Shown here: one piece after another, positions 1 through 64,000 of the stretch
Numbering within the stretch: the first letter of the stretch is position 1
Layout of the letters: every line of letters starts with the position of its first letter
From: Bemisia tabaci
Lineage: Eukaryota > Arthropoda > Insecta > Hemiptera > Aleyrodidae
Direction of reading: 5' to 3'
NCBI RefSeq assembly: GCF_918797505.1
Contig: NC_092800.1
Location: 35,950,263 to 36,014,262, forward strand
Length of the DNA: 64,000 nt
Program-made: the position numbers and the translations under genes
Notes under the pieces: generated by a model
What the model saw: the letters and a program-made list of their open reading frames with translations, nothing else
Databases searched by the model: none
What the model was told of the DNA's origin: nothing

Positions 1-385
1 TTTATATAGGGAGAGTATAGACAACTCGATTTATGTAGCCTTTAGGGCCCAAAAGGGCGACAGCGTGAAAAATGAAAATCACTAGAAAAGTGCCGCTGCC
101 AACCTATGAATTTGAAAGATTAATCACTAGGGCCAATGGCGCATTGTGAACAAGCGTTTTTAAGGATTAAGACTTTGAAACTGAGAAAATGTATGCGAAA
201 TCAAAGTTTCATACGTGCTTTTATAATTTTTGATCAGTGTATCTACTCTTGGAGTTTAAATTAGTACCATTGGATAATTCGAGTTCATAGGATGGCTGCC
301 TTTTTCGGCCCCAAGAGCTGCATGGCCTGATCAAACCTGACCTCAAAATTGTCGAGTTGTCCTTTCTCCCTATAAAGGTACTCTA
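1..385. mobile_element. Family O inverted-repeat element, left tip cut by window edge
   Basis: The left end (tatagggagagtatagacaa) pairs with the right end (gagttgtcctttctccctat, then ggtactcta). The right half, with ggataattcgagttcatagg and ggctgcc, matches the copies at 14.6 and 44.6 kb. Comparison with the copy at 5961 suggests about ten bases of the left terminus lie outside the window. It is non-coding. Confidence 0.7.
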
Positions 386-897
386 GTATGGAAAAATCTC
401 GTAAAATCTCGGCTCCAGATTTTGTGCGACTAAATGGGATTCTCTATCGGTGTAATGAGGTTTGCCATGACACGGCGAAACCACCTGTGAAATCAATTAC
501 AGGTCGACTCGTCTCTGTTATCAATTAGAGTCGAGGGCAGTCTCTTGGCGGGCAGTCGGCGAGGGCACCGGCACCCCTTCACCCCCCCTTCTTGTACCCT
601 TCCCTGTAGTCCTCCCTGTACTACTGCCAAGAATTCGCAAGCACATAATGCTAGAAAATCTTGTACCCTTATTCATTCTATTTTTATCCGTATGTATTAG
701 ATAAGCCATTGAATTAGTCACAAAAATTGATGCACATTTTTCGACGTAAGAAGTACTACTCCAAGCCGTACCACTCTAACCGTTGAATATTCTTTGCGAG
801 AATAAAATTTTTAAAATGAGCCGGCGTGAAAAGTATTTCAAAGACAATAATTGGTCATGAAACATCAAAGCCTATAGTCCGTATAGTGATCGATATG
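386..897. other. Unassigned interval
   Basis: No gene or repeat recognised. A moderately GC-rich stretch at about 530-605 includes short C-runs. The 66-codon minus-strand frame here has no family features. Confidence 0.4.
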
Positions 898-972
898 TCA
901 GGCGCCAGGATACGACTATTCGTGCTCGATGGATGAGCGTGTTGCGTATACCACAATTGAAGGCGTTCCGTC
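898..972 (+). repeat. Family Q motif, diverged
   Basis: This is a 75-bp match to the arm of the foldback at 35244: a gcgccaggatacgactattcg block, a gtgttgcgtata block and a ttgaaggcgttcc end. Seven such blocks occur in the window in both orientations. Confidence 0.6.
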
Positions 973-1042
973 GTCGTGGGGAAACCTGATTAGGGAAGCG
1001 GATGTTGTAGTATTGGTAACCAGTGGAAAGGCGAGTGTTTAG

Positions 1043-1100
1043 TGCTTATTTTTTTTATCATCATCATCTTTTTCGTCTTCTACTTCTTCTCATCCTCTTC
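1043..1100. repeat. Pyrimidine-rich simple repeat
   Basis: A T-run followed by degenerate (TCA)n and (TTC)n. Low complexity. Confidence 0.7.
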
Positions 1101-1359
1101 CATTTTATTACGGCATAAGCCCGGTTTGTGAGCACTGTTACTATTCAGGCTTTTGAACGTATATCGCCACTTTCCGGCCAAAGTATCACAAGTGCTGTGA
1201 CGTTCAAAATTTTCGTCGCCATATTAAATTTTCAACAGAGAAATCGTTGGGTTAAATCTTTTTAAAATTTCGCTGCATTTTATCGGCAGCACAAAGAAAA
1301 TTCAGTGAAATTTTCGGACAGCTTCGTTGAAAAATTTCTCCGAAGAAAATGAAATGGCG

Positions 1360-1583
1360 CACAGTGGATCGAGTCAATGGAAGAGGTCGGACATTAAACT
1401 TTTAGCTAAAACTGCAAAATTTCGTTACATTTTAAATAATAAGGGGTACTTTAACAAGAAAATTTCACGGAGAAACCAATGGGACCACTTCTGGAACCTC
1501 AAAGTTTTGTATAAACGGAGTTATAAGCATTTAAAGTTGCCAAATTTTGTCCGAACTCTCCTTTTGACTCGATCCACTATGTG
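1360..1583. mobile_element. Family N MITE, copy 1
   Basis: Terminal inverted repeats of about 35 bp: cacagtggatcgagtcaatg at the left pairs with gactcgatccactatgtg at the right, each followed inward by a gtcggacat-type block. The interior is AT-rich with no coding potential. A second full copy lies at 25721 and a left end at 33395. Confidence 0.8.
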
Positions 1584-1834
1584 GTGGCGGAAATTTTGAA
1601 ACGTCGCATGGCGCCTGTGATACCTTGGCCAGAAGGTGACAATACAACGTTTTCTTCAAATCTTCGACGGATGAACAACAGAACTGCCAAATCGAGTACG
1701 TGCGTCTCAGACGGCTCCTTACGAGTGCGATTGAAAAGTGCCACGCGGGTGGCGTGGCTCGGGTGTGAAGGGGCACGAAGGGGCGAGAATAAATCTCCCA
1801 TAACACTCCAATCAATCATGATATGAGCACCGTG

Positions 1835-2240
1835 AGCCGGGAGCCGGGGACGAGGGGGGGGGGGGCGTTTAGTGACCCCCGCGAATGGATTTGACCTTGA
1901 CGCCGGTGCGCTTTTCGTACGTCCGGGGGGGGGGGGGGGTGTACGTGCGGCGCGGGGCGGGGGCGGCCCGGAGACGACAAGCACAATTGAAAGCGAAATT
2001 AGGCCCGACGGCGCGGCCGGCGGTCTACCGAGCGGCTTATTATGGGGGCCGTATCGTCGACCTTTACCCCTCTTTCACCCTCCTCGCTGAGCTAGCCGCG
2101 TTATTTTCATCCACTCATCGCGGTCTCGTAGTAGCTTATCGTTACCGCGTTTGCGGATTAGTGTTGACGTCACCATATTGCCGTGATAAGGAAAAACGGA
2201 ATAGACCGTATTCGATATTGGCTCGATGTATCGAATGACT
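1835..2240. other. GC-rich island with two long G-runs
   Basis: G-runs at about 1854-1866 and 1925-1940 lie in a segment clearly richer in G+C than its surroundings. It matches no repeat family in the window. Open frames here (72-135 codons) are low-complexity Pro/Gly/Arg translations of G/C-runs and are not credible genes. It could be a regulatory island, but there is no direct evidence. Confidence 0.4.
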
Positions 2241-2635
2241 CAAATCAATAGAACAAAATCTCAAACAAGAATAATAGGTTTTAAGCCAGAAAAGCTAAAA
2301 ATGAGAAAATTCATAACAATTTCACTATGCTGTAGCATACTGCACAATTTTTCTAACACTTTATCGGCACTATGAACACTTTTTTTGTATACAAACCAAC
2401 ACTACAACACTCTAACAATTTCACTTCTCATTGCCATTTGGTACTAAAAAAGTGGAAGATCTATTATAGAAAAGACCCGTTCCTTCAGATTTCTGAATAG
2501 ACTTTTGAGGCTATGTTTATGTTTTGAACCAATCGATATCGATACAATCTCACCCGTTTGATTTGTCGCATACGATCTATATGATGCTGAACGCCGTCCA
2601 ATGGTGATGCATTGTTTCTCCGTGACGTAACACTG
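2241..2635. other. Unassigned AT-rich interval
   Basis: No gene, hairpin or dispersed repeat recognised. Confidence 0.35.
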
Positions 2636-2823
2636 AGAGGCCGTTCATAAAAAAAAAAAAAAAAACGTAACGCTCAGGTGGAAGAAGGGGTCTCAAAAAT
2701 ATCGTGACTCCATTTTGTTACAACGTGTTGAAGGACAGGGACACCACAAACGATTTACGAGTAGGAGGATGGGGATAAAAAATCCGAAATGTAGTCTTAC
2801 GTATCTGGTGAGCGGCCCCCAAT
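2636..2823. mobile_element. GGCCGTTCAT-type arthropod repeat
   Basis: Begins gaggccgttcata and ends gagcggcccccaa, with aaaacgtaacgctcaggtgg inside and an 18-base A-run at about 2650. Elements with a GGGGCCGTTCATAAATTACGTAACGC-like end are widespread in arthropod genomes (recalled, not searched). A second one, interrupted by a family J insertion, lies at 23881. Confidence 0.55.
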
Positions 2824-3172
2824 AGCTTATAGCGATCAAGGCCAGCTCGGTCTTCCTACGAAAGGAAGTAAAAACGACCGAGCTCTCGAAATATACTTGC
2901 CTTCAAAACTCGACCACTCTAATTAAAACGACGGACTAAAGCCCTCATTAATGTACTTTCCGAAGAGGTCATTAACGATTCCATGATGTCATCCTGGCTT
3001 TTCCAATACGATTTCTAATTGACTTCATAACTTGACATTCATTTTAAAAAAAGGAGCTGAAACTGCATGCTACGAATCCAGTTCTGAGAGATTAAAAACA
3101 AAGCACGACTCTTGAAGCTCGGCCGATGTTGGTTTAAAAGCAGCCTGCGTAAAACCAACGAGGAAATCAAAA
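2824..3172. other. Unassigned interval
   Basis: No supported feature. A cgacc/gag-rich patch at 2870-2915 forms no clear hairpin. Confidence 0.35.
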
Positions 3173-3425
3173 CTGCCGTGCTAAGAAAGAACGCCGTATG
3201 AACATTCGAGAGTTGCCAAGTTTCCCCGGGTAAAACATGTATTTTTGAAGAAAGTTTTTCATATTTTCCCTTGAAATTTTCAGATATTTTAGATTTAATT
3301 GTGAACAAAATTATCTGAAAAATGAGAAGAAAAATATTCAGAATTTTCCCAGTGAATTCGTTTTTTATAAAATGAGATATGGCAACGCCTGAATGCTCAT
3401 ACGGCGTTTTTCCTTAGCACGGCAG
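3173..3425. mobile_element. Family C MITE, copy 1 (complete)
   Basis: Left end ctgccgtgctaagaaagaac, right end gtttttccttagcacggcag, so the terminal inverted repeats run about 28 bp through a shared gccgtatga block. The interior is A/T-rich with gaaaatattca-type repeats. Short A-runs flank both sides. Four other full copies and many fragments occur in the window. Confidence 0.85.
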
Positions 3426-4509
3426 AAAAGTTCTCTGGCGGTAAGGGCCTCAGCATCCGAGGGCTCTCGAGTTGTAAAATGATAGAGTTGAAACGCTTCA
3501 AATATTCTCAGTTTGAAACTTGATATCGTGCCGTCCGGTAAACATTCCTGTGTAAGTTAAATATTGTTGAGATCAAAGCGGGAAACTTCTGGGAGGACGA
3601 CGAACCATTCATAATACTTTTTAGTCTTAGGTTTCCGGCAAACGAAGCGCATTTTACGGCACACTTTTCGCATCAACGTTTGCCTCTTCGTTCCCTCGTC
3701 AATGTTTCCTTCGAAAAATGAAATTAAAACTTTGGAGACCCATCGGAAAAAGGAATTAACGTCTTATCGTGCATATTTTGCTTTCATGAGTTTTTTAAAG
3801 CCGCATTCTTTTTTCTTTTACAAATACAGGCAAAATTTTAAGAATATAATTTTTCCTCAAAGAGATTTGGACAAGAAATTCAGTTTTTGACTGGGCACTC
3901 TTTCTCCATATATAATTTGGATGGATTTAAAGAAAATCAGCTCAAGCATTACAGCTGCTGCTCAATTTTCTCTGATGTTTATAATTTTTTAAATTGGAAA
4001 TTTCGCAACATTAATATTTGAAATTTTGAGACTAAATTTTTCATATTGTATGAAAACTTCGCAGAGAGTTTCAAGACGTTAAGTCGTTTAATTTTCTGTT
4101 GAAAATCAAACATAAGAAAGTATTGAACGACGCGAAATGTAGTTTTTCTACGTAGTTCCAGTTAGATTCTTTCATTTTTGAAAATAAGTCACGAGTGGTT
4201 CAGCAAATTTTTGTGCCCAAAAAAGACATAAAAATGCGATGAAATTTGACAGTATTAATTTATGACTTAAAATTTCGTTTTCTGAACCACGAACTTCAAA
4301 CGGCCATGATAGCTTGGATCAAACGTGTTTTTTTGTGCCGAAATTCTCATGTGATCTGTGAGTGTGTGATGTGTGTCTCATGTGAAATGTTCCTCTGTGT
4401 GATTGCACCCAAACTAAAATATCACTTTTCCGGCCATAATACCCTTTTTCCCGTGGATGGTAATTACAGAGGTGTTAATGGCCATGGTTCCTAAGGCATC
4501 ATTTTAAAA
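3426..4509. other. Unassigned AT-rich interval
   Basis: No gene or repeat family recognised. The frames at 3702-3890 (62 codons) and 4246-4494 (82 codons) have no recognisable domain or splice context and are probably chance. Confidence 0.35.
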
Positions 4510-4802
4510 TAAACGCAAATTACTACTACTATCGCTACTGCTACTACTTCTACCTCAACGTCTTCTACTACCACTACTAATACTACTACTATACAACTAC
4601 TACTACCACCACTACTACTACTTCTACCACTACTACTACTCTACCACTACTACTACTCTACCACTACTACTACTCTACCACCACTACTACCACTACCACT
4701 ACTACCACTACTACTACTACTACCACCACTACCACTACTATTACTACAACCGCTACTACTAATACCACCACTACTAATATCACCATACTACTCCTACCAC
4801 TA
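4510..4802. repeat. (TAC)n / (ACC)n trinucleotide microsatellite
   Basis: About 290 bp of interrupted TAC, TACCAC and ACTACT triplets. Interspersed tctacc blocks recur, suggesting expansion of a compound motif. Confidence 0.95.
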
Positions 4803-5200
4803 CTGCACATTTATAAGAATCAGTAACCGTAGAATTGGTTTGCTCAACGCTCTTCATAAAACAGGAATTATGAGGGACAGTATCACGGAGCAAACTTAAC
4901 GTCAATATTCATTCAGCGCAGTGTATTAGAAAACAGACCGCAAAGATTCCGAACACGTCGAGGGTGCATTAAACGGCCGTTTAAGTGGCGATAAAAATCA
5001 AGATTGAAGTGATAAAATAAAATGCGAAATAAGCGGAAGGCTATAATAATAAAATGAATGGGAAACAATAATGGAAACAATCACTGAACCGGCGAGTGGG
5101 AAGAGGAGAAGAGACGGGGGGACGGTGAAGGAAGGATTGACCTAGTAACCCTCCCGCGTTTCTCTTGAGATCCTGTCACCGGACGACCGGAGCGCCTTAA
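4803..5200. other. Unassigned interval
   Basis: No supported feature. Confidence 0.35.
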
Positions 5201-5275
5201 GTTCGTTGAATATGCAACATGGATAGCAACCAAGCAGGAATAGTTGCATCCGAGCGTTATGACAATACCGGTCCG
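5200..5275 (-). repeat. Family Q motif, diverged, reverse orientation
   Basis: Contains gttgaatatgcaacatggat and gaatagttgcatccgagcgt, the reverse complement of the Q block. A C-run of 13-14 bases lies downstream at about 5385. Confidence 0.5.
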
Positions 5276-5690
5276 CCTTGCTGCCATCTCAATGAGACAC
5301 CCTAATCCGTGGCAGAAAATTCGCCATTTCTGTGATTTTAATTTCCTCGACTTGTGGGTCATTTTGCTTATTCTCCTTAACCAACCCCCCCCCCCCCCGA
5401 TTTTCTTCATATTGTTGGGTTTTTTCTTCATGTGGCAACTCAGTAGACTTTAGCGGTCTGACAACCGGAAAGTTTGAATTATTGAAAGGAATTTACATCC
5501 CTAACTTGTGAAATGAATTTGAGTATTGTTGATGAGCTGCGTCCTATGCGAATTCGCTGAGGTTAACTGTGTTCCTCAATTTTCGAGAGTAACTTACTAG
5601 AGAAGCCACGGATACTGTTTTAGCTGCATCCGTGATTTCATCTAAATTATTTGAAGGAAACTCGATTTCAAATATTTGAGAGATACGCGG

Positions 5691-5934
5691 CCGTGCTAAG
5701 GAAGAACGCCGTATGCATTCGAGAGTAGCCAAATTTCCCTTGATAAAACATGTATTTTTGACGACATTCATGCAAATTTTTCTTTTAAATTTTCAGATTT
5801 TATTTATTAAATTGCGTATAAAATAGTCTGAAAATTTTGGAAAAAAACATTCACAATTTTCACAGTAAATTCGGTTTGCATCGAAGAAAACTTGGCAACG
5901 TCTGAAGGCTCATACGGCGTTCTTCCTTAGCATG
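5691..5934. mobile_element. Family C MITE, copy 2
   Basis: Begins ccgtgctaaggaagaacgcc and ends ggcgttcttccttagcatg. The inner arms share the ttggcaac / gtagccaaatt block typical of the family. Confidence 0.85.
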
Positions 5935-5952
5935 CATGTACAGCTCTCTACT

Positions 5953-6376
5953 CTGTCAAGTAGAGTACCTATATTGAGAGAGTATGGCCACTGGTGTTAC
6001 CACCTCTGATTGGCTCAGCCATCTTAGGCTGAATGGAGCCCCTAGGACCCAAAAATGGCGGACGCCATAAATTAATGTAATTCAAAATGACTCAAAATGT
6101 AGTTTTCTTTGCTTATCGTAACGAAAAATTTACTCAAATGCACTATTGCGACTTCTTTACATATTTTTAAGGCTAATCGTGTGCAATTTTTGAGAAAAAT
6201 TATCTTGGATGTGGTGAGGTTGGCAGCACGTGCGGTTGGTGATAACCGTCAAAAGTTGGCAATGACCCCCCTCCCATCCACAAAAACCAAAACAAAGCAC
6301 CGCTATTTTTGGGCCCTAAGCCTCTGCATGGGGTCCAGTGGCCATACTCTCTCATTATAGGTACTCTACTGTCAAG
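5953..6376. mobile_element. Family O element with perfect 8-bp target duplication
   Basis: The element occupies 5961-6368. Left terminus tagagtacctata and right terminus tataggtactcta are inverted repeats, extending inward through gagagagtatggccactgg / ccagtggccatactctctc. It is bounded by ctgtcaag at 5953-5960 and again at 6369-6376. An 8-bp duplication fits hAT-type integration. Length is about 408 bp and non-coding. Confidence 0.88.
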
Positions 6377-7221
6377 GAAGTGTATTGATCTATTCTCAGA
6401 CGATGTGGCAACGCTGTTAGGTACTTATCACTGGAGCAATCGCGGCATTATGACGCGGCGCTGGGACACCGCTGCACCGGAGGCGGAGGAGAGAAAGCCC
6501 CCCCCCCCCCCCGGAGGGAGAGGGGGGGGGAAGCGCAGCTGTCAGAACTTTTTAAAGCCAAAGGAAGACAGGAGTCCAAATCTTTTGAAGTCGCCTCTTT
6601 TCCGAACGTCAAAAATAAATGAAAAAAAAGAAGAAGAGAAAAAAAAAAGTTAAGGAGGAAATGACATTTTGCTCGCGAGACTCGAATCCAGAATCACGGA
6701 CTTAGGAGAGAAATTTCCTCGTCTAAAAAATCCAGACCAAGGTGCGCTCGAGTTAGCGTTGATGAGAAAGGAGAAGGGAAAAACACATCCGAGTAAACCG
6801 GGGAGGGTTGCCGCTTCGTCGGGATTTTCCGTTGCGTCGCGATGAGAGGTGCAGAAAACTTTGCCGTTTTCGAATACTTTCGCCGACGAAAGAACGTTTC
6901 TGCGTATCAACACCGCAAAATATCTGCTTAAAATTTTTACTTTTACTAAAAAAAAACTATGGACGTTTTTGCCTGAAAATGTCACTACTATAACTTCCAC
7001 GGGCAAAAATCAGTCAAATTTTAGATAGATATTGGTTGGTCCTATTTGAAGTCTAAAAAAATAATTTTTTGCGCTCTTTTTGCAACCTTCAAAGGAAGTT
7101 AGAATTCTTCGTCTGGTGACTTATATCTGAGGAGTATTGACATGTTTTTGCCGGAGAACTGCCAGCCATTGCAGAAAAATAGTTTTTACGCAAGTTACAT
7201 ATTTTTTATAAAAAATTGTTT
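6377..7221. other. Unassigned interval with C- and G-runs
   Basis: A C-run and G-runs at about 6499-6530 are followed by A-rich sequence to 6655. No gene or dispersed repeat recognised. The 114- and 118-codon frames here are artefacts of low-complexity sequence. Confidence 0.4.
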
Positions 7222-7343
7222 GGACATTTTTCTGTCAAATAAAACTATGAACATTAGGGCATGAGCCCTGAGACCCATAAGAATATATGCATAACAAGGC
7301 TCACGTCATAATGCACATAGTTCTATCTGGCAGAAATACGTCC
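7222..7343. mobile_element. Family J hairpin, copy 1
   Basis: Left arm ggacatttttctgtcaaata, right arm tctggcagaaatacgtcc, with actatg/catagt blocks inside. Further copies lie at 23898, 38508 and 45068, with a half-copy at 20699. Confidence 0.75.
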
Positions 7344-8106
7344 ATTTGTTTGACTCGCTGTTGTTAAAAATTGGTGCATTTGGTTTAGTTCAGATACGAC
7401 GCATCTCTGAACGTTTCAATGACTCATATTTCTAAAGGAAAAAAAAAATGGTACCACTGTCTGTAACTCTGTCTATGAAAGCTCTGCTTAACGCACCAAA
7501 AGTAGTTTACATAGTAAAAGGGATCGTTTCCATAATCACTTTATTTTTTGGATTTTTTCTCATAGAGTTAGATTGCTTGTAAACTGAAGGATAGTTCTAA
7601 GCGAAATTTCATCAACGTTCTCTCATAGTTATAAATTTTAGACGTTGAAAATCAAAACGTTCATATCTTATCCAGAACTTGATTGCCGTCTCCTTAAAAG
7701 CTCCATTGAGGCCCTGATAAAACCCTGCATTAAGAGCCTGATAAAACTAGCAGACCAATCAGAAGAAGAGCACATTTCTGTGCTGAACGTTATGAGATAA
7801 CAATTCTCTACTCGCAACTATCTCACATCTTTGAAGTACGCTCTAAAGTACTCTTTAGGGAGGAAAGATAGTTTCTCACCCCATTTGTCAACCCGGTAAC
7901 CGCTTTTCTCGGGTTGGTTGCTGCGCGCTGAATGAGTTTGTAATGCTTACCCTAGTTTTCTTGCACCCAGAGTCGGTGCCCTACCTGACTATATTTAGAA
8001 ACTTGCCGAGATTACATTTACAACAAATCGTCGACGGTGGTAGGAGACGCCACACTGATGCGATTTAGCTTGTTTTATTTGTTTAAAAAAATGAGCTACG
8101 CTGCTG
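7344..8106. other. Unassigned interval
   Basis: No supported feature. Confidence 0.35.
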
Positions 8107-8240
8107 TTCCGAGGAAAAACGCCGCACGAACATTAGCCTGCTGTCATATTTTTTTCCGATCGAATAATCATTTTCCAGAGGAATTATGAATTTTTTTCTT
8201 TTCTCAAGTTTTAGGGTACGCTAGATCGAGAGATGAGTAA
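8107..8240 (+). repeat. Family C fragment (left half)
   Basis: Starts gttccgaggaaaaacgccgc and continues into diverged family-C interior. The right terminus is absent. Confidence 0.5.
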
Positions 8241-9758
8241 AATTCTATAAGAATTTAAAAAGGGATGCTTAAATTTTCAAAAAAAAAATCTCATTATATC
8301 GAGTAAAATTGAAGAAACAGTTAAATCTACCCAGAATTATTTCCTAATAGGCAAGTCAGTGCACCATATCTAGTCACATCCAATTTTCCCATTGATATTT
8401 CCTAATTTAAAATAATTATATCAAGTGCTAATTATTCACAGTGTTGCATTTTATCAACCTGGAATTTCTCGCGGGAAATTACGTACAACAGTAGGGGAAT
8501 CTAGATGGGAAAAATCTCGTAAACAGATTAAAGAAGATATTATTATGAATTTTGGTAATCTATTCAACCCCACCCCTTTTATACCTGCAAATTATTGTTG
8601 ATTATTGAGTTTATCAACCTGGAATAATATCAATACTTTGCACGTGGTGTGTAATCGAAAATAGTGTTCGAACGAAGCGCAGCTCACATGAATTACAAAA
8701 AGTAATTTTTCGATTAGGCCTGAAGAAATGTTCCTTACAGCGGTGAAGCTCTTCTCCTCGAATTCGCGATTTAGTGTTCTCTAAATTTTGATCTGCTCTT
8801 CAAAGCACGATATTTAAAAATTTCGGATGCTTCTTGCACCGAATAGTACCAAATGAGTCCCTTGCAGCTGCGGTGTGGTTATCTTTTTTCCTAAGTACCT
8901 TGAGGTTCATTTTCCCTGATTTAATCATATATTTTTTCTGCATTGAAAATGCTGATTAAAAAAAGCAAAGAAGATGAGGGGACATCTTTGGGCATAAAAC
9001 AAAGATAATAAACCTTTCGGTGTAGTTTTCCTCCCTGAAAAGATGTGCGAGAGCGTCATCAATATACCTGTAACAAAACAAAAAAACCGCATATTAGTTT
9101 GGCCATTGGTTAATACATCCCGCTTTGCAAAAGGGTTTATGAACAAATTTTGGAGCTCAAATCTAGTGCCAAAAAACATTATTAACACAGAAAATTCTAT
9201 CGATTTAAAGTCGTACTTGGACCACAAAAATCGATTCCAAAATTGAAGCGCATTAACTTACAGGCACCCCTATAAGGTTTATGCATCCGACGATGGTAAA
9301 GCGGCCGAAAAGTACCTATACACATAGCATAATATGATCTCTGTGATTTAAGGCGTGTGACCAAAGAAGAATATAGGTAATATGGCCACTGCTTTTGTAT
9401 CAGTGCTCCTTCATTCTCAACTTATCAACTCCGGCTCTGAAAGTTGGAAAAAACCATCGCAGCAATGTGATGAACGGTGCAACTTTAGTTTCAACGCGAG
9501 AAAGGGGTTCAAAGATGAAGTGAGGGGGTTGCATGGAAGAGTGAGGGGTTAAGAGGAGGGAAGATCGATTAATTAGTCGGGCGTGAAGCAGGAAATCGAA
9601 GTAGCTCTGTCAAGGAACCTGTAAAGAACGCCAAATCCAGCGCTGGTATAAATTGATGCCAGATTATTATTGGTAATTATGCTAAAAATTGCTGAATCAA
9701 GCGGGTTTTGCTTTTATTGGATTTAGTTTCAAATCTTAGCGACGGCGAAACTCCCAAT
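8241..9758. other. Unassigned interval
   Basis: Only a short direct repeat is visible: tttatcaacctggaat near 8451 and again near 8610. The 100- and 67-codon frames at 8925-9246 overlap on opposite strands and show no family features. Confidence 0.35.
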
Positions 9759-9922
9759 CGGTGGCGAGGCATGGATGATCGATTATCGATATTTCCCCAT
9801 TTGAATCCGTGGTAAAGAATCGATTTTTAAGGTGTTCGTTGCGAACACCCTGTTTATCGATCCTTTTCCATCGGTTTAAATGACAGACCAATCGATATAT
9901 CGCAAAGCACGCCACGTCACTG
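9759..9922. mobile_element. Family D hAT-like MITE, copy 1
   Basis: Begins cggtggcgaggcat and ends gcacgccacgtcactg. The central near-palindrome gtgttcgttgcgaacacc and atcgat-rich arms match the copies at 21.5, 22.1, 30.6 and 48.7 kb. The flanking 8-mers (ctcccaat / cccctaac) agree at only five positions, so this copy is older or eroded. Confidence 0.8.
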
Positions 9923-10718
9923 CCCCTAACCACGTATCTCAGATTATGCTGTGCAGACTTCCTGTCATACATTAGTTTTTAAATAATGAACTGCTCAATG
10001 TTAATTCCTAAGACTTCTTTAATTTTTCTTCTTGGTGAGAGGCAAATTTTGGAAAAACTTCAAGGAATGGTGTCCATTTGTTCTTCATTCAAAGAATCAA
10101 TTAGGAGCGGAACTTTTTAGACACCGCAAACGAGATACGTATATACAGTTTGGAAGTTTCAATATTGATAGGTTTCATCTGTGTGGCTCATGAGAATCCA
10201 TGAAACTGGATGAGATATTCGAAGTGCTTGTAATAATATTTTATTTTAATGGTCGTTCCTTATGTATCGGCGAAAGGACCCATTAAAAGTTTCTGTGCTT
10301 GCAGCATCAACAGACTTGCACTGTAAATTATTCATAATGTTCACGTCGATGCACGCGAATGTATGTTCTTAGTTCCATGAATCATTTACACTGCATTGCG
10401 CAAAAAAAACTACTGTTTCTAACTTATCTTGCAAACGTGGCAACAACGCGTGTATAGTTAGTTTCTCATACGGACATGTGCTTTCATGAAAGTGTCGGAT
10501 GTATAGCTTGTAACGTACTAAAGTTATATATTCAAGTATATGACTTCAGTACAAGCATGCAATCGCAGTGTAGTAACTACACGTTTTAACGGGACTATTT
10601 TCATTTGCTTCACCAACAATTTTATCTTCAAAACTCGATTATAACACAAACAAATCAACTAAACACAGAGTAATTCTTCTTCTGTAATTCTACTGTAATT
10701 CCAAATAACCACGCTCCA
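9923..10718. other. Unassigned AT-rich interval
   Basis: No supported feature. Confidence 0.35.
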
Positions 10719-11380
10719 GCATAGTAAAAGTATAAATTATAAAAAAATAAATTGAAGCCGTGCCTTGAAAATCACTAAATTTGACACGGAGCCATCTTAA
10801 TATTTACAAAACAAACTTTATATTTTCCTTTGATACATATTTTTCTTTTCGTCAATTTAAATGAGAATAATCCATGCCAAGTGTGCAAACATTTGAAAAT
10901 GATGAGTTGAAAAACTCTGACTCAACGAGTTTAAATACTAGAGCCTAACACAGAGCGGAGAAGCGTGCTGTCAGCGCATAACGCGCACTGGCGCCTACAA
11001 ACCTAAGGGGATACTTCACGCATTGCGCAATGCGTGAAGTATCCCAGTTAGGTTTGAAGGCGCCAATGCGCGTGTCGCGCTGGTCGTCCTCGCCCACCGT
11101 GCCGCGGCGTGCCTCGGCGCTACAAGCAACTATTTCGCAGCAGAGGTATTGCACAGCATCATACGAAATTGAAGGCGCTCCAACGGATCAAGAATGACAG
11201 GTATCTTTTAAGAGTACGGAACTTTCCTTGCCAAATAAATCAAGATACTATGATAGATACTGTAATAGAGCAGTAGTTCAAAAACGCACTATGTCCTAAC
11301 ATCCGTATTTAATAACATTCAGCATACTTTTTGAATTCCATTGGAGAAAAAAGTGACTCGATCTAGGCAGAAACATTCTT
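10719..11380. mobile_element. Family E element, copy 1 (about 660 bp)
   Basis: An AT-rich left part (agcatagtaaaagtataaat ... gcaaacatttgaaaatga) leads to a GC-rich core with a large palindrome, then an AT-rich right part ending near ggcagaaacattctt. The minus strand has a 69-codon frame through the palindrome whose QRDTRIGA and RIAQCVKYPLRFVGA segments recur in the other copies. I do not recognise a protein family, and a palindrome reads much the same on both strands, so coding is doubtful. Confidence 0.75.
10989..11065. repeat. Large palindrome of family E core
   Basis: Near-perfect palindrome of about 77 bp centred at 11026/11027 on cattgcgcaatg. Arms run tggcgcctacaaacct ... to ... ttgaaggcgcca with only a few mismatches. 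Confidence 0.9.
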
Positions 11381-12519
11381 AGCTTTTTGCCTGTCTCAAA
11401 ATTCTCAAAATACGGACGTTTATGAATGCACGAGTAGGTACCCTACTCGCATCGTTGATTGCGGAGACCAAGCGAGCATCTATTATAAATTGCCTTCAAA
11501 AGGTCAATTGTATGGATTTTGATAAGTTCTTTTTTCACTTTTTCTTTCACCTTTAGTTAATCTTATTTGACATAATCACAAATGTATATAAACGTCCCGT
11601 TTGCTCCCAAAATATAATGCACACATTTAAAACAAAATCGACGCTTTAAAGGCGATTTGAAGGGCGAAATTTTTGGAGGTGTTCTTTTGTTTAGCTAAAT
11701 AATTCAGGGTTAATTTTCATTTAAGTGAGATATAATACCTTCATTTTTCTTCCGTTTTCTGCCCATTGTGCTTGACTCAATGACAAATCGACTGTGCAAG
11801 TCGGCAATCACGTAACTCGTTTGCGGTGTCTGAAAATCTCCGCCTTTGTATTATTTTTTTAAGATAGAACAAATTGACATAATTACTTGAAGTTTATGCA
11901 AAATTTTCTTCGCACAGAGAAGAAAAATCATGGCAGTTTTAAAGAATTGCCGTCGAGTAGTTTTCCGTTTAAAAAATAAAGTATGACAGGACGTCTGCGA
12001 CGTCGCAAATCGAGTTATGTGATTGCCGACTTACACCGTCGAAATGCAGATACATCCTGGTTGATAAATTCCAACCAATCGGATCCAAACGAACACAACC
12101 ATGAAAAATACTGCTCAACCCGAACGGAGTCTTCTCTTTTTCACCAATATTTGATGGAGTATTTCATTCAGTACGAGAACAGGCAATACTGAGGGGGAGT
12201 TTCGACTCAGAAGTCACTGCCAAGCGTCCCTCCAGAGAGCGTGAAAAACAGCCTCGACCAGTAGTCTCTTAAGTGCCGAGTAAGACAGCCGCTATTAATG
12301 CCCATAAGAAATACCAGAGGGCGTCCAGCGCTGCGATAAATCATACGCAGAGCAAGGAATACACGACAGAACAGGAATTCTAGCCAAAAAGATGTCTGCT
12401 CCTTGTAGTCGTCCGATGATAATATATCACCAGTTTTCGTGGATGATTGGGCATTATATTTCGGCTATTGACGATCGGAAGTTCTTCTTTTTGATACAAA
12501 TCTCAAGGACCCAAAGAAT
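11381..12519. other. Unassigned interval
   Basis: No gene or dispersed repeat recognised. The 69-codon frame at 11983-12192 (MTGRLRRRKSSYV...) has a plausible composition but no family I know and no splice context. Confidence 0.35.
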
Positions 12520-13022
12520 GGAGATGTTACATGTGTGAGAGATTTGCGATTTGACCATTGATTCTTGTGTAAAAGTTCGCAAGAAACACGATGGAGCCAC
12601 TGGTTTTCTCTGAAATCAACTCCCAGGCTCAAAAAAAAGCTCTCAGAGTGAGGCCAAACTGCAGGGGATATCCCACCCTACCCTGAAAGTCTCCATCTAC
12701 ATCAAGACAAACTCTCCATGCAAAGATAGGGAGCAAATACATTAGCAGGGTTGCCACTTTATTTGGGGACTCCAAAACTGAAAACACGGCAACCCTGCTA
12801 ATATATTTGCTCCCTATTTTTGCATGGAGAGTTCGTTTTGATGTAGAGGTGGACTCTCAGGATAGCGTGGGATATCCCCTCCATTTTGGCTTCAACTTGA
12901 GAGCCTTTTTTGAGCTTGGAAGTTCATTTTAGAGAAAACCAGTGGCACAGTCGTGTTTCTCGCGAACTTATACACAAGAATCAACAGTCAAATCGCAAGT
13001 TCCTCACACATGCAAAATCTCC
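12520..13022. mobile_element. Family L long inverted repeat (foldback, two arms)
   Basis: The left arm 12520-12755 and right arm 12788-13022 are diverged reverse complements separated by a 32-bp spacer. Paired blocks include ttgcgatttgaccattgatt, ggggatatcccac, gcaaagatagggagcaaata and agcagggttgcc. No coding. Confidence 0.88.
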
Positions 13023-13200
13023 GTTAACTGCGGTAGTAGTGCTACCGTAATACCTCAATAAATGAGGTTTTTAACCCAAATGTTGCGATACTGCCACAAT
13101 TTGAGTTGCGGCATTACCACAATTAATTTGAAATGTCAATTTCATCCAACAAATTGGAGTAGTACCAAAATTTTAAGGGATAACCCTTAACACTTCTTCC
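13023..13200. repeat. Family M repeat, copy 1
   Basis: Contains several short inverted TACCACAA/GTAGTA motifs (gtagtagtgctaccgtaata, gcattaccacaatta, ggagtagtaccaaaatt). The related copy at 15.94-16.09 kb shares aacccaaatgtt / aacatttgggtt in opposite orientation. Confidence 0.55.
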
Positions 13201-13379
13201 CAAGTATACATGTGCTGCAAAGTAAGAAAAAGCGATCGACATTTTGTGTTGATATAGAAAGTAGATCACAAAGTGACCTAAACGTGCAATTAATATTTTT
13301 TGGTTGATTTATTTGGGTTACTTTCGTCAGTGGAAATTGAAGAAAATTAATTCATAGACGTTAGAACGAATTTTGTATC

Positions 13380-13537
13380 TGCAGTACATAAATATGACGG
13401 AGTTTAATGGTTCTGGTCAGTCACAGAGCTCGGGAACCAATCGTAACAGAGTCAGGTTGGGTTAAGTTAGGTCACGCAACTAAACTAACTCTCCGGCAAA
13501 GCTGGAAGTATCATTCAAATTGAAGGCGCTTCAATCC
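13380..13537 (+). repeat. Family F repeat, copy 1 (partial)
   Basis: Shares the blocks ggttgggttaagttaggtca, cgcaactaaactaact and attgaaggcgctt with copies at 47.9 and 55.2 kb. The central tract is a degenerate TTAGG-like repeat. Confidence 0.75.
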
Positions 13538-13713
13538 TGAGTTTGTACACACTATTTCTGCAACTTTGATCAATAGATGTTTCTATGTTCTTTATCTCTT
13601 TTAGTACACTGTGGGTACTTCATGCTGCGAAAAACACAGCTTATGGATCATGTCATGTTGCCAAATTTCTTTTGATCGCCGTAATTAAAAATCGCGGATT
13701 TCAAAAATCAAAA

Positions 13714-13957
13714 AACACGGCAACCCTGCTAATGTATTTGCTCCCTATCTTTGCATGGAGAGTTTGTTTTGATGTAGAGGTGGACTTTCAAGATAGCGTG
13801 GGATATCCCCTCCATTTTGGCTTCACTTTGAGAGCTTTTTTTGAGCTTGGGAGATGATTTCAGAGAAAATCAGTAGCACCATCGTGTTTCTCGCGAACTT
13901 TTTCATAAGAATCAATGGTCAAATCGCAAATCCCTCACACATGCAACATCTCCATTC
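13714..13957 (+). repeat. Family L solo arm
   Basis: A third copy of the right arm of the 12520-13022 foldback, from cacggcaaccctgctaatg to acatctccattc, in the same orientation. The intervening 690 bp holds M and F repeats. Confidence 0.85.
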
Positions 13958-14247
13958 AGAATGTCCTCACTAACTTTAACTGTGTTTATTTCAGTTTCGA
14001 GGCCCAGAGTTTTACCCTTCCTATTGTGACTAATAGAAAACCCACATTTTGAAGCAAATAGCACATATTCCAAGCGCTAATAACGAAGTGAACATTCGGC
14101 GAGATATTCAGGTGAACTTCCTGACCTCTCACTTTTGATCATGTATAAGATTTGACGGACTTAAGGCAAAACTTCGGTCAGGAGGATTTTATTTGCATTG
14201 CGCGAAGTGGTTAACAGAAATGCCAAGTCGCTCGAACAATTACTCTC

Positions 14248-14432
14248 CACCGAAAAAAAGTCCCTTGCATTCAGAGACGAGATTCTTTAAACATTTTACA
14301 AAAGAATTAAACTTGATTTAATCAGATCTGCACTTGAATCGAAAGGAAATCCAATTGAATCGAGAGTATTTTTTCTTTCCAAATTTTTTATGAGCCTGGA
14401 TTTCTGGATCAAAGATACGTTTTTCCATAGTG
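14248..14432. mobile_element. Family A MITE, copy 1 (degraded)
   Basis: Diverged relative of the other A copies: gcaaatc-type interior, gagagtattttttcttt and a right end gtttttccatagtg remain. Several internal mismatches mark it as the oldest A copy here. Confidence 0.65.
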
Positions 14433-14619
14433 TCGTTCAAAGACTGGAGGCCTTAATCCTGGCAAACACTTTGACTACATCTCGTAATCTCAATTTTAAC
14501 AAAGTCTGTCCTACTCGCTGTAAAAATCAGACGCTAGTTAAATCAACCAAATTTTTCTTCCCCTGAAATGTATTTGATTTTCTCGGCAAATTAATTCTCA
14601 TTTTCCGCTGAATCCTCCA

Positions 14620-14766
14620 TTAAGAACTACAGGTCGTAACAATTGTAGTAATAAATCACCTTGGATAATTTGATTTCATAGGTTGGCTGCCCTTTGGGGG
14701 CCGGAAAGCTAAACGACCTAACCTCAAAATTACCGACTTGTCCCTACGCTCCCTACATAGGTCTCT
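14620..14766 (+). repeat. Family O right-half fragment
   Basis: Shares ttggataatttgatttcata, ggttggctgcc and ctccctacataggtctct with the O copies at 1 and 44.4 kb. The left half is missing. Confidence 0.65.
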
Positions 14767-14779
14767 AATTGACACTATG

Positions 14780-15270
14780 TATCGCCTCCATTAACCCCCC
14801 AGCCCTCCCCCGAGCTGCGGTTGGGGGGTGGGGGCACAGCGATCTCCTGTTTATTTACGTCGGAGGCAAAAACAAAGAAAAGGGGCAGCTCAGACTCAGA
14901 CTCAGACGTGCAGCGGAAGAAAGAGAACTGCAGGTCGCACAACATTATCTTCTTTTAAGGTCGTAAAATCCATCTGTCATATTTCCCACGGGGGGCGCGG
15001 GGAGGGGCGGGGTGGGGGGAGCAGCGCTAAGTACAAATGTTAACAAAGTGGAGACCGTTTACCTGCTGCTGATCCGTCCCCGGCGATAAGAACGATTTAT
15101 ATCCGCCGTCCCGAGGCGGGAGCAGGGCTGCCACTCTTCCGGGATCCCGCGCGGCTCGGGGGATTTTCGCGCTGCCCTTCCGGCGGCACTGCTCCGGGAC
15201 GGAAAAACGCGCTGCTTTGCATTCTGAGCGGGGAAATGAGTCGAAAGTGGATTACGGGGGAGGATGCTTC
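14780..15270. other. GC-rich island
   Basis: G/C-rich segment with several G- and C-runs and no match to the repeat families here. The two overlapping 65- and 71-codon frames at 14769-15043 are low complexity. Possible unique or regulatory DNA. Confidence 0.4.
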
Positions 15271-15417
15271 GCGGTGCAGCCTTGGACGGTGTTCGGGATG
15301 GATGGGATATTCGCCTAATTCTTTCGCTCGTTTATGATTTTTTTTTCTTCTTTCGTTCCGAATGCTTTATACTGTAAATTGTTTCCGTAATTAACGTGCA
15401 TATCCGTAAAGTCTTGA

Positions 15418-15452
15418 ACTATAGCCTGAAAATCATCAGGCTATATAAGTTG
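15418..15452. repeat. Short hairpin
   Basis: tatagcctgaaaatcatcag pairs with its downstream ctgatg/ggctata half, giving a 9-10-bp stem (tatagcctga / tcaggctata) around a short AT-rich loop. Confidence 0.6.
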
Positions 15453-15476
15453 CTCATTAAGGAGTGGGGGTAGGCT

Positions 15477-15739
15477 ATATGAGGCGTCTAGCACCAAAAC
15501 CAGCGATCTCCATTGTCCTGTCTAGAAATTGTGAAATCATATTAATTTTGTACGAAGAGCAACTAAAAATTTTCGCTGTTTTTATTATTTTTCAAATTGC
15601 TTCTATTGATAACGGGAAATACACAAGGGAATATGAACATGGAGGCTTTTTCGTTCTTTCAATATTAAAATCATGATGATCACACAATTTTTAGACAGGG
15701 CAATCGAGATTGCTGGTTTTGGTTCTAGACGCCTCATAT
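15477..15739. mobile_element. Family W hairpin element
   Basis: Arms of about 70 bp: atgaggcgtctagcaccaaa at the left and ttggttctagacgcctcat at the right, pairing inward through the ccagcgatct / agattgctgg and cctgtctagaaatt / aatttttagacagg blocks. It has the structure of a MITE. Single copy in the window. Confidence 0.82.
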
Positions 15740-15939
15740 TTGAGGCAGGGTATTATGAAATATGGTTGAGTTATCAAGAACACTTTTCAAATAATTTTAT
15801 ACATATTAGGATATGTAAAAATGAATATTAAACTTATTGGCCCCCAAGATCTTGGCTGTTTGCAAAATACAAAATTTTTCAGACAAGGCTCCTTCGTGCA
15901 AGGAAAGAAGTGTTAGAGGTCATCCCCTAAGATTGTGAT

Positions 15940-16090
15940 GCTACCCCCAATTTGATGATATGGGCACTTCCAATTAATTTTGGTAGTACCACAACTCGAG
16001 TTGAGGTACTACCGTAACATTTGGGTTAGTAACCTAATTGAATGGGGTACTACCACAATTACTTAAAAAATTTCCAAGTTGGGACTTAAC
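15940..16090. repeat. Family M repeat, copy 2, with a palindrome
   Basis: At about 15985-16016 ggtagtaccacaactcgagt is followed by its near-perfect reverse complement, centred on ctcgag. Further tactaccacaat motifs follow. Confidence 0.65.
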
Positions 16091-16980
16091 CCCCACCTTT
16101 TTTGTTTCGTGTACTGAGTGCCCTGGTGCCACACTGCCAAACCGAAAAAGTATGTTTCATAGGTCAAAATTAGACCCTTACATAATTTTTTCTTTCAAAA
16201 AAGACCATAGTTGGAGCTACCACCCCTATAATTTTTCGACCCAAACGTTAATTTTTCTGAATTTGGCAACAAATGTGGACAAAAACTCTTTCCCTCTCCC
16301 AGTGAGTATTCCAAATCAGTTCGCTATGTTAATTCGGGAATTACTTTTTAACCTATTTCAAACTATTCATCCGTCAAATAACGAGTAAAAATACTTTTGG
16401 TACTTCAGCATGCTCGGAAAAGCTTATGTAATGTCCTAAGATCAGGAATTTATAAATGGATCGATCGACCATCGGATTGGGATCCGAAGTTCTGAAGATC
16501 CACCTTGAGGAGGCGCCTTGAGATCGGAGCCTGAGAAACTCTCGGAGCGCGGGAAAAAGGGATGAAGAGGGTTCAAGGTCAAGGATAGTGGTGTCTGAGG
16601 AGCTGAGTGCTCCTTCGGTAGGCAGCGCACGCACGCATTAGTCGCAATTTGTGCCACTTCGCCAAGATAAATGGAGGCGACGCCGGATTAAAATATGCTC
16701 CAATTGGAAAACGACTCAACACCTCTTTCCTCCGATCTCCGCCTTTTACCCACCCCCGCCCCGCCTTCCCACCCCTCGCTCGCGTTGTCCCCGCTGAATT
16801 TCAGCCCCCCACCCACGGGGAGCACGGAGAGCGAGATTTTTCTCGTGAATGATTGAAGCCGCGACGATACATATATTAACGCGCGAGCACGCGACGAACA
16901 CATCGATTTGTACTACGTGTCTGCAATAAGAGGAGGGAAATTACACAGGCAGCTTCAATTTTTTGCGAGAATCTCTCCCA
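16091..16980. other. Unassigned interval, GC-rich toward 16440-16870
   Basis: No gene recognised. The 116-codon frame at 16038-16388 begins inside repeat M and shows no family features. Opposing short frames at 16374-16903 shadow each other. Confidence 0.4.
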
Positions 16981-17219
16981 CACTGGAAAAAAAAACCACA
17001 TTGGATCTAGAGTCCAGACTCTTAAAAACATCGATAAGAAAAAATACTCTTGATTCAATCGGATTTTTGCTTAAATCAAGAACCAAGCCTCTTAATTCGA
17101 GCGGATTTCCTTTTGATTTAAGCAAAAATCTCATTGAATCAAGAGTATTTTTTCTTGTCAATGTTTTCAAGAGTCTAGACTCTAGATCCAATGCGTTTTT
17201 CTTCCAGTGCACTGAATTT
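16981..17219. mobile_element. Family A MITE, copy 2
   Basis: Termini cactggaaaaaaaaacc and gtttttcttccagtg. Nearly full-length self-complementary arms (ttggatctagagtccagact / agtctagactctagatcca). Because the element is a hairpin, both strands carry similar 132-codon frames with repeated LESRLLKT and RKNTLDS segments; these are artefacts of repeat symmetry. Confidence 0.9.
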
Positions 17220-17274
17220 GTTTTAGATGTAAATGGCTGGACTCTAAAATCAGCTACACTGATTCTCCCTACAG

Positions 17275-17580
17275 AGTGTGGCGCCACACTACAGCCTCCA
17301 CGATAAATCCGAGATTGTCCCCTCGGAATGTGAATGACGCCATACCACAGCATTTTTCAAAGTCCGAAAATGTGTTTTTGCTGTCAATCAACAGCTGTTA
17401 CGCGGTTTCCCAATCAGGCGATAAAACGGCGTAAATGATGTTAATTTCATTCATAGATCTGTGGCGAAGAACAAGAGCAAAAATGCGTTTTCGGACTTTG
17501 AAAAAATTATGTTGTGTGGCGCCACACCATGTGGGGACAATCTCGGATTTTTCGTCGGAGCTGTAACGTGCCGTCACACT
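17275..17580. mobile_element. Family U hairpin element with paired 14-nt palindromes
   Basis: Long inverted repeat: aatccgagattgtcccc at the left pairs with ggggacaatctcggattt at the right, and tttttcaaagtccgaaaa with tttcggactttgaaaaa. The perfect palindrome gtgtggcgccacac occurs at 17276-17289 and again at 17514-17527, once in each arm. Single copy here. Confidence 0.82.
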
Positions 17581-17892
17581 ATGAGGGGCGAATCAGCGTG
17601 GTCCTAAAATCACGTATCTCAGAATGAGACGATTCAAATTTCCTCTTGTTCTCTCATCTTTTAAAGAAAAATAACGTCTACGTTACTTTTTAAAATTGTC
17701 TATGACTTTCTTTACATTCACACACATCAATCATTTTACAATCCATCTCATACCATACTATTCGTTAGTTTCCCTTTGATAATGAATAATGTGAGCAAAT
17801 ATTACATATCTTGTATAACGTATTACGTGCGGATGCACTTATCTTATCAAAACTGTTGTGGCTCTCTGAGTCGGACACGTTTTGAAACTAGG

Positions 17893-18160
17893 GGGCTGAT
17901 CATTGAAATTGACAAACAAAGCTATAGACAAAAAGAAAAAGAGAAACTAAAGCAATCTTATTGGTTGACACGGGTGTTTGTAATAGAATAAGGGGAAAAT
18001 TATATCGACTGATTGGCTACAGTTGGTCTCTTGTGGGTTGCCGTTAGTTATTCTCTTACGTATCTGCTTCATCCATTGCAAGTTGCAACCACCCGCTTTC
18101 ACCGATAGAATCGCTACATTTTCCTTTGTCTATAGCTCTGTCATTCTCAATGATCAGCCC
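17893..18160. mobile_element. Family P MITE, copy 1
   Basis: Terminal inverted repeats gggctgatcattgaaattga / cattctcaatgatcagccc continue through gctatagaca / tgtctatagc. The interior shares cttgtgggttgccgtta and accacccgctt with the copy at 22541. Confidence 0.82.
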
Positions 18161-18989
18161 GCTGAAAAGCCGTGCGACCACAATCCTGCGCGGATGTTTC
18201 TCTCAAATCAGGGCACCTATTCCGCTTTGATAAATTGGTGTCGCAGCTCTTTTTCTTCCGGCTTTAATGATTGTCGTCAGATTGTGCTGAAAATTCATCG
18301 TCTTTTTGCATGTACTTCAATGTAATAAATACATATTTTTTCACACAGTCTGGCAACCATGACTTTAATCTAGATTAATTACTCTGTTTGTATTTTCCCC
18401 TGCTCCTGCCCGTGGTAATCAACACATTTCTTGCTCGTGCGTCAGTGAGCTTACATTCAACTGACGTCTCCAGAATTGAATAGCTCAACAGACTTTAAAC
18501 CGCCATTCGATTTGATTTCAAATTTTTGGACAATTTCTTTTTAAAATGTTTGCAAGGTACTCCGCAATGCTCTGGTATAAGTGACTCAATTTATCGTGGA
18601 CTACTTTCCCTGAACGGTTTAAATTCAATATGGTCGAAAAATCGTCGTATGAAAAATCGGATTTTTACCACAAAACTGGGACATAATCATTGCATCTGCA
18701 AGTACAGGCAGTTACATTAATAATAAAAATATAGTAATTAAAACTGATAAAAAAAAAGTTTTACACACTCAAAACTTATACAAATAAGTCGTATGTTAAA
18801 AACGGTAACAATCAAATTTACTGAACCTAAGATCGAAGACACTTCCGCGATATGTAAAGAAAAAATCAATAACTTAATTTATAAAAAATGCATTTTTTAT
18901 CATCATCGGTCAAAAATGTTCGATAAAACTGCTTATTCTTCAAAATAGTGCAATTTGCATCCCGACCGAGATGAATGAGCAGTTGCTTA
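18161..18989. other. Unassigned interval
   Basis: No supported feature. The frames at 18023-18325 and 18526-18720 show no family features. Confidence 0.35.
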
Positions 18990-19407
18990 CACTGAAAAAA
19001 AATTCTCGGCGTTTTTACCAAGGTCCGTTGGTACCTTTACCATCTCACTTTTTTACCAATTATTGGTAATTTTACCATGACAGATTGGTACGCTTACCTA
19101 AAAACCGGTATTTTTACTGTTTTTTTTTTCAGGTAATAATACCACTTTTATTGGTAATCAATTCCCGGTAACTTTGCCATTTTATCTCGGTTATTCTACC
19201 ACAGTCGATAAAAAATATTGGCGTTTTTACCAAGGTCCAGTAAAATTACCGAGAAAGTTCAATAATTTTACCGAGATTTCTCGGTAAAATTACCAATTCC
19301 ATAAACGGTAATTTTACCAAGAAAAAACTGGGATCAAATAGAACCCTAAATTCTTAGTAATTTTACCCTTTTCCTATTAAATACACCGAGATTTTTTTTT
19401 CAGTGTA
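18988..19407. mobile_element. Family B element with TA duplication
   Basis: The element occupies 18990-19405, with cactgaaaaaaaattctcgg at the left and gattttttttttcagtg at the right, and TA on each side. The interior is built from repeated taccaaggtcc, attggtaattttacc and ctcggtaaaattacc modules in both orientations, about 416 bp in all. Related modules recur at 60847. Confidence 0.88.
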
Positions 19408-19787
19408 CTTGCATGCCCCCTCGTTTGGACTAAAGAACATTCCGAATGATCTGCAAGTTTGTGCGTGAATTGCAAATAGATTTTGATAAATATGACGATG
19501 TTTTCCTAGGTTTGGACTACATTTTGCGACGAGGAATTACTGTTCTAGCTCATCCATAAAAGCACCTGTCTGCGTCGGAAAACTGAAGACACAAGTATTT
19601 TTTTTAAACCCGGAAAATAATAGTTTCCTATCGTAAAATGTAGTCAATTCGACCGTTCCTGAAACAAATTTCATCATAAAACAGGCATTTTTTCCAATCG
19701 CCTTCTTTTAACAGCCACTGTTTCCCTTAACAGGGCTGTACAAGTACAGTGTTTCCTTTTCCAATAACCCAGTTAGATTCTCCGACT

Positions 19788-20046
19788 CATCGTCGTTTCC
19801 CCCAAAAAGAACGTAACTAACACATCAATGTTGCCAAATTTCCCCTCACAAATTTTATTTTTGCCAGGCAAGTCTTTAGCACTCCCAACTGAAATTTTCA
19901 CAGACTTTTCTTCCGATCTCATGGAAAAGTCGAAAAAAATTTGGACAGTCATTGCACAAATACATTTTTGTCGAAAACTTGAATGGTTTAAGTAAATTTT
20001 GCAACCTTGATATGCAGTTACGTTTCTTCGTCCGGAAAACGATGAT
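19788..20046. mobile_element. Family AA MITE, copy 1
   Basis: Arms catcgtcgtttccccc / cggaaaacgatgat and gaacgtaac / gttacgtttcttc with aatgttgccaaattt / aaattttgcaaccttg inside. Related copies or halves lie at 28.2, 35.6 and 49.0 kb. Confidence 0.72.
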
Positions 20047-20698
20047 ATGTGAAATCGGCTCATCTGGAAGAAATATGATGCTCATGACAGAGCTTTAAAA
20101 CTAATTCGGTGAGAATCGATTAACCCGAGGAGAAAAGCAAAAACCTAATCCCGCAGCATCCGCGATAAATAAACTTTGATTCGATTATCTCACGCCCTGA
20201 AAAAGAGCGACCCCGATATCAGAGTTAAAAACAAGAAGTTTTCAAAAACGGGAGAGGCAGGAAACTTCCTTAATTTCATTAGGGGCCTCCAACTAACTCC
20301 TGGAGCACTCGTTCAAAAACCAATCACTCCTCCCTCTCGGGAAAATGATGGAATCGAGCGGACGGTGCCTTGGAAAAGCTGGTTGTAATGGGCTCTCGAA
20401 TTAATTGGGGGGAAAATCCGGCGTGTAGCCGAGGAGACATTCGTGGGGAAAAATATTTCTGAGGGCTGTTTAGCTTCCGATGGACGTTTTTCTTGTGCAT
20501 ATAGCTTCCGGTTATGAAGCAGGAAATAATGCATTGTTACAAGACGACATGTCTCCCTCATGTCCATTATGCTACACTGCCAACAAACCGAGGCTCGGGA
20601 AACTTGTTTGGCTAATGACGTCACCCGAGGATCATAATTCACCTAGTAGGTAAGTCAACAGCCGAAAAAAGAGTGATGACTGTTGCCCCCTTATCATT
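20047..20698. other. Unassigned interval
   Basis: No supported feature. The 109-codon minus-strand frame at 20313-20642 has no recognisable domain. Confidence 0.35.
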
Positions 20699-20735
20699 GG
20701 ACGTATTTCTATCCAAGAGAACTATGTGCAGGGGG
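20699..20735 (+). repeat. Family J half-copy
   Basis: ggacgtatttctatccaaga followed by gaactatgtgca matches one J arm. No second arm follows. Confidence 0.55.
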
Positions 20736-20859
20736 AAAAATTGGGTGTGCTCGTTAGTGCTCGGGCAATAAGAAAGCATGGATCTCTTGAAAGCTTTTGA
20801 TACATTGAGGTAATTTTGTTGCTTTTTTAAAATTGGCATAGGACAAAACTATGTAAAAA

Positions 20860-21260
20860 CATTGCAAATATTGCATATCGCATTTATTTCAATAAATCGC
20901 AATTTTATTTCAATATTTTTGTTGCACTGTGCTACTTAATACACTGTGCAACAAAATTTTAATCCTCGTACTTCAACCCGGGTAGCACATGCAGTGCAAC
21001 GAAAATATTGATATTAAACTGCAATATATTTACATCATTTAGTCGATTTATGCCGATTTTAAACAGTCGAGAAAATGAACTCCATGTGTCAGAAATATAG
21101 GCATTATGTAATGCAATGGAAAATTGCAACTTATTTCAATTTAACTGTAATAAGTTTCAATAAATGGGGCCCCTTCAAATAGGGGCTAGGCAACATACAC
21201 AACACTCAGTGGAATTGCAATATTTCTACAATGTAATTGCTACTTGAGAAATGCACTCTA
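20860..21260. repeat. Diverged inverted repeat rich in TTGCAATAT
   Basis: Inverted motifs caatatttttgttgcactgt and cagtgcaacgaaaatattg, flanked by further aattgcaa/tgcaatat motifs out to both ends. The outer boundaries are uncertain. Probably an old foldback element. Confidence 0.45.
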
Positions 21261-21474
21261 TACTCTTGATTCGGGAAAGCTGCAAACGCTATCCTGTATC
21301 ACCCTGTAACTCTACCAATACGCCTAACAAAGCAGACGAGACTCCAACTTAGGCTCATCGATAGGACAGTCGCGCTTTTAGGCACATAAAGCGACGCAAT
21401 AAATCGGGAGACCATTCGATCAAGTGTTAATAAAGCGCGGAAGCCACAGCTCTGGAACGCGATAAAAATGCCGA

Positions 21475-21655
21475 CACCTCACCAGTGGCGTGGCGTGCTT
21501 TGCGATATATCGATTGTTATGCCATTTAAACCTATGGAAAAGGATCGATAAACAGGGTGTTTGCAGCGAACACCTTAATAATCGATTCTTTACCATAGGT
21601 TTAAATGACATAACAATCGATACATCGTAATACACGCCACGCTACTGCACCTCAC
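21475..21655. mobile_element. Family D hAT-like MITE, copy 2, perfect 8-bp duplication
   Basis: The element is 21483-21647, bounded by cacctcac at 21475-21482 and 21648-21655. The 5' end cagtggcgtggcgtgctttg pairs with the 3' end tacacgccacgctactg. The central gtgtttgcagcgaacacc and the ggtttaaat / atttaaacc arms match the other copies. Confidence 0.93.
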
Positions 21656-21785
21656 GTCCTCGCATCGGGAGAGTCAAAAGCGTTTAATTTCTTCCCGATG
21701 CCGAGACGCTCATAGAAAACGATTAGGGCTCGAACAAAAGACAAAAACCCTTTGTATGCGTTATGTTCCATCCGCTCCGTTTTTT

Positions 21786-21906
21786 CGTCGCTCCTTCAAC
21801 ATACGAGCGCATCTTGATTTCCATGTGAGCCCTGCTCTCCATAAAACTCTATACTTTCTAAGGCTCATGTGGGATTAGAGATACGCCCTTACGTCAGAGG
21901 AGCGAC
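21786..21906. mobile_element. Family R hairpin, copy 1
   Basis: cgtcgctcc at the left pairs with ggagcgac at the right; inward, catgtgagccct / aggctcatgtgg pair. Copies at 30286 and 37493 share cccttacgtcagagg. Confidence 0.8.
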
Positions 21907-22052
21907 TATTTCTGAAGGGTCGAACAACGGCTAACCTATTGACCCTTGATTGCACTTTTATTGTGTCTGGCGGTGAACTGCATGGGTGGACGGTAAAAAT
22001 TTCTTATTTTTAACCTCCAACGTACTAAATGCTAGGTGAGCGAGCCCGGTTG

Positions 22053-22232
22053 CAATTGACCAGTGGCGTGGCGTACTTTGCGATATATCGATTGATCTGC
22101 CATTGAAACCTATAAAAAAGGATCGATTCACAGGGTGTCCGCAACGAACACCTTAATAATCGATACTTTACCGTAGCTTCAAACGGGGAAATATCGAAAA
22201 TCGATCATTCATGCCTCGCCACTGCAATAGAC
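22053..22232. mobile_element. Family D hAT-like MITE, copy 3, 8-bp duplication
   Basis: The element is 22061-22224, flanked by caattgac and caatagac (one mismatch). Ends cagtggcgtggcgtactttg and catgcctcgccactg. Confidence 0.92.
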
Positions 22233-22540
22233 CAGTTTAAATGAAAATAAAAGTTTGACAACGCCATCCGACACCACCCTTCGCTCCGTCCTCAATAATC
22301 TCAAATACGTTGAACGTCCTTGCTTTAATTTCCGTCGAGCGATTCTGCAATGCACCGTTGCAATTTTACGAGTTAACGCTCGGCATAACGCGCGAAATCT
22401 GCGGGAATTCCCGAATAAAGCCCCGAATCTGCAACGAGCTAAAGTCGGTTCCGTTCCAGTTGCACCTTGCAATTTGCAGCGTTGTAGAATTGTGCCCATG
22501 GAAAACAATATCTGAGGGTTGTATTCCGTGTGACCCCAGA
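22233..22540. other. Unassigned interval
   Basis: Opposing frames of 86-119 codons overlap here. None has a recognisable domain, and the 119-codon plus-strand frame runs into the family P element. Confidence 0.35.
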
Positions 22541-22775
22541 GGGCTGATTATTGCAATTGATAAACAAAGCTATAGACACAGAAGACATAAGGTGTATAAA
22601 ACTATCCTATTGGTTGAAGTGGGTGGTTCCTATAAATCCTATACACTAAGGGAGAAAATGATGGACTAACTATATGGTCCCTTGTGGGTTGCCGTTAATA
22701 AGTCTATTACTTACCTTTTTTGTCCATTGCCACCACCCGCTTCCCCCGATAGAATCCCTCCATATTTCTGCAACA
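22541..22775. mobile_element. Family P MITE, copy 2, right end missing
   Basis: Begins gggctgattattgcaattga and follows copy 1 through cttgtgggttgccgttaa and accacccgcttcc. The right inverted repeat is lost where the reverse-transcriptase remnant starts. Confidence 0.78.
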
Positions 22776-23095
22776 CCTAGCCGCCAAAAGCTCCTATCCT
22801 CTCAAAGCCCTTCAGAGAGTCGTTACTCCCTCATTTCTTCTAAAACCCCCTGTCGCTACCCTTTCACTGGATGTCTCCTTCGTCTCCTCCCAGGAGAAAC
22901 CCAATCGAGCATCTTCCTTGGCAGCCTTTCTTCCTTCATTCTGTTGAAATGACCATACCAGACAGCTTGTCTGGTCATGACGTCGAATACGATATCGTTT
23001 TCGACTTCCATGATCTGACGCACTCTTTCATTGTGGACCCGTACATAACGTGGTTTGTGAACATGCTTGCCCGTAGAACATGCTTTGTGCAACAA
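22776..23095 (-). pseudogene. Non-LTR retrotransposon reverse transcriptase, C-terminal remnant
   Basis: On the minus strand the frame reads RVHNERVRQIMEVENDIV, then RQAVWYGHFNRMKEERLPRK and MLDWVSPGRRRRRHPVKG. This is the tail signature of RTE/CR1-like endonuclease-reverse transcriptases: R-x-R/H-N-E, D-I-x-x-x-x-x-R-x-x-x-W-x-G-H, R-M, R-L-P and P-G-R-R-R-R. Past the first stop the same frame continues recognisably (RQGVLEEMRE, RLSEGL, EDRSFWRLGVA) through three in-frame stops, where a second remnant at 52794 has WREGIEVEM and EQWRLGV. It is a dead, 5'-truncated fragment: the catalytic palm domain is absent, and a family A MITE lies just 5' of it at 23113. The class is fairly sure; the exact clade is not. 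Confidence 0.82.
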
Positions 23096-23112
23096 CAGAA
23101 AATGAAAAGGAA

Positions 23113-23339
23113 CACTGGGAAAAAACATATTGGATCTAGAGTCCAGACTCTTGAAAACATCGACAAGAAAAAGTACTCTTGATTCAATCAGAATCTAGCT
23201 TAAATCAAGAACCAAGCCTCTTAATTTAAGCGGATTTCGTTTTGATTCAAGCAAAAATCCGATTGAATCAAGAGTATTTTTTCTGGTCAATGTTTTTAAG
23301 AGTCTGGACTCTAGATCCAATGTTTTTCTTTTTCCAGCG
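23113..23339. mobile_element. Family A MITE, copy 3
   Basis: Termini cactgggaaaaaacatattg and gtttttctttttccagcg. Arms as in the other copies. Confidence 0.9.
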
Positions 23340-23880
23340 AATAATAAAAAATATGAAAAATAAAAATTGATCCCACTAAGATTTAAGATTGCTGAAGGTT
23401 TAGGTAAATTTTCGAGGAAGTTTGTTCTTACAAGTTGGCAACGTCGCTCGGACGCCTTTTTCCGGCTCTTGAGATTACATTCACCCTGCCCTTTGTCGAG
23501 TGGCGATAAGGTTGTCAATTTTGGTCGACGGGTCCACCTATTTCTATCGGTTCGGTGAGAATGCATCGAGCGGGCTCGATACAATTCGCAACGTGGTTGC
23601 TGCGAAGCGAGATACTGGCATCGATTCACTTGGTGCAGCCTTCGCGTTTCGGATTATCTCGGAGCGGCGAAATTTTTCCCTTGCTTACCGCACGGCTGGG
23701 ACTTCAATTAAAGTGGCGGCAGCTTCAGCTCATCCTTCACAAACGGTCCATTGGAGTTGCAGATATATTTCTTAGTTGACGCACTGATAGTTTATTTGCA
23801 GATATGAATTTGCGTCGAGGGTGTCCAGCTCGAAGGTAAATGGATTGCACCCAATAAAAGATGGAAACAAAAGGTGGTTA
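23340..23880. other. Unassigned interval, moderately GC-rich at 23440-23760
   Basis: No repeat match. The 91- and 74-codon frames overlap in different phases and neither is recognised. It could be unique sequence. Confidence 0.4.
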
Positions 23881-24064
23881 GGGGTCGTCCCTAAATTGGA
23901 CGTATGTATGCCAAAAGGAACTATGTCACACGCAAACCTTATGCACATAGTTCCTTTTAGCATAAATACGTCCGATTACGTAACGCTCCAAGGGAAGAGG
24001 GTCTATACCAGCGTTACGCTGCGTTATGGGGAGGTAGAAGGTATAGAGCGAAGCGTTACGTAAC
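23881..24064. mobile_element. GGGGTCGTCC/TTACGTAACG element interrupted by family J
   Basis: Begins ggggtcgtccctaaatt and resumes after the J insertion with attacgtaacgctccaaggg, ending gaagcgttacgtaacg. It has the same layout as the 2636 element. The terminal attacgtaacgct and agcgttacgtaac blocks are inverted repeats. Confidence 0.65.
23898..23973. mobile_element. Family J hairpin, copy 2, nested
   Basis: ggacgtatgtatgccaaaag at the left pairs with cttttagcataaatacgtcc at the right. This 76-bp hairpin splits the host element between ctaaatt and gattacg; ATT on both sides may be the target duplication. Confidence 0.85.
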
Positions 24065-24404
24065 GATTTTCAGTGATTTTGTTTCAAGTTTCTGTACAGT
24101 TATTCTTCGGTCGTCTGTAGAAGCTGAGATCACGCTTTTTTTCGAAATAGCAAACAAAAACTAAACTCAATTCAGCTTGGTTTCTTCCTGCTCAGCTAAG
24201 TGGCAGTGTGATTTAAATAGAAAACCAATTTAGATAAAGAAAATAGTTATTTAAAAAAATCTTCTTTCTTTCCACCACCAGAAAAAAAATGTGAATGAAA
24301 TGACAAGAAGTATCAAGGACAGCACTGTCGGCTGAACCGCGATCTTGAGGCATAATAATGTGGATGTGATCCCTTTGCAAGAGTAAAGAGAGACGGTGGA
24401 AGGA

Positions 24405-24468
24405 ACTCTGATACAAATATTCGAACTCTGGAGCGTGTAATATGGCCTAGTTCACATTTGAAGGCGCT
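24405..24468 (+). repeat. Family Q motif, diverged
   Basis: Contains gatacaaatattcgaactct and catttgaaggcgct. Confidence 0.6.
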
Positions 24469-25720
24469 CAGTAGATTTTGTTCTGCTCCGTGTCACCGCG
24501 TGTCGCATGATTCGGACAGGATTCATTATTCCAATAATGTGCTACAAATAAAAACATGTCGTTTCCTTAAAAGATGCTGGCTGATTTCAGGCCAGAAAAT
24601 GTCCATCTCAGTAAAAATTCAGTCCTGTTACCGAGCATTGAACTGCACTATTATCCGGCATCGGAATGATTGTTACCAATAATGTCAAATTGTCACTACA
24701 ACTAGCAATTTCGATTGCGCTTGATAGATATTAGACAAGAGCATTGTAAGAGATAAGATTTTTTTTTCTTCGTACAGTATCTATAAATAATGCAAATTAA
24801 GATTTGAATCAGTTCATTCCTTGTAAATCAGCAAAGTTTTATTAAGTTTTTGATGGCAGTATTATTGCAAAAATGTATTTGAAAATATTTTTGTGACAAC
24901 ATTTTTATTCAAATGTTTAAAGAAAATATGCAAACTTTCTTTCAGTATTGTCTACAATTTTTTTAAAAATGGTGGAAACTCATATTCAACTTGAAAAAAT
25001 ACACGGAAATGATTGACTATTACTAACAGTAATTGTAAATTTTACGTAACAATTTGTAACGTAAGTTTTGAAAGTATTATCAAATTCAGCATGCATAACA
25101 GCACCTCATGATGTTTTTAACATATTTTCACAATATTTCAAAAACATTTTAGGTATAACTCGGTTTTCTCAAGGGTGTCAAAAACAATGATCAAGTATTT
25201 CAGTATGATTTCTGTTGTATGATTAATTCTGACTTTCCTCTTTTACTTATACTTCTTTTTCCCCTTCCCTCCCCGAGAACAAGTTTTATTTTTCTTATTT
25301 TTTACCCTAGGTGATTACAGTCGCTCTTGCATGAACTTGGATTGAACTTGTAATTCATTCCTGCCAACTTTGATCAAGTCAAAGTTAAAGTTAACTCTGG
25401 TCTGTTAGCTTCATTCCTTCCTTCGTTGCTCTTCTCGGAGAAGCGGTATATGGAACTGTCGCACCCGATTCTCTAAATCTTCTATTCTGCTATCATTCAT
25501 TCGCGGCGTTTATGTCTATTCAATTTTACTTCTTCCGTAAAGAGCAAAGCTATCGTGAGTGCCTCGCTCACATTTCCGGAAACTCTTTTATACTTTATCA
25601 CTCAGATGGAAATTCACGGAAGAATTGGAAAAGTGCCGCAACGAATGGAATATCCTTGTGATCGCGTTGTCAAGTTATTCTCCTGTCTACACTGACTTAG
25701 TAGAGACACACTGGACGGCG
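24469..25720. other. Unassigned AT-rich interval
   Basis: No supported feature. Confidence 0.35.
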
Positions 25721-25954
25721 CACAGTGGATCGAGTCAATTAGAGAGATCGGACATGACATTTTTGACTAAAACAGCGAATTTTGATGTTTATTTCGTTAC
25801 ATTTTAAATTTGAATGGGTGCCTTCTAGAAAAAAATTTCACGAGGAAACCAACGGAACCACTTTCAGAATCTTAATGTTTTGTATAAACGGAGTTATAAG
25901 GGTTTAAACTTTCCAAATTCTGTCCGACCTCCCCCACTGACTCGATCCACTGTG
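25721..25954. mobile_element. Family N MITE, copy 2
   Basis: cacagtggatcgagtcaatt at the left and actgactcgatccactgtg at the right, about 234 bp. Interior blocks gttttgtataaacggagtta match copy 1. Confidence 0.85.
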
Positions 25955-26565
25955 TAGTAACCATTCTGTGAAGATAGGAACACTGTATTTCCTTCCTATT
26001 AATATATGCATGCATATGAATCTACTCTTTGTAATTTAGACTGCCTTGTCAAAAGTCGGTTTTTATAATGGATTTCAATGGATTCCAACTTGCCCAAATC
26101 GCCAGTAAGTTGAATTTTACGCAGAATTATGAAAAGAACGTCGGAATTATAAACATCCATATATTTGGGCTACACCAAGACTTTGTTTTATGATGCAATC
26201 CTCTCTAAGCCAAGTTTGAAATTTTAGGACTTTAATACGCCTTCTAGACAATTATACAGTCAATATTGAGTTATAGCCACGCTCCATTTGACATTCATCT
26301 TTTTCCGTGCTGAAAAAATACTCAGGAAGCATTTAGAGGGTACCAAATTTTGAAAAAATACACTTTTCCTGGAAGATTGATAATTTTATTCTTCAGATTT
26401 TTCAGATAATTTGATTCGCGATTTAGTGCTGCTTTCCTGGAATTTAGAGTTCTAATATTTCTGACTTATCTCACGACTAAACATTTTCTCAAGTTTGGAA
26501 ACATGTGCACGCTCTTGCAGTGTTATCTCCTAGCAAGAAAGTACAATGTATAATATACTTTTTAC
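25955..26565. other. Unassigned interval
   Basis: No supported feature. Confidence 0.35.
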
Positions 26566-26720
26566 GCCCAGATACACATGAAAGTTACAAGTATTTGTTG
26601 AAAGTGAATTACCAATAGGCAAGGAGGATTTCAATAGCTCGACGTCGAGCGATCGAAATCCTGGTTTTCTATTGGCGTTTCACTTTCAACATGCGCTTGT
26701 AACTGCAGGTGCATCCAGCG
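26566..26720. mobile_element. Hairpin element I
   Basis: gttgaaagtgaattaccaat pairs with ctattggcgtttcactttca, with caaggaggatttc / gaaatcctggtt inside, around the perfect 14-nt palindrome gctcgacgtcgagc. Single copy. Confidence 0.8.
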
Positions 26721-26832
26721 CTTTTCGGTCGAGAAACCCGAAACATGAGGACCTGGGCAACGCTACCCAAGATCCAAGAAGCAGAACGGCAGCCGCTTAG
26801 AGAATAAAGAGTCCATTGGCATCATAACAATA

Positions 26833-27084
26833 CAGCCATGCTAAGGAAGAACGTCGCATGAGCCATGAGGCGTTGCCAAATTCCCTTCGACCAATCACTA
26901 ATTTTTAGGAAAATTTGTGAACATATCTCTTCCGACTTTTCAAAGGATCTCGTTTGTAATTCGATCTGGAAAGTTTGAAAATTTCAGGGAAAAATATTCA
27001 TATCCTTCGTAAGAAATAAATATTTCCTGAGAGGAAATTTGGCAACATTCGAACGCTCATAAGGCGTTTTTACTTATTGCAGCA
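26833..27084. mobile_element. Family C MITE, copy 3
   Basis: cagccatgctaaggaagaac at the left and cgtttttacttattgcagc at the right. Inner blocks gcgttgccaaatt / aatttggcaac. Confidence 0.82.
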
Positions 27085-27361
27085 GAATAGAGCGAAGTCC
27101 CGGCGATTCCCGGCCCTGGCTCTGTACCGGCGAGGCCTTTGAAGTCAAAGCACGTCGAGAAAGGTCAGAGCCGGTGAGCGACACGAACGGGGGATGTTGG
27201 GCGCAAACTATTTCCCGGGAGCCGGGAGCCGGCATCCCGGAAAAAGACTTCAAACGCCGCCGCGACTTAATCGTTCGCCTATCTCCGCCGTGACTCGTGC
27301 TTTCCATATACCGCGATGCCACGTCCCGCTGATGTTATTAATTTTATGTTATCAGAGACGC

Positions 27362-27640
27362 ATTGGTGGATCCAAATGGGGGGTGAAAAGGGGGGGGGAC
27401 AAAAAGGGGGTAGTGAAAGGGGCGGAGAAATAGGGGGTAAAAGGGGCGGAGAAATAGGGGGTAAAAGGGGCGGTGAAATGGGGGGTGAAGGGGGGTTGAG
27501 AGGGGAGTGAAAGAGGGTGAAGGGGTGTGAAAGGGGGTTGAAAATGGCTGGAAGGGGGGTGAAAGGGGGTGAAGGGGTGTAGAACCGAAAATAGGAGGAA
27601 CAAAACGAGGAGGAAGAAAGAAGGAAAGAAGAAAGAAAGT
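27362..27640 (+). repeat. Purine-rich GGGGTGAAAGG tract
   Basis: About 280 bp almost free of pyrimidines other than T in GTG. Units resemble ggggtgaaaggggg and gggcggagaaataggg. Many runs of three or more G could form quadruplexes or triplexes. The 133-codon minus-strand frame (Pro/Ser-rich, PLLPPISP repeats) is a low-complexity translation of this tract. Confidence 0.9.
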
Positions 27641-27737
27641 CGCTTACATTTCGCAAATATTCATGATAAAATTGACTCAAACTGTATTAAATATGCTTAA
27701 AAAATCCAACATTTCTGAAGGCGGCCTCTGGACTCCC

Positions 27738-27763
27738 CTTGCCCCCCCCCCCCCCCCCCCCCG
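27738..27763. repeat. Poly-C run of about 22 bases
   Basis: The longest homopolymer C-run in the window. Its length is likely to be imprecise in any assembly. Confidence 0.9.
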
Positions 27764-28179
27764 GTCCGAGGTGTCTGGATCCGCGCCTTTGAGGGGACGA
27801 TCCTACCATCTCCTCTAAATGATGCCTTTGTAGGGAAAGTATGAAGATGATTTTTGACATGGTCGAAGTGGCATGCAATATGTCGCATCGATTATGTAAA
27901 AAATCTTTGCAGATTTCTAATTTTTAGTAAAAAAAACGGGCGACAGCCCTTTGCGCATGAGCACGAAGAGTCATTGCAAACCATAAGATTGGCAAAATCT
28001 ACGGATATGAAAGCAGACTCCTGTTTGGAAAAAAAACTCGTATGCGATACAGAAGTTGATGACTGTAACTCCATTTTAAGGTACCAAAATTAACAAGGAA
28101 CATTCAATTTTAAACGGCAGTTGGACTGAGTGATTTCTACTTAAAATGTTGCTAATAATCGTAAGCACTTGGATTGAAA

Positions 28180-28298
28180 AATAGTTAAATTTTAACGTCA
28201 GAATTCCCGAGAGTATCCGTATTAACAGTAAAATTTCGAGTGGAAATCTTGCAACATTCAAACGTAATTACGCTCGTTGTTCGGGAAACGGCGAGATG
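28180..28298. repeat. Family AA right half
   Basis: gtggaaatcttgcaacattc, taattacgctcgttgttcgg and gaaacggcgagatga match one arm of the AA element. The left arm is only weakly visible near 28050. Confidence 0.5.
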
Positions 28299-28895
28299 AG
28301 TGACCGAAATCGAAGGCGATGCCGTTTATCAATCTCAATGAGTTCCGCAAGGAAACAAGATCGCAATCCGGAACGGACTTTCTCTAACGGGTAATTTACC
28401 CCCCCCCCCCCCTTCCGATTTTCCCAATAGCGGGCGAAGCGTGATCGAAGCGACGACAAGTCGGTAACACGCAAATATTTATTCAGTTATTCAATGAAAC
28501 CGGAGGGGACGTTAACAAAATTGATTGTGACTTTTTTTCACTCCTGCATTCTTCTTCGTCGGGGGGTTTCCCGGGGATTAGGGGGGGGGAGGAAGAGGCG
28601 GGGGTGGGGTTCTATTGAGAAACGCGATAGCCCCTTCACCGAACCGCCCATTCAACCATCGCCGACGCTATTTCGATATTCTCACCGCGCTACTTATCGC
28701 CAACGACTTCTCTACTTGACCCGCTGCAAGGGAGGGTTGTCGGATTAAGTGGATACTAGATTTTCCGCGACTGTCTCCTTCCCGCGGGATTATTACCTGG
28801 GGGTGGATTTATAGCGCCTCTAAGAATGATTGGATAGTCGGTCGATCGATTTATACCTTTTGGATTTCAGTAATTTTTTAGAAAAATCTATGGAA
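28299..28895. other. Unassigned, moderately GC-rich interval
   Basis: C-run at 28399-28411 and G-runs at 28561-28592. No gene recognised. Confidence 0.4.
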
Positions 28896-29121
28896 CACTG
28901 GAAACAAAATACATTGTATCTAGAGTCTAGACTCTTAAAAACATCGACAAGAAAAAGTATTCTTGATTCAATCAGAATCTAACTTAAATCAAGAACCAAG
29001 CCTTTCAATTTAAGCGGATTTCGTTTCGATTCAAGCAAAAATCCGGTTGAATCAAGAGTATTTTTTCTTGTCAATGTTTTCAAGAGTCTGGACTCTAGAT
29101 CCAATGTGTTGTTTTCCAGTG
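28896..29121. mobile_element. Family A MITE, copy 4
   Basis: cactggaaacaaaatacatt and gtgttgttttccagtg termini. Confidence 0.9.
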
Positions 29122-29540
29122 AGGTCAAATCACGGAGTAGTGCATTGTGTAAAGATGTACAAAGGGTCGGGAAATAATTTGAAATATCTCGAGGAAATTC
29201 CTGGTGAAAATTGCACATCCTTTTCTCTATAGATTTGGAATTTTTCGTTTTAAAAATGCAATAAAATCCAGAGATTAATAATTGATTGGCCGATCAACTC
29301 TCGAATCGCTCTAATAAAAGTGCAGCTGTGCATCTACGATAAGAGGATTCTAACGCACTTCCTACAATGATTCGATGATTGATCATTCTTCTTGAAACTT
29401 TCGATATTTACATCACGCTGTGATATGGCAGGTATTTGTACACAATATTTGACCGAGATGTACCTTTGAATAACTCGTAAAGTACGCCCCGAATGAAGAC
29501 TAACAGATTCGGAATAGCCACTAATGAATTGGACTTGGAA
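29122..29540. other. Unassigned interval
   Basis: No supported feature. The 103-codon minus-strand frame at 29334-29645 runs into family E. Confidence 0.35.
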
Positions 29541-29935
29541 AAAATATATTTTTCCCAGCAGTGTATTTTCCTCTGATATGTACTTTTTTTTCATCAATTT
29601 AAAGGAGAATAACTCATGCAGAGTGTGCAAACATTTCAAAATCACGAGTTAAAAAACGCTGACTTCGCGAATTTAGAGCCTAACACAGAGCGGAGCGGCG
29701 CGGCGTGCTGGCAGCGTCCAACGCACACCGGCGCCTACAAACCTAAGGGGATACTTCACACATTGCGCAATGCGTGAAGTATCCCTGTTAGGTTTGTAGG
29801 CGCCAATGCGCGTGTCTCGCTGGTCGTCCTCGCCCGCCGCGCCGCGGCGTGCCACGACGCTTCAAGCAACTTTTTCGTAACAGAGGTGTTGCATGGTACC
29901 ATACTAAATTGAAAATATATTTTTCCCAGTAGTGT
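29541..29935. mobile_element. Family E element, copy 2 (short), flanked by 24-bp direct repeats
   Basis: The core and palindrome (29729-29805) match copy 1, but the outer left and right parts are missing. The copy is bracketed by aaaatatatttttcccagcagtgt at 29541-29564 and the same sequence with one change at 29912-29935. The minus-strand frame has the recurrent RIGAYKPN and VKYPLRFVGA segments. Confidence 0.78.
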
Positions 29936-29997
29936 CGGGGGAAATATTATCACATGATGGTCGATGCAGTTTTTCCGTCCATGCTCGCTTTTTTCAA

Positions 29998-30231
29998 CAC
30001 TGGAAAAAAAGTTTTGGGCAATTTAGACATACCGCCCGTTCCGGACTCAGAGGCTGAAAGTTACGGATGATGGAGCCGTAGCTTTGATGGCTCCGGGTGC
30101 TACACCCGGAACTTCTGGCCTCTCAGCCCGAAACGCGGACGGTATGTCTACAGCACGTAAGACGTAAGCACGTAACAAGCACGCACAAGCACGTAAGTAC
30201 GGCTTCCACGGACGGAGTTTTTCTTTCAGTG
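29998..30231. mobile_element. Family AB element, copy 1
   Basis: Outer ends cactggaaaaaaagttttgg and gtttttctttcagtg. An internal hairpin pairs agacataccgcccgttccgg with gaaacgcggacggtatgtct. A second copy lies at 37976. Confidence 0.75.
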
Positions 30232-30285
30232 AACCAGAAAAAACGGAGGGGGAGAGGAAGACGGGGTAAAACAGCCCTCTTAAAT

Positions 30286-30407
30286 CGTCGCTCTTCCGAC
30301 GTAAGAGCGTACCTCGATATCCACTTGAGCCGTGTTTTACATCTGAATCCATGCTTTTTGAGGCTCATACGAAGATCGAGTTACGCCCTTACGTCAAAGG
30401 AACAACG
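30286..30407. mobile_element. Family R hairpin, copy 2
   Basis: cgtcgctcttccgacgtaag at the left against cttacgtcaaaggaacaacg at the right. Confidence 0.78.
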
Positions 30408-30544
30408 AAATGACGTCATGGTCTAAACCGCAAAATCACGGCACTGAAGCAACCACTAACATCTCGTTTTTTACACCTGAAAATCAGGCTCAAATATTTT
30501 CAACTAAAAGAAAAAAAACTGTTTAAATACCTCCCGTACGGCGC

Positions 30545-30729
30545 TCGGACCGCAGTGGCGTGGCGTGCTTTGCGATATATCGATTTTTATGCCATTTAAA
30601 CCTATAATACAGAATCTATTATGAAGGTGTTCGCTGCGAACACCCTGATTATCGATCCTTTTCCATAGGTTTAAATGGCATAACAATCGATATATCGCAT
30701 AGCACGCCGCGCCCGCCACTGTCCGACCG
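30545..30729. mobile_element. Family D hAT-like MITE, copy 4, 8-bp duplication
   Basis: The element is 30553-30721, flanked by tcggaccg and tccgaccg (one mismatch). Ends cagtggcgtggcgtgctttg and gcccgccactg; the central gttcgctgcgaacaccc palindrome is intact. Confidence 0.92.
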
Positions 30730-30739
30730 CAATAGAACA

Positions 30740-31245
30740 ACCAATCACCGCTCACTAATTGCTCCGTATTGTTCCCTAATTTGGACCGCTAATTTTATTT
30801 CGTGTCGCGGGGGATGAAAGGGGGCGCGCGACAGTGCTCCCGGCTCGCAAAATGCGAAATGCGGCCGCGGTTGCGATGTGGCGGACAAAGACAATAATTA
30901 ATCGAAAAAGTGGACTATGCCGCGGAAACAGTGGGAGCATCGGACGGTGTAATTGAATTATGAGCGGTGTTGATCGCTTATCGCGGCGGCCTAATGAACT
31001 GTCTACCGCCTCGGGGCGGTTTTCCGGCGGTCGCCTGAATTAGTGCCCGTGTCGCGCGGCATTGCCGAATTTTTTCGGCCCGCCACTCGATATCCCTATG
31101 TACTCGATGCAATTTTACGAAGGGGTTGATTTCAATACGACTCTTAATTCACGATCCCGGTGATATTTTACCTCGTTTGCGGTGGTTCAGAGCCTCTCTT
31201 CTCATTTTGATTTATTGAATGAAGCACGAACTGAAAAGCTATAAT
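30740..31245. other. GC-rich unique-looking island
   Basis: G+C-rich segment at about 30790-31100 with many CpGs and no match to other parts of the window. It carries several homeodomain-like cores (aataattaatcg, ctaatgaact, gaattagtg) and no long frame. A candidate unique regulatory segment; this is inference only. Confidence 0.4.
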
Positions 31246-31290
31246 GCTGCGCTAGGGAAGAACGCCGCATGAGCCGGTTTCAGGACATTC
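31246..31290 (+). repeat. Family C terminus fragment
   Basis: gcgctagggaagaacgccgc then atgagcc. The rest of the element is absent. Confidence 0.55.
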
Positions 31291-31796
31291 CGTCAACGAT
31301 TTTTTGTCCGCGCACCTGTTTTGGCCAGTAGTTTACGTTCACGCGTAAAATGAGCAGCATTGATTTGGTGCAAGCGTCATATTTTAGTCCATATGTAAAT
31401 TATATTGAGAAAATTGATAGAGAGGGATGTGTTGTTATGATAACTCGTTTTTGAAAAGAAATACTACTTTCTTCTTTTGATTCATCTCTTCAAATTGTCA
31501 TTGGTGAATATTTGGTTTTATTTCTATCCTTAAAAATTTTGAAATAGAATATAACTTACATATACCTTTTTTTAATGGAAATGTAAAAATATTTCATCTT
31601 TAAAACGTAGCAAATATTTGTAAAACCTTTTCTAAGCGATGGCATCGATATTAATCTCAATGAGCCGTAGTTGTGCTGAAAGCAACTATACAAAAATGAA
31701 TAAAAGAGGCTAGAACGCAAGAAGCACACGATCTTTGGTTTTAACTCATTTGTGCATCGATCTTGTAAAGTTTTGGTCGTGGGTACACCATGCTGC
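31291..31796. other. Unassigned AT-rich interval
   Basis: No supported feature. Confidence 0.35.
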
Positions 31797-32624
31797 AGCA
31801 CAGTAAAAGTACAAAATATAAAGGACAGATTTAAGGTGCCTTGGAAATCATTAACTTTGACATGGAACCACCTTAATATATGTATTCACAAAACAATCAT
31901 TATACCTTCCTCTGATGTATACTTTTTTTCATCAATTTAAAGGAGAATAACTCATGCAGAGTGTGCAAACATTTCAAAATCATAAGTTAAAAAACGGTGA
32001 CTGAAACCTGAAAACCTGAAATCGTTAGACTTAACACGAAACCACCTTAAATTTACAAAACACGCATTATGTTTTCCTTTAATACATATTTTTTTCCCAT
32101 CAATTTAAATAAGAATAATCCATGCAGCGTGTTCAAACATTCCAAAATCGTGAATTGGAAAACGCAGACTCCGCGAGTCTAAGTATTAGAGCCAAACACC
32201 GAGCGGAGAAGCGTGCTGCCAGCGCAACACGCGCACTGGCGCCTACAAACCTAACTGGATACTTCACGCATTGCGCAATGCGTGAGGTATCCCAGTTAGG
32301 TTTGTAGGCGCCAATGCGCGTGTCTCGCTGGTCGTCCTCGCCGGCCGCGCCGCGGCGTGCCACGGCGCTTCAAGCAACTTTTTCGTAACAGAGGTGTTGC
32401 ATGGTATCACACGAAATTGAAGACGCTCCATGATATTGAGAATGACAGGCATTATTTAAGCGTATGGAGCTTTCCTCGGAAAATAAATCGAGATACTACA
32501 GCACAAAAAGAGAGCGATAGTCCAAAAACTCACCAAGTCCTATTATCCGTATTTAATGACGTTTAGCATAATTTTTGGATTTCATTGGAGAAAAAATTGA
32601 CTCGATTTAGGCAGGAACATTCTT
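31797..32624. mobile_element. Family E element, copy 3, with duplicated left part
   Basis: The AT-rich left segment appears twice in tandem (from 31797 and from about 32005; compare gcatgcagagtgtgcaaaca with atgcagcgtgttcaaacatt). The core with the palindrome at 32237-32313 and the full right part ending ggcaggaacattctt follow. Confidence 0.78.
32237..32313. repeat. Family E palindrome, copy 3
   Basis: Near-perfect palindrome centred on cattgcgcaatg, with outer tggcgcc / ggcgcca; it matches 10989-11065 and 29729-29805. Confidence 0.9.
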
Positions 32625-32639
32625 GAGTATGCCGTCAAA

Positions 32640-32850
32640 AATATTCTATTTTGAATCTTTGAAAATACTTGAAATATGTACAACATTAAAATTCACAAGA
32701 TTATTTTTCTTTGAAATTAACATGTTTTTGGTAGGAAGCAAAATCTTTGCTTTTCTAGGAGATTGTTAGATACTCATGAAAAAGCGACATTTTTACTACA
32801 CCGTAATTGCGCCGGTTCCTTTTTGCAAAAGGTGATCGATATACGCCTCA
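32640..32850. repeat. Family S-like repeat, partial
   Basis: The right end taattgcgccggttcctttt followed by tgcaaaagg, with aaatctttgcttttctagga upstream, resembles the repeats at 58963 and 59455. Confidence 0.5.
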
Positions 32851-33394
32851 GCAGATAAAACTTGAATTTGTTTTTAAATCACACCAAAATAAAATATGAA
32901 AACCCGAAAAAACCCTACTCGCTCCCTAAACCGAGGCTTTCTCACGACTCTCAGTGCCTGCCGGCTCATAAAACATACGCCCATAAATCCGGTCCTTAAA
33001 ACTTTCGCAATTTTGATCGCGGCGTTACGGGTAACGTAAGTTACGTAACGATACGACTCCGAAATAACAACCGCATTTAGTCAGCGCTTTTTTGCTCCCA
33101 TTTTTACGACGAGGAACGGCGGAAGTTAGGCACATCCATGCCACCGGCTTCCATTTTTCTTTTTAATGGAGGGAGCTTGATTTTATCAGTATTCCGTCTG
33201 TGCGGTGGCGGCCTGCCCGTTTACGAGCGTGGAAGTAGGGATCTCAGCGAAACATGTTGCGAGTTAGTCCGGCTTTTATGCACGGTCGGCCGAGGATCCT
33301 CACCTAAGAGTGAACAGAAGTTTATCGCGAAAAAATTGCCGTATATCTCCGGGCACTGATCCTGTAACTGCTCCCCGAGGACTAGGCGCCGTGG
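32851..33394. other. Unassigned interval
   Basis: Contains cgttacgggtaacgtaagtt, reminiscent of the ends of the 23881-type element, but no boundaries. Confidence 0.35.
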
Positions 33395-33470
33395 CACAGT
33401 GGAGCGAGTCGATGAGAAAGGACGGACAAGCTTTGGTAACTTTAACGCACTTAGATATCCACTGATACAT
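33395..33470 (+). repeat. Family N left-end fragment
   Basis: cacagtggagcgagtcgatg then ggacggacaagctttggtaa. It is cut off by the family A insertion that follows. Confidence 0.6.
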
Positions 33471-33695
33471 ACACTGGAAAAAACACATTGGATCTAGAGT
33501 CCAGACTCTTGAAAACATTGACAAGAAAAAGGACTCTTGATTCAATCAGATTTAAGATTAAATCAAAAGGAAATCCGCTCAAATTAAGAGGCTTGGTTCT
33601 TGATTTAGCAAAAATACGATTGAATCAAGAGTATTTTTTATTGTCAATGTTTTTAAGTCTGGACTCTAGATCCAATGTGTTTTATTTCCAGTGTA
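33470..33695. mobile_element. Family A MITE, copy 5, TA-flanked
   Basis: The element is 33472-33693, with cactggaaaaaacacattgg and gttttatttccagtg ends and TA on both sides. Confidence 0.93.
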
Positions 33696-33760
33696 GAGTC
33701 CCTATATAGAGAGAGTTGAGACAACGCGGCTTATGGATGTCACAATCGGGAATAAGGATT
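33694..33760 (+). repeat. Family O left-end fragment
   Basis: tagagtccctatatagagag then ttgagacaacgcggcttatg matches the O left terminus. Its first TA is also the right-hand TA of the adjoining A element. No right terminus follows. Confidence 0.6.
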
Positions 33761-33859
33761 ACACAAATTGGACGTTGTTTGTAAGTTTTGATCAACCTAT
33801 TCCCGGATTCCTTTCTCCGTTCCCTCTCTCAATTTATTTGTTCCTTGCCGCACCAACCC

Positions 33860-33872
33860 CCCCCCCCCCCAC
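33860..33872. repeat. Poly-C run
   Basis: About a dozen C residues within a C/A-rich stretch. Confidence 0.7.
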
Positions 33873-34096
33873 CCGGTGTTCTCCGGTCCATTCCAGTTTA
33901 TTATCTTTGAAATTGGTGAAAATGTAATTTTTATTCCCGTTTGTGACACTGTGAAGGCCTAAAATACGAGAACCGATCAGAAATGGATTTGCATTGTCTT
34001 TACTCTCAGTATGAAGGGACCCTGGTTGATACAAGACGTAGAGATTTAAAATTGATTTCATTGGTTTTGTCGTACAATTCCTCTAGGAATGCAATC

Positions 34097-34342
34097 GTTA
34101 GCCCTTTGTTGCATGAGTCAGTTACCGATTTCAGAGAAAAAATCTACATTGTACAGTGTTTTTAGGATTATAGGAACAGATGAAGTCCCAATTTATATTT
34201 TTTTTTTCGGAAAGTTTGGAGATCATATCTCAACTTTTTTCCAAAAACCATGTGTTGTTTTAGCGCAATTTGATGTCACAGAGGATCGAAGCCAAAAACA
34301 TTTGTTGCTTCCATGCAGCACAATGCGACAAAGGGCTAAAAT
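34097..34342. repeat. Imperfect hairpin element
   Basis: gttagccctttgttgcatga at the left pairs imperfectly with gcaatgcgacaaagggctaa-type sequence at the right (34319-34340). The interior is AT-rich. Confidence 0.5.
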
Positions 34343-34994
34343 GTAAAATTTAATGTAAAAAATCTGTTATTTAATACTAAAATTCATGTCCGATCCATCC
34401 GAGAAGCCATTCCTACTGTGCGGCGGCCGAGGGTGGTAAATGCTGATCCCTAAGCTCCCGAGTTTGCTGCGAAATCCTCCTTTCAATGGTCTCGCTTGAG
34501 GGTGGTCCACCCTTCTTCGTGAAAAACCGCTTATCTGTACGAAATTTGCTATCAGAACTGAGTGGTTCTTCCTCAGTGGAGCGGAGTGTATTCGGTTTGC
34601 GACGAACGGCTTTTCAATTTGTCGTCGCATATTGTATCGGGTGATTCCGCAGCGCCACCGAGTATTTTCATTCACCGTGTCTCTCCTTTCGTCACTCTCC
34701 TGACGCTAAGGCAAATTCCCAAATTGACGTGAGACCTGGAAGGCTTGTGATTATATGGACCACACGGCTCATTTTAAAATGCAGTCTCGTCCGTCGGTCA
34801 GAGGAGCGACGATTTTTCAAACGTGTTTTGTCACTTTTTTGCCCGAATTTGAGGCTGATGCGCCGATTTGTCGTTTCTGATTTTTTACCATATACTCCAA
34901 GAATTGTACATCTTTTGAAACATTTTATACTTTTCTTTAGCGCTCCACTAACAGCAGGCGCTTTTTGCTTTCAAGTTGTCACTAAAATACTGTC
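34343..34994. other. Unassigned interval
   Basis: The 102-codon minus-strand frame at 34367-34675 and 90-codon plus-strand frame at 34729-35001 have no recognised family. A gtcagaggagcgacgattt motif at 34797 resembles one arm of family R. Confidence 0.35.
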
Positions 34995-35160
34995 TTGCTA
35001 AGGAAGAACGTCGTTCGAGCCTTTAGACGTCATGAAAAATGTCTTCAATTAAAGTATGAATTTTTAGGAAAAAATATTTCTTCTTTACTTTTTCAGAGAA
35101 TCTTATTTGCAAATCTAAGCACGGAAAATTGACAATGTTACGATAAAAATTGATGGAAAC
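34995..35160 (+). repeat. Family C left-half fragment
   Basis: cttgctaaggaagaacgtcg then a tttaggaaaaaat/ttttcagagaa interior. The right terminus is missing. Confidence 0.6.
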
Positions 35161-35243
35161 TTCCTTGGCACAGCAGACAACGCTGGTGATAAGTAAAGGT
35201 GAGAGAAACAAACAGAGCGCCCTCAGTTAATATTGCACTCCGC

Positions 35244-36175
35244 CAACACTAAACGAGTTTTATTACGGCGCCTGGATACAAATATTCGAACTCCATGGAT
35301 GGCCGTGTTGCATACGCGCGGATTTGAAGGCGTTTTGACTTTTCAAGTATGCTCTGCCTCTCCTGTAGCGTGCGGCTTAAGAGGGCATACATTGGAGAGA
35401 AGGCATAGGAGAGGTTGAGCATGCTGTAAAATCTTCAAAAGCTAATATTTCAAGTTAAAACAAAACTTAAAATTTCAAAAGTGCATGGTTGTGGCTGTAC
35501 ACAAAAAACGCCCTTTAAGTTCACAACATGACAAAATAAAACGTCAAAATATGCAGTTCCGGTCAAAAATATTAAGTTCGACCTCTCACAAAGGCTCATT
35601 TAGTCATCTCCCGCACGAAGAAATGTAACTCCATCCCAAGGTCGCTAAATTGACTCAAAAGTCTGTGAAATGTTTAGTTAGGAATGCCCGAGCTTCTCCT
35701 ATTTAATATGCAATTAACGAGGAGAAATTTGGCAACATTGAAATGAAGGTACGTCCTTTCGTGTGGGAGACGACGATTTGACGGTGGGCAATACATCGAG
35801 GATCCAAAAGGACAGAGCTCCTCAAGTCCTCATTATACTACAAAGACATTTCTCAGACGCGAATAGTTGATCTACAAACCATGTTCACTGCACCGCTATA
35901 CAAAAACTAAAGCATAAAAGACACTCACATCCTACGTCTACGTACAACTTTTCGAGCCTGAGCGATGTCTTTGTAATATAAACGAAGAATTGAAGACGCT
36001 CTGCCCTTTTACATCCTCGCAGTGCCCCCGTATCCGCCTAGCTGCACGCTGCAGATGAAGCGGAGAGCTCCTGAAAAGTCGAAACGCCTTCAAATCCGCG
36101 CGTATGCAACACGGACATCCATGGAGTTCGAATAGTTGTATCCAGGCGTTATAACGATACTCGCCTAGTGTTTAT
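35244..36175. mobile_element. Family Q foldback element (about 930 bp)
   Basis: Arms of about 100 bp: 35244-35345 (aacactaaacgag ... ggatttgaaggcgtt) and 36073-36175 (its reverse complement with few changes). They contain attcgaactccatggat and tgttgcatacgcgcgg. The 730-bp interior contains a family AA element (35602-35778) and otherwise unassigned sequence. Confidence 0.85.
35602..35778. mobile_element. Family AA MITE, copy 3, nested in the Q foldback
   Basis: gtcatctcccgcacgaagaa / ttcgtgtgggagacgacga arms and a gctaaatt / aatttggcaac pair. Confidence 0.7.
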
Positions 36176-37492
36176 CGCATGCGAAACTAACTGAAGGGCT
36201 TTACATGTTTCTTTTACACCCTAACTTAATCCCAGTGTTGCCAATTGTACTAATAAAGTGAATTGCGACATCATCGCAACATTGTCAATTTTAGGAAAAA
36301 TGTGTTAATCGTTCAAATATAAGTGTATTGCAACGTTTCCCTCCGAAAATAAACCTACACGTGCCGACCTGAAAGCGACGAATGCGTTACAGTTGTTTCG
36401 CGGATACCTCAGTGCAAATTTTCGAGCTCGCAAAGCAACGTGTTTGTTTCCGCGGAGGAGTTAAAAAAAATTCCAGTCGGAAATTTACATCAACCTACTT
36501 AACTTGATAATTTTCCTTGCTTGTTAGTGTTCGATAATTGAATCAGCGAGATCGAAAACACACCAACTCAGTGACTCGAAAGTGCTCAATTTTAATTAAA
36601 GACGGTCTATCTTTATAAATGTCATTGAAGTTAGCGCATCTGTTCCAACTTGGACCTTTAAAATGTCCTTAAGTGCTTGTATTTTGGCACTAAAAATATT
36701 TTTCTTAGACTAACTTCTTCATCTATTATGCAGTTGTGTGTGTGTCTTGATTTATTTAATTTTTCCGAGTTGGTGTGTTTTCGTTCTTACTGATTCATGT
36801 ACAGTCGCGATCAAATCGTGTGTACCTAAAAAGTTCGAGGAAAAATATTCACACATTTTCTGAAATTCGAATATTTTATCGCAGGAAATCCTGTAGGGTT
36901 TTGATACTCTTGCGACGTTTTTCCTTAGCTCGAGAGTGTTTTCAAACCCGCACAAAAAACTCGTCAGTCAACAAGGTCAATCTATCGAGATCAAAGGTGT
37001 AAAAGAAGATAGTTTTTGTCAGGCCACGGGTGAAGCGGGAGAAACTTGGGGTCGAGACAAACCCCCTTCCCTCCAACACCCCCGCCTGACCCCCCCCCCC
37101 TCCCCCCATCGGCAGGGTGGGATCCAGTCCCGCGACCCGCGATATCCCCGAGGAGCGAGACCTTTTAAAATTGAATTAAGCTCTGGGCGGCGAAAATGTT
37201 AGCTCGGGTCCGATTCCGTGTACCTGTTCCATCTCACTCAGGAAAAACCGCATAACTACTTACGATTCTCAACTCAAGATATGCTGTTTTCGCGCGTTTT
37301 CGTAGCCGGTGCACTCGGGAACAACCGCGTAACATCGTTAGATTTAAACTTGACGATATGCTGTTTTTGTGTGTGTTTTCAGCCGGCCTCTATTCGCAAC
37401 TATTTGTCAGTGTCCGTTTAAACCTCCATAATAAACTCGTTTGTTGCCCGAACTGCCCGCGCTCGGCGCCCGAACGCTCCGGGTGCCGGATT
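36176..37492. other. Unassigned interval with fragments
   Basis: A family C terminus (gcgacgtttttccttagctc) remains near 36909. A C-rich stretch lies at 37061-37110. A short direct repeat of agatatgctgttttcgcg / cgatatgctgtttttgtg (37278 and 37355) precedes ttttcagccggcctctattc, a plausible splice acceptor context without a long frame behind it. Confidence 0.4.
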
Positions 37493-37613
37493 CGTCGCTT
37501 TTCTGACCGGGAGCGTATCTCGGTTTCCCGGTGAGCCCTAGTTTATACATCGTTCCATGCTTCCTGGGGCTCATGTGGTAATTGAGGTGCGCTCTTACGT
37601 CAGAGGAGCGACG
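37493..37613. mobile_element. Family R hairpin, copy 3
   Basis: cgtcgcttttctgacc at the left and cttacgtcagaggagcgacg at the right; ggtgagccct / ggggctcatg inside. Confidence 0.8.
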
Positions 37614-37975
37614 GATTATGAGATTTGTCCGCTGGAATTTATATGTTTCCCATTTGCATTGATTTACGGGGACGCTCCGGAATATGCCGGCAAATCCTTT
37701 AATTATTTTATGCAATTAGGAGGCGTGTTCTGCACACGTACGTGGAAAAAGTTTGGTAAAAATGAGCGGAGGATAACGAGCTTGTTAGCGAAGACACGCG
37801 CTGATTTGAACCTGTTACGGTACGTGAGGATGCTTTTTCTGTCTCCTTAAACTCATCACGATATTTTTAGATTTCTTTTGTAATGAGTTTGCTGGGTGAT
37901 TTTGCGATAACCGTGTGAAAGCTCACATTTTTGAGAGAGGAAAATTTGCCTGATGCTATTACGTCCACTGAAATA
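37614..37975. other. Unassigned interval
   Basis: No supported feature. The 97-codon frame at 37557-37850 starts in the R hairpin and is unrecognised. Confidence 0.35.
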
Positions 37976-38176
37976 AAAAGTTATGGGCTATATACATTCA
38001 TAACTATCCGTTCCGGGCTCAGAGACCGAAGATTCCGGGTGCCAGAACCGTAGCTTTGACTGCTCCGGGGTTGCATGCACCCAGACTTTTTGACATCTGA
38101 GCCCGGAAAGCGGACGGCGTGTCTATAAAACCAGTAAGTACGATTTTCATGGTCGGAGTTTTTTTTTTTTTCAGTG
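37976..38176. mobile_element. Family AB element, copy 2
   Basis: cactgaaataaaaagttatg at the left and gtttttttttttttcagtg at the right. The internal actatccgttccgggctcag / gcccggaaagcggacggcgt pair matches copy 1. Confidence 0.75.
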
Positions 38177-38507
38177 TCCTATTAACGATCTAAGCCATGT
38201 TCTAAATGTTTTTAAGATAAAATTGAAGATGTTACAAAACCTCATCTTTGAGCGTTCCATAGTTCTCCTCGAGTAATTACCATCCATTGACTCATCACAC
38301 CACGTTCTTCCTGGAATTTATTTTTAGCATAGAAAATCATCAGAAATCACGAACCTGGAACAGAAAGATAAAGAAACTTTTAAAACACTGTGCAGGAGTA
38401 ATTTTAAAAACGACCTTTTTAAAGTATAGCCTTAAATAAATTTGATATGGATGAGATTGATATCATTACACGGTGATTACATGTTCGTCACAACATAGGG
38501 TCCATTT

Positions 38508-38629
38508 GAGCGCATTTCTGTCCAACGGAACTATGTGCATTATGACGTGAGCCCTGTTATGCACATATGCTTATGAGTCTCAGGGTTCATGTCTTGATGC
38601 ACATAGATCCGTTTGATAGAAATACGTCC
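38508..38629. mobile_element. Family J hairpin, copy 3
   Basis: gcgcatttctgtccaacgga at the left pairs with ccgtttgatagaaatacgtc at the right. Inside, actatgtgcattatgacgtg and tgatgcacatag pair. Confidence 0.8.
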
Positions 38630-38730
38630 ATTTGACGGATTCACTTCAGAATATTCAAGTTCAACATGATCCAGCTGGGGAAAATGATGGTATATCTAAC
38701 TTTTTTGTAATTATTTGAAAAGCCTTCACG

Positions 38731-41111
38731 GTGCCCCTGAACTCACTTTAAATGCGACTTTGTTGTACATCAAAAATTCAAGTTGGAGGTTGTAGTGGGG
38801 TACTCCCTGATGGGTTTTTGGGCAATTTCGAAATAGGTTGTCGGAGCTCCTCGAAAAATAATCGCATTTTTGTGGTTTTTTAGGGGTAAAATAGCAAAAT
38901 TGGCCTCCGGGCGACAAATTAAACCCCCTCTCCCTCATCCTTGCCTTGACCGATCTGAATTTTTAGTATGTTTTTACCTGGTATAAGATGGGACTTTTCT
39001 GAAATTTTCATGCCCATACAAATTTTTTGCTCCCGCGGCAGCGTTGCCAAGTTGCGGACTCCAAAATATCGAATTTAATGATAAAATGAAGGTTTCGGAG
39101 TGTGATTTCCATTCAAAATCAAAAATTCAAATTGTAAGTTGTAGTAGGGTACTGCCTGATGGGGTTTTGGCCAATTTCGAAGTAGAGTGTTTGAGATTTT
39201 GAAAAATAATCGAATTTTTGCGGTTTTTATAAGGGTAAAATAGCACACTGAGCACGGGGCGGCAAGTTGAACCTTTTCTCTCTCATCCTTGCCGTGACCG
39301 ATCTGAACTTTTAGTATGTATTAACCTGGTATAAGATGTGACTTTTCTGAAATTTTCATGCCCATACAAAATTTTTTGCCCCCCGCGGCAGCGTTGCCAA
39401 TTTGCGGACTCAAAAATATCGAATTTGATGATAAAATGAAGGTTTCGAGGTGTGATTTCCTCCAAAATTTCACGAAAAATGTGCAATCTGAGAGTTTTCG
39501 ATAAGAAAAGGCATACTTGAACAATTTAGAGTTGCAGTGTTGCCAGCTTTTGATTTAAAATTCGTCAAAATGACCCAAATCGCGTTGCAACCTCGAGCGC
39601 TGGATTTTTATTTCGTTCAGAATTGGTTATTACGGTTCTTCTGTACTCTATGCATTTAGGTACCATGAAAATTATGCCATTACTTACTTGATGGGTGCAG
39701 CTAACTCAAAAAGAGAGGCCGGATAAAGCGATGAGTCGGGGGAAAACGAGCGGTTCGGGTTGACAGAAAGTTCTTAAATCTACTCCATCACCAGAAAGTA
39801 GAATTTGAGAACTTTCTCCCACCCCCCAAACCTTATCCCTGTTGCAGTCAATCCTTTGAACATCTGATCTGAAATTTTGCCCCCAAATTTTTACCAAAAC
39901 ATGAAAAATAAAAACACGTTTTTGTGCAAAAACACATCATGTTTTTGGTAAAAATTCGGGGGCAAAATTTCAGATCAGATGTTCAAAGGATTGACTGCAA
40001 CAGGGATAAGGTTTGGGGGGTGGGAGAAAGTTCTCAAATTCTACTTTCTGGTGATGGAGTAGATTTAAGAACTTTCTGTCAACCCGAACCGCTCGTTTTC
40101 CCCCGACTCATCGCTTTATCCGGCCTCTCTTTTTGAGTTAGCTGCACCCATCAAGTAAGTAATGGCATAATTTTCATGGTACCTAAATGCATAGAGTACA
40201 GAAGAACCGTAATAACCAATTCTGAACGAAATAAAAATCCAGCGCTCGAGGTTGCAACGCGATTTGGGTCATTTTGACGAATTTTAAATCAAAAGCTGGC
40301 AACACTGCAACTCTAAATTGTTCAAGTATGCCTTTTCTTATCGAAAACTCTCAGATTGCACATTTTTCGTGAAATTTTGGAGGAAATCACACCTCGAAAC
40401 CTTCATTTTATCATCAAATTCGATATTTTTGAGTCCGCAAATTGGCAACGCTGCCGCGGGGGGCAAAAAATTTTGTATGGGCATGAAAATTTCAGAAAAG
40501 TCACATCTTATACCAGGTTAATACATACTAAAAGTTCAGATCGGTCACGGCAAGGATGAGAGAGAAAAGGTTCAACTTGCCGCCCCGTGCTCAGTGTGCT
40601 ATTTTACCCTTAAAAAACCGCAAAAATTCGATTATTTTTCAAAAATCTCAAACACTCTACTTCGAAATTGGCCAAAACCCCATCAGGCAGTACCCTACTA
40701 CAACTTACAATTTGAATTTTTGATTTTGAATGGAAATCACACTCCGAAACCTTCATTTTATCATTAAATTCGATATTTTGGAGTCCGCAACTTGGCAACG
40801 CTGCCGCGGGAGCAAAAAAATTTGTATGGGCATGAAAATTTCAGAAAAGTCCCATCTTATACCAGGTAAAAACATACTAAAAATTCAGATCGGTCAAGGC
40901 AAGGATGAGGGAGAGGGGGTTTAATTTGTCGCCCGGAGGCCAATTTTGCTATTTTACCCTAAAAAACCACAAAAATGCGATTATTTTTCGAGGAGCTCCG
41001 ACAACCTATTTCGAAATTGCCCAAAAACCCATCAGGGAGTACCCCACTACAACCTCCAACTTGAATTTTTGATGTACAACAAAGTCGCATTTAAAGTGAG
41101 TTCAGGGGCAC
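38731..41111. repeat. 2.38-kb near-perfect inverted repeat (long hairpin)
   Basis: The left arm 38731-39904 and right arm 39937-41111 are reverse complements separated by a 32-nt loop. Only a handful of differences were seen in the stretches compared (for example an extra base in a T-run, attcggg versus atttggg, one fewer C in ttacccta), so identity is about 99% by eye. The outer ends are gtgcccctgaactcac and its complement. I see no target duplication outside. Identical 67- and 70-codon frames appear in both arms as mirror images; they resemble no family and are explained by the symmetry. It could be a foldback transposon or a long hairpin-RNA locus; an assembly artefact is possible but less likely given the unique loop and arm differences. 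Confidence 0.93.
38768..39466 (+). repeat. Diverged tandem duplication inside each arm
   Basis: Unit 1 (about 38768-39113) and unit 2 (about 39114-39466) align along their length. Shared blocks are tcctgatggg-type, caatttcgaa, catccttgcc, gaccgatctgaa, cctggtataagatg, gaaattttcatgcccataca, cgcggcagcgttgcca and gataaaatgaaggttt. Identity is roughly 80% by eye, far lower than between the two arms. The mirror copy lies at about 40376-41074. Confidence 0.85.
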
Positions 41112-41820
41112 TGCTGGAAACTATCTCTATTTGTTCACGTAGTGTATGCGAGACGAACAATTTGCAATTTGCTTCAGCTGTGCTAAAAATACGCATTTAC
41201 AATACTAACAACACACCAAAGTCAAACTGGGAACAGGATGAATACGTACTATAAATGACCGTGAATGAAAACATATTTTATGACATGAACATTAATTCCA
41301 TCCAGCAATTATTTGAGGGAAAAGTTTCTGAGGAAGTCAGGCGAACTCGGAGAAACTTCAGGAATGTTGGGAGGTATTTTTAGGCTCCGGAGTATAATAA
41401 TACCGTCATAAAACGTTGGCTCGAGCCAAGAGAATGCCCTCGAACCTGCAGGTAGGAATTATTATTTTATCACTATTTCCCGAAGCAAGAAAAGAAAAGT
41501 TTCTTTTACGGTTTAGAGGACATGGCGTGCTTGTTCATTTCCTAACTTTACTCGGTTCTTCCGTCTCGAGTTACGCCTTATGACCCGACTCAATGTAATG
41601 ATACACTTTTTTCTGCATCCGTTTGTTCACTGCCTCGGACAATGCTTCAGCTACCTGCAATGCAGCATGATTTTTCGAGAGAGTTTAAATTCAACGTTTT
41701 ATTTTTTGTTTGTTCTTATTTTATATAGGCCTCCTTGGATACAAGTCATTAAACAGACAGAAATAAGACTTGGTTTCTTAAAAAGCTTAATTTTTAGTGA
41801 CAATAGGTCACTACTGCCTA
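41112..41820. other. Unassigned interval
   Basis: No supported feature. The 103-codon frame at 41580-41891 ends inside the family A element. Confidence 0.35.
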
Positions 41821-42048
41821 CACTGGAAAAAAAACACATTTTATCTAGAGTGCAGACTCTTAAATACATCGACAAGAAAAAATACTCTTGATTCAATCAG
41901 ATTTAAGCTTAAATCAAGAACCAAGCCTCTCAATTTGAGCGGATTTCCTTTTGATTTAAGCAGAATCTCATTGAATCAAGAGTCCTTTTTCTTGTCAATG
42001 TTTTCAAGAGTCTGGACTCTAGATCCAATGTGTTTTTTTTCCAGTGTA
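41819..42048. mobile_element. Family A MITE, copy 6, TA-flanked
   Basis: The element is 41821-42046, ends cactggaaaaaaaacacatt and gttttttttccagtg, TA on both sides. The right-hand TA abuts the first base of the family C element. Confidence 0.93.
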
Positions 42049-42294
42049 GCTGAGGAAGAACGCCGTATGAGCATTTAGACGTTGCCAAGTTTCCTTCGAT
42101 AAAAACCGAATTTACTGGGAAATTTGTGAATATAATATTCCAAAATTTTCAGGTAATTTTGCACGCGATTTAATGTAAAATGTTTGACAATTTCAAGGAA
42201 AAATATGCATGAACGTCGTTAGAAACGCATGTTTTATCAAAGAAATTGGGCAACTCTCGAATGTTCATACGGCGTTCTTCCTGAGCACCGCAGA
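42049..42294. mobile_element. Family C MITE, copy 4
   Basis: gctgaggaagaacgccgtat at the left and cggcgttcttcctgagcac at the right. It lies between two A elements. Confidence 0.87.
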
Positions 42295-42331
42295 TTACCT
42301 ACTAGTGAACGATTGCGTGCGTTATTTCCAA

Positions 42332-42557
42332 CACTGGAAAAAAAAACACATTGGATCTAGAGTCCAGACTCTCAAAAACATCGACAAGAAAAAGTACTCT
42401 TGATTCAATCAGAATCTAGCTTAAATCAAGAACCAAGCCTCTTAATCTAAGCGGATTTCGTGTTGATTCAAGCAAAAATCCGATTGAATCAAGAGTATTT
42501 TTCCTTGTCAATGTTTTCAAGAGTCTGGACTCTAGATCCAATGTGTTTTTTCCAGTG
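42332..42557. mobile_element. Family A MITE, copy 7
   Basis: cactggaaaaaaaaacacat and gtgttttttccagtg ends. Flanked by AA rather than TA. Confidence 0.92.
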
Positions 42558-44372
42558 AAGGAAAAAGATTATGTAACAAAATAAATCAAGTTTCTAAACA
42601 TACAACTCTTACTGACACTTCCACTGACGCTTTCATGACTTCGTCGACAAAAATTATAGATTGGCAGCTATTAAACACCCCGAGTTCACCCCAAAAAGTA
42701 TCAGCCCAGAAAGTTGGACCCCCGATGATGAACGCGGGGAAAATTCAAATCATCAACGGCCGAGCAGCGACGAAAAATCGGTTCGAGGAAAACAGGGGTA
42801 AAGCGGAGGGGGTTCGGACCAGTGCGTTTGGGTAATTCCGAGGAACTTTTGATAAATCGCTCAATAAAAGAAAAAAATTAAAATCAATCAACGGGGAGAT
42901 GCGGTTGATTGAAGCCCAATAAAAGTTTCGAACGGGGTAAAACCGCGTCGAGTTATAAATTGATGGTGGGGTTGCCAGGCATCAAGGCATCGGATCCCAC
43001 GTGTACACGCGGGAAACTTTTCTCGCCGCCCGTGTCAAAACCGACGTTTAATCAAATAAGCAACCGGCATTGATGAAAAAACGGAGGGTGGGGGGATTCG
43101 GAACATTCCCCCTCGGAAACTTATACCGCGAGGTTGATGGTTCTACAGCGACATATGTGAAAGTTTTAATTGTAAATTAGTATATTAATTATAAATTCTA
43201 CCTCGTAAGAAAAAAGATTAAAAAATAAATAGATGAAGGAATGGAAACTATAATTTAATTGGAATAAATTGTGAAAACAATATGTTGAACGGTAAAATTA
43301 TTCCCAGTTGTGACGATCCACTGGACTAGACCCCTGAGCACGGAGGCAAAAGCCATGATCGCATTTCCCACATTTTTTGCAAAATGTTTAGGTCACGCAG
43401 ACAAAACAGCAGTTCCAACGCCCAAGCGTTGAAGGGCGCTTCTTTGACAAAGCATATTACTACCAACTTATGTACCCGAAGGCTGACGAAGATGGAATTT
43501 GAAATGGGTTTCTTTAACCGCAAAACCCTTCAAAACTACAGATCGACCGCGAAAATCTGATACTCTCCACAAGCACTTTGTGACGAATGAAAGTTGGTAG
43601 TGAATGGAAACATAAAGGATCCACTGTAAATCAGACGACGGGAAAGAGCGGCGGAACCTCTAAAGCTGGTGCGTCAACGCGATCTAGCGGACAGCGGCGT
43701 CGCGACGCCGCGAGGTAGGGCGCGCAGGTCGCGGGGGAGCGGGGCCGCGTGAAGAGGAGTTCAGCCAGGGGTAGGGGAAGCGCGGGTCGCGGGGAAGAGA
43801 GGGACCGGCCGGCCGGCGGTGACATCGGCCATGGATGAAAATATAGGCAGCGCTAATGTCTCCGCTAACTGGAGTTGGGGGTCCTTATTCATTCTCATGG
43901 TCCATGACATAACCTTAAACCTTCCGCTCAATGCCGCAAACAGCTGACGTGTCGATGCTGCGCCAATAAAATGAACCAATCACAAAGTAGCACAGTAATA
44001 CGTCACTAAAATGAAGAGATCACGTGACTGTTCGTAATATTTTCAAATCGATCTGAAAGTACTGCCTCGGATATAAGTATTTAAAGCATAAGGAGGCCCT
44101 AAAATACTTTAACCAGGTAATACGTTCGTGCGAGATTGTTATGCTTAAAAGCAAAACATTTCACGAAAACTTTTACGAATACCAGATGCAGAAAAAAATC
44201 AAATTTTCCCGGGTGTACCAGAATGGCGTCATTACCCATAAGGCAAAAGGGCATGTAGTATAGTACATGTTACATCGGGGGAGTCGAACGGTTGGAAAGG
44301 GCGCATTGGTCCGCGGACAAAATAGACCGAAAAGATGGGACAAAATACTAAATCAATATTTCAAGAACTTCT
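42558..44372. other. Unassigned interval with a GC-rich island at about 43640-43840
   Basis: The island is strongly G+C- and CpG-rich (gcggcgtcgcgacgccgcga, gaccggccggccggcgg) and matches nothing else here. The 64-72-codon frames on its minus strand are Pro/Ala/Arg-rich and not recognised. A TATA-like gatataagtatttaaa at about 44069 lies about 230 bp downstream of the island, but no transcript is visible. The rest shows no feature. Confidence 0.4.
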
Positions 44373-44758
44373 AGATAGTGAGTATGAACAGATCGCTTCA
44401 TGGAGGTCTTAGGGCCCAAAAGTGCATCTATCCTTCTATAACCAACTTCTAACACACAAAATTTCACTGCCAATCTGCAGAGTCTGCAAATTCCAATTCT
44501 AACCCAGATGGCCAAGGATGTACAGAAATGAGCTTTCTTCCACAAAAATGAGTAAATTTATGCAAAAACTGAGTCAAATACATGCTTAATAAACGACGGT
44601 TTGTAACAATAGTATTAGTAAATCGTTCTGGATAATTGAAATTCATAGGTTGGCTGCATTTCTGGGCCCTAACTTTATTCGCAGAAGCATCAGTGAAGGT
44701 CTGATGGGTTTTCGGAGTTTCACATCTGTCCATACTCTCGCTATACTTACAGGTACTC
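44373..44758. mobile_element. Family O element, diverged copy
   Basis: The right end ccatactctcgctatactta then caggtactcta is well preserved; the left end (gatagtgagtatgaacagat) is weak. Inside, cttagggcccaaaagtg pairs with tttctgggccctaa. ggataattgaaattcatagg matches the copies at 1 and 14.6 kb. Confidence 0.72.
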
Positions 44759-45067
44759 TATGTGTGGAAAGTGATGGACTAATCACGGAAAGTGACTGGA
44801 ATCGAAACCAGAAACTTAACCATCAGTCTGAGAACCAACAGTGAAACCGGTCCCACTTAGGTTCTCTCGGATTTTCTAGACCAAAAAAACCGCGCTCTTA
44901 AAATTTCAAGATGAAAAATTGTTAGTTTTCTGTCGAAAAAAAAAAATATAATAATATAAAACACGAGCGATGATCGTGCAACGTTTGATATAGGTAGTTA
45001 TGCTCGCTCTGATTGAATCCGTTACAATACGGTCTCATTTATTTGTCATGGTGTAAAGTATATATAT
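44759..45067. other. Unassigned interval
   Basis: No supported feature. Confidence 0.35.
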
Positions 45068-45144
45068 GGGTGTATTTGTGCTAAAACGAACTGTGTGCAT
45101 CGGGTCTGCGTGTTACAGAGTTCCTTTTCGACATGAATACGTCC
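45068..45144. mobile_element. Family J hairpin, copy 4
   Basis: ggtgtatttgtgctaaaacg at the left pairs with gttccttttcgacatgaata at the right. Confidence 0.72.
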
Positions 45145-45401
45145 AAATGAGGCAGCATAGGCCAACTTGGGGTGGATTTCCACGAATCCAACTCGGTTCT
45201 CCTCGATTTCGGAAACCGGCATGGCCACCTCCACTTTCCCCACTTTCTCGGAAAAATAATAAAACAATCACTCAAGGCGATACCTCCGCTAACTCCACGC
45301 CTTCTTTTCAATATAACGCCTTTCATCTCGTCAATAAACGGATCCGCGTCTTGTCAATCAAACTGAAATCGAAACTGTCAGATCTGTTCCAACCACCACT
45401 C

Positions 45402-45655
45402 CGCCGCGCTAAGGAAGAACGTAGTATGAACATTCGAGAGTTGCTAAATTTCCTTGGATAAAATGTTTATTTTGTGGGAAAAGTTATGAATATTTCTCCT
45501 TGAAATTTTCGGACACTTCACATCAAATTACACACGAAATTATCTGAGAAATTGGCAGGAAAATATTCACAAATTTTCCTGAAAATCAGTGATTTGCCAG
45601 AGGAAATTTGGCAACACCTGAAGGCTCATACGGCATTTTTCCTCAGCAGGGCAGC
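45402..45655. mobile_element. Family C MITE, copy 5
   Basis: cgccgcgctaaggaagaacg at the left and catttttcctcagcagggca at the right. Inner gagttgctaaatt / aatttggcaac. Confidence 0.82.
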
Positions 45656-45679
45656 ACTGACGAACGAACACACCTACTG

Positions 45680-46080
45680 CTGCCGTGATAAGAAAGATGC
45701 GTCTTGTGAACATTTGAAAGCGGCTTAATTTCTTCTGATAAAATAGGAACTTCTCGGGAAGTGAAGACCTTGCGCACTAAAATATTATTGCTTCATATGA
45801 GAGTTATAAGTGAGCTGAGTTCACAGTATTTTTCATTATGTTTTTCTGAAATGAATAGGAAATTGTAGGAAAATTGATTTATGAATGAGAAAATGTGCCG
45901 CCGTGTGTCGTCATGTACGTATATCCATTCAAACACATGCTTTTTTCAGCAGATTAGGTTATTTTGACATATTTTCTCCAATAGGTAATAAGGTTATCTT
46001 CGTGCTCGGTTCTCCTAACAAATTCTCCATTTTTGACTTGGAAAAGTTGAGGGAGTATTTTTCCACAATGTGATGCAACG
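45680..46080 (+). repeat. Family C fragment followed by family G repeat, copy 1
   Basis: tgccgtgataagaaagatgc is an eroded C end. From about 45784 the G repeat follows: attgcttcatatgagag, gagaaaatgtgccgccgtg, cgtcatgtacgtatatccat and catattttctccaatag match the copy at 48165. Confidence 0.6.
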
Positions 46081-47485
46081 TTCATGCAAAATACTCGACT
46101 TTTTGTGTGAATATGGGATGGAGAGCGCAAAGTAACCAAAACGTGGGTAAAATTTTTTGGTCGGGTTTTCCTTGGATTGTACTATTCTTGCACTTGTTCT
46201 GCACTTAATCTTAAGACCACTGTTCAAACTTTAATTTTTAACAGGTATCGAAATATTTACCTAGCGGTGAAACTTGATGTGGATTTCCTGTGACACATGC
46301 AGAATATGCTCACAAAAATCAGAGTGCTGCTCTTTTTCTCGTAAATTGCTGAAGAATAAGAGGAAATTATAGACACATCTGATAAGTGGTCAAGTTGATT
46401 CTTGTTAAACCCGGCCAATTATCATTTACCGATCTAATTTAGTGCCTTCATTTCCTAAATACGAGGAAAAAACGAGCTACAAATTAAAGTGTCATAGAGT
46501 AAAATGTTCCTTAGGAGTATATATTATTGTGGGAATCTGCCAACCAGTTTCAACAGAGCAATCACTTCATTTCTTGAACGCTTGTTTCCTTCCGATAAAT
46601 GCTACCCACTTTAAATTGCATACTATCATCAACTTCACTTGCAAAGATTACATTACCTTTTACCTCAAGAATGCATCCAGATTTCAACACTGAATCACCG
46701 CTATCTTCCCTTCTCTCAAGAGCTCAGATGATAGCTGTGAAAATACGGGTCCGTATCACACAAACGATCTTTTAATTAATTTATCTACTATATCCTGCTC
46801 GCAAGTTTGTGATAATGGGCTATTTCTCAAGAGTCGCGGGTCGCTTGGCCGCGCACAGTTTTTACGTTTCACAATTTCCGCACGAGGCCAGTCCTATGCC
46901 TTCAAACTCGACTTCCTAACGAGACTGCCAGATTGTGCAATAACATTTCAAACTATTTGTTCTCCCATCGCTTGATTCTCGAAATTTGATCTCGATTTAA
47001 AACTTACAATTAGCAGGGGACAAACTTTGTCTGTTAAGCATCAGAGCACTGAGAGGAAAATGAAAAAAATATTATCTATGGAATTTAAAACACATTGAAT
47101 TGGGTAAATAATTAAAAGAAATGCTTCCATGGGAAAGGGAGATAGTAAGAAGAAAATCTAGCAACTTGAACCATATTTAAATTTCATATTTGAGCGGTGT
47201 TAATTATTTTTAAATGACAGTATTTCAAATGGTACCCTTAAAATGTTATGTAAATTTTCTAAAAATATCTTTTCAAACATTGTAAATACGTTGAAAATGT
47301 TTAAAAGTGCAATGTTTAAAAACTTTAAAAAAGTTTAGCCTTTGGTTTAGACTAAAACAAATATAGGACAAAGGAAAATAATAATAACTTTCTGATAAAC
47401 ATATTCATCGCTGATTTTTATTTTTGTTGAAAAATAAATGCACGAGTCTTTAAGTTGAGTTACAGGAGGAATTACTGATTTTTCA
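46081..47485. other. Unassigned AT-rich interval
   Basis: No repeat or gene recognised. The 83-codon frame at 46442-46693 is unassigned. Confidence 0.35.
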
Positions 47486-47789
47486 GTGGAATCTAGCGAC
47501 AGTGTTTTCTACCCCATTGATTCCCTCTTTCCGGCCGGTGCGTGCAGCAGGGAGGACAGGAATTTATTCCTGCAGGAACGTCATGTGGAGTCTTTAATTC
47601 GCTCCTTTATTTGTTTGTTTTTCATAACTTCGTTTTATTATGCCTGGCGACAAATGGTCCAGAATGTGTTGATAAGGATCCTCGACCCGAATACCTACTT
47701 TCCACTCTCATGTCTAATGTCAAAGCTGCAGGAGAGAAGGAACTTGGTCCTCACAATAATGCATGGAGAGAAATGGATTGCTGATTCAA
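47484..47789 (+). pseudogene. Candidate Cys-rich exon remnant, possibly ADAM17/TACE-like
   Basis: A plausible acceptor (gaattactgatttttcag) precedes an open region. One frame reads FPLSGRCVQQGGQEFIPAGT then SCGVFN and, after a hydrophobic stretch, CLATNGPECVDKDPRPEYLL, ending at a TGA (47782-47784). The LSGRC ... GT-x-C ... C-x-x-NG-x-C-V spacing recalls the membrane-proximal region of ADAM17/TACE proteases. An in-frame TGA lies 5 residues before LSGRC, so it is broken in this frame. Another frame is open for 143 codons from within the same exon but runs into repeat G and looks less protein-like. The similarity is weak and by eye. Confidence 0.28.
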
Positions 47790-47914
47790 CAATGGAGAAT
47801 TTGCATGCAAATTGTTTATTGCTTCATCTGAAAGTGCCTAGACAGCTAATTTCACAGTATTTTTTTCTTTTTTTTCTATTTGATATGGGAAATAGTATGA
47901 AAATTAGTAGTAAA
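47790..47914 (+). repeat. Family G repeat, copy 2 (partial)
   Basis: ggagaatttgcatgcaaatt, tattgcttcatctgaaagtg and tttgatatgggaaatagtat align with 48165 onward. Confidence 0.7.
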
Positions 47915-48165
47915 TAGTGGGAAAAGAACTTAAATAATTTTTTATCTGGGCTGTTATTAAATATGCCCAAGTTTAATGATTCTGATCGGTCACAATACTC
48001 GGGAACTGATCGCAACAGAATTAGGTTGGGTTAAGTTAGGTCACGCAACTAAACTAACTTGAAGGCAAGGCGGGAAGTATCTTCCGAATTGAAGGCGCTC
48101 CCGAAAGTGAATTCACAGCGTTGGTGGCCTGCGTAACACCCCTCCACGTAAAGGAGTTCCAACGA
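47915..48165 (+). repeat. Family F repeat, copy 2
   Basis: Runs from gaacttaaataattttttat through tttaatgattctgatcggtc, ggttgggttaagttaggtca and attgaaggcgctcccgaaag to ggagttccaacga. The terminal part is open in one plus frame (IEGAPESEFTALVACVTPLH, VKEFQR). Confidence 0.82.
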
Positions 48166-48485
48166 ATGGAGTATTTGCATGCAATATTTTTGTTTGCTTC
48201 ATCTGAAAGTGCTGAAAGAGCTGATTGCACCGTATTTTTTATAATTTTTCTCTGATATGGGAAGTAGTATAAAAATAGATTTGAAAGTTAGAAAATGCAC
48301 CGCCTAGCGACGTCATCTGGCGGCATTTTCCATTTAAATACACGTATCTTAGCACATTACATCATTGTTTTCATATCTTCTCCAATAATTATTCAATTCA
48401 TGAACCATAAGGGTATCCTCGTGTTCAGTTCACTCAGTAGTTTTCACTTAAACACGAAATTCATCTATTTCAGACACCTGCAAAT
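48166..48485 (+). repeat. Family G repeat, copy 3
   Basis: Shares tttgcttcatctgaaagtgc, gatatgggaagtagtat, gaaaatgcaccgcctagcg and cgtcatctgg with the copies at 45.8 and 47.8 kb. Confidence 0.7.
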
Positions 48486-48719
48486 TCTCTATTACATTTT
48501 TAAAAAATATGTCTGACATGCTTCAAATGTACATTTTACAAACGTGGAGACCTAATTTAACCACGGAAGTGGTTGAATTATCAAGTTTTATTGTAAAATT
48601 TACATTGAAACATGCCGCGAACACTTATTTTAACCACAAAATTGCTATATCAACAATTTCATTTTTTTCTGTGCGTCCAGCTTTTTTTTTTTTATGGTCG
48701 AGTAAAAAAAGACGAGTCT

Positions 48720-48922
48720 GTGGCCGTCAGTGGCGAGTCGTGAATGATCGATATTTCGGTATATATCGATTTACTATCGATATTTCCTCATTTGAAGCTA
48801 ACGTAAAGCATCACTTTATTGATGTGTTCGTTGCAAAAACCTTGTCAATCGATCCTTTCTCATAGGTTTAAATGGCAGATCAATCGATATATCGGAAAAC
48901 ACGTTACGGAACTGGTGGCCGT
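48720..48922. mobile_element. Family D hAT-like MITE, copy 5, perfect 8-bp duplication
   Basis: The element is 48728-48914, bounded by gtggccgt at 48720-48727 and 48915-48922. It is slightly longer than the others (187 bp) because the atatcgat segment of the left arm is partly duplicated. Confidence 0.92.
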
Positions 48923-48950
48923 GGTTCGCCAGAATGTTTCTTGATGTGGA

Positions 48951-49257
48951 AGAATGCATCGGTGCGATTTTTGTCCAAAATTTTTCTGATTTTTGCACAA
49001 GATCAGATGAAAAATCAGTGAAATTTTCAGTCAGAAATGCCCAAGATTATTCTGCTAAAATTGCGATTTGCGAGAAGAAATTTTGCAACATTGGAATATC
49101 GTTACGCTCTCTCGCGGGGAAAACGACAAAAACTGGCCACATTTTTTGAATTTAAAAATATACATTACTAGTTTCCTAGAAAATTTGCATTTATCAAGGG
49201 AAATTGACAAAATTTGTCCAAAGGACCATGCGGCGCTTTTCTTGAGCGCAGCAGAGA
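48951..49257. repeat. Family AA half with family C-like end
   Basis: gaagaaattttgcaacattg, gaatatcgttacgctc and gcggggaaaacgaca match one AA arm; ggcgcttttcttgagcgcag at the right resembles a C terminus. Composite and eroded. Confidence 0.45.
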
Positions 49258-49740
49258 GGACGCACGGCGAACCCGAAGACAATCTCCACGAGCGGGCGAG
49301 GGGGAGGGGACGATAAAAAAGTCGAAGATCACACCTCTGCCGAAATCCTTCCTCGGTCCTTAACGGTAAAAATGCAGGGAAATAAAATAAATAGCGCCGA
49401 TCAATTCTCTCGGGGGGTAAAATACTGGAATCCTGATTTGTCCCGGCATAAAGTTATAAATTGATACTCATTTGGCACATTTATTTTTAACCCCCCGCCG
49501 CCGCCCCGCGAGGAGACACCCCGATATTTCACTCTTCGAGTACCGGGTCCGCCGTCGTTGGTCGCGAGAGCCCTCTAGCGGCCATCGGGGGAGGCGCCCG
49601 CGATTACGGGAGATGACAGTGTCGCGATCCGTCGAGCATTAGCCATTTATTCCGGGCGGTTATCGGATCGGCAGAATTTGTTAATGGACCATCAGACGCA
49701 GCACGCCGGAGCTTCCGTCGCCAACCTTCGACTTTCGGCT
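49258..49740. other. GC-rich unique-looking island
   Basis: C/G-rich segment (about 49480-49640) with no repeat match. No credible frame. Possible regulatory or unique DNA. Confidence 0.4.
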
Positions 49741-49741
49741 C

Positions 49742-50487
49742 CGCCATATTGCCGAACGCGGAGATTTGTCGGATTTTCATCAAAATTGGATTGCATTTTG
49801 CAAAAAGGAACCAGCAGAATTACAATATTGCTAAGATTGTGCAGCTCCTTTTGTCTTTGAAGGAATACCTAATTATCTGTAAACAGTTTCTAGTTAAGTC
49901 GCTAAAAACTGTAAATTTCGGACAAAAATTACCATGTAAATTTCACATTATTTCATGATATAAATCGTTATATTGCAATGGGTGAAGTTGCACAATCTTA
50001 GCAACAATGCAATGCACCTGGTTCCTTTTAGACAAATGCAATCCAATTGAAGTGAAAAGATGTCCTTGCCACTTCCAGCGCTAGCTTTTGCACCTCCGTT
50101 TGTGAAAATGCGATATCTCGGGAGGAAAACGTACTGACAAGGGGCGCAAACAGCTGCCAAGCGTGCCAAAACGCCTTCATTTACTGTACATGTAACACGC
50201 ACAACCACCAAGTACGTATAGTTGTATCCAGGCGTTTTGTCGCCATATTGCTAAACGCAGAGATTTGTTGGAATTTCCTCGAAATTGAAGTGGAAATGTG
50301 TCCTTCTCACTGTAGCACTTCTCGTGTTAGCTTTTGCACTTCCGTTTACGACATTGACCTATCGGAGAGCTTCCGAACTGGTATAGTGCGCACACCGATG
50401 TTATGCGCGCCGAAACGCCTTCATTTACTGTACATGCAACACGCACGACCATCAAGTACGTATAGTTGTATCCAGGCGATTTGTTAC
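49742..50487 (+). repeat. Tandem duplication of a 238-bp unit carrying family Q motifs
   Basis: Unit 1 starts cgccatattgccgaacgcgg and is split by a family S insertion; unit 2 starts cgccatattgctaaacgcag at 50241. Both contain agcttttgcac-tccgttt, then a Q motif ending gtatagttgtatccaggcg (50165-50236 and 50408-50482). Confidence 0.85.
49784..50048. mobile_element. Family S MITE with AATT duplication and an empty site
   Basis: The element is 49788-50044, with ggattgcattttgcaaaaag at the left and cttttagacaaatgcaatcc at the right, and inner gctaagattgtgcagct / gttgcacaatcttagc. AATT flanks both sides. The sister unit has the uninterrupted site tcgaaattgaagtgg at 50279-50293. Confidence 0.9.
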
Positions 50488-51580
50488 TACGACTGCTTAG
50501 CGGCTCTAATATACAGGCGTTTCATGCGGAGATAATAAGTTTCAGGGACCATTCACTAGCAATCCAAGCGATGTAATTGAGTGAGGCAAACGTTCGATTC
50601 GGAGATCAACGCTGTTTCTCGCCTGATTATTATTGATGAGCAATTTTTTGAGCAAAAAATTATAAAAAACTTTAGGATCGATCTGCAATGATGAAAAGGC
50701 CAATGACATTGGGAGAATATTACGCAAATAGTGTCTATTTTAGAAACTAAAGAACGAAACTATATTTAAATCTTCTAAAATTTCTGCTTGCTAATTATAT
50801 GTTTAAGTTTGCACTAGGAAATTGATTGGCGTTTCTTACCGAAAATATTACTTATTTTCCTCCGATTACACGAACAAATTAACAAAATTTCGGACAGATA
50901 TTGCAATCATATTTCTGAAAAAAGTAATTGGTCCGAGTCAATTTTGCAACCTTGCAATGTTTTACTTTTCTTCATTTGGGATACAATGAATATCTGGTAA
51001 CCATTGCAGAAGCTCGCCTTTCACATTCACTACGCCGAGTGTTAAAGGTACAAATTAGGCTGTACAGTATTATTACAGAATATCACGCATAACTTTATGC
51101 AATTCAACTTTAATACATTTACTGATAAAAAAGTATATTTTTTTTCGAACAATGTGGCAGCTGTTATCCCTTCTCGGGGATTCGACACGAGACACTGAAT
51201 GCATTAACCCAATTTCTGAGTTATCGCCCTTGATTGCAGGCTGAAAAGTGAAATCCAGCTTAATCCCTTCTCTCTTTTTTGCCCCTCCTCCCCACCACTC
51301 GCAGATCTTGGAGCAAAGATAGACAGTTAGTTTCAAGCATGGGCGAGAAATCTCCTCGGATGGAAAAATACATTCGATAGCGTCATCAATATTTTTTACT
51401 CCGTCTGACCCCTTTCGTTTGTAAGGGGGCAGTTGCAAGATTGTTTGTATTTTATTCATTTGCGAAAATTACTAAAGAATGATAATTTTTTAATTTTCAT
51501 GTTTCTTTTCCGCAGGTACACAGCTTTACAACGTTTGTGTTCCCATGAAAACTGTTTTCCTTCCTTTCCTTTTGTTTCAG
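50488..51580. other. Unassigned interval
   Basis: No repeat family recognised apart from a weak AA-like patch near 50935-50985 (caattttgcaaccttgcaat). The 128-codon minus-strand frame at 51073-51459 is unrecognised. Confidence 0.35.
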
Positions 51581-51724
51581 AACCGGCCCCTATTCGAAAA
51601 TAAATACGATTTCACTGTGGCTGTGACAACAAAACGAATCGGTTGCCAAACAGAAGCAGAATTTTGCTTCTCACACCGACTTCTTTTCTCAGAGTGTGCT
51701 TGCACAAACGTAGATTCCATTTGA
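51581..51724 (+). CDS. Candidate terminal exon, Cys-rich, function unknown
   Basis: A strong polypyrimidine tract and acceptor (ccttcctttccttttgtttcag) end at 51580. The plus frame that follows is open for 47 codons: NRPLFENKYDFTVAVTTKRI, then GCQTEAEFCFSHRLLFSECA and CTNVDSI before TGA. No start codon is needed if this is an internal-to-last exon. The FC-x9-CAC pattern resembles a segment of the ADAM17/TACE Cys-rich region that lies upstream of the LSGRC motif. Here it is downstream of the 47.5 kb fragment on the same strand, so the two cannot form one normally ordered gene. The opposite strand also has a 70-codon frame. The coding call is tentative. Confidence 0.28.
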   Translation, partial: NRPLFENKYDFTVAVTTKRIGCQTEAEFCFSHRLLFSECACTNVDSI

Positions 51725-51966
51725 GATCTTCCGGAATCGAGACTCAATTCCGGACGATTTGCCCCATTGAAATCTAATTTGTCTCCCATTTCTACATCTC
51801 CCCTTCCTGTTTCACTTCTTTTGCACCACTTTTAACACTATCCCACCATTATCCGTCACCAACTCGGTCATGCATCTTCGAAAATCGTTCAAAATTAGAG
51901 CACTCATCACTCTTTCGGCCGCCATTGGACGAACGAAAGCCTTCCGCAGCTGCAAAGGCTTCTCTT
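51725..51966. other. Unassigned interval
   Basis: Pyrimidine-rich, no feature recognised. Confidence 0.35.
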
Positions 51967-52275
51967 AATCCGACCCGTGTGATAAAACTGCGCTGTCAAA
52001 TCAGGGGTTTATCGCTTCGCGATGAATCGATTAATCTGCCATTTAACCTATAGAAAAGGATCGATTATTGAGATTGACCTCAATAATCGAGTCTTTATCA
52101 TAGCTTCAAATCCCATTCGTGTGATAAAACTGCGCCGTCAGATCAGCGGTGTATCGCTATACGATGAATCGATGAATCTGTCATTTAAACGTATGAAAAA
52201 GGATCGATTATCAGAATCAGTTTTAATAATCGATTCTTTACCGTAGTTTTAAATGGGTAAATAGCGATATCTTTC
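51967..52275. repeat. Family D relative in a 142-bp tandem duplication
   Basis: Two units, with gtgtgataaaactgcg starting at 51977 and 52119, each contain cgatgaatcgat, catttaa, ggatcgatta and taataatcga blocks of family D but lack the cagtggcg terminus and the gcgaacacc centre. An older or related element. Confidence 0.7.
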
Positions 52276-52793
52276 AGTCAAGATGATGGAAGGAAGCTAG
52301 AATTAATGCGATGGAGAAGAATGGAAATCCAAGCCCGGAGGAAGAGCGGCGCCAGATTTAAATGTCTGGTCTTGAGCGCCCGAGCAATTACTGGATAATT
52401 TTAATTTATTTTGATTAATAGGAGGAGAGAGCTGGTTTGGATTTAAAAGAATTTCAACCGTCTTAAGTACACTCGAGCAAAATTGAGCTAAAATTAATTT
52501 TGATGAAGGTTCTTCCGACCACAGAAAAACACCAGATCCATTTGATTGTGGTTTTTGCGGAGTTATAAATGGACGCCTCCGTGGTCTTGGAGAATCCAAC
52601 CCGCATTTCTCTGCAAGTCCTAAATTTTAGTCTCTAATAATTGCGTGGGCGTTGGGGTGCTTTATCGTTTGATAGAATGTTGAAATATTATGTGGTATAA
52701 TTACGAACTTGAAAATATTTTTGGAAAAATAGTCGATTCAGAAGAGAAAGGCGGCATTTATTTCACTAATTAAATGTATTCAATTAAATAGTC
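52276..52793. other. Unassigned interval
   Basis: The 98-codon minus-strand frame at 52303-52599 is unrecognised. No repeat match. Confidence 0.35.
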
Positions 52794-52955
52794 CTTGATT
52801 GGGTTCCTCCTGGGAGAATATGCAGAGGGTGCCCAATGAAAGGTTGGAGGGAGGGGATTGAAGTCGAAATGTTAAGGTGCTCAATGCCCCAAAATTTGTG
52901 GTTTGAAAGAGAGCAGTGGAGGTTAGGAGTCGTAGAGCGCGAGGGAGTGTTGTAA
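52794..52955 (+). pseudogene. Non-LTR retrotransposon reverse transcriptase, C-terminal tail
   Basis: The plus frame reads LDWVPPGRICRGCPMKGWRE, GIEVEMLRCSMPQNLWFERE and QWRLGVVEREGVL then TAA. This is the tail of the same RTE/CR1-like family as the 22.8 kb remnant (P-P-G-R, GWREGIE, ER-x-QWRLG). Only the last 53 residues remain and the frame has stops just upstream, so it is a 5'-truncated dead copy. Confidence 0.82.
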
Positions 52956-52977
52956 AGCGACTTATATGTACGTGTTT

Positions 52978-53050
52978 TATTCAAGTTTCCTTTGATAAAA
53001 TATGAATTTATTGGAAAAGTTGTAAATATTTTTCTACCGATTTTTCAGAC
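52978..53050 (+). repeat. Family C interior fragment
   Basis: ttcaagtttcctttgataaa, atatgaatttattgg and ttttcagacag match the C interior. Confidence 0.5.
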
Positions 53051-53053
53051 AGT

Positions 53054-53527
53054 TCCAGGATCATTGAAATGTTGCTAAGATTGTGCTCTTTCGCCCATTT
53101 CAATACAACTATTGATATCCTGAAAAAGTATGTAATTTACATGGAAATTTTTGTCCTAAATTTACAGTTTTAGAGAGTGAAATAGAAACTGTCTGAAGAT
53201 AATCATGGTTTGTCTTCCAAGACGAAAGAAGCTGCACCATCTTAGCAATACTCTGGAAAAACACATTGGATCTAGAGTCCAGACTCTTAAAAACATCGAC
53301 AAGAAAAAGTACTCTTGATTCAATCAGAACCTAGAGTAAATCAAGAACCAAGCCTCTTAATTTAAGCGGATACCGTCTTGATTCAAGCAAAAGTCCGATT
53401 GAATCAAGAGTATTTTTTCTTGTCAATGTTTTCAAGAGTCTGGACTCTAGATCCAATGTGTTTTTTATTCCAGTGTATTTTGATGCTCCTGGTTCTTTTT
53501 TGCGAAATGCAATCCAATTATTCCGCA
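53054..53527. mobile_element. Family S element, copy 2, interrupted by family A
   Basis: gctaagattgtgctctttcg at the left pairs with gctgcaccatcttagcaata before the A insertion. After it, gatgctcctggttcttttt and tgcaatccaatt complete the right end. The left terminus is lost. Confidence 0.75.
53249..53477. mobile_element. Family A MITE, copy 8, TA-flanked, inside family S
   Basis: The element is 53251-53475, with ctctggaaaaacacattgg and gttttttattccagtg ends and TA on both sides. Confidence 0.93.
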
Positions 53528-54675
53528 AATTAATTTTTTATCTGAAAATTACAAGGAAAAATATGCATATCTTTCCTCAAAACTGTCCTAAAAAAGAGAT
53601 AAAATGCCCAAAGAGAACGACCACGTAAACAAAGGCTCCTTTGTAGAAAAAAGTATGAGCTGAGACTAGACCTCGATAACAAGACACTGCGACCACGCTT
53701 GATATCGTATTCTTTGACCTAAACGTTTAAGTCCGTCTTTTATAATCAGTTAACCTGGTCAGAAAAGTAGACACATCCAACATTAAGCCGGGCAAAGCCT
53801 GCTCAACACACTTTTGATAGGCCGTTTATCACCTTCATCCCCGGGGATCATTGCCGGGGCAAAAAAAGCGGCGATAAAAACCAAAGCAGGAACAATGTAG
53901 AGACAAAACTTGATCGATTTTCGTGAACATAAAGGAGCAACAAAACCCGAATACAAAGAGAGGGTTAGGCCGACGGGTTCCCCATTTTTCTTTTTCTCTC
54001 CTCCATTGTGTCTGCTCTTTCGTCTTTCACGAGGCAGTAAAAATCATATACTGGAGGTCTGAAAGTAACTCCGCCCGCGACGCTGGAGCATTCTACCGTG
54101 TTGCGAAAAACAGCCGTACCTCCACTCTTGATTGAGCCTCGAAGCGCGTAAGACGACACTATAATGGGGGCTCATGCTCGAATGTAGTTACGGCTGTGTT
54201 TCGCGGCGCGGCAGCATTAAAAGGAACAATGTTGTCTTTTAAGGAGGGGAGATCTCTCAGTGACGGAACTCACCTCAGCAAGTCAGAGAGGAATTCGATT
54301 TTACGAACCGAACGATCCGTCGCCGGCCCACGGAAACGGGCTTTTATCTGACAGCGAAATGTTGCGAAAATAAAGAATAAAAGTCTTTCTGAGTCGGATA
54401 TTTGACCGTGTAATGCTGACTGACAATATCGGGTGCTCAAAGAGAACAAATCAACTCTGTTAAAAAAAGTCGCCTTTGAACACATCGATGTTTTTATTTG
54501 GACGTTTTATCATGTGATACCGCTCGTGTATTGCTTAGGGCACGCCCGTGTGTTTAATTAACACACTGTTGTGATCCGTTTGACTTTTTTTTACTAACGA
54601 CTCATCAAACATCCTAACGACAAGGTTGTTCCACTGGGAATACAACATTTACAACTCGTAACAAAATGTTGAATT
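53528..54675. other. Unassigned interval
   Basis: A ggggctcatgctcgaatgta block near 54166 recalls one arm of family R. No gene recognised; the 64-71-codon frames overlap on opposite strands. Confidence 0.35.
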
Positions 54676-54910
54676 CACTGGAAAAAGCTATATGTATTTG
54701 TAGTTACAATAACCTTGATCAGTGGTGTTTCATATGAGCTCTTAATTAGTAATAGCCATAACTAATAGTATTGTTAATGTTACCATTTTGTCACTAAAAT
54801 CATCATATAACTATGATAATACTGTAATCTTCGTAATGGCACCTAATTGAGTATTCGTAAGAAACACCACTAATACCAGCGGTGATTTCTACCATAGTTT
54901 TTTTCCGCGG
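54676..54910. mobile_element. Family T hairpin element
   Basis: Outer ends cactggaaaaagctat / atagtttttttccgcgg and a stronger inner pair agtggtgtttcatatgag / ttcgtaagaaacaccact. AT-rich centre. Single copy. Confidence 0.62.
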
Positions 54911-55212
54911 CGTAAACAAACAAGCCGCTGTATTGATTTGTTTTTTCCCTTTATTTTATAACAGTAAAGTTTAAGGATCAAGAGTAAATTATTAAATTGT
55001 CTAAATTAAACTGAAGAAAATCCCTCGAAAAGCTCGATGAATTAGAATTGCAATCATCTTAAATTTTCGAATTTTGAAACTTTGACTAAAAATTCGAGTT
55101 CCCTGTCAGAAAATACCCCTTAGAGTTACTTTTCATAAAGTTAATTGATATACATGAGCCGAGGTAACATTTACCTGCCAAACCTACAAAGTGACGAAAA
55201 TTCACGGAACGG

Positions 55213-55560
55213 AAAGGAAAAGAAGTTAAATAATTTTTTATCCGGGCTGTAATTAAATATGCCTAAGTTTAATGATTCTGATCGGTCACAAAACTCGGGC
55301 ACCGATCGCAGCAGAGTTAAGTTGGGTTAAGTTAGGTCACGCAACTAAACTAACTTAAAGGCAAGGCGGGAAGTATCACTCGAATTGAAGGCGCTCCAGA
55401 TCGCAACAGAGTTAGGTTGGGTTAAGTTAGGTCACGCAACTAAACTAACTAAAAGGCAAGGCGGGAAGTATCACTCGAATTGAAGGCACTCCCGAAAGTG
55501 AATTCACAGCGTTGGTGGCCTGCGCAACATCCCTCCAAGTAAAGGAGTTCCAACGAGTTC
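55213..55560 (+). repeat. Family F repeat, copy 3, with 95-bp internal duplication
   Basis: Matches 47915-48165, but the segment from gatcgcagcagagttaag to ggcgctcca is repeated in tandem (starts 55304 and 55399). Confidence 0.85.
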
Positions 55561-55692
55561 AGGATATAATAAACAACGTTGATGAAGTGTTCGGAGGAAG
55601 AACACCTTGATTTTGTAAAACTGCTTGAGTTTTTCTTGAACGAAGTTGCCATACTGCCGCACATACTCCATTGCAAATGTGTTAATTCAATT
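55480..55692 (+). other. Conserved open segment at the end of family F, unidentified
   Basis: One plus frame reads IEGTPESEFTALVACATSLQ, VKEFQRVQDIINNVDEVFGG and RTP then a stop; the next frame continues EEEHLDFVKLLEFFLNEVAI then LPHIL. The first part is shared with the copy at 48.09-48.16 kb (IEGAPESEFTALVAC ... VKEFQR). It may be a frameshifted piece of a host or transposon protein carried by the repeat. I recognise no family. The minus strand is also open for 75 codons. Confidence 0.35.
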
Positions 55693-56023
55693 TAATTGAA
55701 TAATCTTTGATTTTAAGAGGTATGAATTTTCAAAGTTTCATGAGAAAACTAATTTTGACTCCAGAATATAAACTAATTTTACACGAGTTTCCTGACATTT
55801 CAGATCCCTCGTACACTGTTAAAAAAAATTAGCTCAGAGCACGACCTATATAAGGAAGTCGCTCGGAAGTCACTCATCGCTCAGGGCCAATTTCCACGGA
55901 GTTGAAAATCTCCGACGTAAGTATGGAAATGCTGAGCTAAAGTAACTCAGGCATAAGGACGGGCTGCGTCGCTGGCGACTGCCCTCCCCTTACCCCTGGC
56001 ATCCGTCTCATACCCCGATCCGT

Positions 56024-56102
56024 TTCACCCCTCTCCTCCCTCCCTCTCCTCTCCTCCCCTCCCTCTCCTCCCCTCCCTCTCCTCCCTCCCTCTTCTGCCT
56101 TT
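56024..56102 (+). repeat. (CTCCCTCC)n polypyrimidine tract
   Basis: About 80 bp composed almost entirely of C and T, in repeated cctcccctccctct units. Confidence 0.95.
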
Positions 56103-56483
56103 CCCTTCCACCTGTAACTGCAATGTATGTTCTTTTTTTTTGAAAAGATGTGAAGTTGTACTGCAAATCAAATCATGTTTGAGGAACTTTCGGGCCAATA
56201 TCCCACAAATTCGGAGCCAAAGTGTTTTTTGAGTTGCAAACACGCGACGGAAAATCAATATTTGTCATAGCTGAACAGCTGTCTCCAGTAATTTCGAAAA
56301 CGCTTTTAGACAAAGAAAAGTTTTATAGATATTAAGTATTTTGTGAACATAAATTCAGTGTAAGCTTAAAAAATAAATATACACGATAACAGAATTCTAA
56401 CTTTACTGGACGCCACGCCATACCCATATAATCAGGCTTTGATGCCCAAAAGTATCATACGAGCTAAAAAGAATAAATGACAA

Positions 56484-56760
56484 TTTCGTAGAATTATACT
56501 GCAAAATTTTATTCAATACACCTGAGGTTTTTCGGCATACAGTGCCATCTCCAGACGCATAACGAACCTTCACCAAGGAAACTACAGATACTTGACAAGG
56601 AAGTACAACTAAAAGCAAATAATCCATTAACGGGAGCAACATGATGGTTTTAAATAGGGAATAATCTAATAAACTACCATGCACATGCAAATCAACAAGC
56701 GATAAGGAATGAAGCGATAAAAGAGAAAGAGATACAATTTTGCAGTATAATGGTACGAAA
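56484..56760. mobile_element. Nested hairpin element
   Basis: tttcgtagaattatactgca at the left pairs with tgcagtataatggtacgaaa at the right; arms about 30 bp, element about 277 bp, inside the 1.49-kb element. Confidence 0.72.
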
Positions 56761-57389
56761 TATGTATTTTTCCTCTTAAACCTAGTTTCATAAAACTGCT
56801 GCCCTTACCGGCGTTTTCAAAATTCCTGGAGGTAGGCTATTCTACTAGGACGAATTTTTATTTTCCGTCGTGTTAGGAACTCAGCGAACACTTTGGTATG
56901 GGATCCATTGGGTATTATCCTGGAAAGCCTTCAAACAAAATTTAATTTGCTGTACACCTTCACGAGTCGCAACTAATCACTGTTCACGCAAAAGCCACTG
57001 GCTGGAGACTGACGCCGTCGCAGTCGTGAATTCCAGAATAAGATTGTAACGGTCAATGCGCGTTGATGATGCGCAGAAAATTATAGCTCTGTTTCTTCTT
57101 AAGTATCTTAAATCTGAGTGGAAAGTATCTCTCCCGAGCATATAGCTGTCTTTCCTGGAGTGACACATGCTACAAGGAGCTTCCCATGCCAGAGCGAGCT
57201 ATCTAACTCACCGCAAAATTTTGTCACTCGATGCTCCAGGCAGGATAGCTCCACAATATTTCACTCAGGCCACTCAGGCCAGAATAATTTTTAACAGTGT
57301 AGGAGCGTAGCTCATGCCAGGAAATCATAAAATACATGATTGAAGAACTTCCTTTAGGCATTCAGCTTTAACTCCATAAGCATCCAACA

Positions 57390-57470
57390 GAGAAGGCGCC
57401 TTCAATTAAGAGGCATGCAACACGGATAACGTCAAAACACGAATAGATGCATCCAGATATTAGCATTGTT
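57390..57470 (-). repeat. Family Q motif, diverged, reverse orientation
   Basis: aaggcgccttcaattaagag, catgcaacacggataacg and cgaatagatgcatccagat. Confidence 0.6.
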
Positions 57471-58043
57471 GACAGGCGCGCTGACTTCTCTCACGGTGAA
57501 CTCCTCACAGCTGCGAGGGAGAAAGAAAGGCAATGGCCCATGGCGCTTTAAAAAAAAATACGTGCATCCATTTTCAAGAGGCATTCTTTCAATTTCAAAG
57601 AAATCAATGAAACTTTGATATTACGGCTGACCTGGTTGATCAAAAATTTCAAACCAAGAAATAAACCAAAGTTGAAAATATGGGGATGGAAATAAACGCA
57701 ACGGCTTTGCTTTCAATACCCTTTGCTTCTAAGGAAAAAAAAATCAGAAACTTCGGCGTGATTTTAAAGTTCAGCGGGAGGTCCCTTCGTAACATTAAGT
57801 TTCCTTTCAAATCTCTCAACCCAGTTTCAAAAACTTTGGCCGGTTTTAAAGATGAAGAATATCTGATGTTTAAAATTTTACCAACTTGATCGATCTTTTT
57901 TTTTGTCCAGGAGATATCAAACAGGATACTTTATTTTACGGATGACTCTAGCAGTTTAAACAGCTTGTAACAAAACGTACAGATCTATGGCCGAAGTACG
58001 AAAGCACGTATACTTCCGTTGCGACGTTGCAGACTTTCTGTCA
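57471..58043. other. Unassigned interval
   Basis: The 69-codon frame at 57680-57889 has no recognised family. No repeat match. Confidence 0.35.
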
Positions 58044-58278
58044 TACACTGAAAAAAAAAGATTGGTAGAATTTACCATTTCTTCGCTCTGTATTTCACAC
58101 AACGTTAAGGAATGGCAAATTCTACCAAACTTCAAGTAGACTCTGCCAGAGGAATGGTTACCTGTACCAGTATATAGTAACGTTTACCTTTCCCCTGGCA
58201 GAATTGACTCTGAATTGACGCTGTGTGAAATACAGCGTGAAGGAATGGTAAATTCTACCAATCTTTTTTTTCAGTGTA
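58044..58278. mobile_element. CACTGAAAA MITE with TA duplication
   Basis: The element is 58046-58276. Long inverted repeats (agattggtagaatttaccat / atggtaaattctaccaatct) and an inner pair tgtatttcacacaacg / gctgtgtgaaatacag. TA on each side. The ends match family B but the interior differs. Confidence 0.92.
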
Positions 58279-58389
58279 CTTCATTTCTCTTTCAGGAAAT
58301 TAGTCAACGTAATTTCTTGAAAACTCCTTGATTCGTCTTCTCTATTACAAGAATATTTTGTAAAAATTTAGACCTACCTCTGAAAAAAT

Positions 58390-58429
58390 TAGCCTCTGAT
58401 AGCTATAGCCTTTGTTAATCAGCCCTCAG
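58390..58429 (-). repeat. Family P terminus fragment
   Basis: gctatagcctttgttaatca then gccctcagg is the reverse complement of a P end. Confidence 0.5.
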
Positions 58430-58962
58430 GAACGAAGTAGAAATTGGGTAGAACTGCATCGTGGCATGCGGATGAATCGAGTCTTTTGGAAAGACGTCTA
58501 CAGCCGGAAAACGCGTGCACATTTCCGCATGTTTACATCCTTTGTTACCCCGCGCACCTACCCCCCTCCTTCCCAATCACCCTCACCTCTAAAACCCTCC
58601 TAAGTGTACTCCGCGCTCGAGCGGTCGGCCCGAAGTTGCGAAACTAGCCTGAATAATGGAAAAAGTTGCCGGGGGGAAAAGTTCACTCGAAACTTTGCTC
58701 TTATGCGGATCGCGGCGTGGGGGGGGGGGCAGGGAGCGGGGGAGGGGCCCCCTCCCGGGGGGGCAAGAAATTGATACCTGGTGAATTTATTATCAAATTT
58801 CACGGTTTTTATGAACGGGTCCGTAGATCGGCTCATTAATATCGCGCTTGTCTGCTTCCTGTTTTTACGATACGACCATTGATTAAACTCCCGGGGACCC
58901 CGTCAACTTCGGCGTCGGGCGTTGCCAGAACGGACCGAAAATTGATCATATTCAGCGAGAAG
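58430..58962. other. GC-rich island with a G-run
   Basis: G-run at 58719-58728 and GGGGCCCCCTCCCGGGGGGG-like sequence at 58744. No repeat match and no credible frame. Confidence 0.4.
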
Positions 58963-59180
58963 GAACCAGCGCGATTACGGTATTTTCGAAATCTTGCAAC
59001 TTCTTCTTTTCTTTTCGAAATACTTGATTTCAGTAGATTGTAAAAATAATTTACACGATTTTTTTTTTCTTTAAAATTAAAAAATTTTGGTGGGAGGCAA
59101 AAATTATTGCTATTCTGGAAGATTTTTAGATAGTTACGAAGGAGCACCATTTTTACAACTCCGCAATCGCGCTGGAAGAT
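58963..59180. repeat. Family S-like inverted repeat
   Basis: gaaggaaccagcgcgattac at the left and actccgcaatcgcgctgg at the right are inverted; aaatcttgcaacttct and aggcaaaaattattgct lie inside. Related fragments at 32.7 and 59.46 kb. Confidence 0.6.
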
Positions 59181-59454
59181 TTTTTAGATAATTATTGGAC
59201 CGTGTTTTCAGAAAGGAGCCAAGCCACATTTTCGAAAAAATTGGGTTAAGAACGTTTTTGAGTTCCGCTAGTGGTTTATTTTCTCCTGCCAAAATCTGAG
59301 ACTCGAAAAAAAGAAATTAGTTTGTGAAAAGAGGGGTTAGGGTTTGTTTTCTCCATTTAGCCTTATGCTGGAATAAAACTTCAATCTTCTTTTCATCAGT
59401 GTCGACTTAATGTGGGTTGGTTCCTTTCTGATGCTCTCGGTCCAATCATAAAGA
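59181..59454. other. Unassigned interval
   Basis: No supported feature. Confidence 0.35.
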
Positions 59455-59525
59455 AGCAACAGAACATTTTTACAACACTGTGATCGCGTTGGTTCCTTTT
59501 TGCTAAATGCGATCCAAGTACCAAT
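59455..59525 (+). repeat. Family S-like right end
   Basis: tgtgatcgcgttggttcctt followed by tttgctaaatgcgatcc. Confidence 0.55.
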
Positions 59526-59765
59526 GGTAAATTAAATGTGAACGTTGAAACCTAACAAAGTCATACACAAGAAGAAAAAGTAAACGAAATTTCGTGTTAC
59601 TGTGGAAAGCAGAAGACAAAGTAACCTATACGTGCGATGAACATTTTTTACTTGGTTTTTCTCTGAGTTACACTGACTAAATCCCTTGGTTGAAAACGTG
59701 CATTTCCTGAAAAATCAGGCACGAGCCATCACGATTGTACCTAGATCGCATTGACGATAGTCTTG

Positions 59766-59918
59766 AGCCCGTATCATACGATCAAAGTGGAGCTCTCAAA
59801 GTTGCGTCACGTGACCCTCAATTGCCCTCAAAGATAGTCGGGCCGACAAAATTTGAGGGTCATGCGACCCCACGTGACGCCACTTTGAGGGCTCCACTTT
59901 GATCGTATGATACGGGCT
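59766..59918. mobile_element. Hairpin element V, near-identical arms
   Basis: agcccgtatcatacgatcaa pairs perfectly with ttgatcgtatgatacgggct, continuing through agtggagct and then cgtcacgtga / cacgtgacg. About 153 bp. The low divergence of the arms suggests a recent insertion. Confidence 0.9.
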
Positions 59919-60104
59919 TAATACGCCTTGGAGTTTTGCGTGAGAAATATCCGCGCAGGAGATAGATGTCTAGAACACATGCCAAACTCTCCACAATCAC
60001 CACAATATTTGTAGATTTTGTGAACTGGCAACCCTGATTTACAAATGTTACAGATTTTCATGGAAAGCCTCCTTTCTGCATTAGTTACATAGGGAGTGAG
60101 AGTT

Positions 60105-60162
60105 TCTTTATAACACTAGAGGGCTCTGCCCCCTGGCCGCTCCGCGGCCCAACCCCCTCGTA
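60105..60162 (+). repeat. GGGCTCTGCCCCCTGG-type motif
   Basis: agagggctctgccccctggc followed by cgctccgcggcccaaccccc. It contrasts sharply in composition with the AT-rich surroundings, and similar motifs recur in other arthropod repeats (recalled only). Confidence 0.4.
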
Positions 60163-60554
60163 TATTCTGTCAATTCGTTATGAAAATATCACTTAATTTT
60201 TTTTTAATTTACATTATTCTCGTAAATTGTATTAATATTAATACTGCTGAAGTTCTGTTAAGTGCTTATTCATTCAAAAGATCATCTTCAATTTAGCTAA
60301 AAACTTACTTCAATTAAGGTTGGAGTTTTAAAAAAAGGTGAATAATCAGTTTGAAACGGTTTATATGGGATAAAATAAAATGGATGGAAAGCAAATAGGA
60401 TAGAATATAATATAATATAAACGAAATATAATAGGTTTGTCATTAATAAAACGGGATGTATTTATATTAACCTTGATAAAAGGCCACAGGTCGGTTTGAT
60501 ATTTAAATTAAAGAGTGGCGGTGATGCGTAACAATTTTTGGATTTGCTGCTGCA
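60163..60554. other. Unassigned AT-rich interval
   Basis: Only short simple-repeat-like stretches (atataatataa at about 60405). No gene. Confidence 0.35.
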
Positions 60555-60790
60555 ATTCCCGAGTAGTAGTGATCGCCATAAATTGCGATTTAATCGGAGA
60601 ATATATCGCGATTTTATCGACGTCGCGATTTATTGCAATATTATCGGATAAAAAAATCGCGATTTTATCGACGGCGAATCATCGCAATATTATCGGGAGA
60701 AAAATCGCGATAAATTGCAATAAAATCGCGATTTTATCGAACGCGATTTTATAGAGATAAAATTGCAATAAATTGCAATTTTTCATCAAC
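60555..60790. repeat. Degenerate ATCGCGATTTTATCG tandem repeat
   Basis: Irregular array of atcgcgattttatcgacg, attgcaatattatcgg and gcgataaattgcaata modules. Most modules are near-palindromic around TCGCGA or TTGCAA. The 79-codon frame (repeated IAILS) only reflects the repeat. Confidence 0.88.
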
Positions 60791-60846
60791 GTCTACTAAC
60801 GCATGAATGACGCTTATGAAACATGTTTCTATGCCGCCGCCGCTGC

Positions 60847-61145
60847 CGTTTTTACCAAGGTCCGTTGGTAACTTTACCATCTCTTTTTTTTATCAATCAT
60901 TGGTAATGTTAGAAAGGCAGACCGGTATTTTTACTGATTTTTCCAGGTAAGAATACCACTTTTATTCGTAATCAATTCCCGGTAACTTAATTTACCATTT
61001 TATCTCTGTAATTCTACCACAGGCGATAAAAAATATCGGCGTTTTTACCAAGGTCCATCGATATCTTTGCCATCTCACTATTCTTGGTAATTTTACAAAG
61101 ACAGAATGATGAGATTACCAGTAGAACCTCATTTTACCAACCGTA
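60847..61145. mobile_element. Family B element, copy 2 (ends eroded)
   Basis: Shares gtttttaccaaggtccgttg, ggtaatcaattcccggtaac-like and gataaaaaatatcggcgttt blocks with 18990-19405. No clean CACTG ends. Confidence 0.75.
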
Positions 61146-61146
61146 T

Positions 61147-61185
61147 TTCATAAAGTACAGTACGTATTTCATAAAGTACAGAGGA
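61147..61185 (+). repeat. Two-copy 20-bp tandem repeat
   Basis: gtatttcataaagtacagta then gtatttcataaagtacag. Confidence 0.85.
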
Positions 61186-61789
61186 GGGAAAATAAAAAAA
61201 AAAAAAAAATCCAATGAAAACTCGGTGTCAGTCAACGCAATGTAAAAAGTTGTAAGGTTGCGAAGCGCCGATCCATCTACATAGAGGCAATTCGCACTTG
61301 GGAATCATGTTGCGGCCATAGCCAGATTCAGTGGCAGATTCATCTTGTAAATTGAAAAAGAGAAACTCGACCGAACCAGATTTTGAAACTTTCACTTGTG
61401 ATTTTGAAATTACCTTACATTTAATTTGGATATTATAAGCATACTCATTTAAATCTTTAATTTTTTTGAAAGAAGACATTCCGAAATTTTTTTTAATTTT
61501 GTTTTTTGAAGGTTAAAACTGAAAAACCAAGTGGTGAAAAATACTCAGCTGTTTTTCATCACATGATAATGAAGTAATGCAACTGATAATGAAAAATAAG
61601 TCGCAAAGATAGGAGAAAAGAATTGTAATGAAATACATACAATTATTAATGATCAAAAATTAAATTCATATAATTTCGAACAGTAGAGAAATAGGAAGAT
61701 TCGTAATTTTTTGTATAAATGGGGAAATTTGGGGGAATTTGGAATCGATAAATGCGGTTATCGAAACGTGCGATTATCGATACATGCGA
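61186..61789. other. Unassigned AT-rich interval
   Basis: The 83-codon minus-strand frame at 61228-61479 is unrecognised. Confidence 0.35.
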
Positions 61790-62085
61790 TTTGTTGTGTT
61801 TGATTGTGTTTCATGGTGTGTTTGATGTGTTTGATTGTGTTTCATGATGTGTTTGTTGTGTTTGATGTGTTTGATTGTGTTTCATGATGTGTTGTGTTTG
61901 ATGTGTTTGATTGTGTTTCATGATGTATTTGTTGTGTTTAATGTGTTTGATTGTGTTTCATGATGTGTTTGTTGTGTTTGATGTGTTTTAGGTGTATCAT
62001 GATGTGTATATTGCGTTTTACGTGTTTCATGATGTGTTTGATGTGTTTGCTATGTTTCATGATGCATTTGATGTGTTTTATCCCG
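61790..62085 (+). repeat. TGTTTGATGTGTTTGATTGTGTTTCATGATG minisatellite
   Basis: About 300 bp of nested repeats combining tgtttgatg, tgtttgattg and tgtttcatgatg modules, with increasing divergence toward the right end. Confidence 0.93.
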
Positions 62086-63600
62086 GTTCCTTAACATAGT
62101 TACATCCACTATTATAAATGACTATACTGTATAGGTAAAATTACTGCATATTATCCCGGTCACTCTGAAGAAATCCGGTTTTATCCCAGTCATTACTGCT
62201 TTAGAATGAAACGATGTATCGAAGATCGATACACAAAGATCGATATCCTTCCTGTTTTCCCGGTTTATTAATATAGGTACATCCCGTTTTATCCATGACT
62301 ATCCTGTATAGGTAAAATTCCTCCACTTTATCCCGGTCACTATGAAGAAATCCCGTTTATACCAGTCATTACTGCTTTAGAAAAAACGATGTATCGAAGA
62401 TCGATACACAAAGATCGATATCCTTCCTGTTATACCAGTTTATTAATATAGGTACATCCCGTTTTATCGATGACTATCCTGTATAGGTAAAATTCCTCCC
62501 TTTTATCCCGATTATTATGAAGGAATCCCGTTTTATCCCAGTCATTACTGCTTTAGAAAAAAACGATATATCGAAGATCGATACACAAAGATCGATATCC
62601 TTCCTGTTATCCCGGTTTATTAATATAGGTACATCCCGTTCATCCATGACTATCCTGTATAGGTAAAATTCCTCCCTTTTATCACGGTTATTATGAAGAA
62701 ATCCCGTTTTATCCCAGTCAATACTGCTTTAGAACAAACGATGTATCGAATATCGATACACAAAGATCGATATCCTTCCTGTTATCCCGGTTTATTAATA
62801 TAGGTACATCCCGTTCATCTATGACTATCCTGTATAGGTAAAATTCCTCCCTTTTATCCCGATTATTATGAAGGAATCCCGTTTTATCCCAGTCATTACT
62901 GCTTTAGAACAAAACGATATATCGAAGATCGATACACAAAGATCGATATCCTTCCTGTTATCCCGGTTTATTAATATAGGTACATCCCGTTCATCCATGA
63001 CTATCCTGTATAGGTAAAATTCCTCCCTTTTATCCCGATTATTATGAAGGAATCCCGTTTTATCCCAGTCAATACAGCTTTAGAACAAACGATGTATCGA
63101 ATATCGATACACAAAGATCGATATCCTTCCTGTTATCCCGGTTTATTAATATAGGTACATCCCGTTTTTCCATGACTATCCTGTATAGGTAAAATTACTC
63201 CCTTTTATCCCGGTTATTATGAAGAAATCCCGTTTTATCCCAGTCAATACTGCTTTTGAACAAACGATGTATCGAAGATCGATACACAAAGATCGATATC
63301 CTTCCTGTTATCCCGGTTTATTAATATAGGTACATCCCGTTCATCCATGACTCTCCCGTATAGGATGTAAAATTCCTCCCTTTTATCCCGGTTATTATGA
63401 AGAAATCCCGTTTTATCCCAGTCAATACTGCTTTAGAACAAACGATGTATCGAATATCGATACACAATGATCGATATCCTTCCTGTTATCCCGGTTTATT
63501 AATATAGGTACATCCCGTTTTTCTAGGACTATCCTGTATAGGTAATAATCCTCCCTTTTATCCTGGTTATTAGAAGAAATACATCCCATTTTTATACCTG
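62086..63600 (+). repeat. About 175-bp satellite, eight to nine units
   Basis: The block cctgtt-atcccggtttatt starts at 62251, 62426, 62603, 62778, 62954, 63129, 63304 and 63482, giving periods of 175-178 bp. Each unit contains tataggtacatcccgtt, gactatcctgtataggtaaa, tttatcccagtca and gatcgatacacaaagatcga. Most units differ by only a few bases; the first and last are more diverged, as expected at array edges. Confidence 0.96.
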
Positions 63601-64000
63601 TCTACCTATCAATAATTCCTTTACGGAAGAATACATTTAAATTTCCCGGGGATTTTCAATGACGTTTAATGATTGGTTAATGAAAGACCAATGAGAATGC
63701 GAAATGACACGGACGTACACACAAAAAAGGCCTTATTTTTTTTTACTATAGTAAGATAAGAAATCACGATTTTCGGAACTTGGAAGTATCGTTATTTCAT
63801 TTACATCAACTAGAGATAACCGATTCCAAGAAAAGCAGTCTGCTTCAATAAATATCGATTGGCACACATTCATTCGAATACACGAAACCCAAAGCTGCCA
63901 TCCAGCCAAAATCGCCTCAGGAAACGTTTAGCATGAACTCGACGAGCTGTCAAATTTCGCCACCCTTCGGATTTTAGAGTTGTCTGGTATATAGTTGTCT
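63601..64000. other. Unassigned interval to window end
   Basis: No gene or repeat recognised. Confidence 0.35.

Follow-up and report, generated by a model that had tools for sequence, protein, structure and literature searches.

Foldback transposons have been suggested to arise independently in several lineages of transposons, for the most part Mutator but also, for example, P, as far as the excerpts cited here describe them (PMC4079207, PMC4168063). In the same excerpts, Galileo (P superfamily) and Tetris of Drosophila have long inverted ends, tandem units within the arms and copies without a coding interior (PMC4168063, PMC4079207), and the arms of Galileo also vary in length and have recruited interior sequence (PMC4168063); their target duplications are given as 7–8 bp (Galileo; PMC4168063) and 8–10 bp (Tetris; PMC4079207). 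Chapaev transposons of the CMC clade are characterized in the text available by the terminal rule 5′-CAC ... GTG-3′ (PMC4079192), a 4-bp duplication and the transposase signature D, D, C(2)C, H(3–4)H, E (PMC4079192, PMC12730594). A long inverted repeat able to give double-stranded RNA (dsRNA) is also described for insect hairpin-RNA (hpRNA) loci in the relevant portion of PMC10317233. The palindrome family that we analyzed in Bemisia tabaci resembles each of these systems in part. It shares the architecture of Galileo and Tetris, but unlike them it has CAC...GTG ends, 4-bp duplications and a linked RAG1-like transposase; it shares the termini, duplication and signature of Chapaev, but differs from Chapaev as described in those excerpts (PMC4079192, PMC12730594) in having kilobase inverted ends, a near-perfect palindromic derivative and an added SGNH-hydrolase-like frame; and unlike insect hpRNA loci it comprises dozens of mobile copies, with no target gene among the matches listed.

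The window, the 64,000-nt stretch of DNA that we analyzed (C8:35950263-36014262), had been read from sequence alone as containing a near-perfect hairpin with a 32-nt loop, which was interpreted as either an hpRNA locus or a foldback transposon. The hairpin was borne out (loop 39905–39936; arms 38731–39904 and 39937–41111), and its arm identity, put at about 99% by eye, was 99.49% over 1,177 columns when 38731–39904 on the plus strand was aligned with 39937–41111 on the minus strand. Six differences separated the arms: a substitution at 39885, four single-base indels in homopolymer runs and a fifth such indel (39229), an additional A next to a run of T. In a predicted RNA fold (−2213 kcal/mol), 1,171 of the first 1,179 bases paired no more than 8 nt from their mirror partner. 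The hairpin was indeed unlike the other inverted repeats of the window, being the longest and most alike by far of 67 that measured at least 60 nt, with the next in rank reaching about 220 nt at 81–85% (25 longest of the 67 listed). Although the arms had been placed correctly, the element starts not at 38731 but 4 nt earlier, with CACG at 38727, and it ends with GGGGCAC at 41111, without CGTG (Table 1). Each arm contains two ~350-nt tandem units, 86% alike, followed by ~436 nt of unique arm, and arms of 1,174 and 1,175 nt out of 2,385 nt make the inverted repeats the bulk of the element, as in a foldback. No stop-to-stop frame longer than 109 aa overlapped the hairpin, and the window gave no matches in an Rfam search at gathering threshold, in tRNA, phage and plasmid searches or in one IMG/VR pattern search.

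Table 1. Features of the window copy (positions within the window).
Feature	Position	Strand	Remarks
Whole foldback element	38727..41111	.	2,385 nt in window copy
Left arm (left terminal inverted repeat)	38727..39904	+	Terminus CACGGTGCCCCTGAAC
Loop (spacer)	39905..39936	.	32 nt; short-loop subfamily
Right arm (right terminal inverted repeat)	39937..41111	-	Final CGTG and target duplication absent
Left arm, tandem unit 1	38769..39118	+	~350 nt; 86% to unit 2
Left arm, tandem unit 2	39118..39468	+	~350 nt
Right arm, tandem unit 2	40374..40723	-	
Right arm, tandem unit 1	40723..41073	-	
CCTT, presumed left target duplication	38723..38726	+	Inferred: adjoins CACG terminus; right partner absent

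Searching the window's own genome (610 Mb, 151 contigs) with one arm, a check proposed by the sequence-only reading, returned at least 70 matches at about 35 places, 94–100% identical to the arm (best 40 of 312 candidates scored). We retrieved sequences for 34 other places (L009–L042) and later for L073–L075, and found dozens of hairpin copies at unrelated sites of the genome, with true ends CACGGTGCCCC...GGGGCACCGTG. The exact 16-mer end CACGGTGCCCCTGAAC occurred 97 times in the genome and its reversed control not once, so that the CAC...GTG termini of Chapaev were present at 97 exact ends. These comprised 42 convergent pairs, spanning 1,747–3,029 nt, and 13 single ends, among them the left end of the window copy; 18 of the 42 pairs measured 2,385–2,395 nt, and the commonest length was 2,392 nt. 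When 950 nt on each side of 36 loci were compared, no two flanks had more than 600 nt in common at >90%, and 11 flanks had a repeat of at least 150 nt in common with another flank. The copies also varied in structure: the tandem-unit arrangement of the left arm was altered in L021 and L029, some copies had longer loops of about 430–660 nt, and the two longest copies measured 3,024 nt (L035) and 3,029 nt (L075). The 7-nt end CACGGTG resembles the heptamer of the recombination signal (RSS), CACAGTG.

No target duplication had been visible to the sequence-only reading, which holds for the window copy because its right terminus has lost the last 4 bases, but not for the family, in which a 4-bp duplication flanked 42 of the 43 clean-ended copies. 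In a first set of 35 loci, both ends were clean, with at most 2 mismatches tolerated, in 29, and 28 of these had the duplication; no such pair of ends was present in the window copy, L011, L014, L022, L027 and L036. Adding 14 further end pairs brought the total to 43, with L018 (longest flank match 2 bp) as the sole exception. Randomly re-pairing the flanks gave a mean of 1.2 matches and a maximum of 6 in 2,000 shuffles, versus the 42 observed. The duplication thus lies within the 3–4 bp of Chapaev, and no 5-bp duplication of the Transib kind was found, the longest flank match being 4 bp in 42 copies and 2 bp in one. The insertion site showed weak palindromic symmetry, A C [C N N G] G T, with (n = 42) C before the duplication in 34 cases, C first inside it in 26, G last inside it in 29 and G after it in 22. 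For one copy, L024, we joined the flanks with a single duplication and found at least 38 element-free places that matched across the join at 84–87%; the sites are paralogous, and the left flank of this copy is a genomic repeat (best 40 of 782 candidates scored, with two other listed matches being L024's own flanks).

These results bear on whether a chimeric palindromic read might have been built into the assembly. Foldback artefacts do occur in long reads, according to the excerpt of PMC12870357, and four of the six arm differences in the window copy are indels in homopolymers, the kind that base-calling errors produce. However, the same 2.39-kb palindrome recurs at numerous loci, which have unrelated flanks and 4-bp duplications specific to each locus, and subfamily-specific changes are common to both arms. 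An artefact is therefore extremely improbable, and for the family a chimeric palindrome is ruled out by the like structure at many unrelated loci.

The long-loop copies led to a gene-bearing relative. L035 extends the palindrome inward and retains a coding scrap that includes KPDGVHLNSRGLLIIWN, and searching the genome with its loop returned at least 106 matches (best 40 of 76 candidates scored), leading to C1:1212593-1219944. This 7.35-kb element has ends CACGGTG...CGGTG, with CAGG duplicated on both sides. Its inverted ends, about 1.7 kb long, are 96–98% alike in three stretches with gaps between and are 91–94% identical to the hairpin arms over the longest stretches. Its interior contains a transposase on the minus strand, broken into five frames, and a second gene in two plus-strand pieces (L090:3359-3987), which we take to be an SGNH/GDSL-like hydrolase from its GDS, GSND and DGVHLN motifs, Lipase_GDSL_2 scoring below its cut-off (E 0.035). 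The scrap in L035 is from the C terminus of this hydrolase-like gene. Because the hairpins share inverted ends with a gene-bearing element, they are best read as its interior-deleted derivatives, with likely intermediates within one genome: long ends with genes, a long loop and a short loop. Copies of a repeat that lies between the two genes of the C1 element also occur in the window at 11806–12021 (79%) and 9925–10140 (75%).

Both genes of the C1 element, transposase (minus) and hydrolase-like (plus), run outward into the arms, which is relevant to the idea that the hairpin is an hpRNA locus. Transcription through both arms would then yield a dsRNA of more than 1 kb to be diced into siRNAs, which would silence the parent transposon or have no target. 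The near-perfect folding fits this idea, as do the outward genes, whose 3′ regions arm-derived siRNAs could match, and the coding scrap DGVHLNSRG kept in the long-loop L035. Against it, no host-gene target appeared among the at least 70 arm matches listed, all 94–100% identical to the arm (best 40 of 312 candidates scored), and transposition accounts for the structure by itself, leaving the ability to fold as the support. As a transposable element it requires nothing but its ends, while its folding would allow a dsRNA role. Judging from sequence, we consider an hpRNA role unlikely, although it is compatible with a foldback transposon; a lone hpRNA locus as the primary reading was rejected, the arm being present at about 35 places.

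RAG1 is an enzyme of our immune system. The transposase pieces in the C1 element (L090), together with 29 aligned relatives, carry the signature D, D, C(2)C, H(4)H, E, which belongs to this related element and not to the hairpin itself. Pfam above cut-off and PDB sequence searches gave no match that confirmed a class, the only domain found being zf-AD at the N terminus of one relative, P0007. Chapaev transposases carry an N-terminal Chapa zinc-finger domain; here the N terminus has CxxC motifs, and of the pieces and two relatives scanned, zf-AD passed its cut-off in P0007 only. The fold, by contrast, indicates a RAG1/Transib relationship: the predicted model of P0001, a metagenomic relative 50% identical to the C1 copy and used in its place, had RAG1 and Transib as its best structural matches (PDB 6cg0, 6xnx, 6pqx), with about 11–16% sequence identity in the aligned parts. 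The core fold is thus like that of these recombinases, whereas the duplication is 4 bp here versus 5 bp. From termini, duplication, signature and the modelled fold of a relative, the family is best filed as Chapaev-type, in the RAG1/Transib clade. The longest open transposase frames in the genome (713 and 690 aa) were 63% and 58% identical to the C1 transposase. CACGGTG was absent from a 4-kb stretch (L094) covering the 3′ part of the 713-aa frame and its downstream side; a 55-nt piece of hairpin arm (84%) lies downstream of that frame at L094:1403-1455, hinting at subterminal motifs common to different families.

A foldback of another superfamily (Mutator, P or Transib) would be in keeping with most described foldbacks being Mutator-like and Galileo being P-like, in the excerpts of PMC4079207 and PMC4168063, and with the fold that Transib has in common with the transposase relative. 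The 4-bp duplication differs, however, from the 8–10 bp of Tetris (filed as Mutator), the 7–8 bp of Galileo and the 5 bp of Transib (as excerpted from PMC4411706), and the transposase pieces between matching ends bear the CMC/RAG signature, making another superfamily very unlikely.

We compared arms in 27 copies whose two arm matches each reached 1,100 nt or more (best arm-search matches plus two fetched later, a sample that leans towards well-kept copies). The two arms of one copy were on average 1.04 substitutions apart, versus 10.4 for arms of different copies; the partner arm was closest or tied closest for 43 of 54 arms, and at changes common to several copies the arms agreed 122 times and disagreed 10 times. 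L009, L010 and L011 had no substitutions between arms, indicating that the spread was recent. Five further pairs on C1 had 0, 2, 12, 2 and 32 arm differences; the pair with 32 (2,170 nt) is too short for two full arms and is probably misaligned, and the pair with 12 (2,440 nt) seems to hold both arms, so arm likeness is not universal. As a test of arm conversion in place, we sorted changes private to one copy: they fell in both arms or a single arm at 25 : 15 in the 27 intact copies versus 9 : 14 in five damaged-arm copies (Fisher p = 0.11), an earlier count with fewer background copies having given 30 : 18, and arm differences numbered 28 in 31,664 columns of intact copies versus 15 in 3,705 columns of damaged ones. 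Outside this comparison were L021 and L029, with shifted tandem units (6/568; 0 : 2), and the five C1 pairs (48/5,812; 27 : 34). When each of seven damaged copies was compared directly with itself, the mismatches numbered 1, 6, 3, 5, 4, 3 and 5 in 394–931 nt. The greater divergence of arms in partly deleted copies could be explained by conversion in place or by higher age, and equalization in place and equalization at transposition both stand as readings.

The foldback-transposon alternative of the sequence-only reading is upheld by the dispersed copies, the 4-bp duplications, the empty sites for one copy and the transposase-bearing relative that shares the inverted ends. The family is a real, recently active foldback family of RAG1-like/Chapaev-type descent, and the window hairpin is very probably a non-autonomous member moved in trans by a RAG1-like transposase. 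Such an element would have originated from a Chapaev-type transposon of the RAG1/Transib clade whose inverted ends measured 1.7 kb; presumably its coding interior was lost, which brought the two ends face to face with a short loop between them. The CACGGTG ends would be recognized by a RAG1-like transposase supplied from another place in the genome, which would excise the element and insert it into ACCNNGGT-like sites, with duplication of the 4 bp in the middle, and the arms of one copy may be kept nearly identical by recurrent conversion, or repair, that copies one arm onto the other. Counting against this explanation are the window copy, which lacks its right terminus and target duplication, the lack of a duplication at L018, the breaking of the transposase between matching ends into five frames, the limited identity (63% and 58%) of the longest open frames to it, the absence of CACGGTG from the L094 stretch, the want of a classifying Pfam or PDB sequence match, and a structural match that comes from P0001 and not from the C1 copy. 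It is distinctly doubtful that palindromes so mobilized, with arms kept identical in the chromosome by conversion, are also read through from neighboring promoters to yield dsRNA against the outward 3′ regions of both parent genes; if they were, the transposon's own wreckage would be a dispersed RNAi trigger against the parent element.

No Chapaev foldback was described in the excerpts of the literature matches listed, which is no proof of absence; our finding adds a lineage of the RAG1/Transib clade to the origins of foldbacks. In addition, with dozens of nearly identical natural palindromes at unrelated loci, the stability of such structures and the conversion between their arms can be measured.

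Several other repeats occur in the window. A ~115-nt short inverted-repeat element (38511–38626) lies close to the hairpin on its left and has a second copy, 82% identical, at 7221–7337. A palindromic repeat of ~230 nt occurs in about six copies, 80–91% alike, at 16990–17209, 23113–23337, 28896–29121, 33472–33614, 42331–42557 and 53256–53476; with ends like CACTGGAAAA...TTCCAGTG, these form a MITE-like family, perhaps also of the CAC/GTG kind. A tandem array at 62078–63580 has 8.5 copies of a 175-bp unit (92% matches; a 351-bp period also fits), and two 95-bp tandem copies at 55304–55492 (95% matches) contain GTTAAGTTGGGTTAAGTTAGG.
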